A stretch of 64,000 nucleotides of DNA, from the NCBI RefSeq assembly GCF_001890385.1, contig NZ_CP018221.1:1289501-1353500 (forward strand). Reading direction: 5' to 3'. Positions 1 to 64,000 of the stretch are shown piece after piece (the stretch's first letter is position 1; each line of letters begins with the position of its first letter). Made by a program: the position numbers and the translations under genes. The stretch comes from Tardibacter chloracetimidivorans. GTDB taxonomy: Bacteria > Pseudomonadota > Alphaproteobacteria > Sphingomonadales > Sphingomonadaceae. The notes beneath the pieces were generated by a model. That model ran no database searches, was not told the origin of the DNA, and worked only from the letters and a program-made list of their open reading frames with translations.

Positions 1-217
1 GCTGGCCGAGGCCTCCGGTCTCCGGCTCAGCGGCGGCATCGGGGCATGGGGCGCTGCCCAGCCCGGCGCCGCGCGGGCCGACATCGGCCCATCGGTCGAA
101 ATCACCGGGGGTGCTGGAAATGCGCGGATCAGGGGCAGCCTTGATTATCGAATCCGCGCGGCGGGCAAGGCCGCACCCGGTGACGGGCCGGTTTTGACGC
201 TACAGGCGGGATTTTAA
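1..217 (+). CDS. C-terminal fragment of an unidentified protein, possibly an outer-membrane beta-barrel
   Basis: The second reading frame is open from the window edge to a TAA at 215-217 and gives 71 residues. The fragment is rich in Gly, Ala and Arg with alternating hydrophobic residues and ends GPVLTLQAGF. A C-terminal Phe after an amphipathic strand is the usual beta-barrel assembly signal of outer-membrane proteins, so an OM beta-barrel domain is likely, but the family cannot be named from this piece. The start lies outside the window. Confidence 0.45.
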   Translation, partial: LAEASGLRLSGGIGAWGAAQPGAARADIGPSVEITGGAGNARIRGSLDYRIRAAGKAAPGDGPVLTLQAGF

Positions 218-293
218 ACCCACGGACGGGACTCGATCCCTAATTTTTTCACAGCCCCTTCGCATTGGCGCGCGGCTTGGCTAATCCTTCGCC

Positions 294-1211
294 ATGGACC
301 TTTACCTTCCGATCGCGGGTCTTTCGGTAAATGCGCTGGTGATCATCCTCCTTGGGGGGCTGGTCGGCCTTCTGTCCGGCATGTTCGGCGTCGGCGGCGG
401 CTTTCTCACCACGCCGCTCCTGATGTTCTACGGCATTCCGCCGGCGATCGCGGTCGCCTCCTCGGCGACGCAGGTGACGGGAGCCAGCGTTTCGGGAGCG
501 ATCACCTATTGGGAACGCAAGGGCATCGATTTTCGCATGGGAATCGTGCTCGTCGCGGGCGGCGTGATCGGCTCGCTTGCAGGCTCGTTCCTGTTTCGCG
601 CGCTTCAGAAGATGGGCCAGATCGATATTGCGATCAGCGCGGCCTATGTGCTGCTGCTCGGCTCGGTCGGCGGCATGATGCTGACCGAAACCGTGCGCGC
701 GCTGCGCGCCGCCCGCGCGGGCAAGCGTCCGCCCACCCGGCCAAGGCATAACCGCCTGGTCGCCGCCCTGCCTTTTCGCTGGCGGTTTTACAGGTCCGGC
801 CTTTATATCTCGCCGCTCGCCCCGCTTGCGCTCGGGTTCGTCACCGGCGTGCTGACGGTCATCCTCGGCGTGGGCGGCGGCTTTCTCATCGTGCCGGCCC
901 TCATCTACCTGCTCAGCATGCCCGCCAATGTGGTGGTCGGAACCTCGCTGTTCCAAATCCTGTTCGTGACCGCGGCGACGACCATGGTCCATTCCGTCCA
1001 GTCGAAGACCGTGGACATCGTGCTTGCGTCGCTGCTGCTGGTCGGCGGCGTTGTCGGTGCGCAGCTTGGCGCACGAATGGCGCTGAAGCTGAAGCCGGAA
1101 TATCTCCGTCTCGGCCTTGCGCTGATCGTCCTTGTGGTGGCTATCCGCATGGCGCTGGGCCTTGGCTGGCAACCCGATGAAATCTACACGATCTACGGGT
1201 CCGCCGCGTGA
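294..1211 (+). CDS. sulfite exporter TauE/SafE family membrane protein
   Basis: A 305-residue inner-membrane protein of the TauE/SafE (DUF81) family, which exports small anions such as sulfite or organosulfonates. It has the two-fold repeat typical of the family: GMFGVGGGFLTTPLL at residues 29-43 and ILGVGGGFLIVPALI near 190-204, each within a bundle of predicted helices. A basic cytoplasmic loop (RAGKRPPTRPRHNR) sits between the halves. The gene overlaps the next gene by four bases, so the two are probably translated together. The real substrate is not evident. Confidence 0.85.
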   Translation: MDLYLPIAGLSVNALVIILLGGLVGLLSGMFGVGGGFLTTPLLMFYGIPPAIAVASSATQVTGASVSGAITYWERKGIDFRMGIVLVAGGVIGSLAGSFLFRALQKMGQIDIAISAAYVLLLGSVGGMMLTETVRALRAARAGKRPPTRPRHNRLVAALPFRWRFYRSGLYISPLAPLALGFVTGVLTVILGVGGGFLIVPALIYLLSMPANVVVGTSLFQILFVTAATTMVHSVQSKTVDIVLASLLLVGGVVGAQLGARMALKLKPEYLRLGLALIVLVVAIRMALGLGWQPDEIYTIYGSAA

Positions 1212-1963
1212 GCTTCCGGTTGCTGCTGCTCCCCCTGCTGGCATGCTTTCTCATGGGTGCGACGCCAAAGCTGGTGCCCGACGTCAGCCAGCGCAAGATC
1301 GATATCATCTACAGCTTCACCGGGGCCGAGTTGCTGCTGTTCGGCGCGATCCTCTATCCGGGCGGACGGCTGCCGACCGACCGGGCCGATATCATCGTGG
1401 TCCTGCGCGGGCCTTCGGAGCCGATCACCATCCGCAAGAAGGAGCGGCTGGCCGGAATTTGGGTTAACCGCCATTCCGCCCGGTTCGAGACCGTGCCGAG
1501 CTATTTCGCGGTGGCGGCGTCCGCGCCGCTCAAGGATCTGGTCGATGACTGGACCGCGACGGTCTATGAACTGGGCATGGAGACGCTCCAGCTTTCACCC
1601 GCCAGCGGCAACAGTTCCGAGGAGATCGCCGATTTCGAGCAGGGTCTGCTGGACCTGCGCAGGCGCGCCGGGCTGTATGTCGAGAGCGAGCATGGGGTGG
1701 AAATCACCGAGGGCGTTCTCTATCGCGCGCGGCTGCCACTGCCCGCGCGGGTCCCGGTCGGCACCTATGTCGCCCAGACGTTCCTGGTGCAGAACGGCAA
1801 TGTGATTGCCGAGGCGCGGCGCGAGATCACGATCGACAAATCCGGGTTCGAGCGGTTCGTCTATGTGGCCGCCCAGCGCTCCTCCTTCCTCTATGGACTG
1901 ACGGCGGTCCTGATCGCGGTCGCGCTCGGATGGCTCGCGGGAGTGATCTTCCGCCGCAAATAG
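1208..1963 (+). CDS. TIGR02186 family membrane-anchored protein
   Basis: A 251-residue protein starting with GTG at 1208, inside the stop of the TauE/SafE gene (4-base overlap). It has an N-terminal signal segment (LLLLPLLACFLMG), a long extracytoplasmic region, and a C-terminal membrane helix (FLYGLTAVLIAVALGWLAGV) ending in RRK. The architecture and the TauE/SafE partner match the alphaproteobacterial TIGR02186 (Alph_Pro_TM) family, whose function is unknown. The bulk of the protein should lie in the periplasm. Coupling to TauE suggests a role as an accessory or sensor subunit of that exporter; this is inference. Confidence 0.75.
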   Translation: MSFRLLLLPLLACFLMGATPKLVPDVSQRKIDIIYSFTGAELLLFGAILYPGGRLPTDRADIIVVLRGPSEPITIRKKERLAGIWVNRHSARFETVPSYFAVAASAPLKDLVDDWTATVYELGMETLQLSPASGNSSEEIADFEQGLLDLRRRAGLYVESEHGVEITEGVLYRARLPLPARVPVGTYVAQTFLVQNGNVIAEARREITIDKSGFERFVYVAAQRSSFLYGLTAVLIAVALGWLAGVIFRRK

Positions 1964-2045
1964 GCCTCGCCCTCTGGCGGCATTGCGGATTTGTTAAGCC
2001 TCTTTGCCTATTCCTGCGCCAAAGACAAACAAGGACAGGTGCGGC

Positions 2046-3728
2046 ATGGTTGAAAGCTTCAGCCTCAATCCATTTGAAGAGCAGAACGGCGAAGGCGATG
2101 CTGAGTCCACCCGCTCCGGGCGCGTAGACTTCAGCGACATCGGTCGCGTGGTCGAGGTTTCCGGCGGATCGTCCAGCATCCGGCTGGACGGACGGGCATT
2201 GAAGCAGCTCGACGGCCATCAGGACATCACGGTCGCCATGGCCGGGCAGGTCGGCAGCCAGATCAAGGTGCGCGTCGGGGGCCTGTGGCTGCTCGCCAAT
2301 GTGCGCGACATGCGGCTTGAAAACCCGGACGGCGACCTCATCGTCGCCAATGTGGATTTCCTGGGCGAGGGCATCGAAGACCCGATCACCGGCAACCTCA
2401 AGGGCTTCCGGCGCGGCGTCACGCGCTATCCGGTGCCCGGGACGCGCGTCTTTCCTGTCACGACGACCGATCTCGAACAGATATTCTCGGCCAAGGACCG
2501 CCCGCATGTGCGGGTCGGCACCGTCTATCCCTCGGTGAATGTGGCAGCCTCGCTTTTCATCGACGCCATGCTCGGCAAGCATTTCGCCCTGCTCGGGTCG
2601 ACCGGCACCGGCAAATCGACCGCGACCGCGCTGATCCTTCACCGGATCTGCGAAATGGCGCCCGAAGGCCATGTCGTGATGCTTGACCCGCACGGCGAAT
2701 ATTCCGCCGCCTTCAAGAACGACGGCGAGGTCTTCAACGTCGACAATCTGGCGATGCCCTATTGGCTGATGAACTTCGAGGAACATTGCGAAGTGTTCGT
2801 CACAAGCGACGGGGCCGAGCGCCAGATGGACGAGGACATCCTCGCCAAATGCCTGTTGCAGGCGCGCGCCAAGAACCGGGCCGCGCAGGGGCTGACGAAG
2901 CTGACCGTCGATTCGCCCGTGCCTTATCTGCTGTCGGACCTGATCAACGCCATTCAGGCACTGATGGGCAAGCTGGACCGGTCTGGCGAGGTCGCGCCCT
3001 ATATGCGGCTGAAGACCAAGATCGAGGAGATCAAGAGCGATCCGCGCTACAGCTTCATGTTCTCAGGCATGCTGGTCAGCGACACCATGGGCCAGTTCAT
3101 GTCCCGCATCTTCCGCCTGCCCGGCAACGGCCGCCCTATCTCGATCATAGACCTGTCGGGCGTTCCTTCCGACATCGTGTCGGTGGTGGTGGCGGTGCTG
3201 TCGCGCATGGTGTTCGACTTCGCGATCTGGTCGCGCCGCGAACCGAAGCGGCCGATCCTGCTCGTCTGCGAAGAGGCGCACCGCTACGTGCCCTCAGATC
3301 GCGACAACAACCGCAGCGCCGTGCGCAAGGTGCTGGAACGCATCGCCAAGGAAGGCCGCAAATATGGCGTGTCGCTGGGGCTGATCACGCAGCGGCCGTC
3401 CGATCTCGCCGAGGGCGTGATGTCGCAGTGCGGCACCATCATCGCCATGCGCCTCAACAACGAACGCGACCAGGCATTCGTGCGCAACGCCATGCCGGAA
3501 GGCGCGCGGGGCTTTCTCGAATCCATCCCTGCGCTGCGCAACCGCGAATGCGTGATCTGCGGCGAAGGCGTGTCGATCCCGATCCGTGTCCGTCTGGACG
3601 ATCTGGAGGAATCGCGGCGTCCGGCCTCGGCCGACCCGGTGTTCTCCGAACTCTGGACCCATGTGGGCGACGAGGAAGGCATATTGGATCGCACCATCCA
3701 GCGCTGGCGGAGCCAGAGCACCAAATAG
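2046..3728 (+). CDS. HerA-type hexameric ATPase (DUF87 domain protein)
   Basis: A 560-residue ATPase of the HerA/FtsK superfamily. An N-terminal beta-rich HAS-barrel-like part (roughly residues 20-120) is followed by the motor domain with Walker A GSTGTGKST near residue 185, Walker B ILLVCEEAH near 403, and a sensor/arginine-finger stretch with GRKYGVSLGLITQRPSDL. HerA enzymes form DNA-translocating hexamers, usually with the nuclease NurA in archaea or with other effectors in bacterial defence pairs. No nuclease or effector is adjacent: upstream is TIGR02186 and downstream is the convergent kup. The ATG at 2046 follows AAGGACAGG; an upstream TTG in frame has no such site. Confidence 0.8.
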   Translation: MVESFSLNPFEEQNGEGDAESTRSGRVDFSDIGRVVEVSGGSSSIRLDGRALKQLDGHQDITVAMAGQVGSQIKVRVGGLWLLANVRDMRLENPDGDLIVANVDFLGEGIEDPITGNLKGFRRGVTRYPVPGTRVFPVTTTDLEQIFSAKDRPHVRVGTVYPSVNVAASLFIDAMLGKHFALLGSTGTGKSTATALILHRICEMAPEGHVVMLDPHGEYSAAFKNDGEVFNVDNLAMPYWLMNFEEHCEVFVTSDGAERQMDEDILAKCLLQARAKNRAAQGLTKLTVDSPVPYLLSDLINAIQALMGKLDRSGEVAPYMRLKTKIEEIKSDPRYSFMFSGMLVSDTMGQFMSRIFRLPGNGRPISIIDLSGVPSDIVSVVVAVLSRMVFDFAIWSRREPKRPILLVCEEAHRYVPSDRDNNRSAVRKVLERIAKEGRKYGVSLGLITQRPSDLAEGVMSQCGTIIAMRLNNERDQAFVRNAMPEGARGFLESIPALRNRECVICGEGVSIPIRVRLDDLEESRRPASADPVFSELWTHVGDEEGILDRTIQRWRSQSTK

Positions 3729-3760
3729 CCATTGGTGCGCGTAGTGCGCGTGGGGCGGCT

Positions 3761-5713
3761 CTAGATTTCCACCTGGCTGCCAAGCTCGACCACACGGTTG
3801 GTGGGCAGCTTGAAGAACTCCATCGCGCTTTCCGCGTTGCGCAGCATCCAGGCGAACAGCTTTTCGCGCCATACAGCCATGCCCGGTCGCGAGGAGGGAA
3901 GCAGCGTCTGCCGCGCAAGGAAGAAGCTGGTGTCCATCATCTTGAACTTCGCACCGCAGATATCATAGCCGGTGAGCGCCGCCGGCACATCGGGATCCTG
4001 CATGAAGCCATAGCGCAGGATCACGCGGTAGAAGCCGCTGCCGAGGTCTTCGGACTGCGCCCGCGCCTGGGCCGGCACGAACGGCACATCCTCGATGTTG
4101 ACGGTCAGCAGCACCACCCTTTCGTGCAGCACCTTGTTGTGCTTCAGATTGTGGAGCAACGCGTGCGGCACGCCTTCTGCCGTCGATGTCATGAACACGG
4201 CCGTCCCCGGCACGCGGGTGGCTGAATTGGCGGCGGATTTCACGAACACCTCGGTCGGCATCGCCGCCTCCCGCATGCGCTCGATCATCAGCTTGCGGCC
4301 CTTCGCCCAGGTGGTGAGCATGGTGAAGGCGACAAAGCCGACGAGCAGCGGGAACCAGCCGCCTTCCGGCACCTTGGTGAGGTTCGCACCGAAATAGCTG
4401 AAATCGACGATGAAGAAGACGGTGAGCAGCGCTCCCGCAAGCAGCTTGTTCCAGCGCCACAGACCGAACAGCACCACCGCGAGCAGGCAGGTATCGATGA
4501 ACATCGCGCCGGTCACGGCAATGCCATAGGCCGCCGCGAGGTTGCTGGAGCTGCCGAACATCAGCACCAGCAATATGACCATCACCATCAGCGCCCAGTT
4601 GATGACGGGGATGTAGATCTGCCCGGCGGCGCTGGCGCTGGTGTGCGTGATCCTGAGACGCGGCATGAAGCCGAGCTGGATCGCCTGCTGGGTGACGGAA
4701 AAAGCGCCCGAGATGACGGCCTGGCTGGCGATCACGGTGGCCATGGTCGCCAATATCACCAGCGGCAGGCGAAACGCATCGCTTGCCAGATAGAAGAAGG
4801 GATTCTGGATCACCTCCATCTTTTCCAGCGGCGGCAGCGACATGATCATCGCGCCCTGGCCCAGATAGTTGATCATCAAGGCGGGCAGCACGAAATAGAC
4901 CCAGGACACGCGGATCGGGCGGCGGCCGAAGTGGCCCATGTCGGCATAGAGCGCTTCCGCCCCCGTCACCGCAAGCACCACCGCGCCCAGCGACAGGAAG
5001 GCCGTAAAGCCGTCCGTGATGAAGAACTGGACCGCGTACCAGGGGTTCAGCGCCACCAGCACGTCGGGCCGGGGCAAGATGTTGATGACGCCCAGCACCG
5101 TCAGAGTCACGAAATAAACCGCCATGATCGGGCCGAACAGCATCCCGACCTTGGCCGTACCGCGCCGCTGGATCAGGAACAGGCAGACGAGGATGGTGAC
5201 CGCAATGGGGATGACCAGATCGCCGAAGGCGGGGCTCACGACGCGCAGGCCTTCCACTGCCGAAAGCACCGAGATGGCGGGCGTGATCATGCTGTCGCCG
5301 TAGAAAAGGGCAGTTGCGAACACGCCCAGCAGCACGATCGGCATCGACCAGCGCTTTTCGCCCAGCTTGCTGGAGATCAAGGCCAGAAGGGCAAGGCTGC
5401 CGCCCTCGCCCTTGTTGTCGGCCCTGGTGATGATGGTGACATATTTGATCGTCACCACCAGCATCATCGACCAGAAGATCAGGCTGAGCACGCCCAGAAC
5501 GTGAAGATTGTCGACGGCGAGCGGATGATGGCCGACAAATGTCTCGCGGAAGGCGTAGAGCGGGCTGGTTCCGATGTCCCCGAAAACGACGCCGACGGCC
5601 GACAGCGCCAGCTTGGCCAGCCCGTCCTTGCCATGGCCGTGAACCTCTATCGCTTCGCTGCTGTCAGCAGCATCGACACCGGAGACATCCGCCTCGGAAC
5701 CAGCAGTGGTCAT
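3761..5713 (-). CDS. kup: low-affinity potassium uptake protein Kup
   Basis: A 650-residue K+/H+ symporter of the KUP/HAK family in the inner membrane. The signature [14 protein letters not shown] lies at residues 45-58. About 12 hydrophobic helices follow, with the acidic residues typical of the pore, and a soluble C-terminal domain of about 150 residues. I place the start at the ATG at 5713, preceded by GAGG, because it gives the usual N-terminus. The frame is open further upstream (to 5794), but that extension looks like intergenic sequence. It is convergent with the HerA gene and divergent from ald. Confidence 0.92.
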
Positions 5714-5908
5714 GCAACCTCGGTCATCGGCCAGACATCCGGCGGAAAGGCCGCCATCCCCCATATCGTCACACCGAGCGGCGGCGGGTAGCACAGGCGC
5801 TTCGCAGCCGCAATGTCTACCCCGCCGTAGGGGTTTCGGGGAGTTTTCGGGACTTTTCGGAGCCTTGGACGTATAAAGGTGGTGACGACATCATGCCGGA
5901 GGTCGCGG

Positions 5909-7009
5909 GTGCGAATAGGTGTCCCGAAAGAGATCAAGAATCACGAATATCGCGTCGGGCTGACTCCTTCCTCGGTCGCCGAACTGATCGCCGCCGGTCA
6001 TCAGCTGGTGGTCGAAAGCGAAGCCGGGTGCGGCATCGACTTTGACGACGACGAATATCGGGATGCCGGCGCGCGCATCGTGGACAGCGCGGGCGAGGTA
6101 TTCGCTGCCGCCGACATGATCGTGAAGGTGAAGGAGCCGCAGCCCGGGGAAATCGCGCTGCTGGAGCCGCGCCACACGCTGTTCACCTACCTGCATCTCG
6201 CCGCCGACAGGGCACAGGCCGAAGGGTTGGTCCGATCCGGCGCCACCTGCATCGCCTATGAGACCGTGACGGACCCGCGCGGCGGCCTGCCGCTGCTGAA
6301 GCCCATGTCCGAGGTGGCCGGGCGCATGTCGATTCAGGTCGGCGCGCATTATCTGGAAAAGGAACAGGGCGGACGCGGCATATTGATCGGCGGCGTGCCC
6401 GGCGTCGCGCCTGCCCGCATCGCAATTCTGGGCGGTGGAGTCGCCGGGATGAACGCGGCGCAAATGGCGGTGGGGCTGCGGGCGGATGTAACGGTATACG
6501 ACATCAGCAATGCCCGGCTGGCCGAGCTGGACACCATGTTCGGCAGCCAGATCAAGACCGCCTATGCGAGCCGCGCCGCCATCGCCGCGGCCGTGTCGCG
6601 GGCGCATCTGGTGATCGGCGCGGTTCTGGTGCCGGGCGCGGCCGCCCCCAAACTGGTCACCCGCGACATGCTGAAGACGATGAAGCGCGGATCGGTGGTG
6701 GTGGATATAGCGATCGACCAGGGCGGCTGCTTCGAGACGTCACGCGCGACCACACACGACGATCCGGTGTTCACCGAGGAAGGCGTGATCCACTATTGCG
6801 TGGCCAATATGCCGGGCGCGGTCGCCCGCACATCCACCTTCGCGCTGAACAATGCGACGCTGCCCTTTGTGATGAAGCTGGCAAAGCTTGGGCCAGAGGC
6901 CGCAATGGCGGCCGACCCGCATCTTGCGAGCGGGCTGAACGTCAGCGCGGGAAAGATACGCCACGAGGCAGTGGCCGAAGCGCTTGGAATGCCGTTCGAG
7001 CCGGCTTAG
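5909..7009 (+). CDS. ald: alanine dehydrogenase
   Basis: A 366-residue NAD-dependent L-alanine dehydrogenase, which interconverts alanine and pyruvate plus ammonia. The N-terminus (MRIGVPKEIKNHEYRVGLTP) is diagnostic for the family. The catalytic Lys in VKVKEPQ is near residue 72 and the His in TYLHLA near 95. The dinucleotide-binding motif ILGGGVAGMNAAQ is near 173-185. The start is GTG at 5909, placed six bases after a perfect GGAGG at 5898-5902. An upstream GTG at 5879 is in frame but would add residues not seen in the family. The stop overlaps the convergent ccmI stop by four bases. Confidence 0.93.
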   Translation: MRIGVPKEIKNHEYRVGLTPSSVAELIAAGHQLVVESEAGCGIDFDDDEYRDAGARIVDSAGEVFAAADMIVKVKEPQPGEIALLEPRHTLFTYLHLAADRAQAEGLVRSGATCIAYETVTDPRGGLPLLKPMSEVAGRMSIQVGAHYLEKEQGGRGILIGGVPGVAPARIAILGGGVAGMNAAQMAVGLRADVTVYDISNARLAELDTMFGSQIKTAYASRAAIAAAVSRAHLVIGAVLVPGAAAPKLVTRDMLKTMKRGSVVVDIAIDQGGCFETSRATTHDDPVFTEEGVIHYCVANMPGAVARTSTFALNNATLPFVMKLAKLGPEAAMAADPHLASGLNVSAGKIRHEAVAEALGMPFEPA

Positions 7010-7641
7010 CCACCCACGCCCATTTTTTGCATGGTCTCGGCAGCTTCGATCTTGCGGTCGAGGTCTGGGAGCCATGGGGCATCCGGGGGAGATTTCTCCC
7101 GCAGTTCACGCCATGTCGCAAGCGCCTCTCCCGGCTGCCCCGATTGCAGCCAGGCCATGCCCAGGAAATAAAGCGGCGCTGGATGATCAGGCGCGATCTC
7201 GGCCGCGCGCGCAAAGGCTAGCCGCGCGGCCGGGGAGACGAAGCCGTCACCGTGCACGGCCAGCGCGTTGCCAAGCCCCACCCACAGGTCCGGACTTTCA
7301 GGAAAGGCCTTGGTGGCGACCTTCATCGCTTCGACCGCGCGTTCGGTCATTCCCGCCCGCTGGAGCGCATCGGCGAAGTTGAGCCATGCGCCGACGTCGC
7401 CCAGATTTTCCAGCAGCGCGCCGCGCTGCTTGGCAAAGCTGGTGTCGCCGCGATAGGCCTCAGCGCGCGGCTCGACCGGGTGCGAGGGAAGGTCCGGCCG
7501 GCCCTGTATGACATAACCAGCCAGTCCGGCCGCAAGCCCTGCCGCCACGCCAAGCGCCAGAGGCCCGGAAGGCTTTGCGAAGCGCCACAATATGGCGATG
7601 GCCACAAGCAGGACGAGCGCGATCGCGGGCCAGAGGCTCAT
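7006..7641 (-). CDS. ccmI: cytochrome c maturation TPR protein CcmI (CycH-like)
   Basis: A 211-residue protein with one N-terminal membrane helix (LWPAIALVLLVAIAILW) and a C-terminal periplasmic tetratricopeptide domain, the part of CcmI that holds apocytochrome c and presents it to CcmF/CcmH. It is the last gene of the ccmCDEFGHI operon. The ATG at 7641 overlaps the ccmH stop as ATGA. A longer upstream reading frame is an artefact of overlap with ccmH. It is about half the length of two-domain CcmI proteins, which suggests the shorter CycH-like form. Confidence 0.8.
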   Translation of the reverse strand: MSLWPAIALVLLVAIAILWRFAKPSGPLALGVAAGLAAGLAGYVIQGRPDLPSHPVEPRAEAYRGDTSFAKQRGALLENLGDVGAWLNFADALQRAGMTERAVEAMKVATKAFPESPDLWVGLGNALAVHGDGFVSPAARLAFARAAEIAPDHPAPLYFLGMAWLQSGQPGEALATWRELREKSPPDAPWLPDLDRKIEAAETMQKMGVGG

Positions 7642-8048
7642 CGCCGCCCCCGGCGATAGTAACGGACGATCATCACCGCGCCCACGAGCAGGAACAGCAG
7701 CGGCGCGCCCCAGAGCAGCCAGGTCGACGGCCCCAGCGGCGGGCGATAGCTGACCCAGTCGCCATAGCGCTCGATCAGCCACCGGCGCACCGCTTCGGGC
7801 TCCTCCCCGGCGGCGATGCGTTCGCGCACCAGCGCCCGCATGTCGCCCGCCATCTCGGCGTTAGAATCGGCGATGGTCTGATTCTGGCAGACAAGGCAGC
7901 GCAGCGTATGCATCAGCGCCTGCGCCTGTTCCTCCTGCGCCGCATCGGGCAGTGGCCGGTTGGCATAGGCGGCGGGCGGCAGGGATGATTGCGCAAGCAC
8001 GGGCGACGCGCCCACCAGCAGGACCAGCGCCAGCAGCAGCGCCCTCAC
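7638..8048 (-). CDS. ccmH: cytochrome c-type biogenesis protein CcmH
   Basis: A 136-residue thioredoxin-fold-related oxidoreductase (CcmH/CycL/Ccl2 family) that reduces apocytochrome c thiols in the periplasm. It has a signal peptide (LLLALVLLVGASPVLA), the invariant LRCLVCQNQTIADSNA motif with Cys51 and Cys54, and a C-terminal membrane anchor followed by YYRR. It overlaps its neighbours on both sides by ATGA, so it is translationally coupled to dsbE upstream and ccmI downstream. Confidence 0.92.
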   Translation of the reverse strand: MRALLLALVLLVGASPVLAQSSLPPAAYANRPLPDAAQEEQAQALMHTLRCLVCQNQTIADSNAEMAGDMRALVRERIAAGEEPEAVRRWLIERYGDWVSYRPPLGPSTWLLWGAPLLFLLVGAVMIVRYYRRGRR

Positions 8049-8578
8049 CGCGCCTTCTCCAGTTCGGCGATCAGCATCGGCACATGCTCCGGCCTGATCT
8101 CGCCGATATGCTGATAGCGGATCACGCCCTTGCCATCGACCACGAAGGTCTCGGGCACCCCGCCCGAGCCGAACGCCATCTGCACCCGGCTCTCGGGGTC
8201 AAAGCCGATCCTTGCGAAGGGGTCGCCGTGCCGCTCGAGAAAGCCCGTCACCGCCTCTCCGGTGTCGCGGATCGCAATGGCGTGAATGACCGCGCCCTGA
8301 CGCTTCATTGCCAGAAGCTGCGGCGCTTCCGCCACGCAGGGAATGCACCAGCTTGCAAAGACATTGACCAGCACGGGACGTCCGGTTTTCAGATCGCCGG
8401 CGTCGAGGCCAGGCCTGCCTGCGATTTCTCCGGACAGGTCGAACTGCGGCACAGGTTTTCCGACCATCTTCGATTGAACCACCACCTCGGGCGAGCGCCC
8501 CAGGCCGAACAGCACCACGCCGACAAAGACGAGGAACACCAGCAGGGGTATCCACAAGGCGAGGCGCAACCTTGTCAT
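8045..8578 (-). CDS. ccmG: thiol:disulfide interchange protein CcmG/DsbE
   Basis: A 177-residue membrane-anchored thioredoxin that passes reducing power to CcmH and apocytochrome c. The N-terminal helix (ALWIPLLVFLVFVGVVLFGL) anchors it; the active site is WCIPC (Cys78 and Cys81), and a cis-Pro region lies at GGVPETFVVDG, which is typical of the DsbE subfamily. The ATG at 8578 overlaps the ccmF stop as ATGA, so I prefer it to the longer frame that runs back into ccmF. Confidence 0.92.
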   Translation of the reverse strand: MTRLRLALWIPLLVFLVFVGVVLFGLGRSPEVVVQSKMVGKPVPQFDLSGEIAGRPGLDAGDLKTGRPVLVNVFASWCIPCVAEAPQLLAMKRQGAVIHAIAIRDTGEAVTGFLERHGDPFARIGFDPESRVQMAFGSGGVPETFVVDGKGVIRYQHIGEIRPEHVPMLIAELEKAR

Positions 8579-10485
8579 CGCGCATATCTCCGCTCGCGCC
8601 GCAGCCGCCCGCCAAGCGCGACAAGGCCGCCGGCGGCGACCATCAGCCCGCCGAGCCAGATCAGCGTGACGAACGGCTTCCACCAGATATGGACCTGCCA
8701 GCGGCCCTCGGCGTCCGCCTTGCCGAGCACCGCATAAAGCTGCCCGTTCCACAAGGTGCGGATCGCCGCCTCGGTCGTCTCGGTCATCGGCGATGTGAAG
8801 GTGCGGGCCTGCGGGTGCAGCCGGTAAGGCGCGCCATCGCCGCGAACGGCCGTGAAATTGCCCTGTATTGCGGTCCAGTTCGGCCCGGCCACCGGCTCCA
8901 CCCCGTCAAAGGCGATGTTGAAACCGCCCAGCGTGATGCTGTCGCCGGGTCTGGCCGCGACCAGCGCCTCTTTGGTGAATGCCGCGTTCGACGCCATGCC
9001 CAAAATGGCGACCGCGACACCGAGGTGCGACAGGACCATCCCCCAGATGTGAAACGGAGTGCGCTTCAGGCTGCGTCCGAACAGGGGCAGAAAGCTTGCA
9101 ACGGCGGTGAAGATGCCGACTGCGAACGCAAGCGTGATGAGCACGCCGCGCGCCTGCCAGATTGCGACAATGGCAAGCGTCGCGACGCCCGCCAGCAATG
9201 CCGGAACCGCGAGCCGCCGCACGACCCGGCGGGGATCAGCCTTGCGCCACTGAAGCAGCGGCCCCGCCGCCACAAGACCTGCGAGCAGCACGCCCAGCGG
9301 TGCGGCCGTGGCGTTGAAATAAGGCGGCCCGACCGATAGCGTAACTCCCGACATCGCCTCCGCCGCCAGCGGATAGAGCGTGCCGACAAAGACCACGCCG
9401 AGGATCGCCGACAGGATCAGGTTGTTGATGACCAGCCCGCCCTCGCGGCTGACCGGCGCGAAAGGCGCGCCTTCCCTCACCGTCCCCGCCCTGAAGGCGA
9501 ACAGCGCCAGCGCAGCGCCGATATAGATGACGAGCAGCGCAAGGATGAAGCTGCCGCGTCTCGGGTCCACCGCAAAGGCATGGACACTGGTCAGGATGCC
9601 CGAGCGCACCAGAAAGGTGCCCACCATCGACATGGAAAAGGCGACCACGCCCAGCATAACCGTCCAGGCGCGCAGCGCGTCGCGGGTGGCGAGCACAGTC
9701 ACCGAATGGAGCAGCGCCGTTGCCGCCAGCCACGGCATCAGCGAGGCGTTTTCCACCGGGTCCCAGAACCAGTAGCCGCCCCAGCCAAGCTCATAATAGG
9801 CCCAATAGCTTCCGGCGACGATGCCGACGGTCAATATGCTCCACGCGCCGAGCACCCAGGGCCGCATCGCGCGCGCGAAGGCAGGCCCCACCTCGCGTAG
9901 CGCCATCGCGGCGATCGCATAGGAAAAGGCGACCGAAAGCCCGACATAGCCGATGTAGAGCGTCGGTGGATGAAAGGCGAGGCCGGGGTCTTGCAGCAGC
10001 GGATTGAGTCCGGCCCCCGTTTCGGCAGGCGGGTCCAGCCGCGTGAACGGATTGGAGGCGAACAGCAGAAAGGCATAAAAGCCAAGGCTGATCGCCGCCT
10101 GCGCCGCCAGCGTGGCCGCAACCATGCGCGCGCCCACCCGCCGTTCCAGCGCCGCAATCGCCCCGCCCGCAAGCGCCAGCACCGCCACCCACAGCAGCAT
10201 CGACCCTTCGTGATTCCCCCAGGTGCCGGAAATCTTGTAGAGGAAGGGCTTGTCCGGGTGGCTGTTCATCGCCACCAGCCGCACCGACAGGTCGGTGACT
10301 GCGAAAAGCCGGATCAGGCAGACAAAGGACAAAAGGCCGAGCAGCGCCTGCACCACGCCCGCCGGACGCGCGAACCGCCACAGCCGCTCGTCGTCCCGCC
10401 ACAGGCCGAGCGAAGGCACCGTGAGTTGCAGCAGCGACACCGCCGCGGCAAGCCACAGCGCGGCAAGGCCAAGCTCCGCGATCAT
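8575..10485 (-). CDS. ccmF: cytochrome c heme lyase subunit CcmF
   Basis: A 636-residue polytopic membrane protein that, with CcmH and CcmI, attaches heme to apocytochrome c. The tryptophan-rich WWD signature GWGGYWFWDPVENASLMP is clearly present near residue 235, together with conserved periplasmic His residues and about 15 hydrophobic helices. Its length matches the family (about 650). Its start overlaps the ccmE stop as ATGA. Confidence 0.95.
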   Translation of the reverse strand: MIAELGLAALWLAAAVSLLQLTVPSLGLWRDDERLWRFARPAGVVQALLGLLSFVCLIRLFAVTDLSVRLVAMNSHPDKPFLYKISGTWGNHEGSMLLWVAVLALAGGAIAALERRVGARMVAATLAAQAAISLGFYAFLLFASNPFTRLDPPAETGAGLNPLLQDPGLAFHPPTLYIGYVGLSVAFSYAIAAMALREVGPAFARAMRPWVLGAWSILTVGIVAGSYWAYYELGWGGYWFWDPVENASLMPWLAATALLHSVTVLATRDALRAWTVMLGVVAFSMSMVGTFLVRSGILTSVHAFAVDPRRGSFILALLVIYIGAALALFAFRAGTVREGAPFAPVSREGGLVINNLILSAILGVVFVGTLYPLAAEAMSGVTLSVGPPYFNATAAPLGVLLAGLVAAGPLLQWRKADPRRVVRRLAVPALLAGVATLAIVAIWQARGVLITLAFAVGIFTAVASFLPLFGRSLKRTPFHIWGMVLSHLGVAVAILGMASNAAFTKEALVAARPGDSITLGGFNIAFDGVEPVAGPNWTAIQGNFTAVRGDGAPYRLHPQARTFTSPMTETTEAAIRTLWNGQLYAVLGKADAEGRWQVHIWWKPFVTLIWLGGLMVAAGGLVALGGRLRRERRYAR

Positions 10486-10913
10486 TCCAGCGTCTTTGCC
10501 TTGTGCATCGCGCCCGCGACTTCGGGCGGCATGTAGCGCTCGTCATGCTTGGCGAGCAGATTGTCGGCAACGAACACGCCCTGCCGGTCAAAACTGCCCT
10601 CGGCGACGACTCCGGAATCTTCCTTGAAGAGGTCGGGCGGAACCCCCTTGAACACGACAGGCACCGTCCGCGCGCCATCGGTCACGACAAAGCTGTAGGT
10701 GACTCCGTCCGCTTCCTTGCCGATCGACCCGTGCGCCACCATTCCGCCCAGGCGGATCGCGCGGCCCGGCTCCACGCCCTGGCTCGCGACATCGCTGGGC
10801 GAATAGAAATAGGTCGCCTGCTCCTGCAAGGCCGACAGCGCGAGCAGCGCCGCGCCGATAATCGCAGCCACGGCCAGCAGCAGCAGGACGAGGCGCTGGT
10901 GCTTGGGCTTCAT
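10482..10913 (-). CDS. ccmE: cytochrome c maturation heme chaperone CcmE
   Basis: A 143-residue periplasmic heme chaperone anchored by an N-terminal helix (VLLLLAVAAIIGAALLAL). The heme-binding motif LAKHDERYMPPEV near the C-terminus contains His123, the residue that in this family binds heme covalently. The OB-fold core is present (YFYSPSDV, AIRLGGMV). The ATG at 10913 overlaps the ccmD stop, so the longer frame extending to 11090 is not used. Confidence 0.93.
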   Translation of the reverse strand: MKPKHQRLVLLLLAVAAIIGAALLALSALQEQATYFYSPSDVASQGVEPGRAIRLGGMVAHGSIGKEADGVTYSFVVTDGARTVPVVFKGVPPDLFKEDSGVVAEGSFDRQGVFVADNLLAKHDERYMPPEVAGAMHKAKTLE

Positions 10914-11041
10914 TTGCGGTCTCTCAGCCGGTCTGACGCGCGCTCTGCCGCGCGCATTGCAAGCCAGCACCAGAGACCCACAGCGCCGGTTCCGCCGATG
11001 GTGATCGCATAAGCGGCGATGATGAACGGCCAGTGGTTCAT
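10910..11041 (-). CDS. ccmD: heme exporter protein CcmD
   Basis: A 43-residue small membrane protein that helps CcmC release holo-CcmE. It has one hydrophobic helix (FIIAAYAITIGGTGAVGLWC) followed by a basic tail (ERASDRLRDRK), the expected CcmD design. It was identified by position between ccmC and ccmE and by ATGA overlaps at both ends. It is shorter than most gene-finder cut-offs. Confidence 0.85.
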   Translation of the reverse strand: MNHWPFIIAAYAITIGGTGAVGLWCWLAMRAAERASDRLRDRK

Positions 11042-11757
11042 GCCGCCTCGGCAAGTCGGCGCATCCGCGCTTCCACCCGCGTCCGGGCAAGATCGGCGCG
11101 CATCCGCATCAGCACGAAGGCTGCGAACAGCAGCGAAAAGCCAAGCGCGGTCAGCGGCAGCGGCCACAGGATCGAAGAATCAATGCTGCTGCCCGATAGC
11201 GTGATGCTGCTGCCCTGGTGCAGCGTGTTCCACCAGACCACCGAATAGCGGATGATCGGCAGGTTCACCGCGCCCGCAAGCGCGAGAATGGCCGATGTCT
11301 TTGCCGCCCGCTCCCGGTCGTCCCCAGCGCCCGCAAGCGCGATATAGCCCAGATAGAGGAACAGCAGCACCAGCATGGAGGTGAGCCGCCCGTCCCATTC
11401 CCACCATGTGCCCCATGTGGGACGCCCCCAGATGGAGCCGGTGACGAGACAGATCGCGGTGTAGAGCGCCCCTATCGGTGCCGCCGCCCGCGCCGCCACA
11501 TCCGCCAGCGGATGCCGCCAGACCAGATAGACGGCGCTTGCGGCCGCGATAAATCCATATCCCGCCATGCCGAGCCAGGCGGCGGGCACATGCACATAGA
11601 TGATCCGAACGCTCTCGCCCTGAAGATAATCGGGCGGGGTCAGGAACAGCCCGCCATAAATGCCGATGGCGGCAAGCAGCAGCCCGGCAAGGATGCAGGC
11701 GGGGGTCAACGGGCGCGCCAGCTTCAAAAAGCGCGCTGGATTGGCGAAACGGTGCAC
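11038..11757 (-). CDS. ccmC: heme ABC transporter permease CcmC
   Basis: A roughly 239-residue six-helix membrane protein that loads heme onto CcmE. The WWD motif WGTWWEWDGRLTS and the IIYVHVPAAW segment with its conserved His are diagnostic. I place the start at GTG 11757 (VHRFANPARFLKLARP), which matches the usual N-terminus. An in-frame ATG at 11835 would begin inside a REP-like palindrome (MLKRVQGDE) and is unlikely. No clear Shine-Dalgarno precedes the GTG. It is the first gene of the ccm operon here; ccmA and ccmB are not adjacent. Confidence 0.9.
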   Translation of the reverse strand: MHRFANPARFLKLARPLTPACILAGLLLAAIGIYGGLFLTPPDYLQGESVRIIYVHVPAAWLGMAGYGFIAAASAVYLVWRHPLADVAARAAAPIGALYTAICLVTGSIWGRPTWGTWWEWDGRLTSMLVLLFLYLGYIALAGAGDDRERAAKTSAILALAGAVNLPIIRYSVVWWNTLHQGSSITLSGSSIDSSILWPLPLTALGFSLLFAAFVLMRMRADLARTRVEARMRRLAEAA

Positions 11758-11811
11758 GGCCGCGCATCTAGCACCGGGCGGCGAGAAGCGCGAGGGGTCT
11801 TCGCGCGCTTC

Positions 11812-11837
11812 GTCGCCCTGAACTCGTTTCAGCATGA
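11812..11837. repeat. REP-like palindrome, short copy
   Basis: The stretch has an inner inverted repeat CTGAA-CTCGT-TTCAG and resembles the left arm of the longer element at 55691-55783 (shared core CTGAACTNGTTTCAG and a GTCATGC edge). It lies between the divergent ccmC and hemB genes and produces a spurious N-terminal extension of ccmC. The same core at two distant intergenic places supports a dispersed repeat. Confidence 0.6.
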
Positions 11838-11860
11838 CGTTCGGCTTTGCAATGTTCTAG

Positions 11861-13592
<1,732 letters not shown>

Positions 13593-13740
13593 ATCGCAAT
13601 CCTCCGTCAGCCTTTGCTGCGAGGAGCGGCTTAGCACGGATGCCTCATTTTGGCCAATAACGCCCGTGTCCGCCGGGGAAAGACGGCAGCCGATGTCCCG
13701 ATCAATTGCGACTCGGCCCCCTTTGCCTTAACGCGGGCGC

Positions 13741-14781
13741 ATGACAGACCGTATTCGCATCGCCGTACTTGGCGCTTCGGGCTATACCGGGGCCGATCTC
13801 GTTCGCCTGGCGCTTACCCATCCCCGCGTCGAGATCGCAGCGCTTGCCGCGAACGCGAAGGCGGGCCAGTCCATGCAGGCGATCTGGCCGCATTTCGCGC
13901 CCTATAAGCTGCCGACTCTGGTGAAGCCGGAAGAGATCGACTTTTCCACCATCGACGTGGTGTTCGGTTGCCTGCCGCATGCCGCCTCCGCCGAATTGCT
14001 GTCGAAGGTGGAAGGCCCGAGGATCGTCGATCTTTCGGCCGATTTCCGGCTGACCGACCCCGCCGTCTATGCGGAATGGTATGGCAATGCCCATCCCGCG
14101 CCCGCGCTGCTGACCGAAGCGGTCTATGGCCTTACCGAATATGCGCGCGGCCTGCTGCCCACCGCCCGGATCGCCGCCTGCCCCGGCTGCTATCCCACAG
14201 CCGCGCTGCTGGCGCTGCTGCCGCTGGTGGAAGGACATGCGGTGGACGCGTCCACCATCTCCGTCTTCGCCATGTCGGGGGTGTCGGGTGCGGGGCGCAG
14301 CCTGAAAGAGGCCAATCTCTTCCCGGAGGTTGCCGAGGCCGTCCATCCATATGGTATCGGCAAGCACCGCCACATGCCGGAAATCGAGCAGGAAATCACG
14401 CGATATGCCGGTCATCCGGTGCGGGTCGGCTTCACGCCGCACCTCGTGCCGATGAACCGGGGAGAACTGGTGACGGCCACGGTCGATCTGGCGGAAGGCG
14501 CGAGCCTGGCGACGCTGCGCGAGCTGCTGGCCCAGCGCTATGACGAGGAACCCTTCGTCCATCTGCTGCCGGAAGGCGTTGCGCCTGCAACGCGGATGGT
14601 GCGCGGCTCCAACCATGCCGTCGTCAACGTCTTTGCCGACCGCAACCCCAGGCGGGCGCTGGTGATCGCTGCAATCGACAATCTGGTGAAGGGTTCATCG
14701 GGTCAGGCCGTCCAGAACATGAACCTCATGATGGGGCTTGGCGAAACGCTGGGGCTGGAAGCCGCGCCCCTGTTCCCGTGA
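13741..14781 (+). CDS. argC: N-acetyl-gamma-glutamyl-phosphate reductase
   Basis: A 346-residue NADPH-dependent reductase, the third step of arginine synthesis. The N-terminal motif VLGASGYTGADLVRL binds NADP. The catalytic cysteine is in AACPGCYPTAALL (near residue 148). SGVSGAGRSLKEANLF and the conserved HRHMPEIEQE complete the signature. The length matches the long form of the family. It is followed after 13 bases by the GNAT gene and is likely co-transcribed with it. Confidence 0.95.
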   Translation: MTDRIRIAVLGASGYTGADLVRLALTHPRVEIAALAANAKAGQSMQAIWPHFAPYKLPTLVKPEEIDFSTIDVVFGCLPHAASAELLSKVEGPRIVDLSADFRLTDPAVYAEWYGNAHPAPALLTEAVYGLTEYARGLLPTARIAACPGCYPTAALLALLPLVEGHAVDASTISVFAMSGVSGAGRSLKEANLFPEVAEAVHPYGIGKHRHMPEIEQEITRYAGHPVRVGFTPHLVPMNRGELVTATVDLAEGASLATLRELLAQRYDEEPFVHLLPEGVAPATRMVRGSNHAVVNVFADRNPRRALVIAAIDNLVKGSSGQAVQNMNLMMGLGETLGLEAAPLFP

Positions 14782-14794
14782 GGCCTAGGTTCAC

Positions 14795-15328
14795 ATGATC
14801 GAGACGGCACGCCTCCTGCTTCGCCCCTGGCGTGACGTGGACCGCGAGCCGATGCACCGGATGGGCCGCGATCCCAAGGTGATGGAATTTCTCGGGCCGC
14901 TGCAAAGTCGCGCGCAGAGCGACATGTTCATCGACCGTATGATCGCACTTCAGGAGCAGAACGGCCATTGTTTCTGGGCGCTGGAACGCCAGCAGGACAG
15001 CGCGTTGCTTGGCCTGTGCGGCCTGAAGCACGGTCCGCCCGACACGCCCATCGCGACTTGCGTCGAGATCGGCTGGCGGCTTCGTTCCGATGCATGGGGC
15101 GCGGGCTATGCGCGCGAAGCCGCCGAGGCGAGCATCGCATGGGGCTGGGCCAATCTTGCCTGCGACGCGATCCATGCGATCACCACCGTCGCCAATGTCC
15201 GATCCCGTGGGTTGATGGAAAGGCTTGGCATGAAGCGGCTGCCCGACATGGATTTCGATCACCCCGCCGTGCCTGCGGACAGTCCGCTCAGGCCCCATGT
15301 CACCTATGTTCTGGAGTATCCGGCATGA
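14795..15328 (+). CDS. GNAT family N-acetyltransferase (RimJ/RimL-like)
   Basis: A 177-residue acetyltransferase of the GNAT fold, with the RimJ/RimL-type opening MIETARLLLRPWRD, the beta4-beta5 segment EIGWRLRSDAWGAGYAREAA (acetyl-CoA pyrophosphate site, Gly-Ala-Gly-Tyr) and the final strand NVRSRGLMERLGMKRL. The substrate is unknown. Its stop overlaps the start of the next gene by four bases (ATGA), indicating translational coupling. Confidence 0.85.
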   Translation: MIETARLLLRPWRDVDREPMHRMGRDPKVMEFLGPLQSRAQSDMFIDRMIALQEQNGHCFWALERQQDSALLGLCGLKHGPPDTPIATCVEIGWRLRSDAWGAGYAREAAEASIAWGWANLACDAIHAITTVANVRSRGLMERLGMKRLPDMDFDHPAVPADSPLRPHVTYVLEYPA

Positions 15329-15873
15329 CCGATGTCACTATCCTGCCCTTTGGCGGAGTAACGCCTTCGATCGCGGGCAGCGCGTTCATCGCGCCCGGCT
15401 GCCGCATCATCGGCGACGTCAGGATCGGCGAGGAAACCAGCATCTGGTATAATTGCGTCGTGCGCGGGGACGTGAACTTCATCACGATCGGGGACCGCAC
15501 CAACATTCAGGACGGCAGCGTCATCCATGTCACGACCAGGCTGCACGGCACCGAGATCGGCGACGATGTGCTGATCGGGCATCTGGCGATGATCCACGGG
15601 TGCAAGCTTCACAACCATGCGTTTGTAGGGCTGGGCGCAATCGTGATGGACGGCTGCGAGATCGAGCCGGACGGCATGCTGGCCGCAGGCGGACTGCTGA
15701 GCCCCGGAAAACGCATTCCGTCGGGTCAGCTTTGGGCGGGCAGGCCCGCGAAATATGTGCGGGACCTCACCGTCGAGCAGATCGTCAACCAGCGCATGGG
15801 CGCGAAGCATTATGTCGATAATGCCCGCGCCCACATGGCTGCATTGAACGCCAAGAAACCGACGCCCGCCTAG
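15325..15873 (+). CDS. gamma-class carbonic anhydrase family protein
   Basis: A 182-residue left-handed beta-helix protein with hexapeptide repeats (IAPGCRIIGDVRIGEETSIW). The metal-binding histidines of the gamma-carbonic anhydrase family are in place: VIHVTT and GHLAMIHGCKLHNHAFVG. Such proteins act as trimers in the cytoplasm; some hydrate CO2 while others have no shown activity. The start is the ATG in the ATGA overlap with the GNAT gene. Confidence 0.9.
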   Translation: MTDVTILPFGGVTPSIAGSAFIAPGCRIIGDVRIGEETSIWYNCVVRGDVNFITIGDRTNIQDGSVIHVTTRLHGTEIGDDVLIGHLAMIHGCKLHNHAFVGLGAIVMDGCEIEPDGMLAAGGLLSPGKRIPSGQLWAGRPAKYVRDLTVEQIVNQRMGAKHYVDNARAHMAALNAKKPTPA

Positions 15874-15883
15874 AGGCTATACG

Positions 15884-16162
15884 TCAGCGGGCCTCTTCCA
15901 TGGCGTCCGACCGTGCCTCGCCGGATTCGCGCACTGCATCCGCGCGATTTTCAAGCGCGTCGGCCTGATTTTCAAGGGCGTCCTCCCCCATTTCATTGGC
16001 GGCCATGTCCGCTTGATCATCGACCATATCGGCCTGGTTTTCGATGGCGTCGGCCTGCACGTCCGCCTGCTCCTCGACATTTTCGGCCGGGGTGTCTGCT
16101 CCTCCACATGCGGTGAGAGCCGCAAAGCCCGCGATAGCGATGAACTTGGCCATATAATTCAT
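15884..16162 (-). CDS. small lipoprotein with heptad-like NQAD repeats, predicted stress-induced
   Basis: A 92-residue protein with an N-terminal lipoprotein signal (FAALTACGG, lipid-attached Cys) followed almost entirely by a repetitive acidic helix (ENQADMVDDQAD, ENQADALENRAD) with about seven-residue spacing, which suggests a coiled coil or extended amphipathic helix in the periplasm. No enzymatic motif is visible. The ATG at 16162 lies after GAGGG. A GGAAC-N16-CGTT promoter at 16213-16237 points straight at it, so expression under the EcfG general stress sigma factor is expected. A second ATG three codons later is possible. Confidence 0.7.
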   Translation of the reverse strand: MNYMAKFIAIAGFAALTACGGADTPAENVEEQADVQADAIENQADMVDDQADMAANEMGEDALENQADALENRADAVRESGEARSDAMEEAR

Positions 16163-16212
16163 TTCTTCACCCTCGATTGCTGCCCGCCAGTTTGCGGGCA
16201 ATCGGGGCAGGA

Positions 16213-16237
16213 AACGCACGCCTTAGCGGTCGGTTCC
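16213..16237 (-). promoter_or_regulatory. EcfG-type general stress promoter for the small lipoprotein
   Basis: Read on the minus strand the site is GGAAC, 16 bases, CGTT, an exact match to the alphaproteobacterial EcfG consensus. It lies about 50 bases upstream of the lipoprotein ATG (16162) and overlaps the 3' end of the holin gene. The match and spacing are seen directly; use by EcfG is inferred. Confidence 0.75.
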
Positions 16238-16636
16238 CTTGGCCTTGCCCCATTGCCGCGCCGCGGTATAGCCCAGATACCCTGTTCCGAAGAGCGCATA
16301 GAGCGGTTCGGGAAGGCCGTTCAGATAGGCGGTCATGCCCCTGCCGATGGCCTCCGCCGTCTCCGGCTGCGCCGCTGCGATCAGCCCCATCGGGATGGCC
16401 CACAGCAGCAGCGCGTACATGACGTAGAGAAAGCTGGGACGCGCCCGGCTTGTCCACGCATCGGACGACTGCGCCTCCGCAACTATCGCAGAAAGCTGCG
16501 TTTTCAGCGCCTCCATTTCCTGGCTGCCTTCCAGCCTTATCAGTTCCAGCTTGGCCCTGTCTCGCGCCTCTGGATCGGGAATGACCCGGTCGATCAGCTT
16601 GCCGAGCGGGCCGATGACGCCTTCGATTATGCCCAT
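16223..16636 (-). CDS. GTA-type holin (3TM family)
   Basis: A 137-residue small membrane protein with an N-terminal charged, partly coiled-coil region (DPEARDRAKLELIRLEGSQE) and two or three membrane helices (FLYVMYALLLWAIPMGLIAA; ALFGTGYLGYTAARQWG). This is the layout of the 3TM holins of gene transfer agents, which let endolysin reach the cell wall. The ATG at 16636 follows GAGGAGGG. It is downstream of the endolysin gene with 13 bases between them. Confidence 0.75.
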   Translation of the reverse strand: MGIIEGVIGPLGKLIDRVIPDPEARDRAKLELIRLEGSQEMEALKTQLSAIVAEAQSSDAWTSRARPSFLYVMYALLLWAIPMGLIAAAQPETAEAIGRGMTAYLNGLPEPLYALFGTGYLGYTAARQWGKAKGTDR

Positions 16637-16649
16637 TCCGCAGCCCTCC

Positions 16650-17186
16650 TCAGATCCGCTTGTCCAGCCAGCCATAGGCGAAGGCTTCATTGGTGGGCCT
16701 CGCCTCGCTGAGTTCGATGTAGCGCGCGCCCTGAAGCGCATTCATCGCGCGCACCAGCACGCACGCGCCCGCCTGTCCCCGCACCCGCAGCAGCGCCCGC
16801 AATGCGCCGAGCGTCGCCGGACCGATGCTGCGGTCCACCGCAAGATCGGCCCAGTCGCGCCCGTTGCGGTTGAGCGCATTGAGCGCACGTTGCAGAAAGC
16901 CCACGGCAACGGCCGGGCTCATGTTGACGCCGGTGTCGAAAAGCTCCTCGGCCACCGCCGCCGCGATTTCCGCCACCTGATGGAAGCCGGGCGTCTCCCA
17001 GTAGCGCCGCCGGTAGATCGACCGCGCGAGACTTTGCGGCAGATCGGCCATGTCGCCCATGAAGCCTTCGCCGCGCGCGACGGCGCTGGTGATTCCCCAG
17101 TTCGTCGGACCTCCGCGATCGGCGGGATGATCGACAAAGCCACCTTCCTTCGCCAGCAGCCGGTCCAGGAGCGCATCCACATTCAT
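16650..17186 (-). CDS. GH108 family peptidoglycan hydrolase (GTA-type endolysin)
   Basis: A 178-residue muramidase of the glycoside hydrolase 108 family with a C-terminal peptidoglycan-binding region. The catalytic glutamate is Glu14 in AKEGGFVDHPADRGGPTNWG. The middle of the protein (RRRYWETPGFHQVA, VAEELFDTGVNMSP) is typical of this family. There is no signal peptide, as expected for release through a holin. The ATG at 17186 sits five bases after GGAGG. Together with the next gene it forms a two-gene lysis cassette without other phage genes. Confidence 0.85.
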   Translation of the reverse strand: MNVDALLDRLLAKEGGFVDHPADRGGPTNWGITSAVARGEGFMGDMADLPQSLARSIYRRRYWETPGFHQVAEIAAAVAEELFDTGVNMSPAVAVGFLQRALNALNRNGRDWADLAVDRSIGPATLGALRALLRVRGQAGACVLVRAMNALQGARYIELSEARPTNEAFAYGWLDKRI

Positions 17187-17285
17187 AACCGCCTCCATTC
17201 ATATGACGGAAGCGAAATAACCAATAAGGTTATATGTAGGACAGCAGGATTTTTTGCGGATGACAATTGGCGTTGGGGGAGAAAA

Positions 17286-17362
17286 TGGTCGGGGCGACAG
17301 GATTCGAACCTGCGACCCCCAGACCCCCAGTCTGATGCGCTACCAGGCTGCGCTACGCCCCG
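17286..17362 (-). tRNA. tRNA-Pro (anticodon GGG)
   Basis: A 77-nt cloverleaf on the minus strand beginning CGGGGCGTAGCGCAGCCTGG and ending with an encoded CCA. The acceptor stem CGGGGCG pairs with CGCCCCG. The anticodon loop reads CTGGGGG, which gives anticodon GGG for Pro codons CCC/CCU. The T-arm GGTTCGAATCC is canonical. It lies immediately upstream of the lysis cassette on the same strand orientation. Confidence 0.95.
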
Positions 17363-17469
17363 ACCTAGGCGGGCGGACATAGAGCCCCCCACCCGGCTTG
17401 GCAAGCCGGATCAGGGGAAATGACGTGAGCGACGGCGTTTTTCCGCGAAGCGCCGCCGCTTGTCCGGCT

Positions 17470-17928
17470 TCAGATATTCTCCGCAACCTCTGCGAGCTGA
17501 TCGGCGACGGCGCTCCAGCCCTGTTCAAAGCCCATTTCCTGATGCTGCTTCATGGCCGCTTCGTCCCAATGCCGGGCGATCCCCCGGTAGCGCGTGCCTT
17601 CGCCTTCGGGCTCGAAGCTGAAAACACCGAGGATGAAGGGCTTCTTCGGTATCCAGCCCTTGGCGAAGGCGTCTGTGAACACGACCTTGCGTTCCGGGAT
17701 CGCCTCAAGAATGACGCCTTCTTCGGCGTGGACCTGCCCTTCCGGACCGCGCATCTCGATGCAGCTTCGCCCGCCGGGGCGCAGGTCGAACTCAATGATT
17801 TTGGACGTCCACGGCTTTGGACACCACCAGTCCTCCAGCCTTTCCGTGAAGGCGCGCCACACCTTCGCCGGCGGAGCCGCGATGTAGCGGGTGACGGAAA
17901 GCTCATATCCGTTGGCGGCGTCGGTCAT
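17470..17928 (-). CDS. SRPBCC (AHSA1-like) domain protein
   Basis: A 152-residue START/SRPBCC fold protein with the AHSA1-type opening RYIAAPPAKVWRAFTERLEDWW and a C-terminal helix GFEQGWSAVADQLAEVA. These proteins bind hydrophobic ligands; no catalytic function is evident. Its start overlaps the upstream VOC gene stop by four bases. It is the last gene of a TetR-led operon. Confidence 0.85.
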   Translation of the reverse strand: MTDAANGYELSVTRYIAAPPAKVWRAFTERLEDWWCPKPWTSKIIEFDLRPGGRSCIEMRGPEGQVHAEEGVILEAIPERKVVFTDAFAKGWIPKKPFILGVFSFEPEGEGTRYRGIARHWDEAAMKQHQEMGFEQGWSAVADQLAEVAENI

Positions 17929-18413
17929 TCATTCTCTCCTGCAAAGGCTGCTTCCAGCGTCGCCACATCAAGCTTGCTCATCTTCATCATCGCCGCCGTC
18001 GCGCGGTTGGCCTGCTCGGGCGTGCCGGTCTTGTGCATCTGAATGAGCGCGCGCGGGAAGACCTGCCACGAAACGCCGAAGCGGTCCTTCAGCCACCCGC
18101 ACGGGCCGGGCTGGCCGCCATCGGCCAGCAGAGCGTCCCAATAATGGTCTATTTCCGCCTGATCCGCGCAATCGACCGTCATGGAGATCGCCTCGGAAAA
18201 GGGGAATTGCGGCCCGCCGTTCAGCCCCATGAACGGCCTGCCGTCCAGCGTGAACTCGACGATCATCACCGAACCGGGCGGGAAAGGCGCGGGCGTTCCT
18301 TCGGGATAATAGCTTGTGTCCCCAACCGATGAGTTGGGGAAAATGCCGGTGTAGAACCGGGCCGCTTCTTCCGCCTGGTCGTTGAACCAGAGGCAGGTGC
18401 CGATGACAGCCAT
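17925..18413 (-). CDS. VOC family protein (PhnB/3-dmu-9_3-mt type)
   Basis: A 162-residue vicinal-oxygen-chelate fold protein of the PhnB-like group. The opening CLWFNDQAEEAARFYTGIFP and the C-terminal DRFGVSWQVFPRAL with the preceding GPCGWL are typical. The exact metal or substrate is unknown; family members include glyoxalase-related and antibiotic-resistance-like proteins. It overlaps the SRPBCC gene by ATGA and is three bases downstream of the DUF1428 gene. Confidence 0.85.
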   Translation of the reverse strand: MAVIGTCLWFNDQAEEAARFYTGIFPNSSVGDTSYYPEGTPAPFPPGSVMIVEFTLDGRPFMGLNGGPQFPFSEAISMTVDCADQAEIDHYWDALLADGGQPGPCGWLKDRFGVSWQVFPRALIQMHKTGTPEQANRATAAMMKMSKLDVATLEAAFAGENE

Positions 18414-18416
18414 GGA

Positions 18417-18785
18417 TCAGCCCTCCTTCGACCGGTCGACGATCGGAACAAAGCCGCCATAGAACATGCGCTTGCCGTCAAAGGGCATGGAATCCGGTCC
18501 CATGTTCGCCAGACGCGGGTCCGCCATCGCCGCCTTGTTGCCTGCGTCCCGCGCTTCCTTCGACGGCCAGATGATCCAGGAGAAGACGACATTTTCGTCC
18601 TCCTTCGCCTTCACGGCCATGAAGAAATCGGTCTCCTTGCCCTTGGGGAGATCGTCACCCCAGCACTCCACCACATGCAGCGCACCATGATCGAGGAAGA
18701 CCGGCGCGGCCGCTTCTGCGACTTTGCGATAATCTTCCTTCTTGTCGGCGGGCACCGGAATGACGAATCCGTCCACATAAGCCAT
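18417..18785 (-). CDS. DUF1428 family protein
   Basis: A 122-residue protein of the DUF1428 family (dimeric ferredoxin-like alpha/beta-barrel fold). The signature MAYVDGFVIPVPADKKEDYR and the C-terminal PFDGKRMFYGGFVPIV are clear. No catalytic residues are known for this family. It sits in the middle of the TetR-led operon of small VOC and SRPBCC proteins, a grouping often seen with ECF sigma factors in other bacteria. Confidence 0.88.
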   Translation of the reverse strand: MAYVDGFVIPVPADKKEDYRKVAEAAAPVFLDHGALHVVECWGDDLPKGKETDFFMAVKAKEDENVVFSWIIWPSKEARDAGNKAAMADPRLANMGPDSMPFDGKRMFYGGFVPIVDRSKEG

Positions 18786-18817
18786 CGGTTCTCTCCTTCG
18801 CTAAGGTCTGCCATACT

Positions 18818-19300
18818 TCACTGCGGCTGCGCGCCGCACATGGCGTCCTGCGCCGCCGCCTTCAGTTCCTCCTCGCTCATCGGGCCGCGCAGCGGCGTCG
18901 CGATCGACCAGAGGTGTCCGAACGGGTCTTCGACCTGCCCGTAACGATCGCCCCAGAACATGTCCTGTGGCGGCATCTTCAGCTCCGCGCCCGCCGTCAC
19001 GGCCTTATCGACGAAGGCGTCGACATCAGGCACCGTCAGGTGGATCACCACGGGAGTTCCGCCCAGCTTTTTCGGCGACAAGGTGCCATGTTCCGGCATT
19101 TCATCGACCAGCATCACCATTGCGCCGTTGATCAGCACCGCGCCGTGCATCAACCGGCCGTCGGGACCGGGGATCCGCATCATCTCGGTTGCGCCGAACG
19201 CCTTCTTGTAGAACTCTATCGCATCCGCTGCGCCCGAGCAGACGATGTGCGGAGCAAGCGGGAAGCCGCCTTCCGGCAGCTGTGCATTCTCGGTCGTCAT
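18818..19300 (-). CDS. VOC family protein (PhnB-like glyoxalase fold)
   Basis: A 160-residue VOC protein: FPLAPHIVCSGAADAIEFYK at the N-terminus, then MRIPGPDGRLMHGAVLINGA, and DRYGQVEDPFGHLWSIATP at the C-terminus, the standard PhnB-like pattern. Dimeric metal-binding proteins of this type vary widely in substrate. Its ATG overlaps the TetR stop as ATGA, so it is translated with the regulator and almost certainly controlled by it. Confidence 0.87.
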   Translation of the reverse strand: MTTENAQLPEGGFPLAPHIVCSGAADAIEFYKKAFGATEMMRIPGPDGRLMHGAVLINGAMVMLVDEMPEHGTLSPKKLGGTPVVIHLTVPDVDAFVDKAVTAGAELKMPPQDMFWGDRYGQVEDPFGHLWSIATPLRGPMSEEELKAAAQDAMCGAQPQ

Positions 19301-19935
19301 TGCCTCTTCTCCTTGCTTGGCCGGGTGTTGAACAGCAGTTCGAAATAGCGGCGCAAATGGGCGATGCTGTCGATCGCAATGGCGGCATCGTCCTTGCCCT
19401 TGGCGAGAATGAACGCGCCTTGCAGCACCGCCTGCGTGTGGAGTGCCAGACTCTTTGCATCCATTTCGGTTGCGAGGCCGCGGGCCTCGATCGCCTCGGC
19501 GAGATCGGCCTCCAGCGTTTCAGCATGGCCGGAGATGCTTTCAAAGCAGGCGTCGCGGATCGCGGGGTTGGTGAGGAAGGTCTCCTGCGCCATTGTCCCC
19601 ACCAGACATGTGAACTCCGCCACCTCTCCCGCCACCAGCTCGCGGCGAAAATCCAGATAGGCCATGACCCGATCCAGCGGATCGCGGTGCCGGTGATATG
19701 GTGCGGACGCGAACAGCGCGCCGGTGACCTCAGACCAATGCCGCGCAGCCTGAACCGCCACATCCTCCTTGCTTTTGAAATGATGGAAGAACGCGCCCTT
19801 GGTGACGCCGGCAGCGGCGCAAAGCTCGTCCACCGTGGTGGCGTGATAGCCCTTTTCGCGGATCACGCGCAGCGCCACGTCCAGCAGGCGGATGCGGGCG
19901 TTCCCGCTTTTGGCTGTGGCTTCACGACTCGACAT
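19297..19935 (-). CDS. TetR family transcriptional regulator
   Basis: A 212-residue repressor with an N-terminal helix-turn-helix (VDELCAAAGVTKGAFFHHFK, near residues 34-53) and a helical ligand-binding C-terminal domain containing two cysteines (FTCLVGT, RDACFES). The ATG at 19935 is preceded by a 22-bp inverted repeat at 19943-19964 that fits a TetR operator. It heads the operon of four small proteins, which are the likely targets. The Cys residues would suit sensing of electrophiles, as in NemR/AcuR relatives, but this is inference. Confidence 0.9.
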   Translation of the reverse strand: MSSREATAKSGNARIRLLDVALRVIREKGYHATTVDELCAAAGVTKGAFFHHFKSKEDVAVQAARHWSEVTGALFASAPYHRHRDPLDRVMAYLDFRRELVAGEVAEFTCLVGTMAQETFLTNPAIRDACFESISGHAETLEADLAEAIEARGLATEMDAKSLALHTQAVLQGAFILAKGKDDAAIAIDSIAHLRRYFELLFNTRPSKEKRQ

Positions 19936-19942
19936 GGCCGGA

Positions 19943-19964
19943 CCATACCAACTGGTCGGTATGG
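19943..19964. promoter_or_regulatory. inverted-repeat operator for the TetR regulator
   Basis: CCATACC, an 8-base centre, GGTATGG: a 7-bp perfect inverted repeat whose centre (AACTGGTC) extends the symmetry. It lies 8 bases upstream of the regulator ATG, so bound protein would block its own expression. The sequence resembles the ACCAACTGGT-type operators of NemR/AcuR-like TetR proteins. Confidence 0.75.
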
Positions 19965-20028
19965 CTGTAAAGAGCTGATGGCGATGAAAGGCCATGCAGC
20001 GAGGCTGGGCTGCTGTTATGACGGCGCC

Positions 20029-20442
20029 ATGACCGATCTTCACAGCTTTACCGCCGACGCCCGGGACACACGCCGGGCGATGTTGCTGGGACTGAAATCC
20101 CGCTGCCCTAGTTGCGGCGAGGCAAGGCTGTTCGCGCGCTATCTGAAGCCGGTCGATGCATGCCCGGCCTGCGGGCAGGACTGGACGCACCAGCGGGCAG
20201 ACGACCTGCCCGCCTATCTGGTGATACTCTTTCTCGGCCATCTGATCGTGCCGCTGGTGGTGGAGGTGAACCGCTGGGTCGCGCCGTCCGCGACCTTCCA
20301 GATGGTGCTATGGCCTTCGCTTACGGCCATTCTGGCGCTGCTGCTGCTCCAGCCTGTGAAGGGCGCCGTGATCGGCCTGCAATGGGCGAAATACATGCAC
20401 GGCTTTGGCGCGCCGAAAGCCGGGACCCACCGGAGCGATTAG
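20029..20442 (+). CDS. DUF983 family zinc-ribbon membrane protein
   Basis: A 137-residue protein with an N-terminal zinc ribbon (CPSCGEARLF and CPACGQDW; Cys26, 29, 45, 48) followed by two membrane helices (YLVILFLGHLIVPLVVEV; TAILALLLLQPVKGAVIGL). This is the DUF983 layout found in alphaproteobacteria; the function is not established, although some members neighbour cytochrome oxidase genes. An ATG 17 codons upstream is also in frame; the start at 20029 gives the usual N-terminus. It is divergent from the TetR operon. Confidence 0.82.
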   Translation: MTDLHSFTADARDTRRAMLLGLKSRCPSCGEARLFARYLKPVDACPACGQDWTHQRADDLPAYLVILFLGHLIVPLVVEVNRWVAPSATFQMVLWPSLTAILALLLLQPVKGAVIGLQWAKYMHGFGAPKAGTHRSD

Positions 20443-20606
20443 GCGTGATGGTTGCGGGGTGGGCCAGGGTAGAAGACGGAACTTCAATCCCTGCGGCACA
20501 TCATGGCAATGCTTTCTGTAGAAGCCCTGTGGCTTCGGCTCCTGAGTTGGCTGCCAGCATGGAATCCAAACCACTCACGCGCGAGCCGTGATTTTCGATT
20601 TCCGTG

Positions 20607-21773
20607 TCAGTGCGTCGATTTGCACACCAAATCAGTAATTATTGCTGCTGCGCGGTCCAGGCTTGCGGTCGAAATCTCCCCCAGGGCTTCACGCGCGCCC
20701 TTCTGTTGCGCATCTTTGTAGGCAGAGTGCTTCTGCTTGCTGATCTCCAATGCGTGGAAAAAATCGGTTGGTGTGAATGTTACATCCCCGAACCTGCAAT
20801 GTGCGTAGTCAGGGCTTTGCCGATAGTCGACTCTTTCAGGTAAAATGAAAACACATGGCCTCGGCTCGTAAATAAATTCGTAAACCTGGCTACTTACGTC
20901 GCCTACATATATATCAGCAGATCGCGTATACGTCATGTCAAATAAACGATCACTTGTTAGATCAGCCAATATGTTTTCGTCTTCGGACAACGATCTTATG
21001 AAACATATGTCTTCTCTCGAAAGACGTTCCACGATCCGAATGTGTGGAGCGAAAATCAAATTGAACTTATCTTGAGATTTAAAGTAGGAAATAATATCTT
21101 TTCCATATTTCCACCATGAAGACAGTTTTTCGTCGAAATGAGGGTTGTAAATCACAGTGTCTCGATTGTTATCGAAGAGCTTGGGTAAATTCGGACTGAT
21201 TTTGTGAACCGCAGCGGCCTTGATATAGCCCGACACGCTGCATGTGGAAGCAGTGACGACCCCCTCCTTGATCATTCGGTCTTTATCTTTTTCGCCTGCC
21301 ACGATGACATGATCAAATAGCTTGATACGCGGTTCGAAACCTTTCGCTCTATCGCCAGCGCCATGGGGAATATGAATTAAAAAGGGTTTAGGACCAGGAA
21401 TTCGTTTCAATAACGTCGAGGTTCGCTCTGCCACGACGAGGGCAGACAAAGATCGGAAGCGCTTCCTGTGACTGAGCAGGATGGGCACCTTTAGATCGGC
21501 CCATTTCGCGTTTAGTTTCCCAACAAATCCTAGCCACGAAGGTAGCTTAAGCGTAATAACCTGAACGTTGGCTTTGCCTAGTTTGGACAAAAGGCTCCGA
21601 CAGGCCGACGCTTCCTCCTCCGACGTGACGAATACTAAAGCTTCGATACCGGAGGATAATGATGCGGCGGCTGGCACCAAGTGAAGAATATGATGCATGC
21701 CTCCTAAAAGAAGGAATCCAACGGTCTTCTTCGCTGCGCTTGCCCGCCCGATGCCGGGTTGATTCCTCGCCAC
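20607..21773 (-). CDS. CDP-glycerol glycerophosphotransferase/GT-B-like protein on an AT-rich island
   Basis: A 388-residue protein of a GT-B-like fold. The C-terminal part ADIYVGDVSSQVYEFIYEP resembles the DYSS...FDY motif of TagB/TagF glycerophosphotransferases, and FLIHIPHGAGD resembles their HG loop, so it may add a phosphate-linked sugar or polyol to a surface polymer. The assignment is by motif only. Base composition is strikingly low in GC (about 27-48% in individual 60-base lines, neighbours well above 60%), with codon use to match, so recent acquisition is likely. The GTG at 21773 follows GGGAG; the frame stays open up to 21893, inside the pnp terminator, so longer starts are doubtful. 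Confidence 0.6.
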   Translation of the reverse strand: MARNQPGIGRASAAKKTVGFLLLGGMHHILHLVPAAASLSSGIEALVFVTSEEEASACRSLLSKLGKANVQVITLKLPSWLGFVGKLNAKWADLKVPILLSHRKRFRSLSALVVAERTSTLLKRIPGPKPFLIHIPHGAGDRAKGFEPRIKLFDHVIVAGEKDKDRMIKEGVVTASTCSVSGYIKAAAVHKISPNLPKLFDNNRDTVIYNPHFDEKLSSWWKYGKDIISYFKSQDKFNLIFAPHIRIVERLSREDICFIRSLSEDENILADLTSDRLFDMTYTRSADIYVGDVSSQVYEFIYEPRPCVFILPERVDYRQSPDYAHCRFGDVTFTPTDFFHALEISKQKHSAYKDAQQKGAREALGEISTASLDRAAAIITDLVCKSTH

Positions 21774-21890
21774 GTAACTCCCGCCTTTCCAACCGGCCCG
21801 GCGCTTATGATCATTGCTGACTTTTGTATAGAGTTTCCACTGGAAATGCTGCGCCTGATGCTGGAAGAACATCGGCCTCCTGCCTCTAAA

Positions 21891-21918
21891 CAAAAAAGGG
21901 AGGCCGAAGCCTCCCTTT
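21891..21918 (-). terminator. rho-independent terminator of pnp
   Basis: A 10-bp perfect stem (AAAGGGAGGC/GCCTCCCTTT) with a four-base loop, followed on the minus strand by TTTTTTG. It lies 28 bases beyond the pnp stop and closes the rimP-pnp operon. Confidence 0.9.
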
Positions 21919-21945
21919 CCTATCCGATTGAACGGCTGACCTGGA

Positions 21946-24288
<2,343 letters not shown>

Positions 24289-24377
24289 CTGGCTAGCTGC
24301 CTTTTCCATGCCGGCAGCCCTATCGCCGCCAGCTTTCCTTCAGACAGGGCAGGCGCACCGCACTCTGCCCCGGATGC

Positions 24378-24402
24378 AAAACGGCCCCCTTTCGGGGGCC
24401 GT
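24378..24402 (-). terminator. terminator between rpsO and pnp
   Basis: A 9-bp perfect stem (ACGGCCCCC/GGGGGCCGT) with a four-base loop and a short T run on the minus strand, just after rpsO. Its place mirrors the rpsO-pnp terminator of E. coli, so partial read-through and a separate pnp promoter are likely. Confidence 0.8.
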
Positions 24403-24407
24403 CCGCA

Positions 24408-24677
24408 TTACTTGCGAAGACCCAGCTTCGCGATAAGTTCGTTGTAGCGGTTCGCATCCTTGCGCTTGAGATAATCAAGCAGGCTGCGGCGCTTGTTGAC
24501 CAGCATCAGCAGGCCGCGGCGCGAGTGATTGTCCTTCGCGTGGGTCTTGAAATGCTCGGTCAGATTGACGATGCGCTCGGTCAGGATCGCGACCTGGACC
24601 TCGGGGCTGCCGGTGTCACCCTCGGCGCGGGCATTGTCGGAAATGATTTCGGATTTACGTTCAGCGGTCACCGACAT
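24408..24677 (-). CDS. rpsO: 30S ribosomal protein S15
   Basis: An 89-residue ribosomal protein that binds the 16S rRNA central domain. It has the full family pattern: [20 protein letters not shown], the helix [20 protein letters not shown] and [20 protein letters not shown] at the end. The gene is in its conserved place between truB and pnp, on the same strand. Confidence 0.97.
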
Positions 24678-24694
24678 CGTTCACTCCTTAAATC

Positions 24695-25585
24695 TCAAAG
24701 GTTGAAGCCGCGAACCACCCGGACCCCGTGCCCGGAAACCTCCACCAGTGCGACCGGAACAGATCCGTCGGTCGCGACATGAAGGCCATGGTTTGCAGCG
24801 ATCCCGACCAACTGCTGCCCCTTGCGGAGCCGCCCTGCCTGATCGGGACTGAGGGCAAGAGCCGGGATGTCGTCCAGCCCTGCCATCATCGGCAAGAGTA
24901 TCTGTTCAAGCGCGCGGCCTTGCCCGATTTCCTCCAGCCTGTCCAGCGGAATCGCCCCTTCCAGGGTGAACGGCCCTGCCCCTGTACGCCGCAGCATCGT
25001 CACATGGCCAACCGCGCCAAGCGCATGTGCAATGTCGCGCGCCAGGCTGCGAACATAGGTGCCCTTGGAGCAACGGACCGAGAGGGTGATTGCGTCCAAT
25101 CGGCCCGTTCGCTCGGGACGAACGGAAAGATCATATATGGAAATGGTCCGCGCCTCCAACGCCACCGACTCCCCCGCCCGCGCGAGGTCATAGGCGCGGC
25201 GGCCATCCACCTTCAGTGCCGAAAAGGCGGGCGGCATCTGCTCGATCGGCCCGGTGAAGCGCGGCAGAACTGCTTCCACATCGGCCAGGGTGGGGCGGAC
25301 GTCCGATGCCGCGACGATGCGTCCCTCGGCGTCCAGCGTATCCGTCTCCGCTCCGAAGCCTATGGTGAAATCATAGGATTTGTCGCCGTTCAGCAGCCGG
25401 CCGGTCAGCTTCGTCGCCTCGCCCAGGGCGATCGGCAGAACGCCCGTCGCAAGCGGATCGAGCGTCCCGCCATGCCCCAGCTTCAGACGGCCATAGTCGT
25501 TCTGGCGCAGGATGCGCTTTACCGCGCCCACCGCCTGCGAGGAGCTGATCCCGATGGGCTTGTCGAGGATGATCCATCCGTTCAT
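24695..25585 (-). CDS. truB: tRNA pseudouridine(55) synthase TruB
   Basis: A 296-residue pseudouridine synthase that modifies U55 in the T-loop of tRNAs. The catalytic Asp is in GHGGTLDPLATGVLPI (near residue 44). QMPPAFSALKVDGRRAYDLA and RCSKGTYVRSLARDIA are the other signature stretches. The C-terminal PUA-like region (VGIAANHGLHVATDG) is present. It is 52 bases downstream of rbfA and 17 upstream of rpsO. Confidence 0.96.
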   Translation of the reverse strand: MNGWIILDKPIGISSSQAVGAVKRILRQNDYGRLKLGHGGTLDPLATGVLPIALGEATKLTGRLLNGDKSYDFTIGFGAETDTLDAEGRIVAASDVRPTLADVEAVLPRFTGPIEQMPPAFSALKVDGRRAYDLARAGESVALEARTISIYDLSVRPERTGRLDAITLSVRCSKGTYVRSLARDIAHALGAVGHVTMLRRTGAGPFTLEGAIPLDRLEEIGQGRALEQILLPMMAGLDDIPALALSPDQAGRLRKGQQLVGIAANHGLHVATDGSVPVALVEVSGHGVRVVRGFNL

Positions 25586-25637
25586 GCCCGGCGTTCAACG
25601 TCCCTGAATGGAAGCCGGGCGCACCCGGCGGCGGGCC

Positions 25638-26036
25638 TCAGCCCTCCCCCTCACCCAGATCGCGGGCCACGCGCGGGTTTCTGAGAAGCGTATCGATATG
25701 CGTGCCTTCGTCGAAGCTTTCATCCGCCAAGAACTTGAGCTTCGCCGCGTATTTCACCTTCACCCGATGCGCCACTTCGCGCTGGAGATAGGCGGTGTTG
25801 GTCCTCAGCGCCTTCAGCACCGCTTCCTCGTCCTTGCCGAGCAGCGGCTTCACGAAGACGGTGGCGTGGCGCAGGTCCGGCGACATGCGGACTTCGGTGA
25901 CGGACACCATATGGCTGGCAAGCGTGTCGTCATGCACCTCGCCCCGCGTCAATATGTCCGACAGGGCGTGGCGCACCTGCTCGCCCACCCGCAGCAGGCG
26001 AACCGACCGGCCTTCTTCTTCATGGCTGTGGCGCAT
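25638..26036 (-). CDS. rbfA: 30S ribosome-binding factor RbfA
   Basis: A 132-residue KH-fold ribosome assembly factor that binds the 5' end of 16S rRNA in cold adaptation and 30S maturation. [41 protein letters not shown] and [19 protein letters not shown] are the expected segments. It sits between infB and truB in the usual order. Confidence 0.95.
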
Positions 26037-26087
26037 CGCCCCTATCCATCATCCGTCGTCACGCCCGCCAAAGCGGGGATGCCGATC

Positions 26088-28691
26088 TCAAAGCGTCCGC
26101 GCGCGTTCCTCGATCTCGAACGTCTCGATCACGTCACCGACCTTGATGTCGTGCGAGTTCTCAAGCCCGATGCCGCATTCCAGACCGGCGCGCACTTCGT
26201 TGACGTCGTCCTTGAAGCGCCGCAGCGATGCGATCGACCCGGTGTAGATGATGACATCGTCCCGCATGACCCGCGCCTTGAGGTTGCGCCGGATCTGGCC
26301 TTCCACCACCAGCACGCCCGCCGCCTTGCCATGCTTTCCGGCCTGGAAGACTTCGCGCACTTCGGCCCGGCCGACGACATTTTCGAGCAGCTCGGGACCA
26401 AGCTGGCCCGCCATGGCCGCCCGGATTTCGTCGATCAGATCATAGATGATGTCGTAATATTTCAGCGCCACGCCATCGCGGTTGGCGATCTCGCGCGCCT
26501 TGGCGTTGGCGCGAACGCCAAAGCCGATGATCGGCGCTTTCGATGCGGCCGCCAGCGTCACGTCCGATTCCGTGATGCCGCCGACGCCCGAATGCAGGAC
26601 GCGGGCGCGTATCTCGTCGGTCGAGATCTTGTTCACCGCGCTGACAATCGCCTCGACGGAACCCTGCACATCGGCCTTGATGACCAGCGGGAACTCCTTC
26701 ACGGCATTGGCCTTCAGCGCCGAGAACATCGTCTCGAGGTTGGCCGGAGCCTGGGTCGTCCGCTTGCGCTGGGCGACGGACTGGCGATAGGCCGCGACTT
26801 CGCGCGCACGGGCCTCGCTTTCGACGACCGACAGGGGATCGCCCGCGCCGGGCACACCCGATAGGCCAAGCACCTCGACCGGGACCGAAGGCCCCGCCTC
26901 TTTCACCTGGCGTCCCTTGTCGTCGATCAGCGCGCGGACCTTGCCGCTTTCCGCGCCCACGACGAAGATGTCGCCCACACGCAGCGTTCCACGGCCGACC
27001 AGCACAGTGGCCACGGGGCCGCGTCCCTTGTCCAGCTTGGCTTCTACAACCGTGCCTTCGGCCGGACGTTCCGGATTGGCCTTCAGCTCCAGCAGCTCGG
27101 CCTGGAGCAGGATCTTGTCCGTCAGGTCGTCAAGGCCCAGCTTCTTCAGCGCGGAAACCTCGACGTCCTGCACGTCGCCGCCCATCTGCTCGACCTGCAC
27201 GTCATACTGCAGCAGCACCTCACGTATCTTCTGCGGATTCGCGCCCGGCTTGTCGATCTTGTTGATGGCGACGATCATCGGCACGCCCGCCGCCTTGGTG
27301 TGGTTGATCGCCTCGATCGTCTGCGGCATCAGCCCGTCGTCGGCCGCGACCACGAGCACCACGATATCGGTGATGTTCGCGCCGCGCGCGCGCATTTCGG
27401 TGAAGGCCTCGTGGCCGGGCGTGTCCAGCAGGGTGATCTTGTCGCCCGATTTCAGCGTTACCTGATAGGCGCCGATATGCTGGGTGATGCCGCCCGCTTC
27501 GCCTGCGACGACATCGGTGCCGCGCAAGGCGTCGAGCAGCGACGTCTTGCCGTGATCGACATGGCCCATGATCGTGACCACCGGCGGACGCGGCTGCAGA
27601 TCGGCCTCGGCGTCGGCATCGCCGACCACGCCGATCTCGATGTCGGATTCAGCGATACGGCGGATATTGTGGCCGAACTCCGTCACCAGCAGTTCCGCCG
27701 TGTCCTGGTCGATCGTCTGGTTGACGGTGACGGGCATGCCCATCTTGAACAGCGCCTTCACCAAATCCGCGCCGCGTTCGGCCATACGGTTGGCCAGTTC
27801 CTGAACGGTGATCGCCTCGGGCACGTTGACGTCGCGCACCTGTTTGACCTGCGGCTGCCCGCCCATGTGCGACCGCTTGTCCTTTTCGCGGGCACGCTTC
27901 AGCGCGGCAAGCGAGCGGGCGCGGGCGCCCTCGCCATCGTCCAGCGCGCGGGTGACGGTCAGCTTGCCGGACTGGCGGCGATCGTCGGTGCGGGGACGCG
28001 CGGGCTTGGGCGCTTCCGGACGGCGGGCGGCCGGAGCCGCGCCGGGGCGACGCACCGCAGGACGCTCATCGTCCATGTCCGCGGCCGCTGGCGCACCGCG
28101 ACCTTGCGCCGGAGCTTCGACGACGTTCGCCTCGGGCGCGGCGGCGGCCTCCTGCGGCTCTGCCTCCGTTTCGCCGGCGGTGCGGGCCTGTTCTTCGGCG
28201 CGACGGTTTTCCTCGGCCCGGCGGCGCTCCTCGTCCTGATTGCGGTTGCGCTCCAGATCCTCGCGGCGGCGCGCTTCCTCAAGCGCCCGCATGCGCGCCT
28301 CTTCGGCTTCGCGCAGCAGCTTCGCCTGAAGCTCCTGGCGGGAGAGCAGGTCGTTGCGCGGAGGCTGCGGCGCGCGCTGGGGGGGCGCCGGGCGCTTTGG
28401 CGCGGCCGGAGCCGGGGCTGGCGCAGCGGCGGTAGCCGGAGCGGTATCGGCCTCCACGGGCGCGGGAGTGCTGGCGACTGGCTGCGGCGCTTCGACCTCG
28501 ACAACCTGGCTGTCGGTCTCGGCCGCTCCGCCCTCGCCGGGCTTTCCGATCACGCGGCGGCGCTTCACCTCGACCACAACCGATTTGGACCGGCCATGGC
28601 TGAAGCTCTGCTTGACCTTGCCCGTTTCCACGGTCCGCTTGATACCGAGCGGCGCCCGCATGCCGAGCTTAGGCTTGTTGTCGTCGTTCAT
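26088..28691 (-). CDS. infB: translation initiation factor IF-2
   Basis: An 867-residue GTPase that places fMet-tRNA on the 30S subunit. The N-terminal third (about residues 60-230) is a low-complexity Ala/Pro then Arg/Glu-rich linker, followed by the IF2_N region and the G domain with G1 [15 protein letters not shown]3 DTPGHEAF and G4 NKID. Domains 2, 3 and the fMet-tRNA-binding domain 4 ([19 protein letters not shown]) complete it. It follows the ylxR-like gene closely. Confidence 0.97.
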
Positions 28692-28706
28692 CCGTTACCA
28701 ACGCCT

Positions 28707-29366
28707 TCATAGTGTTTCGACGGGCGATGAGCCTTGCGAACCGGATTCGCAAGCCACTGCCCGTTTGTTCAATCCCGAATAGGCGCGCCAGCGCAAAAGC
28801 ACCGTCGCCACTCGATCCGCCGCCGCCTTTTCGACGATGGCGGCGTGTACCACATTCTCCCGGCCAAGGGCCAAGGACAATTCGGCACGACCGGCAGGAA
28901 GCTCTATACCTGTTTCGCCGCGCGCCGCAAACAACCTGCCGTCCAGCTTGCGCCGCCCATCCTCGGCGGCGTCGGCCGCGTGAATCAGGAGCCGGGCACG
29001 GCCGGCCGCGATCGCGTCGCTGATCCGGTCGGACCCGGTGACGAGCGTGCCGCCGCGCGCCTCAAGGCCCAGCCTGTCCAGCACCTGCCGCTGCAATGCG
29101 TTGGCGATCCGGTCGGGCAGGTCATCCGGCCAGCCGATATCGCCGCTCTTGAAAGCGCGCGAGAGCGCACCCTTCAACTTGTGCTTCGAGATCGCGTTTT
29201 CAAGGGCCGCGCGATCGGGAGCAAGCCACGCGCCACGGCCCGGCGCGCGCGCCGCCGCATCGGGCAGCACGAGGCCGTCGGGCGAAAGCGCCAGCCGGAT
29301 CAGCCGGCCGCGTTCATCCCGTTCACCGCTGAGGATGCAGCGCCGTATGGGCTCATTGGGAGGCAT
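28707..29366 (-). CDS. YlxR/DUF448 family RNA-binding protein with L7Ae-like C-terminal domain
   Basis: A roughly 219-residue protein with an N-terminal DUF448 domain (IRRCILSGERDERGRLIRLA, LPDAAARAPGRGAWL) and a C-terminal L7Ae-like part (GSDRISDAIAAGRARLLIHA). Such fused YlxR proteins are normal between nusA and infB in alphaproteobacteria and are thought to bind RNA or RNase P. The ATG at 29366 overlaps the nusA 3' end by 14 bases and lies downstream of GGAGG; starts at 29387 and 29396 are alternatives. Confidence 0.88.
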   Translation of the reverse strand: MPPNEPIRRCILSGERDERGRLIRLALSPDGLVLPDAAARAPGRGAWLAPDRAALENAISKHKLKGALSRAFKSGDIGWPDDLPDRIANALQRQVLDRLGLEARGGTLVTGSDRISDAIAAGRARLLIHAADAAEDGRRKLDGRLFAARGETGIELPAGRAELSLALGRENVVHAAIVEKAAADRVATVLLRWRAYSGLNKRAVACESGSQGSSPVETL

Positions 29367-30966
29367 CCGCTGACGCGTCCTCCCCATTGCCCTCATCTTC
29401 GAACCAGTGCGCGCGCGCGGCCATGATGATGCGGTTGCCTTCTTCTTCCGACAGGCCGAACTCGGCAAGCACGCCGCCACGGGCGGCTTCGTCGTCGGGC
29501 GCGGTTTCCTTGCCACGGCGGCGCTCGCCGCTGCGCTTCCTGGCGATCAGCTCGTCGGTCGATAGATCGGCAAGGTCGTCCAGCGTCTTGATGCCGGCCT
29601 TGCCAAGCACCACCAGCATCGGCTCGGTCAGCCCCTCGATTTCGGCAAGCGCGTCTTCGACGCCCAGTTCCCGACGCTCGTCGCGGGCGGCCTGTTCGCG
29701 GCGGTCCAGCCCCTCCTGCGCGCGGCTCTGAAGCTCGGCGGCCAGCTCCTCGTCGAACCCTTCGATCTGGGCAAGTTCCTCGGCCTCCACATAGGCCACT
29801 TCCTCAAGCTCCGAAAAGCCTTCGGCGACCAGCAACTGCGCGAGGGTTTCGTCCACGTCGAGTTCCTTCTGGAACATCTCGGAACGCTCGACGAACTCCT
29901 TCTGCCGCTTCTCGCTTTCGTCGGCCTCGGTCATGATGTCGATCTGCGAGCCGGAAAGCTGGCTGGCGAGGCGCACATTCTGGCCGCGCCGCCCGATCGC
30001 GAGCGAAAGCTGGTCATCGGGCACCACCACCTCGATCCGGCCTTCCTCCTCGTCGATCACCACCTTGGCGACCTCTGCGGGCTGGAGCGCGTTGACGACA
30101 AAGGTCGCAAGGTCGGGCGACCAGGGAATGATGTCGATCTTCTCGCCCTGAAGCTCCTGCACCACCGCCTGCACGCGGCTGCCCTTCATGCCAACGCACG
30201 CGCCGACCGGGTCGATCGATCCGTCGTGCGAGATGACGCCGATCTTCGCGCGGCTGCCGGGATCGCGGGCCACGGCCTTGATCTCGATGATGCCGTCGTA
30301 GATTTCGGGCACTTCCTGCGCGAACAGCTTCTTCATGAACTCGCCGTGCGCGCGGCTGAGGAAGATCTGCGGGCCGCGGCTTTCGCGGCGCACGCTGGAA
30401 ATGATCGCGCGCACCCGGTCGCCGACACGCAGCACCTCGCGCGGGATCTGCTGGTCGCGGCGGATCACGCCTTCCGCCCGGCCCAGGTCGACGACGACAT
30501 GGCCGAACTCCACCCGCTTCACCACGCCGGTGATGATCTCGTTCACGCGGTCCTTGAACTCTTCATATTGCCGCTCGCGCTCGGCGTCGCGGACCTTCTG
30601 GAAGATCACCTGCTTGGCGGCCTGGGCAGCAATGCGGCCGAACTCGATCGGCGGCAGCGGATCGACGATGAAGTCGCCGATCGCGGCGTCGGCCTGCTTC
30701 TTCTGCGCGTCCTTGAGGCTGATCTGCTTGAAATAATCGTCGGCCTGGTCGACCACTTCCAGCACCCGCCACAGCCGCATGTCGCCGCTCTTGGGGTCGA
30801 TCTTCGCGCGAATGTCGTTCTCGGCGCCATAGCGCGAGCGGGCGGCGCGCTGGATCGCGTCCTCCATCGCCTCGATCACGATGTCGCGGTCGATCAGCTT
30901 TTCACGCGCGACCGCATCTGCAATCGCAAGCAGCTCGGCCTTGTTGGCGGAAATTGCTGTGGCCAT
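29353..30966 (-). CDS. nusA: transcription termination/antitermination factor NusA
   Basis: A 537-residue RNA polymerase-binding factor. An N-terminal domain (residues 1-130) is followed by S1 (VKRVEFGHVVVDLGRAEGVI), KH1 (IGVISHDGSIDPVGACVGMK) and KH2 (AIGRRGQNVRLASQL), then an acidic C-terminal region with helix-hairpin-helix-like repeats. The ATG at 30966 gives the expected start (MATAISANKAELL) and follows GGAAGGA. It is next to rimP upstream. Confidence 0.96.
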   Translation of the reverse strand: MATAISANKAELLAIADAVAREKLIDRDIVIEAMEDAIQRAARSRYGAENDIRAKIDPKSGDMRLWRVLEVVDQADDYFKQISLKDAQKKQADAAIGDFIVDPLPPIEFGRIAAQAAKQVIFQKVRDAERERQYEEFKDRVNEIITGVVKRVEFGHVVVDLGRAEGVIRRDQQIPREVLRVGDRVRAIISSVRRESRGPQIFLSRAHGEFMKKLFAQEVPEIYDGIIEIKAVARDPGSRAKIGVISHDGSIDPVGACVGMKGSRVQAVVQELQGEKIDIIPWSPDLATFVVNALQPAEVAKVVIDEEEGRIEVVVPDDQLSLAIGRRGQNVRLASQLSGSQIDIMTEADESEKRQKEFVERSEMFQKELDVDETLAQLLVAEGFSELEEVAYVEAEELAQIEGFDEELAAELQSRAQEGLDRREQAARDERRELGVEDALAEIEGLTEPMLVVLGKAGIKTLDDLADLSTDELIARKRSGERRRGKETAPDDEAARGGVLAEFGLSEEEGNRIIMAARAHWFEDEGNGEDASADASQ

Positions 30967-30973
30967 GTTTCGG

Positions 30974-31501
30974 CTATCCTTCCATCTGAATTCGATCGGC
31001 GCCGTCCGTGGAAAGCGGAGCAGTCGCTGCAATAAGGTCGTCAGTCAACAAAAGCTTTGCGTGGTCTATGGCGGCAAGCGGCAGTGTCACCGCGCCCAGT
31101 TTCGACACATCGGTCAACAGCACATTGCCGTCGTCCACGCCGCCAAGCCTGCCCTCGAACTGCTTGCGCCCGTCGCGCGGCTCCAGCAGGCGGACGCGCG
31201 CGACATGGCCCTTCCAGTCGTCATAATCCTGCGGCCGTGTCAGCGGCCTGTCGATGCCGGGCGAGCTTACTTCCAGCCGGTATTCGTGTTCGATCGGGTC
31301 CGCCTCGTCCAGCAGGTCCGAGAGGCGGCGGCTGATCTTCTCGCAATCGTCGATCCCGAGCTGCCGGGTGTCGGCGCGTTCGGCCATGACCTGCAGGGTC
31401 GGGTCGCTCGTCCCGCCGAACATCGCGACACGCACGACCGCATAGCCCAGGGCTTCCACCTCGGGTGCAATCAGAGCAGTCAGCTTTGCGGTGTCCGTCA
31501 T
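30974..31501 (-). CDS. rimP: ribosome maturation factor RimP
   Basis: A 175-residue 30S assembly factor, the first gene of the rimP-nusA-ylxR-infB-rbfA-truB-rpsO-pnp operon. The signature YRLEVSSPGIDRPLTRPQDY and the N-terminal LIAPEVEALGYAVVRVAM are clear. The ATG at 31501 sits five bases after AAGGA. The operon promoter should lie in the 180 bases between this start and the divergent sugar dehydrogenase gene. Confidence 0.95.
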   Translation of the reverse strand: MTDTAKLTALIAPEVEALGYAVVRVAMFGGTSDPTLQVMAERADTRQLGIDDCEKISRRLSDLLDEADPIEHEYRLEVSSPGIDRPLTRPQDYDDWKGHVARVRLLEPRDGRKQFEGRLGGVDDGNVLLTDVSKLGAVTLPLAAIDHAKLLLTDDLIAATAPLSTDGADRIQMEG

Positions 31502-31681
31502 CCGAATCCTTGTCGAGGACATGCAGTTTCGCCCGCCGGACCCTTTCGGACCCGACCTCGGCAGGTATGAACATGTCGAGAGAGGAACTTCATATACGCT
31601 GCGCCGAAGCATAGTACAAGCGCAACCGTTCGCCATGTTAGGCATTTACCCCGCATTCCGGCCAAAGAGGACAACACCAGC

Positions 31682-32779
31682 ATGCGCTCTGCCACGATCG
31701 TTCTAGGTGCGTTGCTCTGCGCCTGTTCCTCCCAGCCTGCTCCCGCCGCCACCGAACCGCCCTTCACCGCGACGCCGGTCGCCACCTTCGACGAGCCCTG
31801 GGCGATGACCTTCCTGCCCGACGGACGGCTGCTGGTGACGGAAAAGGCCGGGCGGTTGCTGATCGTCACCCGCGACGGCAAGAAATCAGCGCCGCTAAGC
31901 GGTACTCCCAAGGTCCATTACGCGGGGCAGGCCGGGCTGATGGATGTCGCCCTCCACCCCGATTTCGCCAATAACAGGATCGTCTATCTCAGCTATTCCG
32001 AACCCGGCGAAGGCGGCACGAGCGGCACCGCGCTCGCACGCGCGACGCTGACGGAAACGGCGCTTGAAAATCTTCAGGTGATCTGGCGGCAGGAACCGAA
32101 AGTGACCGGCAACGGCCATTATTCCGGACGCATCGCATTTTCGCCGGACGGATACATGTTCGTTACCTCGGGCGACCGGCAGAAGATGGAACCGGCTCAG
32201 GACATGAACCAGAATCTGGGCAAGGTCGTCCGCCTGACGGACACCGGCATGATCCCGTCCACCAATCCCTATTACGATCAGGGCCGCATCAAGGCGCAGA
32301 TATGGTCTCTGGGGCACCGCAATCTGCTGGGCATCGCCTTAGACAAGGCCGGCAACCTCTGGACGCATGAAATTGGGCCGCGCGGCGGCGACGAGTTCAA
32401 TCTCGTCAGGAAAGGCGAAAACTACGGCTGGCCGAAGGTTTCCGAAGGGCGGCACTATGGCGGGACGCCGATACCGGCCCATTTGACCGATCCGAAGTTC
32501 ATACCGCCCAAAGTCAGCTGGACGCCCGTGATCTCGCCCGCCGGACTCATCATCTATTCCGGTGACCTCTTCCCTGAATGGAAAGGCAGCGCCCTGATCG
32601 GCGGCCTGTCGTCGGAAGCGCTGGTGCGAGTCGCCATCGACGGCCAGTCTGCAAGGGAGGCCGAACGCTTCGAGATGGGCCGCCGCATCCGGGAGGTGGA
32701 GCAAGGCCCGGATGGAGCGGTCTGGCTGCTGGAGGACGACGCGGGCGGACGGTTGCTGAAGCTGACGCCCTCGCAATAG
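31682..32779 (+). CDS. PQQ-dependent aldose sugar dehydrogenase family lipoprotein
   Basis: A 365-residue six-bladed beta-propeller of the soluble glucose/aldose sugar dehydrogenase family (Asd/YliI-like), with PQQ as the likely cofactor. The signal [10 protein letters not shown] has a lipobox-like Cys. Conserved segments are [46 protein letters not shown] and [23 protein letters not shown], with the His and Gly-Gly-Asp-Glu that place PQQ and calcium in this fold. It would oxidise sugars in the periplasm. Confidence 0.9.
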
Positions 32780-32789
32780 CTTTTCCCGC

Positions 32790-33508
32790 TCAATCCTCGT
32801 GCCGGTGCCAGCGATGATCCTCGACGACGGTGATCGCCATCGGCTGGTCGTCCTCATCCAGCGCAGGCCTGAAGCGGTATCGGCGCTCGATCGCGCGGCA
32901 TGTGGCCTCGTCAAGACGCGCGTTGCCGCTCGATTGCTCGATGCCGCAGTCCGTCGCGCGACCGTTGGTCTGGACGGTGAAGCGAACGGTCATCTGCTCG
33001 CCCAGCCCGGCATCCCCCACGTCGCGGGGAATATCGGAATCCCTCAACCGCCCGCGCAACCATCGCGGCGGGGTGAACCCGCCCTCGCCTTCGCCGCCGC
33101 CGCCCCTGCCCGCGCCCTCCCCCCGGCGCCGGTCCCCGGCCCCGGTGTCTCGGCTGCGCCAGCGATCGGCGCATCGCCCGTCCCGGCAATGGGCGGAGCG
33201 ACGATCGGCAATGGAACGGGGGGAAGGATGATTGGAGGCGGCGCTGCGATTTCCATCGGTTCCGCCTCGATATTGGGCGGGGCGGCTTCGTCTTTTGGCT
33301 TGTCGGCCCCGGCGCGGCTGGGCTCCGGCCGTTCGGCGGCGGGCGGCGGCGGCTCCGCGACTTCAAAGACCTTGATGGCCTCCCCTTCCGTACTCAGAAA
33401 AGGCAGCGCAAGCTGGCTCAACAGCACATAGCCGAACATCGCCTGTATGGCCCCGGCGGCAAGTGCGGCCTTGATCCGATCCCTAGTCCGCGCGTCCAGC
33501 CTGTTCAT
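32790..33508 (-). pseudogene. tonB: energy transducer TonB, interrupted by a one-base frameshift
   Basis: Two overlapping frames make one TonB protein. The first part, from ATG 33508, has a single membrane helix (IQAMFGYVLLSQLALPF) and a Pro-rich spacer (ERPEPSRAGADKPKDEAAPP; IILPPVPLPIVAPPI). The second part carries the C-terminal receptor-contact domain (MTVRFTVQTNGRATDCGIEQ, RAIERRYRFRPALD). The frame is lost in a run of six C (G on the coding strand) at 33119-33124; one extra base would join them through GGEGAGRGGGGEGEGGFTPP. This may be a sequencing error or a real or phase-variable mutation. The upstream frame alone ends after a wrong Ala/Arg-rich tail. Confidence 0.8.
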
Positions 33509-33538
33509 GGCCGTCATCCTGAGAGAACGGACGGGAAG

Positions 33539-34879
33539 CTAGCTCGTTGCAGATGAACCCGTGATTTCCCGATCCGGAGCCGTGTCTCGGGATGGGGAAA
33601 GGAAGCTCTTTGCAAGGCCGTGATATAGCCGTTCCTTGCACACCAGCCGCGCCGATCCGTCCGCTATGATCGCGGCAGTGAAGAGCGGCAGGATCAGACC
33701 CCTGCTTGCGGTGGTCTCGCTGACGATGATCACTGCGGTCAGCGGCGCGCGCACGACTCCTGTGAAATAGGCGATCATGCCCAGAAGCACCACCGCGCCG
33801 CCCGGGTCCTCGGGAAACAGTTCGCTCAGCCAGCTTCCAAAGCCTGCGCCCGTCGCAAGTGAAGGCGCGAAGATTCCGCCGGGGATGCCCGACAAGGCCG
33901 TCGCAAGCGTGGCAATGAACTTCGCGAGGCCGAACCAGGGCGATGCCTGATCGCCCTCAATCAGCGCTCGCGCTGCCTCATAGCCCGTTCCCCAGCTGTT
34001 GCCGCTCGCCAGCCCGACCAAGGCGACGACCGCCCCGCATCCGAGCGCCCACAGGACCGGGCTTGTCCTTGCCCAGGGGCGCCAGAGGCCGCCCCTTCGC
34101 GTCACATCCAGCACCAGGCGCGAGAACAGCCCGCCCGCCAGCCCGCCGAGCACACCGGCGACGGGCGCGATCACCATCACCGATGACAGCGACAGCGTAT
34201 CGTGCATCGCGCCGAAATAGACATAGTCCCCCGCAATGCCGAGGCTCACCATGCCCGAGATCAGGACCGCGCTCATCACAAGCAGCGTCATTCGCTGCTC
34301 ATAGGCAGAGGCAAGCTCTTCTATGGCGAAGGCGACTCCCGCCAGCGGCGTGTTGAACGCAGCCGCGACACCGGCCGCGCCCCCGGCGACCAGCACGGAA
34401 CTGCGCACCGGCAGTTTCAGCATTTGATGGACGCGCGTCATGATCGCGGCGGAGACCTGAACGGTCGGCCCTTCGCGGCCCGCCGATCCGCCGACCAGAA
34501 GCGCCGCGCAGGTCAGCAAAGGCTTGAGAAACGCCACTTTCAGCGAGATCAGGCGGTGCGATGACCTTGCGGGCTGCTTCATGGCCGCAATCACCTGTGG
34601 AATGCCCGAACCCCGCGCCTCGGGGCCAAGTTTCAGGGTGATCCAGGCGATCAGCGCATAGCCTGCCGGAGTGATAATGGCGGGAAGCCAGGGATTGATC
34701 GCCAGCAATCCGGCAAAGCCCTCTGAGGCCCTGTCGGCAAGCCATGCGAAGGCAAGCGCGGCAAACCCGAGCAGCAATGCGCCCGCGCCGATCGCCAGCC
34801 GTCGCCGCCACAGCAGATTGTGAAGCAGGTGTCGCCGGGCCAGAACCGACACCCATCGGATGGCGTACCCGATCGTCAA
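33539..34879 (-). CDS. ClC-family chloride channel/H+ antiporter
   Basis: A 446-residue inner-membrane protein of the ClC family. The selectivity motifs GSGIPQVIAAMK (helix D), GREGPTVQVSAAI (helix F) and GIFAPSLATGAGFG (helix N) are all present, the gating Glu of GREGP included, so chloride/proton exchange is likely. There are about 10 further hydrophobic segments and no C-terminal CBS domains. Its start overlaps the trmB stop by four bases. Confidence 0.92.
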   Translation of the reverse strand: MTIGYAIRWVSVLARRHLLHNLLWRRRLAIGAGALLLGFAALAFAWLADRASEGFAGLLAINPWLPAIITPAGYALIAWITLKLGPEARGSGIPQVIAAMKQPARSSHRLISLKVAFLKPLLTCAALLVGGSAGREGPTVQVSAAIMTRVHQMLKLPVRSSVLVAGGAAGVAAAFNTPLAGVAFAIEELASAYEQRMTLLVMSAVLISGMVSLGIAGDYVYFGAMHDTLSLSSVMVIAPVAGVLGGLAGGLFSRLVLDVTRRGGLWRPWARTSPVLWALGCGAVVALVGLASGNSWGTGYEAARALIEGDQASPWFGLAKFIATLATALSGIPGGIFAPSLATGAGFGSWLSELFPEDPGGAVVLLGMIAYFTGVVRAPLTAVIIVSETTASRGLILPLFTAAIIADGSARLVCKERLYHGLAKSFLSPSRDTAPDREITGSSATS

Positions 34880-35571
34880 ATCCGCAAATACCTGAAGTAC
34901 CAGACCTCATGCCCCAGCCGCCGGGCCTTCGCCTCATAGCGTGTCTGCGGCCAGTCGGCGGGACGGTCCTGGAAATCGGCGGCTGTTTCCGCCAGCCAGC
35001 GAAAATCCGTGCGCCTGCCCATCTGCATCATCGTCCAGCGGCAATAGACGGGGTGATCGGTGCCGACGCGAAACTCGCCGCCTTGCCTCAGCTTGGCCGC
35101 GATCATGTCCAGCGGGCCGGGGTTCATGAAGCGGCGCTTGGCGTGTCGCGCCTTGGGCCATGGATCGGGATGGAGCAGATAGACACGCTCCAGCGAACCG
35201 TCCGGCAGCCGTTCCAGCACGTCCAGCGCATCGCCCATGTGGATGCGGACGTTGAACAGCCCTCCGTCGCGGATATGCCCAAGCGCCGCCACGACGCCGT
35301 TCAGAAAGGGTTCGCAGCCGATGAAGCCATGGCCGGGATGCGCCTTTGCCTGCGCGGCCATATGCTCACCGCCGCCAAAGCCGATCTCGAACTGCATCGG
35401 ACGCCCGCTGCCGAACAGGTGCTCAGCAGTCAGAGCGCCTTCCTCCGGCACGGCCACCCGGGGGAGCAGTTCCTCCACCAGCGCGGCCTGTCCCTGCCGC
35501 AGGGCATGGCCCTGACGGCGGCCGTAGAGACGCCGCGTGAAGGCCGGATCGACATTGGGACTGGCTGACAT
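34876..35571 (-). CDS. trmB: tRNA (guanine(46)-N7)-methyltransferase
   Basis: A 231-residue SAM-dependent methyltransferase that makes m7G46 in tRNA. The SAM site is in QFEIGFGGGEHMAAQAKAHP, and the conserved YLLHPDPWPKARHAKRRFM and GGEFRVGTDHPVYCRW segments are diagnostic. The ATG at 35571 follows AGGA with an 8-base spacer; the frame extends upstream, but that sequence does not look like the family. It overlaps the ClC gene (ATGA). Confidence 0.95.
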   Translation of the reverse strand: MSASPNVDPAFTRRLYGRRQGHALRQGQAALVEELLPRVAVPEEGALTAEHLFGSGRPMQFEIGFGGGEHMAAQAKAHPGHGFIGCEPFLNGVVAALGHIRDGGLFNVRIHMGDALDVLERLPDGSLERVYLLHPDPWPKARHAKRRFMNPGPLDMIAAKLRQGGEFRVGTDHPVYCRWTMMQMGRRTDFRWLAETAADFQDRPADWPQTRYEAKARRLGHEVWYFRYLRI

Positions 35572-35621
35572 GGGCGCGGTCCTAGCGGCAGACGGCGGGG
35601 CCGCCAAGAACGCCCGGCAAA

Positions 35622-36116
35622 TTATCTGTTGGGGCGGCAGGCCTTGCCTTCATATTGATGCCGGTGGATCGCATATTCCTTGCCGTTCCACCGGACCACG
35701 GGGAAGCAGAAGCCCGGACCGCCGATCGAGATGTCCGGCCAGCCGCCCGCGCCCTTGGTCGCGAGGAACTCCGGTATACCCTGACCCCCGTCCATCATCC
35801 GCCAGCCTCCGTTCGGCTGCTTGCTGAGAAGGGCATAGCCCTGCCCGGTCATACCATAGCAATAGGTGCCATAGCTGGTGACCACCGCTTCCGGCCGCCC
35901 GTCGCCGTTCAGATCCTTGTAGAGATCGATCGTCGCGGGTTCCGGCGATGGCGCGTCGGCGCAGCCAAGCCACTTGCCGCCACGCAGCACAGCGCCGCCC
36001 GCCTTGAAGATGGCGGCCCGCTCGGCGGGCGAGATGACTGGAACACGGGCAGTCTGGGCGAACCCCTCGCCACCGACAAAGGAGAGCAATGCAACGACGG
36101 CGATTGTCCGGACCAT
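35622..36116 (-). CDS. exported hypothetical protein with a calcium-binding-like DLNGDG motif
   Basis: A 164-residue protein with an N-terminal signal peptide (TIAVVALLSFVGGEGFAQ) and a mature part containing KDLNGDGRPEAVVTSYG, an FG-GAP/EF-hand-like motif, and several Cys (CADAP, YCYGM, GFCFP, ACRPN). Seen mostly in sphingomonads, it has no known function. The ATG at 36116 follows GGGGAAAAGG. It is divergent from the next small exported protein. Confidence 0.65.
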   Translation of the reverse strand: MVRTIAVVALLSFVGGEGFAQTARVPVISPAERAAIFKAGGAVLRGGKWLGCADAPSPEPATIDLYKDLNGDGRPEAVVTSYGTYCYGMTGQGYALLSKQPNGGWRMMDGGQGIPEFLATKGAGGWPDISIGGPGFCFPVVRWNGKEYAIHRHQYEGKACRPNR

Positions 36117-36258
36117 GGCCTTTTCCCCTGCACCATTAACCATGATGAATATGCGTGAAGCCACACCGCCTGACAATCTGCGTTGCAATGGAAAGATAAC
36201 CCTCTCCGCCCGTAGATGAGACATGTATAGTTCGCATCCACATGCGGGTTGGAGGAAC

Positions 36259-36681
36259 ATGATGCAAAGCTGTAGGGCCGCGTTGATATTGCTGTGCCTG
36301 TCGACCGCTGTCCCGGCTATCGCGCAGCAACAGGAACAACCGGAGAAACCGCGACAGGTGAGGTCCGTGGTGATCTATGGCGACGACCCTTGTCCGGAAG
36401 GCAAGGAAGGCGAAATCATCGTCTGCGCCCGCAAGCCGGAAAGCGAGCGCTACCGAGTGCCCGAGGAGGTTCGCAAGGCGCCGCAGCCGCCCCCCGAGGG
36501 GCGGTCATGGAAGGAGCGCGCCGACATTGTGGAGGAATCTACCCAGGCCACGCGCCCCAACAGCTGCTCCACCGTGGGCGCAGGCGGCCAGACAGGCTGC
36601 ACGACCGAGATGCTGAAACAGTGGAGGGCCGAACAGCGCGCCAGACGGCAGGAAGCGGAGGGTGCCGCTTCCCCGCCTTGA
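36259..36681 (+). CDS. exported protein with a conserved EIIVCARKPESERYRVPEE motif
   Basis: A 140-residue protein with a signal peptide (ALILLCLSTAVPAIAQ), a short Gln/Pro-rich stretch, the segment DDPCPEGKEGEIIVCARKPE followed by SERYRVPEEVRK, and a second Cys-containing stretch (NSCSTVGAGGQTGCTTEML). This Cys-rich pattern recurs in small sphingomonad exported proteins of unknown function. Four Cys suggest two disulfides. The ATG at 36259 follows a perfect GGAGGAAC. Confidence 0.7.
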   Translation: MMQSCRAALILLCLSTAVPAIAQQQEQPEKPRQVRSVVIYGDDPCPEGKEGEIIVCARKPESERYRVPEEVRKAPQPPPEGRSWKERADIVEESTQATRPNSCSTVGAGGQTGCTTEMLKQWRAEQRARRQEAEGAASPP

Positions 36682-36688
36682 CGTGAGT

Positions 36689-37879
36689 CTAGATCGACTG
36701 CTTCAGCGCATCCACCAGATCGGTTCGCTCCCAGCTGAAGAAATCGCCGTTCGCCTCGCGGCCGAAGTGGCCATAGCTTGCCGTGGGCTGATAGATCGGC
36801 TTGTTCAGCCCCAGATGGGTGCGGATGCCCTTTGGCGTAAGCCGCAGAAGCTTCGGCAGCACCGCCTCAAGCCGCGCTTCGTCTACCGTGCCGGTGCCGT
36901 GCGTATCGACATAGAGCGACAGCGGCTCGGCGATGCCGATCGCATAGCTGAGCTGGATCGTGCACTTCTTGGCAAGCCCGGCCGCGACGATGTTTTTGGC
37001 CATGTAGCGGCTGATATAAGCGGCTGAACGATCCACCTTGGTCGGGTCTTTGCCCGAAAACGCGCCGCCGCCGTGCGGGGCGGCCCCGCCATAGGTGTCG
37101 ACGATGATCTTGCGGCCGGTCAGCCCCGCGTCGCCGTCGGGACCGCCGATCTCGAACAGGCCCGTCGGATTGACGAAGGTCGCTTCGTCGGCGGGCAGCC
37201 AGCCATCGGGCAGCACATCGGCGAACACACCCTTCACATAATCGCGCAGCTTCCTCTGATCCGCACCGACCGCGTGCTGGGTGGAAACGACCAGCGCCGT
37301 CGCCCTCACCGGCATCCCGTTCTCATAGGCGAGCGTCACCTGGCTCTTGGCGTCCGGCTCCAGGAAATCGACGTGCCTGCCGTGGCGGTCCGCGGCCATG
37401 CGCTCAAGGATGCGATGGGAGTAATAAAGCGTCGCCGGCATCAGGCCGGGCGTCTCGTCGCAGGCAAAGCCGAACATGATGCCCTGGTCGCCCGCGCCTT
37501 CGTCCTTGTTGCCGCTTTCATCCACGCCCTGCGCGATATGGGCCGACTGGCCGTGGAGATAATTCTCGAACGCAAAACTTTCCCAGTGAAAGCCCTTTTG
37601 CTCATAGCCGATGCGCTTGACGGTGGCGCGCACCGCCTTTTCAATCTCTTCCAGCGCGCCCGGGGCCCAGCCGGATTTATTGTCATAGACGCCCTTGCAC
37701 CGGATTTCGCCGGCAAGGACCACCCGCTGTGTCGTGGTGAGAGCCTCGCAGGCAACCCGGGCTTCGGGGTCTTTCGACAGGAAAAGGTCCACCACCGCGT
37801 CTGAAATCTGGTCGGAAACCTTGTCCGGATGACCTTCGGAAACCGATTCAGACGTGAAGAGATAGTTGCTGCGAGCCAT
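36689..37879 (-). CDS. metK: S-adenosylmethionine synthetase
   Basis: A 396-residue enzyme that makes SAM from methionine and ATP. The three signatures are present: [16 protein letters not shown] at the N-terminus, [16 protein letters not shown], and [19 protein letters not shown]. It lies 92 bases downstream of the lnt stop. A palindrome in that gap (37956-37977) looks like an ArsR-family SahR operator, which would couple the gene to the methionine/SAM cycle. Confidence 0.97.
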
Positions 37880-37955
37880 TCGGCGGTCCTCTGAAAACTA
37901 ATGACACGGCGATTTTGGAGCCGCACCCATAGCCAAGCGGCCCGCCGCTCGCAAG

Positions 37956-37977
37956 ACATATAACCATGTCTTTATGT
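37956..37977. promoter_or_regulatory. imperfect 22-bp palindrome upstream of metK, SahR-like operator
   Basis: ACATATAACC ATGTCTTTATGT contains the perfect inverted repeat AAGACAT/ATGTCTT just outside it and outer halves ACATA/TATGT. It resembles the ATAAAGATATCTTTAT-type sites bound by SahR/SamR ArsR-family regulators of methionine genes. The palindrome is seen; the regulator is inference. It overlaps the last bases of lnt. Confidence 0.45.
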
Positions 37978-39534
37978 GGGAATGCTCCTGCGCCGGCGCG
38001 GCCGCAAGGCCATGAGAACAAGCATCAGACCGAAGGCCGCGCTCGTCCACTCCCCTGCCCGCGCGAACAATGTGGGCGGGTCTGGAAGCGGCATCTGCGC
38101 GTCGATCACGCCGGCCGTCCGGTGGGGCAACGACGCTCTCACCCTTCCTTGCGGATCGATCACGGCCGAGATGCCGGTGGGTGTCGCGCGGGCGACCGGC
38201 AACCCTTCCTCAATCGCCCTGAGGCGCGCCTGCGTTAGATGCTGGGGCGGCCCCCAGCTTCCGAACCAGGCGTCGTTCGAGGCGTTGAAGAGAAAGTCGG
38301 GGCGGTGACGCGGGTCGACCACCCGGCCGGGAAAGATGATTTCATAGCAGATCTGGATTCCGGCCGATCCGAACCCCGGCAGGGCAAGCGAGCGCGGCCC
38401 CGGTCCAGCGAGAAAATCGAGATCGCCGGGAGCCAGCCGCGACAGCCCGATGGCCGAAAGCAGCGGCCGCATCGGCAGATATTCGCCATAGGGGACCAGA
38501 TGCGCCTTGTCATAGCGCGCCACCAGGCGGCCGCCCGCGTCCATCACGAACAGCGAATTGCGGGCCGCCTCCACCTCGCCCTTGTCGTCCCAGACCAGCG
38601 AGATTCCGCCCGTCAGCAGCAGGTCGCGCGGGCCGAGCAGTCGCGCAAGCCGCGCCCGGGCGGCGGGCTCTTCCTCCAGATAGGCGCGCACCGATGCTTC
38701 CGGCCACATCAGCAGCCGGGGCGAGCCATCAGGCGCGCCTGACAGTTCGGCAAAGCGGCGGGCGATCGCTTCACCGCTCGCCTCGTCCCATTTCTCCTCC
38801 TGCCCGATATTGGGCTGGACGATCCGCACCCGCGCCCCCTCCGGCGCGGCGGGCGTCGACATCACCCACAGACCGGCCAGACCGATCAGCATCAGCACGA
38901 CCGCGACGCCGCCAGCGCCACGCCAGTTCCGGTTCGCCAGCAGCATCGGCAGACCCGCAGCCAATATCGCCAGACCGGAAAGCCCCAGCGCGCCGATCCA
39001 GCGCGCGGATTGCGCGACGGGCAACAGCGGCGTCCAGACCGCGCCCAGCGGGTTCCACGCAAAACCGGTGAAAAGATAGCCCCTCAGCCATTCCGTCAGC
39101 ATCCAGGCGGCGGCGAACAACAGCGTGAAGCGAAATACATCGCCGCGGCCGAACCGCCAGGCCAGCCCCGTTGCCACGGCCGGATAGATGGCGAGAAACA
39201 GCGACAGCAGCAGCACCGCCACCCAGCCGAGCCAAACCGGCATCGCCGCCTGATAGGTAAAGGATGTCGCGATCCAGTTCAGCCCAAGCGTGAAATGCCC
39301 GAGGCCGAACCACCAGCCGAGCGCGAGCGCGCCCCACCGACTTTGCGCAGCGTGCGCCATCATCATGAACAGCGCAATGACCGCCAGCGTCAGCGGCCAC
39401 AGGTTCAGCGGCTGGAACCCTGTCGCCGAGACAAGGCCAAGCGCCAGCGCCACCGCACGGCCGCGCCAGCCATCAAGGGAAGGGAGAGGCAAGCTGCCGA
39501 TGATCACATCCGCGTGATGCAGTGAAGGCCGCAT
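37972..39534 (-). CDS. lnt: apolipoprotein N-acyltransferase
   Basis: A 520-residue inner-membrane enzyme that adds the third acyl chain to lipoproteins. Eight or so N-terminal helices precede a nitrilase-like periplasmic domain. The catalytic triad is in WPEASVRAYLE (Glu), DKAHLVPYGEYLP (Lys) and AGIQICYEIIFPGRV (Cys). A final membrane helix ends the protein. No strong Shine-Dalgarno is visible at 39534, and a start a few codons later is possible. It is in the conserved corC-lnt-metK order, separated from corC by a dienelactone hydrolase gene. Confidence 0.93.
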   Translation of the reverse strand: MRPSLHHADVIIGSLPLPSLDGWRGRAVALALGLVSATGFQPLNLWPLTLAVIALFMMMAHAAQSRWGALALGWWFGLGHFTLGLNWIATSFTYQAAMPVWLGWVAVLLLSLFLAIYPAVATGLAWRFGRGDVFRFTLLFAAAWMLTEWLRGYLFTGFAWNPLGAVWTPLLPVAQSARWIGALGLSGLAILAAGLPMLLANRNWRGAGGVAVVLMLIGLAGLWVMSTPAAPEGARVRIVQPNIGQEEKWDEASGEAIARRFAELSGAPDGSPRLLMWPEASVRAYLEEEPAARARLARLLGPRDLLLTGGISLVWDDKGEVEAARNSLFVMDAGGRLVARYDKAHLVPYGEYLPMRPLLSAIGLSRLAPGDLDFLAGPGPRSLALPGFGSAGIQICYEIIFPGRVVDPRHRPDFLFNASNDAWFGSWGPPQHLTQARLRAIEEGLPVARATPTGISAVIDPQGRVRASLPHRTAGVIDAQMPLPDPPTLFARAGEWTSAAFGLMLVLMALRPRRRRSIPT

Positions 39535-39557
39535 GGTGTAAAGCGACAGCGCCCGCT

Positions 39558-40277
39558 TCAGGCAAAGACCTCGTCGAAAAAGGCGCGCATTTCGGTCCAG
39601 GAGCGGCGGTGCGCCCCCGCATCATATCGGGCGACCTCCGGCCTGCCGAGCCTCGCGGCGTTCTTGTTGGTGAAGCTGTGCACCACACCGCCATAAAGAT
39701 GCATCCGCCAGTCCACTCCGCCGTCGCGCATCTCACGTTCAAAGTCGGCACGCTGCTCGGGAGGAATACCGGGATCGTCCGCGCCCAGGCAGACCAGCAC
39801 CTTGCCCTTGATGTTTCTGGCGTCCTGCGGCCGGGCGGTCGCAAGGCCGCTGTGAAAGCCGACGACGCCGCGCACATCCGCGCCGCTTCGCGCCAGTTCC
39901 AGCGCCACGGTGCCGCCGAAGCAGAATCCGATCGCTCCGATCCTGCCGGAGTCCACTTCCGCTCGCGCGCGCAGTGCCTTGAGGCCACCCTCGGCGCGCG
40001 CGCGCGTGCGAAGCGGATCTTTCTGCATCGGCTCCAGCAGGCCCATGACCGTAGCGAGATCGTCATAAAGCTTCGCCTCGCCGTGCAGGTCGCAGGCGAG
40101 CGCCGCATAGCCAAGTTCCGCCAGCCGCTCGGCATGGGTCTTTGCGTTCTCGCCCAGACCAAAGGCCTCGGGGAATACCAGCACGCCCGGACGGGGACCC
40201 GCTTTGTCTTCATCGAGATAAAGAAGGCTCTCCATCGCGAGACCGTCGGCTTCATAGCTGATGGTTTCGACTTTCAT
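39558..40277 (-). CDS. dienelactone hydrolase family protein
   Basis: A 239-residue alpha/beta-hydrolase. The nucleophile is Cys in GAIGFCFGGTVALELA (near residue 127), as in true dienelactone hydrolases. The acid is Asp in CLGADDPGIPPEQRA and the His is in YGGVVHSFTNKNA. These enzymes open lactone rings in aromatic degradation, but many relatives have other ester substrates. It interrupts the usual corC-lnt order. The ATG follows GGAGAGCAGG. Confidence 0.9.
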   Translation of the reverse strand: MKVETISYEADGLAMESLLYLDEDKAGPRPGVLVFPEAFGLGENAKTHAERLAELGYAALACDLHGEAKLYDDLATVMGLLEPMQKDPLRTRARAEGGLKALRARAEVDSGRIGAIGFCFGGTVALELARSGADVRGVVGFHSGLATARPQDARNIKGKVLVCLGADDPGIPPEQRADFEREMRDGGVDWRMHLYGGVVHSFTNKNAARLGRPEVARYDAGAHRRSWTEMRAFFDEVFA

Positions 40278-40315
40278 GGCCTGCTCTCCTGATTGGTTGG
40301 AATCCGGCTCGGGAT

Positions 40316-41209
40316 TCAGGCTTCGACTTCCGACGCCGCCACCGGCGGATGGAGGCGAAGCCGCTCGATGTGCCGGCTGTCGCCCTTGATCACTTCAAGC
40401 TGCCAACCGGTCGGATGCTCGACGATCTCGCCGACCACCGGCACGCGACCGGCGAGAAGGAAGGTCAATCCGCCCAGCGTGTCGACCTCGCCTTCCTCGT
40501 CCACCAGCCGCGCGTCCACCTGCTCGGCAACATCTTCCAGCGAAGCGCGTGCATCGGCCTCGAACAGCCCGCCGTCCATCGGCTGGATGGTGCCGGCCAC
40601 CGCCTCGTCATGCTCGTCCTCGATGTCGCCGACGATCTCCTCGACCAGATCCTCGATCGTCACGATTCCGTCGGTGCCGCCATATTCGTCGACGACGATC
40701 GCCAGATGCGTCCGCTCCGCCCGCATGCGGGCCAGAAGATCGAGCACTCCCATGGATTCCGGCACGAAGATCACCGGCCGCATCAGCGATTCAACCGTGG
40801 GGTCCGGGCCGTGCGCCGGATCGGCGAGGTGCGCGTAGACATCGCGGACGTGGATCATGCCCTGCACTTCGTCCAACGAACCGGTGAACACCGGGATACG
40901 GCTGTGGCCTGCCTCACGGAACAGCGCCACCAGATCGGCAAAGCTTCCCGCGTCGTCAAAGGCGATGATGTCGGATCGCGGCACGGCGACGTCGATCACC
41001 CGTCTTTCGCCGAAATGCAGCAGGTTCTTCAGCATCTGACGCTCGACGAGGCTCAGGTCGCCCTGGCCGCCGCCGTTCTCGTCATGCTCCTCTATCGCTT
41101 CCTCGATCTGGTCGCGAAGCGTGATTTCGTGATCGTTTCCAAGCAACAGTGCACGCAGGCCCTGCCAAAATCGGCCGCCCGCGTCGCTAGATCGACTTTC
41201 TTCAGACAT
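40316..41209 (-). CDS. corC: CorC/HlyC family CBS-domain protein
   Basis: A 297-residue cytoplasmic protein of the CorC/HlyC hemolysin-related group. Two CBS domains (VPRSDIIAFDDAGSFADLVA; LMRPVIFVPESMGVLDLLAR) precede the transporter-associated CorC_HlyC domain (DGGLFEADARASLEDVAEQV). There is no DUF21 membrane part, so it is the soluble form. Members support Mg2+/Co2+ efflux or lipoprotein maturation. It is part of the ybeY-corC-lnt cluster. Confidence 0.92.
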   Translation of the reverse strand: MSEESRSSDAGGRFWQGLRALLLGNDHEITLRDQIEEAIEEHDENGGGQGDLSLVERQMLKNLLHFGERRVIDVAVPRSDIIAFDDAGSFADLVALFREAGHSRIPVFTGSLDEVQGMIHVRDVYAHLADPAHGPDPTVESLMRPVIFVPESMGVLDLLARMRAERTHLAIVVDEYGGTDGIVTIEDLVEEIVGDIEDEHDEAVAGTIQPMDGGLFEADARASLEDVAEQVDARLVDEEGEVDTLGGLTFLLAGRVPVVGEIVEHPTGWQLEVIKGDSRHIERLRLHPPVAASEVEA

Positions 41210-41217
41210 TTCGAGGA

Positions 41218-41730
41218 TCAGGCCTCCGTCACCTGATATGGGTCGGGAATGCCGAGATCGGCAAGCGCGGCGCGTTCAATCGCCTCCATCGCTTCTGCTT
41301 CCACTTCCCCCAGTTCATGATCATAGCCTAGCAGGTGGAGTACGCCATGCACAATCAGGTGAACGGCGTGACGTTCCACCGATACGTTCTTTTCAGCCGC
41401 CTCGCGCGTGACCACGCCCAGCGCCAGCACGATGTCGCCCAGCAATTCCTCGCCGTCGTCGGTCAGGCTCAACGCCTCGATCTGATCCGGCTCGAACAGC
41501 GGGAATGAAAGGACGTTGGTCGGCTTGTCCTTTTGCCGATAGGCGTGGTTCAGCTTGCGCACCTCGGCGTCGTCGGTCAGCCGGATCGATATTTCCGCAT
41601 CGAACGGCGCTTCGATCAGGCCGCCGAACGGCGTGTGCGACACCGCCGCATGAGCGGCGCCGATCGCAAGCACTTCCCAGTCCGGGTCGTCCGGCCAGCC
41701 GGGGCCGACGGATGTCGCAACTTCAAGCAT
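41218..41730 (-). CDS. ybeY: endoribonuclease/rRNA maturation factor YbeY
   Basis: A 170-residue metal-dependent endoribonuclease needed for 16S rRNA 3'-end processing and 70S quality control. The zinc site HLIVHGVLHLLGYDHELGEV carries the three conserved His. The ATG at 41730 sits six bases after GAGG and overlaps the phoH stop; an ATG at 41742 is an alternative. It is coupled to phoH, as in most proteobacteria. Confidence 0.94.
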   Translation of the reverse strand: MLEVATSVGPGWPDDPDWEVLAIGAAHAAVSHTPFGGLIEAPFDAEISIRLTDDAEVRKLNHAYRQKDKPTNVLSFPLFEPDQIEALSLTDDGEELLGDIVLALGVVTREAAEKNVSVERHAVHLIVHGVLHLLGYDHELGEVEAEAMEAIERAALADLGIPDPYQVTEA

Positions 41731-42718
41731 CCGGTCCCTCATAGGCTTCCACGATACGGCCGACGATCGGATGGCGCACCACATCGGCCGCGTTGAAGCG
41801 CACGGTCGCGATTCCGTCTATGCCCTCCAGCTTGGCGACGGCGTCGGCAAGGCCGGATTTGCCCGGCTCCGGCAGGTCCACCTGCTTCGGATCGCCGCAC
41901 ACGACCATGCGGCTTCGCATGCCGAAGCGGGTGAGGAACATCTTCATCTGCGCCGGGGTCGTGTTCTGCGCCTCGTCCAGAATCACGAACGCATCGGAGA
42001 GCGTGCGGCCGCGCATGAAGGCCAAAGGCGCAATCTCTATCTCGCCGCTTGCGATCCGCCGTTCGACCTGCTCGGTCGGCAACATGTCGTAAAGCGCGTC
42101 GTAGAGCGGCCGCAGATAGGGATCGACCTTTTCCTTCATGTCGCCGGGCAGGAAGCCCAGCCGTTCGCCGGCTTCCACCGCCGGGCGCGACAGGATCAGT
42201 CGGTCGACCGATCCGGCGACAAGCTGGCTCACCGCCTGCGCCACCGCCAGATAGGTCTTGCCCGTTCCCGCTGGGCCAAGCGCGAAGATGATGTCGTCGC
42301 TCGCCAGCGATTCCATGTAGCGGATCTGCGTGCCGGAGCGGGGCACGATGGTCTTGCGGCGGGTGCGGATCATGATCGGCGGGGCTTCGCCGGCCGCCGC
42401 CTTCACCACGCCTTCCAGCGACGGATCGGCCGACATTGCGACCGCGCCTTCGACATCGCCCTCGTCGATCGGCTGGCCATGGGTCAGGCGATTGTAAAGC
42501 CCGGTCAGCACATCCCTGGCGCGGGCGGCCTGTTCAGCCTCGCCCTCGATCTGGACGCGGTTGCCGCGCGCCGAAATATAAACGCCCAGCCGGTTTTCCA
42601 GCGCTACCAGATTCTGGTCATATTCGCCGAACAGCTTTCCCAGCAATTGCGGCCTGTCGAACAATATCTCCAGCCGCGCGCGTTCTCCGGTTTTCGCCTT
42701 CTCGGGTTTTCTCGACAC
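41723..42718 (-). CDS. phoH: PhoH family ATPase
   Basis: A 331-residue PhoH-like ATPase with an N-terminal KH-type extension (about residues 1-115). Walker A is GPAGTGKTYLAVAQ and Walker B is AFVILDEAQNTTPAQMKMF. It works with YbeY in RNA metabolism. The gene shares its first base with the last base of the miaB stop, and its 3' end overlaps ybeY. Confidence 0.95.
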   Translation of the reverse strand: MSRKPEKAKTGERARLEILFDRPQLLGKLFGEYDQNLVALENRLGVYISARGNRVQIEGEAEQAARARDVLTGLYNRLTHGQPIDEGDVEGAVAMSADPSLEGVVKAAAGEAPPIMIRTRRKTIVPRSGTQIRYMESLASDDIIFALGPAGTGKTYLAVAQAVSQLVAGSVDRLILSRPAVEAGERLGFLPGDMKEKVDPYLRPLYDALYDMLPTEQVERRIASGEIEIAPLAFMRGRTLSDAFVILDEAQNTTPAQMKMFLTRFGMRSRMVVCGDPKQVDLPEPGKSGLADAVAKLEGIDGIATVRFNAADVVRHPIVGRIVEAYEGPDA

Positions 42719-44052
42719 TAGGCCGCTACTTTCGCTGGGAGGATGCCGGCCAGACTGTTCGGACCGGCGGAAACGATGTCGACGGTGACGAGATCGCCGA
42801 TGGCGGCGCCCGCCACCTCGACGTGCACGGACTGAAGCCAGGGGGATTTTCCGACGAGCTGGCCCGTGCGCCTCCCGGGCCGTTCCAGCAGAACGTCCAC
42901 ACGCTTTCCGACGGTTGTCTCGTTGAAGGCGCGCTGCTGGTCGCCGAGCAGCGCCTGCAGGCGCGCCAGCCGGTCTTCCATGACTTCGGCCGCGACCCGT
43001 CCCGTCATGTCGGCGGCCGGAGTGCCGGGACGCGGCGAGTATTTGAAGGAATAGGCCTGGGCGTAGTTCACCGCCCGCACGATCTCCAGCGTGTCGAGGA
43101 ACTCCGCTTCCGTCTCCCCCGGAAAGCCGACGATGAAATCGCCCGAAATGGCGATGTCCGGCCGCGCCGCCCGTACCCGCTCGATGATGCGCAGATAGCT
43201 TTCCCGGCTGTGGCTGCGGTTCATAGCCTTCAGCACGCGATCATTCCCCGACTGAACCGGCAGGTGCAGATAGGGCATCAGCTTTTCGACCTCGGCATGG
43301 GCGCGGATCAGCCCCTCCGTCATGTCGTTGGGATGGGAGGTGGTGTAGCGGATGCGCTTCACGCCCGGCAACGCGTCGAGCGCGCGGACAAGCGCGTCCA
43401 GCCCGACATCCGCGCCCTTGTCGTCGCTGCCCGTCCAGGCGTTCACATTCTGGCCCAGCAGCGTGATCTCGCGCGCGCCGCCGTCCACAAGCGCCCGCGC
43501 CTCGTCCATAACGGCCGCAAAGCTGCGCGAAAGCTCGGCCCCGCGCGTATAGGGCACCACGCAATAGGTGCAGAACTTGTCGCAGCCTTCCTGCACGGTG
43601 AGAAAGGCAGACGCACCCTGGCGGCTACGTTTCGGAAGCGCATCGAACTTCGAGACCGGCGGCATGTCGGTATCTATCGCGCGGCGTTCACCTGCCTGGC
43701 GGATCAGTTCCGGCAGGCGGTGATAAGCCTGCGGTCCGACGACGACATCGACCGAGGGCGCACGCCGGACGATTTCCTCGCCCTCCGCCTGGGCGACGCA
43801 CCCGGCGACCACCACCCGGCTTCCGGCGTTGTTCTTCTTCAGACGTCCGATTTCGGAATAGACCTTTTCGGCCGCCTTTTCACGAATATGACAGGTGTTC
43901 AGGACCACGAGATCGGCCGATTCGGCATCGGTCGCGGCCGCCATGCCTTCTGCGGCAAGCAGTTCCGCCATGCGCTCGCTGTCATAGACGTTCATCTGAC
44001 AGCCGAAGGATTTGACGAAATAGTTCTTCGGTTTTTTTGGGGATTCGGTCAT
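42718..44052 (-). CDS. miaB: tRNA-2-methylthio-N6-isopentenyladenosine synthase MiaB
   Basis: A 444-residue radical-SAM methylthiotransferase for A37 of tRNAs. The N-terminal UPF0004 domain has the three cluster cysteines ([31 protein letters not shown]). The radical-SAM motif is [17 protein letters not shown] (CxxxCxxC), and a TRAM domain ([20 protein letters not shown]) ends the protein. It is in the fur-miaB-phoH-ybeY-corC order. Confidence 0.96.
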
Positions 44053-44099
44053 GCGGCGGGGGCTATAGCCTGCACCGGGGAATTATGACAGAGCGCGGA

Positions 44100-44522
44100 T
44101 CAGCGCTCGCGCGAAAGCGCAACGCCATAAAGCTCCATCCTGTGGTCCACCAGCCGGAAGCCAAGCTTTTCGGCGATCTTGCGCTGAAGTTCTTCCAGAT
44201 CGGGATCGACAAACTCGATCACCTTGCCCGATTCGACATCGATCAGATGATCGTGATGCGTGTCATGCGCGGCTTCATAGCGCGAGCGCCCATCGCCGAA
44301 ATCGTGCCGCTCCAGAATGCCGGCTTCCTCGAACAACCGCACCGTACGATAGACCGTTGCGATTGAAATGCCCGGATCGACCGCCACCGCGCGGGCGTGC
44401 AGCGCCTCCACATCGGGATGGTCCGAAGCGTCGCTCAGCACGCGCGCGATGACGCGCCGCTGTTCGGTTACCCTCAGGCCCTTCTCGTGACAAAGGGTCT
44501 CAATATCGATCGCTTGAGCCAT
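44100..44522 (-). CDS. fur: Fur family iron-responsive regulator
   Basis: A 140-residue Fur protein. The winged helix (residues 1-85; EQRRVIARVLSDASDHPDVE) is followed by the metal/dimerisation part with HDTHHDHLIDVESGKVIEF. No C-terminal CxxC pairs are present, so the structural zinc site typical of E. coli Fur is missing; this is common in alphaproteobacteria, where some Fur proteins respond to manganese (Mur). The only Cys is near residue 11. It lies upstream of miaB. Confidence 0.92.
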   Translation of the reverse strand: MAQAIDIETLCHEKGLRVTEQRRVIARVLSDASDHPDVEALHARAVAVDPGISIATVYRTVRLFEEAGILERHDFGDGRSRYEAAHDTHHDHLIDVESGKVIEFVDPDLEELQRKIAEKLGFRLVDHRMELYGVALSRER

Positions 44523-44601
44523 GCGCGAAGCTTAGGACCAGCCGACACAAAGGGCAAGTCGCCGCGGCCATATTTCAGGCTGCAGCGACCCCCAAGGCCG
44601 T

Positions 44602-45009
44602 TTATTTACCCTTGGTACGCTTCGTACCCAGGCCGATCTTCATCGCCAGGGAACGGCGCTGCTGCGCATAGTTGGGTGCAACCATCGGATAATCAGCGGC
44701 AAGTCCCCATTTGGCGCGATATTGATCCGGCGTCATGCTATAGTGCGTCATCAAGTGACGCTTCAGCATCTTCAGCTTCTTCCCGTCTTCAAGGCAGACA
44801 ATATAGTCAGGCTTGACAGATGAACGGATCGAAACAGCCGGCTGCGGCTTCTCGTCCAAAGGCTTCTGAGCTGCTCCCGCACCAGCAAGCGCACCATGCA
44901 CATTCTGGATCAGCGTCGGGAGATCGTTTACGGCAACAGTGTTGTTGCTGACATGGGCCGATACGATGTCGGCGGTTAAGGTGATCAACGTCTCGTTATT
45001 GTTTTCCAT
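44602..45009 (-). CDS. MucR/Ros family transcriptional regulator
   Basis: A 135-residue zinc-finger regulator. The DNA-binding part IVCLEDGKKLKMLKRHLMTH contains the Cys-Asp-His-His metal ligands of the Ros/MucR family, with MTPDQYRAKWGLAADYPMVA after it. MucR proteins bind AT-rich sites and repress exopolysaccharide, motility and cell-cycle genes as H-NS-like proteins. The ATG at 45009 follows GGAG with a 7-base spacer. Confidence 0.94.
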   Translation of the reverse strand: MENNNETLITLTADIVSAHVSNNTVAVNDLPTLIQNVHGALAGAGAAQKPLDEKPQPAVSIRSSVKPDYIVCLEDGKKLKMLKRHLMTHYSMTPDQYRAKWGLAADYPMVAPNYAQQRRSLAMKIGLGTKRTKGK

Positions 45010-45086
45010 TACATGGCTCCGGCTTTTTGTTGGCGAACCTCTTGGCCACCGCCCTATTAACATTGACCGGCCGCAATACAAGTATC

Positions 45087-45566
45087 TTATCGAAGGGAAT
45101 CATTAACCAAGTCGAGCACCATTGTTGTTGCGTCCCGCAATACAGCGTCTTTTCCCCTGTAATATCCGCTCCTGCGGCCAACCGGACGAAATCCTGCCGA
45201 CTCATAGAGCATCACCGCATTTTCGTTGTCCGACCTGACTTCCAAATATATCCGCCGAACATTCCGGCGGCGGCACTCGACGATCACTTTATCCAGAAGC
45301 GCACGTCCATAGCCCCTGCCCCGCATTTTTTGGGGAACCGCAATCAACATCAGCTCGGCTTCGTCCAGTACCGACCGGGCTACGGCAAAGCCGCAGATCC
45401 GCTCTTCCACCTCAAGCACGAGCATCCAGTTACCCGGCCCCAGCAGAAGGGCCGATAACTGGGTTTCAGACCAGGCTTCGCCGTATAGCGGATCGAACGC
45501 ATCTTCCATCACCGGCATGACGGCCGACACATCGTGCCAGTCGGCGATGCGGATCACATGGTTCAT
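45087..45566 (-). CDS. rimI: ribosomal protein S18-alanine N-acetyltransferase RimI
   Basis: A 159-residue GNAT acetyltransferase. QKMRGRGYGRALLDKVIVEC binds acetyl-CoA, and the segment ERICGFAVARSVLDEAELML plus RRIYLEVRSDNENAVMLYES are the RimI pattern. Its position directly after tsaB with an ATGA overlap supports the RimI assignment, as the two genes are commonly paired. Confidence 0.88.
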   Translation of the reverse strand: MNHVIRIADWHDVSAVMPVMEDAFDPLYGEAWSETQLSALLLGPGNWMLVLEVEERICGFAVARSVLDEAELMLIAVPQKMRGRGYGRALLDKVIVECRRRNVRRIYLEVRSDNENAVMLYESAGFRPVGRRSGYYRGKDAVLRDATTMVLDLVNDSLR

Positions 45567-46180
45567 CCCGCCGACGGCCTCGCATCGGGGAGGCGACCAT
45601 AAATCGGGACCGGCGGCAGGCTACGGTCTGCTTCCGCCAGGAGCCGCACGTCCGCGGCGCGCGGAGCCGACATGCCCGTTCGCCCCGCCCAGCCCGCGGC
45701 CGCCAGAGCGGGTGCCCCGGACCCCAAAGCGAGCGGGATGTCCTTGCACATTGCCGCAGCCTCCTCCGGAACCAGCGATTTGAGCGGCCCCAGAGCACCG
45801 AAGGGCGCGCGCTGGAAGCATTGCACGAAAAGTTGACCGTGTCCGCCCGCCATCACTACTGCAATAGCGTGTCCGTCATGGATGCTGAACCCTGACGCCG
45901 CAATCAGCGTCATCGCCGAATATCCGGAGACCGGCACCTGCCAGCCAAGCGCAAGCGCGCGCGCGGCGGCGATCCCGACACGAACGCCGGTGAAGCTGCC
46001 CGGCCCGCAATCCACCAGTATGCGGCCCGGCCTGCGTCCTTGCAGCAGATCGCCGATCATCGGGATCAGCCGCTCGGCATGTCCGCGCCCCACCATTTCG
46101 TGCCGCTCGTCGACAATGGTCGCGCCAACAATCAGCGCCGCCGAGCAAGCCGTCTCGGCGGTTTCGATAGCTAGCAGCAC
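45563..46180 (-). CDS. tsaB: tRNA threonylcarbamoyladenosine biosynthesis protein TsaB
   Basis: A 205-residue actin-like ATPase fold protein (YeaZ) that supports TsaD in making t6A37 of tRNAs. MLLAIETAETACSAALIVGA and LVDCGPGSFTGVRVGIAAAR are the family hallmarks. It overlaps rimI by four bases. The TsaD partner is elsewhere. Confidence 0.92.
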   Translation of the reverse strand: MLLAIETAETACSAALIVGATIVDERHEMVGRGHAERLIPMIGDLLQGRRPGRILVDCGPGSFTGVRVGIAAARALALGWQVPVSGYSAMTLIAASGFSIHDGHAIAVVMAGGHGQLFVQCFQRAPFGALGPLKSLVPEEAAAMCKDIPLALGSGAPALAAAGWAGRTGMSAPRAADVRLLAEADRSLPPVPIYGRLPDARPSAG

Positions 46181-46201
46181 GGGCGCTCCCGGATCAGTTC
46201 G

Positions 46202-46792
46202 TCAGATGATCTTGCAGGCGGCGTCGAAGCCGAGACGAGGCAGCCTGCCGAAGATGCTTTCCGGATCGCCATAGCCGAAGGTGGCGATGAAATTGGATTT
46301 GATCGACGTGCCGGCGAAGAATGTCTCATCGGCCCGGGCATTGTCGAAGCCCGACATAGGGCCGACGTCCAGGCCGATCGCGCGCGCCGCTACGATGAAA
46401 TAGGCGCCCTGCAGGCTGGAATTGCGAAAGGCGGTCGTCTCCAGCATCGCGCCGGAAAACCAGTGCTTGGCATCCGGATTGTGCGGGAAGACTTCCGGCA
46501 TCCTTTCAGGAAAATCCATGTCCATCCCGACAACCACCGCCGCAGGGGCCTTGCGGATTTTGGCGGCGTTGGCCTCGCTCGCGACGGACGCCAGCTTTTC
46601 CTTGGAGTCCTGGCTCAGACAAAACACAAATCGCGCCGGCTGCACATTGGCCGATGTCGGCCCCATCTTCAGCAGATCGTAGATCGCCTCGATCTGAACG
46701 CGGGTGACCGGCCTGTCGAGATAACCGTTATAGCTGCGCGCGCTGCGGAAGATCAGATCCAGATCATTGTCGCTCAATATCTCGGTCGCCAC
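46202..46792 (-). CDS. nitroreductase family protein (malonic semialdehyde reductase RutE-like)
   Basis: A 196-residue FMN-dependent oxidoreductase. The opening LDLIFRSARSYNGYLDRPVT and GPTSANVQPARFVFCLSQ are typical of the RutE/HadB subgroup, as are MSGFDNARADETFFAGTSIKs ordinary core and the C-terminal FGYGDPESIFGRLPR. In other bacteria RutE reduces malonic semialdehyde from uracil degradation, but the rest of the rut genes are not here. It is in its usual sphingomonad place between tsaB and the NifU-like gene. Confidence 0.85.
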   Translation of the reverse strand: MATEILSDNDLDLIFRSARSYNGYLDRPVTRVQIEAIYDLLKMGPTSANVQPARFVFCLSQDSKEKLASVASEANAAKIRKAPAAVVVGMDMDFPERMPEVFPHNPDAKHWFSGAMLETTAFRNSSLQGAYFIVAARAIGLDVGPMSGFDNARADETFFAGTSIKSNFIATFGYGDPESIFGRLPRLGFDAACKII

Positions 46793-46828
46793 TGCAATCC
46801 CCCTTTTCGATTCAACCCCGTCTGCGCG

Positions 46829-47410
46829 TCAAAGAGCGCGCACGTCCGTCACTTCGGGCACATAATGCTTGAGCAGTGTCTCAATGCCCTGTTTCAATGT
46901 CATTGCGGATGACGGACAGCCCGAACAAGCCCCCTGCATCTGCAGATAGACCACACCCTTGTCGAAGCCGCGGTAGACGATATCGCCGCCGTCGCGCGCC
47001 ACGGCGGGGCGAATGCGCGTCTCGATCAGGTCGTTGATCTGGGCGACGATATCGGCATCTTCCGGATTATCGGGCGGAAGGTCCGGCGCGATATCAATGG
47101 CGTCCGCGCCGCCGCCCTGAAACAGGGGCGCACCGCTTGCGAAATGATCGACCAGAATGCCGAGCGCCAGCGGCTTCAGCTCCTGCCAGTCGGCGCTGCC
47201 TTCGGCCTTCTTCACGGAAATGAAGTCCCGACCGTAGAAAACGCCGGTCACGTCGCCGAGCGAAAAGAGCGCGCTCGCCAGTGGAGACGCCTCGGCATCT
47301 TCCGGGCTGGTGAACTCGCGCGTCCCGCTGCCGAGCACTTCGCGGCCGGGCAGGAACTTCAGGGTCGCCGGGTTGGGCGTGCGTTCGGTTTCAATAAGCA
47401 TGGGCTGCAT
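46829..47410 (-). CDS. NifU/NfuA-type iron-sulfur scaffold or carrier protein
   Basis: A roughly 193-residue protein with an N-terminal Nfu_N domain (TERTPNPATLKFLPGREVLG) and a C-terminal NifU domain with the 4Fe-4S ligand pair in MQGACSGCPSSAMTLKQGIE. It delivers Fe-S clusters to target enzymes. An ATG three codons later (47401) is as plausible, since no clear Shine-Dalgarno is visible for either. Confidence 0.92.
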   Translation of the reverse strand: MQPMLIETERTPNPATLKFLPGREVLGSGTREFTSPEDAEASPLASALFSLGDVTGVFYGRDFISVKKAEGSADWQELKPLALGILVDHFASGAPLFQGGGADAIDIAPDLPPDNPEDADIVAQINDLIETRIRPAVARDGGDIVYRGFDKGVVYLQMQGACSGCPSSAMTLKQGIETLLKHYVPEVTDVRAL

Positions 47411-47513
47411 TTGGCGATAGATGGGGCCGGGATCAAGGGCTGCGCCTTGTCACCCACTCCTTCACATGGCGGGTGGCCGCCTCCGGACTGGCGGGAAACG
47501 GCCGGTGGAAAGG

Positions 47514-48815
47514 TCAAAGGACATATTTGCTGAGATCGGTATTGCGCGCGATCTCGCTCAACTGCTTTTCCACAAATGCCCGGTCGATCGCCACCGTCTG
47601 CCCCTGCCGGGCCTCCGCATCGAAGCTGATGTCCTCCAGCAGCTTTTCCATCACCGTCTGCAGACGCCGCGCCCCGATATTCTCGATCTCGGCGTTCACC
47701 TGCGCGGCGATGCGGGCGATGGCGGCGATGCCGTCCTCGCTGAACTCCAGCGCCACCTCCTCGGTCCCCAGAAGCGCCTGATACTGACGGATCAGCGAGG
47801 CTTCGGTGTCGGTGAGGATGTGGACGAAATCCGCCTCGGTAAGGCCCTTCAACTCGACGCGGATCGGCAGCCGCCCCTGCAGTTCCGGCAACAGGTCGGA
47901 AGGTTTGGCGACGTGGAACGCGCCGGATGCGATGAAGAGGACATGGTCGGTCTTCACCGGCCCGTATTTCGTGGCCACCGTCGTCCCTTCGATCAGCGGC
48001 AGCAGGTCGCGCTGGACGCCTTCGCGGCTGACCGACCCGCCGCGCACATCCGATGTGGCGATCTTGTCGACCTCATCCAGAAAGACGATCCCGTTCGCCT
48101 CGGCATTCGACAGCGCCTCGCGCGAAATCTCGTCCTGGTCGAGCCGGCGGTCCGCCTCTTCCTCTACCAGCTTGGCGAATGCGGCGGGCACCTTCAGGCG
48201 GCGGCGCTTGGTGCGCTGGCCCATCTTGCCCAACATGTCGCCCAGGTTGATCATGCCGATCTGCCCGCCGCCCATGCCGGAAAGGTCGAGAGGCATATTG
48301 GGCGCTTCTTCCACCTCGATCTCCACCTCGCTCTCGGTCAGATGGCCATCCCTGAACCGCTGGCGGAAGGCGGAACGGGTTGCCTCGGAGGCATCCTTGC
48401 CGACCAGCGCATCCAGCAGCCGCGCCTCGGCGGCTTCCTCCGCCTTCTCGCGCACAGCCTCGCGGCGCACATCGCGGGTCAGACGGATCGATTCTTCCAC
48501 CAGATCGCGGATGATCGATTCCACGTCGCGGCCGACATAGCCAACCTCGGTGAACTTGGTCGCTTCCACCTTCACGAACGGGGCCTGCGCCAGCTTTGCG
48601 AGACGGCGGCTGATCTCGGTCTTGCCGCAGCCGGTCGGCCCGATCATCAATATGTTCTTGGGCGTCACTTCGTCGCGCAGCGCTGAATCGAGCTGCTGCC
48701 GACGCCAGCGATTGCGCAGCGCCACCGCGACGGCGCGCTTGGCGTCCTTCTGGCCGATGATATAGCGGTCAAGTTCGGCGACCACGGCCGAAGGCGTCAG
48801 TTTATCGATACTCAT
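47514..48815 (-). CDS. hslU: ATP-dependent protease ATPase subunit HslU
   Basis: A 433-residue AAA+ unfoldase that feeds substrates to HslV. Walker A is [16 protein letters not shown], Walker B is [13 protein letters not shown], and the sensor-2/C-terminal [13 protein letters not shown] is the sequence that inserts into HslV. The ATG at 48815 ([10 protein letters not shown]) gives the family length; an upstream GTG is in frame. It is downstream of hslV in an hslVU operon. Confidence 0.96.
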
Positions 48816-48845
48816 TCGTTTCCGTTTCTTCTCCACGTCAATCCA

Positions 48846-49397
48846 CTAGATTGAGGAATCCAGCGACTCCACCGTCACATTCTCGTTGGTGTAGACGCAG
48901 ACATCGGCTGCGATCTGCATGGCCTTGCGCGCGATCTTCTCGGCGTCCTCCTCATAGTCCATCAGCGCCCGGGCTGCCGACAGGGCATAGTTGCCGCCAG
49001 AACCGATGGCGGCGATCCCGTCGGCCGGCTCCAGCACATCGCCTGTACCGGTGAGGATCAGCGTCACATTGGCGTCGGCCACCGCCATCATCGCTTCCAG
49101 CCTGCGCAGATAGCGATCCGTCCGCCAGTCCTTGGCAAGCTCCACCGCCGCCCGCATCAGCTGGCCGGGATGTCGCTCCAGCTTGGTCTCCAGCCGCTCG
49201 AACAGGGTGAAGGCGTCGGCCGTGGCCCCGGCAAAGCCGCCGATCACCGATCCGTCGCCCAGCTTGCGCACCTTGCGGGCATTGGCCTTTATCACCGTCT
49301 GCCCCAGCGAGACCTGTCCGTCGCCCGCCACCACCACCTTTCCGTTCTTGCGCACCGAAAGAATGGTCGTGCCGTGCCAGCTTGTGTTGTCGCTCAT
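48846..49397 (-). CDS. hslV: ATP-dependent protease catalytic subunit HslV
   Basis: A 183-residue threonine protease of the proteasome-like family. The catalytic Thr is in [19 protein letters not shown], preceded by a nine-residue propeptide (MSDNTSWHG) that would be removed. Conserved [20 protein letters not shown] and [16 protein letters not shown] follow. The ATG at 49397 lies five bases after GGAG. It is transcribed with hslU. Confidence 0.96.
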
Positions 49398-49490
49398 GGG
49401 ATCTCCGAAGAAGCTGTTCGAAACCATATAGGAAGGAGGCGATGGGGATGCTAGGCGATGGCGTTTCAAACTGCTAAGGGCGCGGCCATC

Positions 49491-50090
49491 ATGCGCACCG
49501 CCACCATCAGACGCGATACGACCGAAACGCAGATCCTGGTCGAGCTGAACCTCGACGGCGCCGGGGTGTACGAGGTTTCGACCGGCATCGGCTTTCTCGA
49601 TCACATGCTGGAGCAGCTTTCGCGCCATTCGCTGATCGACCTGAAGGTCGACGCCAAGGGCGATCTCCACATCGACCAGCATCACACGACGGAAGACACC
49701 GCAATCGCCATCGGCGAGGCGCTGTCAAAGGCGCTGGGCGACCGCAAGGGCATCACCCGCTACGGCCACGCCTATGCGCCGATGGACGAGACGCTGAGCC
49801 GGGTCGCGCTCGACATTTCCGGGCGGCCGTTCACCGTGTGGAGGGCGGAGTTCAGCCAGAAGCGCCTCGGCGATTTCGATACCGAACTGTTCGAGCACTG
49901 GTTCCAGTCCTTCGCGCAGGCGGCGGGAATAACCCTGCACGTCGAGACGCTCCACGGGCGCAACAACCACCACATCATCGAAAGCATCTTCAAGGCGACC
50001 GCGCGGGCGCTTCGAACTGCGGTCGAAATAGACACGCGCAAGGCCGACAGCGTCCCTTCCACCAAGGGGACGCTCGGCGGCGCGGACTGA
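49491..50090 (+). CDS. hisB: imidazoleglycerol-phosphate dehydratase
   Basis: A 199-residue Mn-dependent dehydratase, the sixth step of histidine synthesis; it is the monofunctional form without the phosphatase domain. The metal-binding motifs [17 protein letters not shown] and [20 protein letters not shown] are present. The ATG at 49491 follows AAGGG; an in-frame ATG 11 codons upstream is less likely. It is the first gene of hisBHAF and divergent from hslV. Confidence 0.95.
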
Positions 50091-50719
50091 TGGCTGAAAA
50101 GATCGCGATCGTCGATTATGGCGCTGGCAATCTCCGCTCGGTCGCCAACGCGCTTGCCGTCGCCGCCGGGACGCGCGCCGTCAATGTGGTCACCACCGGC
50201 GCGCCGGAAGACGTGCGAACCGCAGACCGCGTCATCCTTCCCGGAGTGGGCGCGTTCGGCCAATGTGCCGCGGCGCTGCGCGCGCTTCCGGGCATGGAAG
50301 ACGCGCTTGAGGAGGCCGTGGTCCGCAAGGGCCGGCCGTTCCTCGGCATTTGCGTCGGCATGCAGCTTATGGCGGACAGCGGGCAGGAACATGGGGTCCA
50401 CAAGGGCCTTGGCTGGATCGGCGGCGATGTCGTGCGGCTTCAGCCCGCCGACATGGGGCTGAAGATTCCCCATATGGGCTGGAACAGGGTGGAGCCGGCC
50501 ACGGCCCCTTCGCCGATCGAGCCGGGCGAGGCCTATTTCGTCCACAGCTATCATTTTCGCGTCGCCGATCCCGCCCATCTGGCGGCGACCACCGATTACG
50601 GCCAGCGGATCACCGCCGCAGTCGCCCGCGACAATCTGCTTGGCGTGCAGTTTCACCCCGAAAAGAGCCAGCGCTACGGACTGGCGCTGCTCGAACGCTT
50701 TCTCGACTGGAACCCATAG
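50090..50719 (+). CDS. hisH: imidazole glycerol phosphate synthase glutaminase subunit HisH
   Basis: A 209-residue class I glutamine amidotransferase that supplies ammonia to HisF. The catalytic Cys is in FLGICVGMQLMADSG and the His/Glu in VQFHPEKSQRYGLALL. The oxyanion segment GVGAFGQC is present. The first A of its ATG is the last base of the hisB stop. Confidence 0.95.
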   Translation: MAEKIAIVDYGAGNLRSVANALAVAAGTRAVNVVTTGAPEDVRTADRVILPGVGAFGQCAAALRALPGMEDALEEAVVRKGRPFLGICVGMQLMADSGQEHGVHKGLGWIGGDVVRLQPADMGLKIPHMGWNRVEPATAPSPIEPGEAYFVHSYHFRVADPAHLAATTDYGQRITAAVARDNLLGVQFHPEKSQRYGLALLERFLDWNP

Positions 50720-50724
50720 AAAAA

Positions 50725-51465
50725 ATGTCGCTCATCATCTTTCCAGCCATTGATCTTAAAGGCGGGCAGGTCGTTCGTCTTGCCGAAGGCGACATGGATC
50801 GCGCCACCGTCTATGCTGATGATCCGGCGGGCCAGGCAGAGCTTTTCCACAAGCAGAACGCCACCCATCTGCATGTCGTCGATCTGGACGGCGCCTTTGC
50901 CGGTTGCTCCGTCAACACCGAGGCAGTCGAAGGCATATTGAAGGCGTTCAAGGGCAAGGTGCAGCTTGGCGGCGGAATCCGCGACCGCGCGGCGATCGAT
51001 CGCTGGCTTTCGCTTGGCGTTCACCGTGTCGTGATCGGCACCGCGGCGCTCGAGAATCCCGAGCTGATCCGCGAGGCGGCGCGCGACTACCCCGGCCGCA
51101 TCGTCGTCGCGGTCGATGCGAAGGACGGCATGGTCGCCACGCGCGGCTGGGCCGATGTCTCCACCATTACGGCGGTCGATCTGGCCTGCCGGTTCAACGA
51201 TGCGGGCGTCGCGTCGATCCTGTTCACCGACGTCGGCCGCGACGGGTTGCTGAAGGGCGCGAACATCAAGGCGACCGTCCATCTCGCACGCAAGACGAAC
51301 ATGCCCGTCATCGCAAGCGGCGGCGTGGCCGATCTGGGCGACATACTCGCGCTCGCCCGCGCCCATGCCGAGGGAATCGAAGGCGTGATCACCGGCCGCG
51401 CCATCTATGACGGGCGGCTCCAGCTTGCCGATGCGCTGGAGATAGCGGGACGCCAGCCGGGATGA
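50725..51465 (+). CDS. hisA: ProFAR isomerase HisA
   Basis: A 246-residue TIM-barrel isomerase. The catalytic aspartates are in [16 protein letters not shown] (near 10) and [12 protein letters not shown] (near 171). The phosphate sites QLGGGIRD and [10 protein letters not shown] are also present. It overlaps hisF by four bases, so HisA and HisF are co-translated. Confidence 0.95.
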
Positions 51466-52226
51466 CCGTCGCCGTCCGCATCATCCCCTGCCTCGACGTG
51501 GCCGGCGGCCGCGTCGTGAAGGGCGTGAACTTCGTTTCCCTGAAGGACGCGGGCGATCCTGTCGAACAGGCGCGCATCTATGACGCGCAGGGCGCGGACG
51601 AGCTTTGCTTCCTCGACATCACCGCCAGCCATGAAGGACGCGGCACGATTCTGGATGTCGTCACCCGAACGGCGTCGGTCTGCTTCATGCCGCTGACGGT
51701 CGGCGGCGGCGTCCGTTCGGTGGAGGATGCACGCGCCCTGCTGCTTGCCGGAGCCGACAAGGTCGCGGTCAATTCGGCAGCCGTCGCCCGGCCGGAGCTG
51801 GTCGGCGAGATGGCGCGCCAGTTCGGCGATCAATGCGTGGTGGGTGCGGTCGATGCGCGCGCGGCCACGCCCGGCAGGTGGGAGGTCTTCACCCACGGCG
51901 GCCGTCGCCCCACAGGCATTGACGCGGTCGAACATGCCGTTCGCCTCGCCAGCCTTGGCGCGGGCGAAATCCTTCTCACCTCGATGGATCGGGACGGCAC
52001 CCGCGACGGCTATGACCTGGCGCTCACCCGCGCGATCGCCGACCGCGTGACTGTTCCCGTCATCGCATCGGGCGGCGTCGGCAACGTGCAGCACCTTGTG
52101 GAGGGCGTGCGCGAAGGTCACGCCAGCGCGGTGCTTGCCGCTTCCATCTTCCACTTCGGCCAGCACAGCCTCGCCGAAGCCCGCGACGCGCTGAGACAGG
52201 CCGGGCTGCCCGTGCGAAGCTGCTGA
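51462..52226 (+). CDS. hisF: imidazole glycerol phosphate synthase cyclase subunit HisF
   Basis: A 254-residue TIM-barrel cyclase that partners HisH. The active-site Asp are in [16 protein letters not shown] (Asp11) and [37 protein letters not shown] and [17 protein letters not shown] complete the pattern. In most relatives hisE follows directly; here a PEP-CTERM gene lies between. Confidence 0.96.
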
Positions 52227-52525
52227 ACCCCGGCGTTAACGACTGTCGGAAAATTTTACAGTTCGAACCGAGGACCAGTCGAGCCGTTCCGGAGGCAGTC
52301 CGATTTAATGTTGGTTAACGGCCGAGCAAGTCTCTCATAACATGAATTAATGTTGGTTAATCAGCCACTTGTTAACCATCATTAAAAGTCGGTAGATCAT
52401 ACAGCTGCCCGTTTTGCAATCAGGTCGAAACCACCGCCGCGCCCGTAAAGCGGCGATATTAACCATCATGGCACAGGCTTTGCTGCTCTTCCGGCGCGGG
52501 TGTATCGCACGTCGGGAGGAAGTAG
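52227..52525 (+). promoter_or_regulatory. 299-bp intergenic region with repeated TTAACCAnCATTAA motifs
   Basis: The gap between hisF and the PEP-CTERM gene holds three 14-base copies of one motif: TTAATGTTGGTTAA at 52305-52318 and 52347-52360 (reverse orientation) and TTAACCATCATTAA at 52372-52385, plus a partial TTAACCATCAT at 52459-52469. The TTAACCAT core recalls CtrA half-sites, although TTAA-N6-TTAA is one base shorter than the CtrA consensus spacing. The region is AT-rich compared with its flanks and is the likely promoter/control region of the following gene. Confidence 0.6.
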
Positions 52526-53164
52526 ATGAAAGTTCAAGCATTGTTACCGCTGATGGCCGCCACTGTGGCTATTGCGCCAAGTCCGGTTTCGGCCGCCATA
52601 TTGATAGAAGACATCGAAAGCGCGGTTGCCATTCCGGACAATTTCTCGTTCAAGACGGAACTTGAAGCGGATTATTCTCTGGTGTCGCAAACCGGCGACC
52701 TCAGCAGCATTTCGGTTACGGCCCCGGCACGGATCAATTTCTATGCGCTTGGTTCCGAGAGCGGTCTTGAGAACACATTCCTGTTCGGGGCGCTCAGCCA
52801 CACCGAGGCCGATTACGCCTATGATCCCACACGCCTGATCGGATCGGCCGACTTCACCTCTCCGGGATCGTTCGGAGGGCTGGTATTCATGTCCGACGGC
52901 GGGTTACCGGCGGTTCCCGGTCTTTCAAACTTCGGCATATTCCTGCCGGTCGGATTTTCGGGGTCCAGCTATCTCACGGACACGCTGGTGTTCGGCTATG
53001 ACGATGGAGGCGCGTCGGACGACGATTACGATGATTTCGTGATCCTCGCCCAAATATCTCCCATTCCGGAAGCACATACCTGGGCGCTGCTTGTGGCCGG
53101 GTTCGGGCTCGTGGGCTGGCAGATGCGTCGCAGTCGGGCCCGGGGTCTTTCCACCGCGGGCTGA
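52526..53164 (+). CDS. PEP-CTERM sorting domain protein
   Basis: A 212-residue exported protein. It has a signal peptide (LLPLMAATVAIAPSPVSAA), a beta-rich mature domain with acidic Gly/Asp stretches (YDDGGASDDDYDDFVI), and the C-terminal sorting signal PIPEAHTWALLVAGFGLVGW followed by RRSRARG, the sphingomonad variant of PEP-CTERM that is processed by exosortase. The ATG follows GGAGG. It interrupts hisF and hisE and is followed by its own terminator. Confidence 0.85.
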   Translation: MKVQALLPLMAATVAIAPSPVSAAILIEDIESAVAIPDNFSFKTELEADYSLVSQTGDLSSISVTAPARINFYALGSESGLENTFLFGALSHTEADYAYDPTRLIGSADFTSPGSFGGLVFMSDGGLPAVPGLSNFGIFLPVGFSGSSYLTDTLVFGYDDGGASDDDYDDFVILAQISPIPEAHTWALLVAGFGLVGWQMRRSRARGLSTAG

Positions 53165-53201
53165 TGTCATCCATCTGAAAGCCGATGCACCTGCATGGGA
53201 G

Positions 53202-53228
53202 GCCGGTCGCTGCGTGCGGCCGGCTTTT
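53202..53228 (+). terminator. rho-independent terminator after the PEP-CTERM gene
   Basis: A 9-bp stem GCCGG(T)CGC / GCG(G)CCGGC with one T-G wobble pair, a five-base loop, then TTTT at 53225-53228. It separates the PEP-CTERM gene from hisE, so hisE probably has its own promoter or relies on read-through. Confidence 0.75.
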
Positions 53229-53288
53229 CCCCGTGGAAGGCGGGACAGGCTTCTGGCGCGCGGCGGGTACGTCGCGTAAGAAGCCCCC

Positions 53289-53612
53289 ATGACAGACACG
53301 CTCGCCCGCCTCCACGCCACCATCCTTTCCCGTCGGGGAGCGGATGCTTCCACATCCTATACCGCCAGCCTGTTCGCGCGCGGGCGGGCGCGGATTGCCC
53401 AGAAGCTCGGCGAGGAAGCGGTGGAAGCCGTGATCGCCGCGATCGGCGACGACCGGGAAAAGCTGGTCGGCGAGGCGGCGGACCTGCTGTTTCATCTTCA
53501 CGTCCTCCTTGCCGATATGGAGATCGACCCGGCGCAGGTCATGGCAGAACTTGACCGGCGTGAAGGCATCTCCGGCCTTGAGGAAAAGGCATCGCGCAAA
53601 AAGGGAGACTGA
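53289..53612 (+). CDS. hisE: phosphoribosyl-ATP pyrophosphatase
   Basis: A 107-residue MazG-like pyrophosphohydrolase, the second step of histidine synthesis. SYTASLFARGRARIAQKLGE, EAVEAVIAAIGDDREKLVGE and AADLLFHLHVLLAD carry the conserved Glu/Asp metal ligands. It is monofunctional (no HisI domain). It is followed closely by the HIT gene. Confidence 0.94.
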   Translation: MTDTLARLHATILSRRGADASTSYTASLFARGRARIAQKLGEEAVEAVIAAIGDDREKLVGEAADLLFHLHVLLADMEIDPAQVMAELDRREGISGLEEKASRKKGD

Positions 53613-53616
53613 CGAC

Positions 53617-53997
53617 GTGCCGATCGACCCCAAGCTGCCCTATGACGACAACAACATCTTCGCCAAAATCCTGCGCGGCGAGATTCCGTCGAAGAAAGTC
53701 TATGAGGACGACGGGATCTACGCCTTTCACGACATCAACCCGCAAGCGCCGGTCCATGTGCTCGTGATCCCCAAGGGCCGCTATGTCTCCTGGATGGACT
53801 TCACCGAAAAGGCGTCGGATGGGGAGATCGCTCAGTTCATTCGCGGGGTCGGCAAGGTCGCCGCGATGATGGGCCTGACGGATGATGGCTACCGCCTTCT
53901 CGCCAACATCGGCCAGCATGGTCACCAGGAAGTGCCCCACCTTCATGTCCACATCTTCGGGGGCCGCCAGCTCGGCGCGATGTTGCCTCGGGAATGA
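53617..53997 (+). CDS. HIT family (HinT-like) purine nucleoside phosphoramidase
   Basis: A 126-residue HIT protein. The histidine triad is in GHQEVPHLHVHIFGGRQLGA, preceded by FAKILRGEIPSKKVYEDDGI and PVHVLVIPKGRYVSW. HinT enzymes cleave nucleoside phosphoramidates. The GTG start at 53617 follows GGGAG with a nine-base spacer. The association with hisE is common in alphaproteobacteria. Confidence 0.92.
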   Translation: MPIDPKLPYDDNNIFAKILRGEIPSKKVYEDDGIYAFHDINPQAPVHVLVIPKGRYVSWMDFTEKASDGEIAQFIRGVGKVAAMMGLTDDGYRLLANIGQHGHQEVPHLHVHIFGGRQLGAMLPRE

Positions 53998-54100
53998 CGG
54001 AGGCCGGGGGTCAAACCACTTGACCATGTTGCGCTGCCGCGTCAGCTTGGCCACGGGATGAAGGCAGCGGCGCAAGGCCCGCTCTCACAAGGGGACACAT

Positions 54101-55669
54101 ATGCTCTTCTGGCGCGTCAAGCCGCTCGATGCGATTCTGGCGACAGCCGAGAAGAAGGCGCTCCACAGATCCCTTGGTCCCATCCAGCTTACCATGCTGG
54201 GCATCGGCGCGATCATCGGCACGGGCATTTTCGTGCTGACGGCGGAAGCCGCGCAAAAGGCCGGTCCCGGCATGATGTTCTCGTTCATCATCGCCGGTTT
54301 CGTCTGCGCGGTCGCGGCGCTCTGCTATTCGGAACTGTCGTCGATGGTTCCGGTCTCTGGCTCCGCCTATACCTACACCTATGCCGTAATGGGGGAATTG
54401 CTGGCATGGATGGTCGGCTGGGCGCTCATCCTTGAATATGCGGTTGCAGCCAGCGCAGTGTCGGTGGGCTGGTCGGGCTATTTCGTGGGGCTGCTCAGCA
54501 GTTCGCTCGACATCGTCGTCCCGCCCGCACTCGCCTCGGGTCCTTATGCCGGTGGCGTGGTGAACCTGCCGGCGCTCCTCATCGCGCTGCTGGTCACCTG
54601 GCTGCTGATGATCGGCACAAAGGAAAGCGCCCGCTTCAATGCGGTTCTGGTGGCGGTGAAGGTCACCGCGCTCACGCTGTTCATCGCCCTTACGATCCCG
54701 ATGATGAAGGGCGTCAATTTCGATCCCTTCGTACCTAATGGCTGGGGCAGCGTCGGCGTGGTCGGCGCGGCGGCGTCGATCTTCTTCGCCTATGTGGGCT
54801 TCGATGCGGTGTCGACCGCCGCCGAAGAAACGCGCAATCCCCAGCGCAACGTGCCGATCGGCCTCATCGCCTCGCTTGGCATCTGCACGGTCTTCTACCT
54901 TCTGGTATCGGCAGGCGCCATCGGCTCGCTGGGTGCGCAACCGGTCCGGGGCCTGGACGGTGAGATGCTGATGCCGGGGACCGTCGCCCTTGCCGATAGA
55001 TGCGCGGCACTTACAGCGCTTGGAACGGAACCACTCGTCTGCTCGCGGGAGGCGCTCGCCCATGTGCTGCGCAGCGTCGGCTATGAGCAGATCGGCAATC
55101 TCATCGGCCTTGCCGCCTTCCTCGCCCTGCCGTCGGTGGTGTTGATGATGCTGTTCGGCCAGACGCGCATCTTCTTCGTCATGGCGCGCGACGGCCTGCT
55201 TCCGGAGAAGCTCGCCAGCATCCACCCCCGGTGGAAGACGCCGCACGTCGTAACCGCAATCACCGGCTTCTTCGTCGCCCTCACCGCCGCCTTCCTACCG
55301 GTCGGCAAGCTGGCCGATATTTCCAATTCGGGGACGCTCTTCGCATTCTTCATGGTGGCGCTGTCGGTGATGATCCTGCGCCGCACGGACCCGACGCGGC
55401 ACCGGCCGTTTCGCACCCCCGCAGTGTGGATCGTCGCCCCGCTTGCCGTGGTCGGCTGCGTGGGGCTCTATGTCTCCCTTCCGTCGGACGCCATGCTCGT
55501 GCTGCCCGTCTGGGGCTGTCTCGGCCTGCTGATCTATTTCCTCTACGGCTATCGGAAGAGCCATGTCGCGCGCGGCCTGACGGAGGTGCACGAGGACGAT
55601 CCGGATGCGCCGCCGCAGCCGGTCCCGCCAATGCCGGACGCGCCTACGCCGGGCTACAAGCAGGCCTGA
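54101..55669 (+). CDS. APC superfamily amino acid permease
   Basis: A 522-residue inner-membrane transporter of the cationic amino acid type (YfnA/CAT-like). The hallmark first helix GIGAIIGTGIFVLTAEAA is followed by about 12 hydrophobic segments, VPVSGSAYTYTYAVMGELL, and FFAYVGFDAVSTAAEETRNP. A hydrophilic insert with Cys (DRCAALTALGT) lies between helices 7 and 8. A short Pro-rich tail ends it. Its substrate is not clear. Confidence 0.92.
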   Translation: MLFWRVKPLDAILATAEKKALHRSLGPIQLTMLGIGAIIGTGIFVLTAEAAQKAGPGMMFSFIIAGFVCAVAALCYSELSSMVPVSGSAYTYTYAVMGELLAWMVGWALILEYAVAASAVSVGWSGYFVGLLSSSLDIVVPPALASGPYAGGVVNLPALLIALLVTWLLMIGTKESARFNAVLVAVKVTALTLFIALTIPMMKGVNFDPFVPNGWGSVGVVGAAASIFFAYVGFDAVSTAAEETRNPQRNVPIGLIASLGICTVFYLLVSAGAIGSLGAQPVRGLDGEMLMPGTVALADRCAALTALGTEPLVCSREALAHVLRSVGYEQIGNLIGLAAFLALPSVVLMMLFGQTRIFFVMARDGLLPEKLASIHPRWKTPHVVTAITGFFVALTAAFLPVGKLADISNSGTLFAFFMVALSVMILRRTDPTRHRPFRTPAVWIVAPLAVVGCVGLYVSLPSDAMLVLPVWGCLGLLIYFLYGYRKSHVARGLTEVHEDDPDAPPQPVPPMPDAPTPGYKQA

Positions 55670-55690
55670 TCCCTACTTGCCTGTCCCATC

Positions 55691-55783
55691 GTCATGCTGA
55701 ACTGGTTTCAGCATCCATGAACTCAGGTCGGCGAGAAACGGGCCAGCACGGTGTTCATGGACCCTGAAACAAGTTGGGGTGAC
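55691..55783. repeat. REP-like palindromic element, long copy
   Basis: Two imperfect inverted arms of about 32 bases (55691-55722 and 55753-55783) share GTCA...CTGAACT/TTGTTTCAG..TCCATGAAC and enclose a 30-base centre. It lies between the convergent permease and PfkB genes and matches the shorter element at 11812-11837. It looks like a dispersed sphingomonad palindromic repeat; a REP-associated transposase is not in the window. Confidence 0.7.
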
Positions 55784-55793
55784 GGCCAAGGAG

Positions 55794-56786
55794 CTATGAA
55801 AGACTGGCCACCAAGGCCTTCAGGTCCGCTTCCGGGCGCGCGCCATAATGGCTGATGACTTCGGCCGCCGCGATCGCGCCCATATGCGCGCAGACCGGCA
55901 GTTCGCGGTTCTGCGCCAGACCCGCCAGAAACCCGGCTGCAAACAGGTCACCCGCGCCGGTCGTATCGACGATATGCGTGACCGGAGCGGCGGGCACCGG
56001 ATGCCGCTCGCCACCGGCCAGCACGACTGCGCCTTTTTCCGATCGCGTGATGACCACGACTTCGGCCTTGCCCTCCAGCCAGTCAGCGGCTGAATCGAAG
56101 CTGTCGGTCCTCGTCAGCGAGCAGGCCTCGTCCTCGTTGGCGAACAATATGTCGATCGCGCCGCTTTCTATAAGGGTCCGGAAGTCGCTCCGGTGACGGT
56201 CCACGCAAAAGCCGTCCGAGAGCGTGAAGGCGACCTTGCGGCCGGCGTTCCGAGCGGTTTCAATCGCAACCCGCATCGCCGCGCGCGGTGCTTCGGGGTC
56301 CCACAGATAGCCTTCAAGGTACAGGATCGCCGCAGACCGGATCAGCTCATGGTCGAGGTCGTCCGCGTGCAGGTGCTGGGAAGCGCCGAGAAAGGTGTTC
56401 ATCGTGCGCTGCGCGTCGGACGTGACAAGGATGAGGCAGCGGGCGGTCGGCGGCTCCTCCGCCCCGGCCGGCGAATCGAAGTGGACGCCGAGCGCGCGTA
56501 TGTCGTGGCGGAACACTTCGCCAAGCTGGTCGGGGGCGACCCGGCCGATGAACCCGGCCCTGCACCCCAGCGCGGCGACGCCTGCCGCCGTATTCGCCGC
56601 AGAACCGCCAGAGGTTTCCCGGCCCGGCGCCATGCGTCCATAGAGCCTTGTCGCCTCCTCTGCGTCGATCAGCCGCATGGAGCCCTTGACCAGCCCTTCA
56701 GAGCCGAGGAACGCCTCGTCGGTGGTTGCGATCACATCGACGATGGCGTTGCCGATCGCAAGGACATCCAGCGGCGGATAGGGCAT
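55794..56786 (-). CDS. PfkB family carbohydrate/adenosine kinase
   Basis: A 330-residue ribokinase-fold kinase. DVLAIGNAIVDVIATTDEAF at the N-terminus, GGSAANTAAGVAALG, and the second PfkB signature DTTGAGDLFAAGFLAGLAQ with its catalytic Asp place it firmly in the family, closest to adenosine kinase. The ATG at 56786 follows GAGGAAAG. The stop is just beyond the REP-like element. Confidence 0.9.
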   Translation of the reverse strand: MPYPPLDVLAIGNAIVDVIATTDEAFLGSEGLVKGSMRLIDAEEATRLYGRMAPGRETSGGSAANTAAGVAALGCRAGFIGRVAPDQLGEVFRHDIRALGVHFDSPAGAEEPPTARCLILVTSDAQRTMNTFLGASQHLHADDLDHELIRSAAILYLEGYLWDPEAPRAAMRVAIETARNAGRKVAFTLSDGFCVDRHRSDFRTLIESGAIDILFANEDEACSLTRTDSFDSAADWLEGKAEVVVITRSEKGAVVLAGGERHPVPAAPVTHIVDTTGAGDLFAAGFLAGLAQNRELPVCAHMGAIAAAEVISHYGARPEADLKALVASLS

Positions 56787-56893
56787 TGGCGGCTTTCCTC
56801 GATAGAGAAGTGGAAGGCGCACTGCCTAACGGGCCGCACCGTCTCCCGCAACGGTGATTGACCCGCTGCTTTTGACCGGCCATCACTTTCCCG

Positions 56894-57268
56894 ATGTCGC
56901 CACTTTCCCGTTTCCAATCCACCGTCGTCCTGGTGGCGCTGGCCCTGCTGGCCGCATGCGCCCCGTCTCCTCCAGCTCCGGTGACAGCGCCTCCGCCCCT
57001 GCCGGTGGCCGGGTTGGAGCGGGTGATGGGCAAGGATGAAAGGGCGCTGTTCGCCCTGTTCGGAGAGCCTGATCTGGACGTCCGGGAAGGCCATGCCCGC
57101 AAATATCAGTTCGCAGGGCCGTTCTGCGTGCTGGACGTCTATCTCTATCCCACCAGGGCGGGACTTGCGCCGGTCGTCACCTATGTCGAGGCGCGCGACC
57201 TGAAAGGCGCGGACCTGGACCGGGCGTCCTGCATCGCCGCCCTCGCCCGGCGCCCGGCGGCGCGCTAG
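56894..57268 (+). CDS. small hypothetical lipoprotein
   Basis: A 124-residue protein with a lipoprotein signal (LVALALLAACAPSPP, lipid Cys) and a Pro-rich linker, followed by a compact domain with GKDERALFALFGEPDLDVRE, a SmpA/BamE-like opening. Two further Cys (PFCVLDVYL, RASCIAAL) may pair. It would be anchored to a membrane. The function is unknown; a BamE-like fold is only suggested. It is convergent with queG. Confidence 0.65.
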   Translation: MSPLSRFQSTVVLVALALLAACAPSPPAPVTAPPPLPVAGLERVMGKDERALFALFGEPDLDVREGHARKYQFAGPFCVLDVYLYPTRAGLAPVVTYVEARDLKGADLDRASCIAALARRPAAR

Positions 57269-57277
57269 GGCCAAAAC

Positions 57278-58402
57278 TCAAACAGCCCATTCCCGCAGGA
57301 CGAGCGGCTCCGTCTCCACCGCCATTCTCCGCGTGCGCGCCTCGGCAAAGCGCTCGGGGTCCAGCCGAAGCAAGGCCCAGGCCGCCGCACCCCGAACGAC
57401 GGGCGCTGGATCATCGAGCAGCGCCATGACCTGCGGCAACAGCCGCTCGTCGGCACTGTTTCCGGCCGCGATCAGCGCGTTTCGCACCATCCGGTCCCGC
57501 CCGATCCGCTTGATCGGCGATCCGGAAAGGATTTCGCGAAAGCCCGCATCCTCCAGCGCCAGCAGATCGGCGAGTTCCGGAGCCGCAAGCTCCGCGCGCG
57601 GATCAAACGCCGGATCGCGCCCGCCGCTGTCGGCGAACTTGTTCCATGGGCACACGGCGAGACAATCGTCGCAGCCATAGATGCGGTTGCCTATCGCCTC
57701 GCGGAATTCGGCCGGGATCGGTCCCGCATGCTCGATCGTCAGATAGGAAATGCACCGCCGCGCATCGAGCTGGTACGGCGCTGGAAAGGCTGCGGTCGGG
57801 CAGGCCGACTGGCAGGCATTGCACGATCCGCAGCGGTCCTGCCCCGGCTCTGACGGCGCAAGCTCCAGGGTCGTGTAGATCGCCCCCAGCAGCAGCCATG
57901 ACCCATGCTCGCGGCTCACGAGATTGCTGTGCTTGCCCTGCCAGCCGAGCCCCGCCGCCTCGGCCAGCGGCTTTTCCATCACCGGCGCGGTGTCCACGAA
58001 CACCTTCAGCTGGGTGTCGGGCGCTTCGGCGACCAACCAGCGCGCAAGCGCTTTCAGCCGCTTCTTCACGACGTCGTGATAGTCCTTGCCCTGGGCATAG
58101 ACCGAGATGCGCCCCACCTCTGGCTCGTCCGCCAGCCGCAGCGGGTCTTCGCCAGGCGCATAGCTGACCCCGAGCATGACGACCGAACGCACATCCTGCC
58201 AGAGCGCGCGCGGGCTGGCCCGCCGCTCCTCTGTCTCGGCCATCCAGATCATGTCGCCATGCCTGCCTTGTTCCAGCCATGCGCGCAGGCGTGACGCAGT
58301 CTTCGGCGCTGCTCCCGCATCGGCGACGCCGAAGGCGACGAACCCCAGCCGTTTCGCCTCGGCCTCCAAAGCGTCGTTCAATCTGTTATTGCCACTGGTC
58401 AC
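57278..58402 (-). CDS. queG: epoxyqueuosine reductase
   Basis: A 374-residue cobalamin- and Fe-S-dependent enzyme, the last step of queuosine synthesis in tRNA. Two 4Fe-4S motifs are present (DRCGSCNACQSACPTAAFP and YGCDDCLAVCPWNKF), and a C-terminal HEAT-like part follows (ALLDDPAPVVRGAAAWALLR). I use the GTG at 58402. An in-frame ATG at 58441 shares bases with the divergent ABC-gene ATG, which leaves no room for either promoter. No strong Shine-Dalgarno precedes the GTG. Confidence 0.92.
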   Translation of the reverse strand: MTSGNNRLNDALEAEAKRLGFVAFGVADAGAAPKTASRLRAWLEQGRHGDMIWMAETEERRASPRALWQDVRSVVMLGVSYAPGEDPLRLADEPEVGRISVYAQGKDYHDVVKKRLKALARWLVAEAPDTQLKVFVDTAPVMEKPLAEAAGLGWQGKHSNLVSREHGSWLLLGAIYTTLELAPSEPGQDRCGSCNACQSACPTAAFPAPYQLDARRCISYLTIEHAGPIPAEFREAIGNRIYGCDDCLAVCPWNKFADSGGRDPAFDPRAELAAPELADLLALEDAGFREILSGSPIKRIGRDRMVRNALIAAGNSADERLLPQVMALLDDPAPVVRGAAAWALLRLDPERFAEARTRRMAVETEPLVLREWAV

Positions 58403-58439
58403 GAGTTGAGGCTTTACACGACCCGCAAAAGGGGAAAAC

Positions 58440-59366
58440 ATGCCGCCTGCGATCGATGCCCATGGTCTGGTGAAATATTTCGGGAAGCGCCGCGTCGTCG
58501 ACAGCGTTTCGCTGAGCGTGCCCGAAGGCGCGATCTATGGCGTACTCGGCCCCAATGGCGCGGGGAAGACGACGACGCTCAGGATGCTGCTCGGCATCAT
58601 CGAGCCCGACGCCGGATCGCGGACGCTGCTGGGGCGCGACCGGCCGATCGATGCCGCCTATCAGATCGGCTATCTTCCCGAGGAGCGCGGCCTGTACCCC
58701 GCCATGACCACGCGCGAGGCGGTCGCCTTCCTCGGCTCGCTGAGGGGCCTACCGCTATCCGAAAGCCGCCGCCGCGCCGACCGGATGCTGGAGGCGAACG
58801 GCATGGGCGAGGTTGCCCGCCGCCCGATCCGCACGCTGTCCAAGGGCATGGCGCAGACGGTGCAGCTGCTCGGCACCTTCATCCACCAGCCAAAGCTCAT
58901 CGTGCTGGACGAGCCGTTTTCCGGGCTCGATCCGCTCAACCAGCAGGGCCTCGAGGAACTCATCAGGGCAGAACGCCAGCGCGGCGCCACCATCCTGTTT
59001 TCCACCCATGTCATGGCCCATGCCGAACGGCTGTGCGAATCGCTCACCATCATCGGCGACGGCAAGGTGCGCTTTTCGGGAACGGTGGAGGCGGCGCGCG
59101 CGACCTTGCGCGCGCGGGTTCATCTCGTCACCCGCCAGGCCGATGGGCCGTGGCGCGCGGCGCTTCCGGCCGACGCCGTCCGGCAAGCGGGCGAGACGGG
59201 ATGGCGCTTCATCCTGCCGCCCGAAGGCATCGAACCGCTGCTCGGGCAGTTGATCGCAGGCGGCGCGGGAATCGAGACCCTGTCGATCGAGCGGCCCAGC
59301 CTGCACGACGCCTTTGTCGCCATCGTCGGCCGCAGCGCCGTGGAAGACGAAAGCCTTGCCGCATGA
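58440..59366 (+). CDS. ABC transporter ATP-binding protein (NatA-like)
   Basis: A 308-residue ATPase. Walker A is GVLGPNGAGKTTTLRMLLG, the signature is LSKGMAQTVQLLG, Walker B is LIVLDEPFSGLDPLNQQG, and the H-loop is in FSTHVMAHAERL. A C-terminal extension of about 90 residues resembles NatA/DrrA types. The start is an ATG five bases after AGGGG. It overlaps the permease gene by four bases, so the pair forms an exporter of unknown substrate (Na+, drugs or lipids). Confidence 0.93.
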   Translation: MPPAIDAHGLVKYFGKRRVVDSVSLSVPEGAIYGVLGPNGAGKTTTLRMLLGIIEPDAGSRTLLGRDRPIDAAYQIGYLPEERGLYPAMTTREAVAFLGSLRGLPLSESRRRADRMLEANGMGEVARRPIRTLSKGMAQTVQLLGTFIHQPKLIVLDEPFSGLDPLNQQGLEELIRAERQRGATILFSTHVMAHAERLCESLTIIGDGKVRFSGTVEAARATLRARVHLVTRQADGPWRAALPADAVRQAGETGWRFILPPEGIEPLLGQLIAGGAGIETLSIERPSLHDAFVAIVGRSAVEDESLAA

Positions 59367-60616
59367 GCAACGTCCGTACCGCAGCCGTGATCGCCCGGCG
59401 CGATTTCATCGCGACCGTCATGTCGCGCACCTTCCTGCTCTTTCTGATCGCGCCGATCTTCCCGCTGCTGTTCGGGCTGGTGTTCGGCTCGGTCGGATCG
59501 GATGTCGCGCCGCGCCCCGACCATCTGCGCGCGCTTGCGATCACCGCCGGGCCTGAAACCATGATGCGAATCGCCACCGCGCATGAAAGATTGCAGTCGG
59601 GTGTCGCCCCTGCCTCCAGCATCGCACTTGAGCCGGTCGAGCTTTTGCTGCCCGACGAAAAATCCATCTCGGCCCTGCTTCGCGAGCGGGACGATCTTTC
59701 AGCCCTGATGATCGTCGCGGGCACCGACGCCACGCTTTACGCCGAACCTCGGGTGCTTGAACGCGTGGCGCCCTATGCCGGTCTGCTGCTGAACGAGGCC
59801 GCGCGGGAACGGACGCTGCAACGCCTGGGCATCGCCAGCATTAAGACGCCGCAGGTGACGTCGGTCGCGCTGGGACCGCCGCCGGTCGAAAACAAGAGGA
59901 CCGCCCTCGTCGCGCAGGTGGCGCAGACCCTGCTATTCGTCCTCACCCTGATGCTCGCCGGGGTGCTGCTCTCCAACTTCATAGAGGAAAAGGGCAACAA
60001 GGTGATCGAAGTGCTGGCCGCCGCAGCACCCATGCCCGCCGTGTTCACCGGCAAGCTTTTCGCAATGCTCGGCTCTTCCATCGTCGGAGTTGCGGTATGG
60101 GGGTTTACCGCCGCCGTCGGCTTTGTGATGTTGTCGGACAAGGGCCTTGTCGCGCTGCCGGCGCCGGAGATCGGCTGGCCTGCTTTCCTGATCCTGGGCA
60201 TTCTCTATTTCGCCACCAACTATCTGCTGGTCGGCGCGCTGTTGCTCGGCATCGGCGCGCAGGCTTCCAGCGTCAGGCAGGTGCAGACGATCTCGCTTCC
60301 GGTGACGATGGCCCAACTGCTGCTCTATGGACTTGCAAGCGCGGCGCTGAAGGACACCGGCAGCATCGCCGCCATCGCCGCTGCGGTCTTTCCCTACAGT
60401 TCGCCGCTGGCGATGATCGCCTATGCAGCGCGCGAACCGGAAATCTGGCCGCATGTGGTGGCGCTTTTCTGGCAGGCGCTGTGGGTTGCGATCACCGTCT
60501 CCGTGGCGGCCGGCTGGTTCAAGCGAGGCGTGTTGAAATCCGGTCCCAGCCGCCGGCGCAGCGAGCGGATGAGGCGAAGGCCGGTTGTCCTGACCCCACC
60601 GAGACCCGCCTCCTGA
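59363..60616 (+). CDS. ABC-2 type permease (NatB-like)
   Basis: A 417-residue membrane protein with an N-terminal helix (RTFLLFLIAPIFPLLFGLVF), a large extracytoplasmic domain of about 150 residues, then five or six helices including LVAQVAQTLLFVLTLMLAGV, NFIEEKGNKVIEVLAAAAPM and ILYFATNYLLVGALLLGIGA. EEKGNKVIEVL is the NatB-family motif. A basic tail (SRRRSERMRRRP) closes it. It is coupled to the ATPase by an ATGA overlap. Confidence 0.9.
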   Translation: MSNVRTAAVIARRDFIATVMSRTFLLFLIAPIFPLLFGLVFGSVGSDVAPRPDHLRALAITAGPETMMRIATAHERLQSGVAPASSIALEPVELLLPDEKSISALLRERDDLSALMIVAGTDATLYAEPRVLERVAPYAGLLLNEAARERTLQRLGIASIKTPQVTSVALGPPPVENKRTALVAQVAQTLLFVLTLMLAGVLLSNFIEEKGNKVIEVLAAAAPMPAVFTGKLFAMLGSSIVGVAVWGFTAAVGFVMLSDKGLVALPAPEIGWPAFLILGILYFATNYLLVGALLLGIGAQASSVRQVQTISLPVTMAQLLLYGLASAALKDTGSIAAIAAAVFPYSSPLAMIAYAAREPEIWPHVVALFWQALWVAITVSVAAGWFKRGVLKSGPSRRRSERMRRRPVVLTPPRPAS

Positions 60617-60639
60617 GACGGCGCAGCAGCAGGGCGTCA

Positions 60640-60668
60640 TAAAAAAAGCCCGGCGGTGAAGCCGGGCT
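60640..60668 (-). terminator. rho-independent terminator of the hemerythrin gene
   Basis: A perfect 8-bp stem AGCCCGGC/GCCGGGCT with a six-base loop, followed on the minus strand by seven T. It is 45 bases past the hemerythrin stop. Confidence 0.9.
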
Positions 60669-60712
60669 GGAAAGGGGAAGCAGTATGGCGCTTCCAGGGG
60701 TGAGGGAGGATT

Positions 60713-61216
60713 TCAGCTCGCAAGCGTATGCATTTCAGCGGGCGCAAGCCGTCCGGCCTTTGCTTCTTCCATCAGCTCGCTCTTGCGCGCCTGAAGCTGT
60801 TCGCCAAGCTTCTCAAGGTCGACATCGGCCTTGCGCGCCTGGGCGAACATGCTGTCGCGCTGCTTTTCCTCTTCCTTGACGTGATGCTCGATCTGCTCCT
60901 TCAGAACCAGCACCTTGGCGTCATAATATTCCTCATCGGGCTGGGCCTGCTCAAGCTCCAGAATCAGCGCCTTGGCCGAATCATGCTCGACATAGGCCTC
61001 GTCCAGATCATCTTCCTCGATCTTGCCGCGAAGCGCCGGATAGAAAATCTCTTCCTCTATACGGGTGTGGACATTCAGCTCGGTGCATATTTCATGGACG
61101 ATCTTCTGCTTTTTCTCAGCGCCCTTGGTCTTTTCGAATTTTTCGAAAAGTTCCTCTACCTTTCTATGGCCTTCGGCCAAAAGCTTCGTCGCGTCTGTCG
61201 TGCTCGACTTCGGCAT
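60713..61216 (-). CDS. hemerythrin HHE domain protein, predicted general-stress gene
   Basis: A 167-residue four-helix bundle protein with the hemerythrin metal-site pattern: EGHRKVEELFEKFE, ELNVHTRIEEEIFYPAL, YVEHDSAKALI and IEHHVKEEEK give the His/Glu ligands of a di-iron centre. A charged C-terminal helix follows. Cytoplasmic; related proteins bind O2 or NO or sense stress. An AAGGAGG Shine-Dalgarno precedes the ATG. A GGAAC-N17-GGTT site upstream (61244-61269) suggests EcfG control. Confidence 0.88.
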   Translation of the reverse strand: MPKSSTTDATKLLAEGHRKVEELFEKFEKTKGAEKKQKIVHEICTELNVHTRIEEEIFYPALRGKIEEDDLDEAYVEHDSAKALILELEQAQPDEEYYDAKVLVLKEQIEHHVKEEEKQRDSMFAQARKADVDLEKLGEQLQARKSELMEEAKAGRLAPAEMHTLAS

Positions 61217-61243
61217 GATTACCTCCTTGCTTGTTGGCCGTTA

Positions 61244-61269
61244 AACCAGCAGGAGGTATTTTTAGTTCC
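61244..61269 (-). promoter_or_regulatory. EcfG-type promoter for the hemerythrin gene
   Basis: On the minus strand GGAAC, 17 bases, GGTT. This fits the alphaproteobacterial general stress sigma factor consensus (GGAAC-N16/17-SGTT) and lies about 28 bases upstream of the ATG at 61216. Use by EcfG is inferred; it is less exact than the site at 16213-16237. Confidence 0.65.
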
Positions 61270-61316
61270 TTGGGTCGACAAGCATTTCGTCGTGGGCGAA
61301 AAACGCCCCGCGAACA

Positions 61317-61898
61317 TTACGCAGGCGTTTTGGCCAGCGCAGCGCTGATCGCCGTCGTGACCTTCACATCCATCGGATCGGTTTTAGTGCCGAAGGCCGC
61401 GATCAGCTTGCCGTCGCGCCCGATCAGATATTTATGGAAGTTCCACTTGGGGATGTTCGTCATGCCCAGTTCGGCGGCCGCCCATTTGTAGAGCGGTATG
61501 GCGTTGGGGCCGATCACGTCGCTTTTCTCGGCCAGCGGGAATTTGATGCCGAACTTGGTCTGGCAAAAGGTCGAGATTTCCTTGTTGGACTTGTATTCCT
61601 GCCCAAGGAAATTGCCCGAAGGCACGCCGATGACGGTGAAGCCGCGCGGCCCATAGGTGGTCTGGAGCTTCTGCAAACCCTCATATTGCGGCGTGAACCC
61701 GCAGAAGCTGGCCGTGTTCACCAGGAGGATCACCTTGCTCCTGAACTGCTCCATCGGCATCGGCGTCCCGTCGATCGCGGTCAGCTTATGGTCATAGACG
61801 GTGCCGCCCTTGCCGCCCTTCGATGCGGCTGCGACCGACCAAAGCCCCGCGCCGATCAAACCCGCCGCCGCCAGCATCGCCGCCAATTCCCGCTTCAT
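61317..61898 (-). CDS. exported glutathione peroxidase family protein
   Basis: A 193-residue thiol peroxidase. An N-terminal signal/anchor (MLAAAGLIGAGLWSVAAA) sends it to the periplasm, unlike the common cytoplasmic form. The peroxidatic Cys is in NTASFCGFTPQYEGLQKLQ, with the partner VIGVPSGNFLGQEY and the WNFHKYLI segment of the catalytic tetrad. No selenocysteine. The ATG follows GAGGAG. It is 11 bases downstream of the aminopeptidase stop, so probably co-transcribed. Confidence 0.9.
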   Translation of the reverse strand: MKRELAAMLAAAGLIGAGLWSVAAASKGGKGGTVYDHKLTAIDGTPMPMEQFRSKVILLVNTASFCGFTPQYEGLQKLQTTYGPRGFTVIGVPSGNFLGQEYKSNKEISTFCQTKFGIKFPLAEKSDVIGPNAIPLYKWAAAELGMTNIPKWNFHKYLIGRDGKLIAAFGTKTDPMDVKVTTAISAALAKTPA

Positions 61899-61909
61899 GC
61901 GTCTTCTCC

Positions 61910-63688
61910 TCAAAGCGGCCGCGTCACCTGTTCCAGCCATTCCTGCGTGCCCGCGTCGACCAGCGGCCCGATCTCGCCCAGCACACGCGCGTGATACGCA
62001 TTGAGCCACGCTTTCTCGCCTTCGTCCAGCAATGCCGTATCGACGAGCGCCAGGTCGATCGGCGCGAGTGTCAGCGTCTCGAAGCACAGCATTTCCTTTT
62101 CGGCCCCCGCCATCGCATGCGGCGCGACGAGCACCAGATTTTCGATGCGGATGCCGTATTCGCCCGTCTTGTAATAGCCCGGCTCGTCGGAAAGGATCAT
62201 GCCCGGCTGCAACGGCTCGTCCCCGCCGGTCGTCGCGATCCGCTGCGGCCCTTCGTGCACCGAAAGGAAGCTGCCGACGCCGTGGCCGGTGCCATGCGCG
62301 AAATCGAGGCCGACATCCCACAGATGCTGCCGGGCCAGCACGTCAAGCTGGCTGCCGCGCGTACCCTTGGGAAAGACCGCGCGGGCGATGGCGATGTGTC
62401 CCTTCAGCACGCGGGTGAAGCGGTCCCGCATCTCCGCCGTCGGCTCTCCGATCGCCACCGTCCGGGTCACGTCGGTGGTGCCGTCGGGATATTGCCCGCC
62501 CGAATCGACCAGATAGAGCTGGCCCGGCTCCAGCTTGCGGTTGGTCTTCTCCGACGCACGATAATGCACCACAGCGCCATTCGGCCCCGCGCCCGAGATG
62601 GTGTCGAACGACAGGTCGCGCAGTTCTCCCGTCTCCCTGCGAAGCGCGTGGAGCTTGTCCGATGCGGTCAGTTCATCAAGCCCGCCCTTCGGCGATTCAA
62701 GCGCCACCCAGTGCAGGAACCGCGTCAGCGCCGCGCCATCGCGCAGGTGCGCCGCCTTCGTCCCCGCGATCTCGACAGGATTCTTCACCGCCTTGGGAAG
62801 CACGGCCGGGTCGCGCGCTTCCACCAGCTTTGCGCCGGCCTGCCCCAGCCGCTCGAAGATCGCGGTCACGGACGATGCCGGATCGACCACCACCGTCTTC
62901 CCCGAAAGCCCCGCCAGCCCGTTCACGAAATCGAGCTTTGGATGCACGCGGACTGCATTGCCCAGATGGGCGCGGACATCATCGTCCAGCTTCGCCTCAT
63001 CGATGTAGAGATCGGCCGTGCCATCGGCGTGCACCAGCGCAAACGCCAGCGCCACGGGCGTCCGGGCCACGTCCTGCCCGCGGATGTTGAACGTCCAGGC
63101 GATCGAATCGAGCGCGGAGAGCACTGCCGCGTCCGCCCGCTTCTCCTTCAGCCATTCGGCCATTTCCTGCCGCTTTTGGGCGGAAGACTTGCCTGCATGA
63201 CGATCGGCATGAACGATCAGCCTCGCATTGGACGGCTGTGGCCTGTCGCGCCAGACGGCGTCCACGGGGTTGTCGGGCAGCACCACAAGCTCCCCGTTTC
63301 GTGACTCCAGCGCCTCGCGCGCCGCCTTCACCCAGCTTCGGGTGTGGAGCCAGGGATCATAGCCGATGCGCGCGCCGTCCGGGGCGTGGCTCTTCAGCCA
63401 TTCGGCGACGCTGGTCTGGGGCACCTGTTCATATTGCCAGAAGCGACCGTCCACCTGGTCGCGCACCTGAAGCGTGTAGCGCCCGTCGACGAAGATCGCG
63501 GCCTCTCCCTCTAGCACCACGGCCGTTCCCGCCGATCCTTCAAAGCCGGTCAGCCATGCGAGCCGCTGCGCATATTCGCCGACATATTCGCTCATATGCT
63601 CATCGGTCAGCGGCACGACAAAGCCGCTCAGCTTCCGGGTCTTCAGTTCGTCGCGCAGCGCGCTCAACCGCGCTTCATGGGTGGACAT
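61910..63688 (-). CDS. Xaa-Pro aminopeptidase (aminopeptidase P family)
   Basis: A 592-residue M24B metallopeptidase that removes N-terminal residues before Pro. The creatinase-like N-domains (about residues 1-300) precede the pita-bread domain. The metal ligands are in LYLVDSGGQYPDGTTDVTRT (two Asp), GTGHGVGSFLSVHEGPQ (His), ILSDEPGYY (Glu) and LCFETLTLAPID (Glu). It is divergent from the S9 peptidase gene and upstream of the glutathione peroxidase. Confidence 0.94.
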   Translation of the reverse strand: MSTHEARLSALRDELKTRKLSGFVVPLTDEHMSEYVGEYAQRLAWLTGFEGSAGTAVVLEGEAAIFVDGRYTLQVRDQVDGRFWQYEQVPQTSVAEWLKSHAPDGARIGYDPWLHTRSWVKAAREALESRNGELVVLPDNPVDAVWRDRPQPSNARLIVHADRHAGKSSAQKRQEMAEWLKEKRADAAVLSALDSIAWTFNIRGQDVARTPVALAFALVHADGTADLYIDEAKLDDDVRAHLGNAVRVHPKLDFVNGLAGLSGKTVVVDPASSVTAIFERLGQAGAKLVEARDPAVLPKAVKNPVEIAGTKAAHLRDGAALTRFLHWVALESPKGGLDELTASDKLHALRRETGELRDLSFDTISGAGPNGAVVHYRASEKTNRKLEPGQLYLVDSGGQYPDGTTDVTRTVAIGEPTAEMRDRFTRVLKGHIAIARAVFPKGTRGSQLDVLARQHLWDVGLDFAHGTGHGVGSFLSVHEGPQRIATTGGDEPLQPGMILSDEPGYYKTGEYGIRIENLVLVAPHAMAGAEKEMLCFETLTLAPIDLALVDTALLDEGEKAWLNAYHARVLGEIGPLVDAGTQEWLEQVTRPL

Positions 63689-63761
63689 CGGCGAAACCTC
63701 TTGAGATCACTAACATTAGATAGGCCGTCAGCGGCATGGTTTCCATCCACGGAGTTGCTTC

Positions 63762-64000
63762 TTGTCCACCCTTCCCCCACCGCCGCTCGCGGAACGCCGC
63801 CCGCACAGCTTCACCCACCACGGCATCACCGTCAGCGACGACTACGCCTGGCTGCGCGATCCCGGCTATCCGAAGGTGGAGGACGCGGACGTGCTTTCCT
63901 ATCTGAAGGCCGAAAACGCCTATTTCGAAGCGGCGATGGCTCCGCACCGCGCGCTGATCGACACGCTGTTCGCCGAAATGCGCGGCCGGCAGAAGGAGGA
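63762..64000 (+). CDS. S9 family peptidase (oligopeptidase B-like), N-terminal part
   Basis: The first 79 residues of a prolyl oligopeptidase family protein, cut by the window edge. HSFTHHGITVSDDYAWLRDP and VLSYLKAENAYFEAAM are the standard N-terminal propeller entry of oligopeptidase B. The start is TTG at 63762, seven bases after GGAG; no ATG gives the complete N-terminus. It cleaves after basic residues in small peptides if it is a true oligopeptidase B. The catalytic domain is outside the window. Confidence 0.85.
   Translation, partial: MSTLPPPPLAERRPHSFTHHGITVSDDYAWLRDPGYPKVEDADVLSYLKAENAYFEAAMAPHRALIDTLFAEMRGRQKE

Follow-up and report, generated by a model that had tools for sequence, protein, structure and literature searches.

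The AT-rich gene that stands alone beside pnp in Tardibacter chloracetimidivorans raises two questions: from where did it come, and what could its product be doing in this host? The gene was analysed within a stretch of 64,000 nucleotides of contig NZ_CP018221.1, which is referred to here as the window. It encodes a TagF-like (PF04464) transferase, was probably acquired, and occupies positions 20607–21773 on the minus strand, with a GC content of 47.8%. The open reading frame is intact and complete, with 388 codons (388 aa) and its end at 20607. The GTG at 21773 is its likely start; a GGAG at 21778–21781 on the same strand, read from the sequence and lying 4 nt before the GTG, is a possible ribosome-binding site, and an in-frame TTG at 21893 is a possible alternative start. 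A preliminary description, made from the sequence alone, had placed the gene by itself between a DUF983 gene and the pnp terminator, and these neighbours were borne out. The DUF983 gene lies at 20029–20442 on the plus strand and pnp at 21946–24309 on the minus strand, with a hairpin and T-run at 21892–21918 (minus strand), seen by eye and absent from the program scan, as the likely pnp terminator.

The same description had reported 60-base lines of about 27–48% GC amid clearly higher surroundings, and these figures proved roughly right. The 60-base lines of the gene range from 28.3 to 60.0% GC, with 9 of 19 at or below 48%; outside the gene, the window has 1045 such blocks, of which 11 are as low as that and not one is 30% or lower. 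Codon composition, one of the checks it had proposed, pointed the same way, with GC3 at 50.6% in the gene versus a host mean of 78.9% (sd 4.8; 308 called genes, each ≥150 aa, in a 419-kb portion of the genome that takes in the window). When the stop codon is left out, GC1, GC2 and GC3 are 51.8, 41.0 and 50.8%. The GC3 lies 5.8 sd below that of the 308 genes, a z value that is inflated because training on host genes makes the caller overlook AT-rich ones. A count that needs no gene caller found 3 equally AT-rich windows among 3302 overlapping windows of 1167 nt in a 355-kb sample from the rest of the genome, and 0 among 602 in the rest of the 64-kb window. The proposed tetranucleotide check gave no signal: the G+C-normalised distance of the gene is not unusual (0.289 versus a mean of 0.324), with 416 of 532 genome windows at least as far, and therefore the gene stands out by its base and codon composition.

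Among 132 loci of the family, the gene shows the largest drop in GC from its own flanks, 15.6 points. Most homologues are close to the GC of their flanks; the exceptions are L171, L125 and L121, with the next-largest drops of 12.9, 9.0 and 8.3 points. The L171 copy, which belongs to Gluconacetobacter azotocaptans, a high-GC host, is perhaps a second recent transfer. Since this copy is also much AT-richer than its surroundings, low GC alone is no proof of recent transfer.

Insertion into a conserved pnp junction was considered as a route of arrival and set aside, as the relatives examined share no such neighbourhood. Of 58 relatives searched, pnp loci were returned for 29, and neither DUF983 nor a member of the family was found beside pnp in any of them (flanks of about 1.5 kb each, about 0.7 kb in L064). 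In 14 relatives (L084–L097) about 12 kb downstream of pnp bore no resemblance to the window, the gene content 3' of pnp differing in all of them, except for one small gene in one relative, of which a weak trace was seen in a second genome too. The region downstream of pnp is a general, recurrent synteny breakpoint. The spot itself is not conserved, so absence from it in relatives is no evidence of recent insertion, and the relatives offer no conserved empty junction as a comparison. An insertion at the pnp junction, and the view of the preliminary description that cargo could land there harmlessly, are therefore conjectural. The preliminary description had proposed to check for the locus in close relatives, with presence in all of them at this spot as the refuting outcome; that outcome did not occur, which says little for a spot that is not conserved. 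No direct repeats flank the gene. The sole tRNA in the window, tRNA-Pro at 17286–17362, is 3.2 kb off and not adjacent, and an Rfam scan of the window gave no other family at gathering score.

A sample of 248 further genomes of the host's family contained 102 with homologues, at identities no higher than 47%. A scan of genome contigs with the window protein alone found nothing, and the same scan with the family alignment found matches, including the closest homologue overall at 49% identity; with identity no higher than this, the actual donor is not among the compared sequences. The tree places the window protein not with the sphingomonad homologues but in a group with seven others, from assemblies of Hellea, uncultured Caulobacterales and Neomegalonema, and the genes of these seven partners have a GC content of 40–53%. 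This eight-row clade has bootstrap/SH-aLRT support of 100/99 in a tree of 58 rows, hand-picked from a larger set of 121, and 99 with all 121 rows (L016, L052 and L154 left out for length, nine duplicates dropped). Several of its rows, including the window protein, have an unusual amino-acid make-up; six-state recoding, which is meant to blunt compositional attraction, removes part of this and keeps the clade, with SH-aLRT/bootstrap values of 97/98. A topology that unites the window protein with L002 and L003, the sphingomonad rows closest to it, was disfavoured (p-AU 0.015, for a group picked after seeing the tree). Because of its composition and its tree position, horizontal acquisition of the gene from a lower-GC alphaproteobacterial lineage of Hellea/Caulobacterales type is supported, in agreement with the acquisition that had first been suggested from its GC content.

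Relatives of the gene occur on 15 of 72,556 plasmid records; four of these 15 are typed as conjugative, and a conjugative plasmid of 24 kb is among the carriers. Phage records contained no family match, and none was confirmed in IMG/VR. Phage or defence cargo was considered and rejected, the gene having no match in PHROGs, PADLOC or phage records.

In a Pfam search, PF04464 (CDP-glycerol:poly(glycerophosphate) glycerophosphotransferase) was the sole family seen in the window protein, at 27.5 bits versus a gathering cut-off of 22.1 and over residues 231–356 only; an NCBIfam search gave no match. Only 23 of 58 family members match PF04464 at E 0.01 and 35 miss it. A PDB search with the single protein returned two matches only, near E 0.8, which were judged to be chance. 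A profile of 46 members found Cps3D (E 1.9e-5) and TarL (0.011) and no other PDB match at E ≤1, and a profile of 58 members gave weaker values (Cps3D 0.0046, UDP-GlcNAc 2-epimerase 0.014, TarL 0.057). The AlphaFold model, built with 58 sequences, is confident (pLDDT 92.5, pTM 0.91). Aligned with VIA-align, it retrieves five TagF entries first, at Z 23.3–23.6 (the best over 327 residues with an rmsd of 3.7), with UDP-GlcNAc 2-epimerases, tied with TagF, at 22.8, Bcs3 at 22.2 and TarL at 22.1; Foldseek alone ranks the UDP-GlcNAc 2-epimerases first. On the family and profile matches and this model together, our best call is a TagF-like GT-B enzyme. The GT-B/TagF-like reading of the preliminary description thus gains support from Pfam, a confident model and structural alignment; the structure prediction that it had proposed returned GT-B, with TagF at Z 23.6, and not a structure unlike GT-B.

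The alignment of 58 family members has 24 invariant columns, among them H137, H244, D292, S294 and S295. The codons for HGAGDR (residues 137–142, with H137, G138 and G140 invariant) lie at 21348–21365 and those for APH (residues 242–244, with P243 and H244 invariant) at 21042–21050, both on the minus strand. The motif that the preliminary description had cited, YVGDVSSQVYEF (residues 289–300; 20874–20909, minus strand), aligns with ITDYSSIIYDF of Cps3D and ISDYSSLIYEY of TarL. By analogy, H137, H244, D292, S294, S295 and the HGAGDR motif may be counterparts of TagF catalytic residues. The wall teichoic acid polymerases TagF and TarL (3l7i–3l7m, 8va1) are GT-B like the window protein, aligning over 311–327 residues at Z 22.1–23.6, and share its DxSS motif at an identity of 10–12%. 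TagF has a membrane-targeting N-terminal part, whereas the window protein is one domain without such a part, and the teichoic acid pathway that forms the context of TagF and TarL has no known equivalent for the window gene. The Gram-negative TagF-like capsule polymerases Cps3D (8qoy) and Bcs3 (8a0c) likewise contain a TagF-like/GT-B domain (Z 20.7 and 22.2); they are long multidomain capsule synthases, whereas no capsule gene was recognised beside the window gene.

A role in altering a surface polymer, which the preliminary description had suggested, is possible for such an enzyme, but the gene neighbourhoods of the family more often suggest a link with sphingolipid clusters and flippases. The commonest neighbour of 91 homologues is a Polysacc_synt-type flippase, present at 41 loci and adjacent in 34, followed by CDP-alcohol phosphatidyltransferases, nucleotidyltransferases, LptC and sphingolipid synthesis enzymes. 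Neighbours were clustered by BLAST single linkage, in which paralogues may merge, with Pfam run on representatives only, and the genes of relatives came from our own codon-model caller, which may miss or misplace genes. A sphingolipid-cluster or flippase gene lies within 9 kb at 63 of 90 loci, a cluster gene other than the flippase at 53, and a cpgA, CC_1157 or cpgD homologue at 39, these 90 loci being related to one another and not independent. The corresponding figure for pnp regions, a small control, is 0 of 14. Eight duplicates, L154 (truncated by the start chosen for it) and L113 (whose family gene went uncalled) were dropped before counting, homologues with no more than 1.5-kb flanks were not counted, and some contigs are short.

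The association differs between parts of the family. Members of the Sphingopyxis-type subclade lie inside sphingolipid clusters at 16 of 16 loci and those of the Caulobacter-type subclade at 23 of 25. The cpgA gene adjoins the family gene in 17 of 91 loci, while in the sphingomonad loci L101, L102, L112 and L114 the family gene sits between the CC_1157 and cpgD homologues. One locus (L016:181–2640) encodes a protein of 820 aa in which the family domain is fused to a Polysacc_synt flippase domain. In the window gene's own clade (29 rows), a cluster or flippase gene is near 11 of 28 other members, with more than a flippase in 5; the seven closest relatives have a flippase only in three cases and nothing in four, some of them on short contigs.

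In Caulobacter, the gene order is LptC2, family gene, flippase, aasR, cerR, acpR and spt, with cpgA and cpgD further along. The products are LptC, the TagF-like protein, the flippase, an AMP-binding enzyme, an epimerase, an acyl carrier protein and an Spt-type aminotransferase, then those of ten more genes, which include a CDP-alcohol phosphatidyltransferase and end with a nucleotidyltransferase. This cluster corresponds in number, order and functions checked to the 17 genes CC_1168 to CC_1152 of PMC11324152, and the Caulobacter family member is therefore CC_1167; the counterparts of CC_1161, CC_1160, CC_1158 and CC_1156 are named from gene order alone. The equivalence of ceramide kinase CC_1160 with ccna_01218 fixes the offset between the two numbering schemes, and CC_1152 accordingly corresponds to ccna_01210, which is CpgD (PMC11324152, PMC12275187). 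The CC_1167 homologue of C. vibrioides DSM 9893 (L137:9998–11122) belongs to the same sequence family as the window protein, with full-length homology at 38% identity, and scores 14.8 bits against PF04464, below the cut-off. Its gene is part of the sphingolipid cluster, with lptC2 on one side and the flippase gene on the other; the window gene, by contrast, stands alone. The two proteins fall in opposite halves of the 121-row tree, and orthology of the window gene to CC_1167 is not claimed.

Presence of the family also tracks that of genes for the synthesis of ceramide diphosphoglycerate (CPG2). Across 59 genomes, host included, the family occurs in 16 of 19 with a CpgD homologue versus 7 of 40 without (Fisher 1.3e-6, kinship ignored), and in 15 of 18 with a CpgA homologue versus 8 of 41 without, where CpgD and CpgA were scored with the host's own proteins as queries at E ≤1e-30. 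Keeping one member per repeated genus leaves the CpgD co-occurrence at 14 of 17 versus 7 of 39. The exceptions are three genomes with CpgD and no family member (G028, G035, G058) and seven genomes with a family member and no CpgD.

The host itself carries homologues of spt, acpR, cerR, aasR, the flippase gene, cpgA, CC_1157 and cpgD at C1:3.141–3.159 Mb, 1.83 Mb from the window gene; no sphingolipid-type cluster occurs in the window. Its CpgD homologue is 51% identical to Caulobacter CpgD, and the CC_1157 and cpgD homologues are 6 bp apart, no family gene lying between them. Beyond these eight located members of the sphingolipid/CPG2 set, a search with one query gave no match for a CC_1153-like gene, and cpgB and cpgC had no match within the 355 kb read. 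The window protein is the only PF04464 protein detected in the host genome and finds only itself there. Loss of a native family copy from the host cluster followed by replacement was considered and dropped, as no convincing scar was seen (best E 0.015). Separation of the family gene from the cluster is also seen in many relatives that have cpgD. Between cpgA and cpgD, the host's CC_1157 homologue (L205:17284–17715, equal to C1:3142284–3142715) matches the HIT domain PF01230 at 23.9 bits versus a cut-off of 21.5. CC_1157 has been termed 'probably unrelated' to phosphosphingolipids (PMC11324152); as its homologue is next to cpgA in several sphingomonad loci, it may belong to the sphingolipid pathway.

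From what is established here on its composition, its fold class, its place in the tree, the counts of neighbours and of co-occurrence and the gene set of the host, we propose that the window gene may be a mobile gene for a phosphotransferase that depends on a CDP-alcohol and acts on the head groups of envelope lipids, probably phosphosphingolipids. Beyond the fold assignment, we infer its catalytic activity, donor, acceptor, expression and cooperation with the distant cluster from gene context. The most likely donor would be CDP-glycerate, made by CpgD, which is a CDP-glycerate synthase (PMC12275187). At the inner membrane, the single-domain TagF-like GT-B enzyme would take phosphoglycerate, or a similar polyol phosphate, off its CDP carrier, releasing CMP, and pass it to a lipid-linked acceptor, most likely a (phospho)sphingolipid, and the flippase and Lpt-type transport proteins would then carry the product outwards.

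Published genetics limits where such a step could lie. Mutants of cpgD still make CPG (PMC12275187), so an enzyme that uses CDP-glycerate would act only at or after the step from CPG to CPG2 and could not be the CPG maker. CpgA has been proposed as the CDP-glycerate user for CPG2 (PMC12275187, PMC13228409), and the analogy with TagD and TagF is drawn in PMC12275187 with transfer assigned to CpgA. CpgA (CC_1159) would share the CDP-linked donor class with the window protein but belongs to an unrelated family, PF01066. N. eutropha, A. vinelandii and P. luteola are predicted CPG2 makers that lack CC_1167 (PMC11324152, section 9). Because CpgA is already proposed for the CPG2 step and these three organisms do without CC_1167, an accessory, extending or alternative head-group role would fit the known genetics better than an essential one. 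CC_1167 was itself called 'probably unrelated' to phosphosphingolipid synthesis and is absent from the mutant tests in the sections of PMC11324152 at hand, where its mutant cofitness is 0.57 with spt and 0.54 with CC_1159. Among the literature matches listed, CC_1167 as this gene appears only in that paper. Those matches, judged by titles and the starts of abstracts, assign no TagF-like enzyme to sphingolipids; most subscription journals lie outside their scope, and an earlier mention is possible. Several enzymatic steps of ceramide diphosphoglycerate synthesis are still without an assigned enzyme according to PMC11324152 and PMC12275187.

The sparse links in the gene's own clade, the polysaccharide-type neighbours of some relatives and the position of CC_1167 in the opposite half of the tree keep the sphingolipid reading evenly poised between right and wrong. 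The main rival, which we regard as rather unlikely, is a glycerophosphate or polyol-phosphate transferase decorating a surface polysaccharide (O-antigen, capsule or exopolysaccharide), by transfer from CDP-glycerol or a similar donor onto a lipid-linked glycan that a Wzx-type flippase then exports. The PF04464 match and the fold matches to TagF, TarL, Bcs3 and Cps3D agree with it, and the Polysacc_synt flippase family serves polysaccharides too. It also finds support in the relative at L098, which sits with glycosyltransferases and a methyltransferase, in the plasmid relatives near annotated glycosyltransferases and a lipopolysaccharide-type or 'teichoic acid' transporter, and in the 17 of 28 other loci of the window gene's clade that have no cluster or flippase neighbour. 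Against this role, the window gene itself has no recognised polysaccharide gene as a neighbour, the family follows CpgD and CpgA across genomes, and whole subclades lie in sphingolipid clusters.

Improbable, in our judgement, is an idle passenger, that is, a recently acquired and intact gene that is unexpressed or has no donor or acceptor in this host. The gene is solitary, no recognised partner gene arrived alongside it, its foreign codon usage is kept, and a promoter scan found no sigma-70-like match on its own strand between 20400 and 22000; yet that scan covered one promoter type, other family members are solitary too, the reading frame is complete with the family-invariant residues retained, and cpgD, the likely donor-making gene, is present in the host. 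We consider it very improbable that the protein is a GT-B glycosyltransferase or a relative of the non-hydrolysing UDP-sugar 2-epimerases, using a UDP-sugar and not a CDP-alcohol. The first rank of these epimerases in Foldseek, their distance of less than 1 Z from TagF in VIA-align and the weak match to the 58-member profile, ahead of TarL, would suit such an enzyme, but the window protein has no Pfam match to the epimerases, PF04464 being the only family in it, and both PDB matches of the 46-member profile at E ≤1 are TagF-like polymerases.

A wider claim may be drawn from the phosphosphingolipid reading, namely that CC_1167, the window gene and the rest of their family form an unrecognised class of TagF-like phosphotransferases that depend on CDP-glycerate and serve to build up or lengthen the head groups of phosphosphingolipids; we offer this as a tentative possibility, more doubtful than the reading of the window gene itself. 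If true, a teichoic-acid-type enzyme would be working on bacterial sphingolipids, and, since members travel on plasmids and alone, some bacteria could re-tailor their outer-membrane sphingolipids via one acquired gene. Ceramide diphosphoglycerate gives partial support to the survival of Caulobacter without LPS. The TagF-like family of CC_1167 is found repeatedly in such clusters, in sphingomonads and Acetobacteraceae as well as in Caulobacteraceae; it includes one flippase fusion and moves between lineages, and the oddly AT-rich window gene becomes a specific, testable acquisition and a candidate for an unassigned lipid head-group step.

Several smaller observations accompany these results. 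Response regulator genes, histidine kinase genes or both are found next or close to the family genes at L266 (plasmid pTB1), L267, L133, L150 and L163, which suggests that expression of those family genes is regulated. In the window, holin-like and endolysin-like genes at 16223–17198 (phrog_3427, phrog_315) adjoin the tRNA-Pro gene and are perhaps a remnant phage lysis cassette. Other genes of the window, at 44602–45566 and 60713–61216, have a lower GC content (53–56%) than the rest of it. Elsewhere in the host genome, L211, L208 and L218 (near 0.7, 0.1 and 2.3 Mb) contain uncalled stretches with a GC content of about 53–55%, which are possibly further acquired islands.
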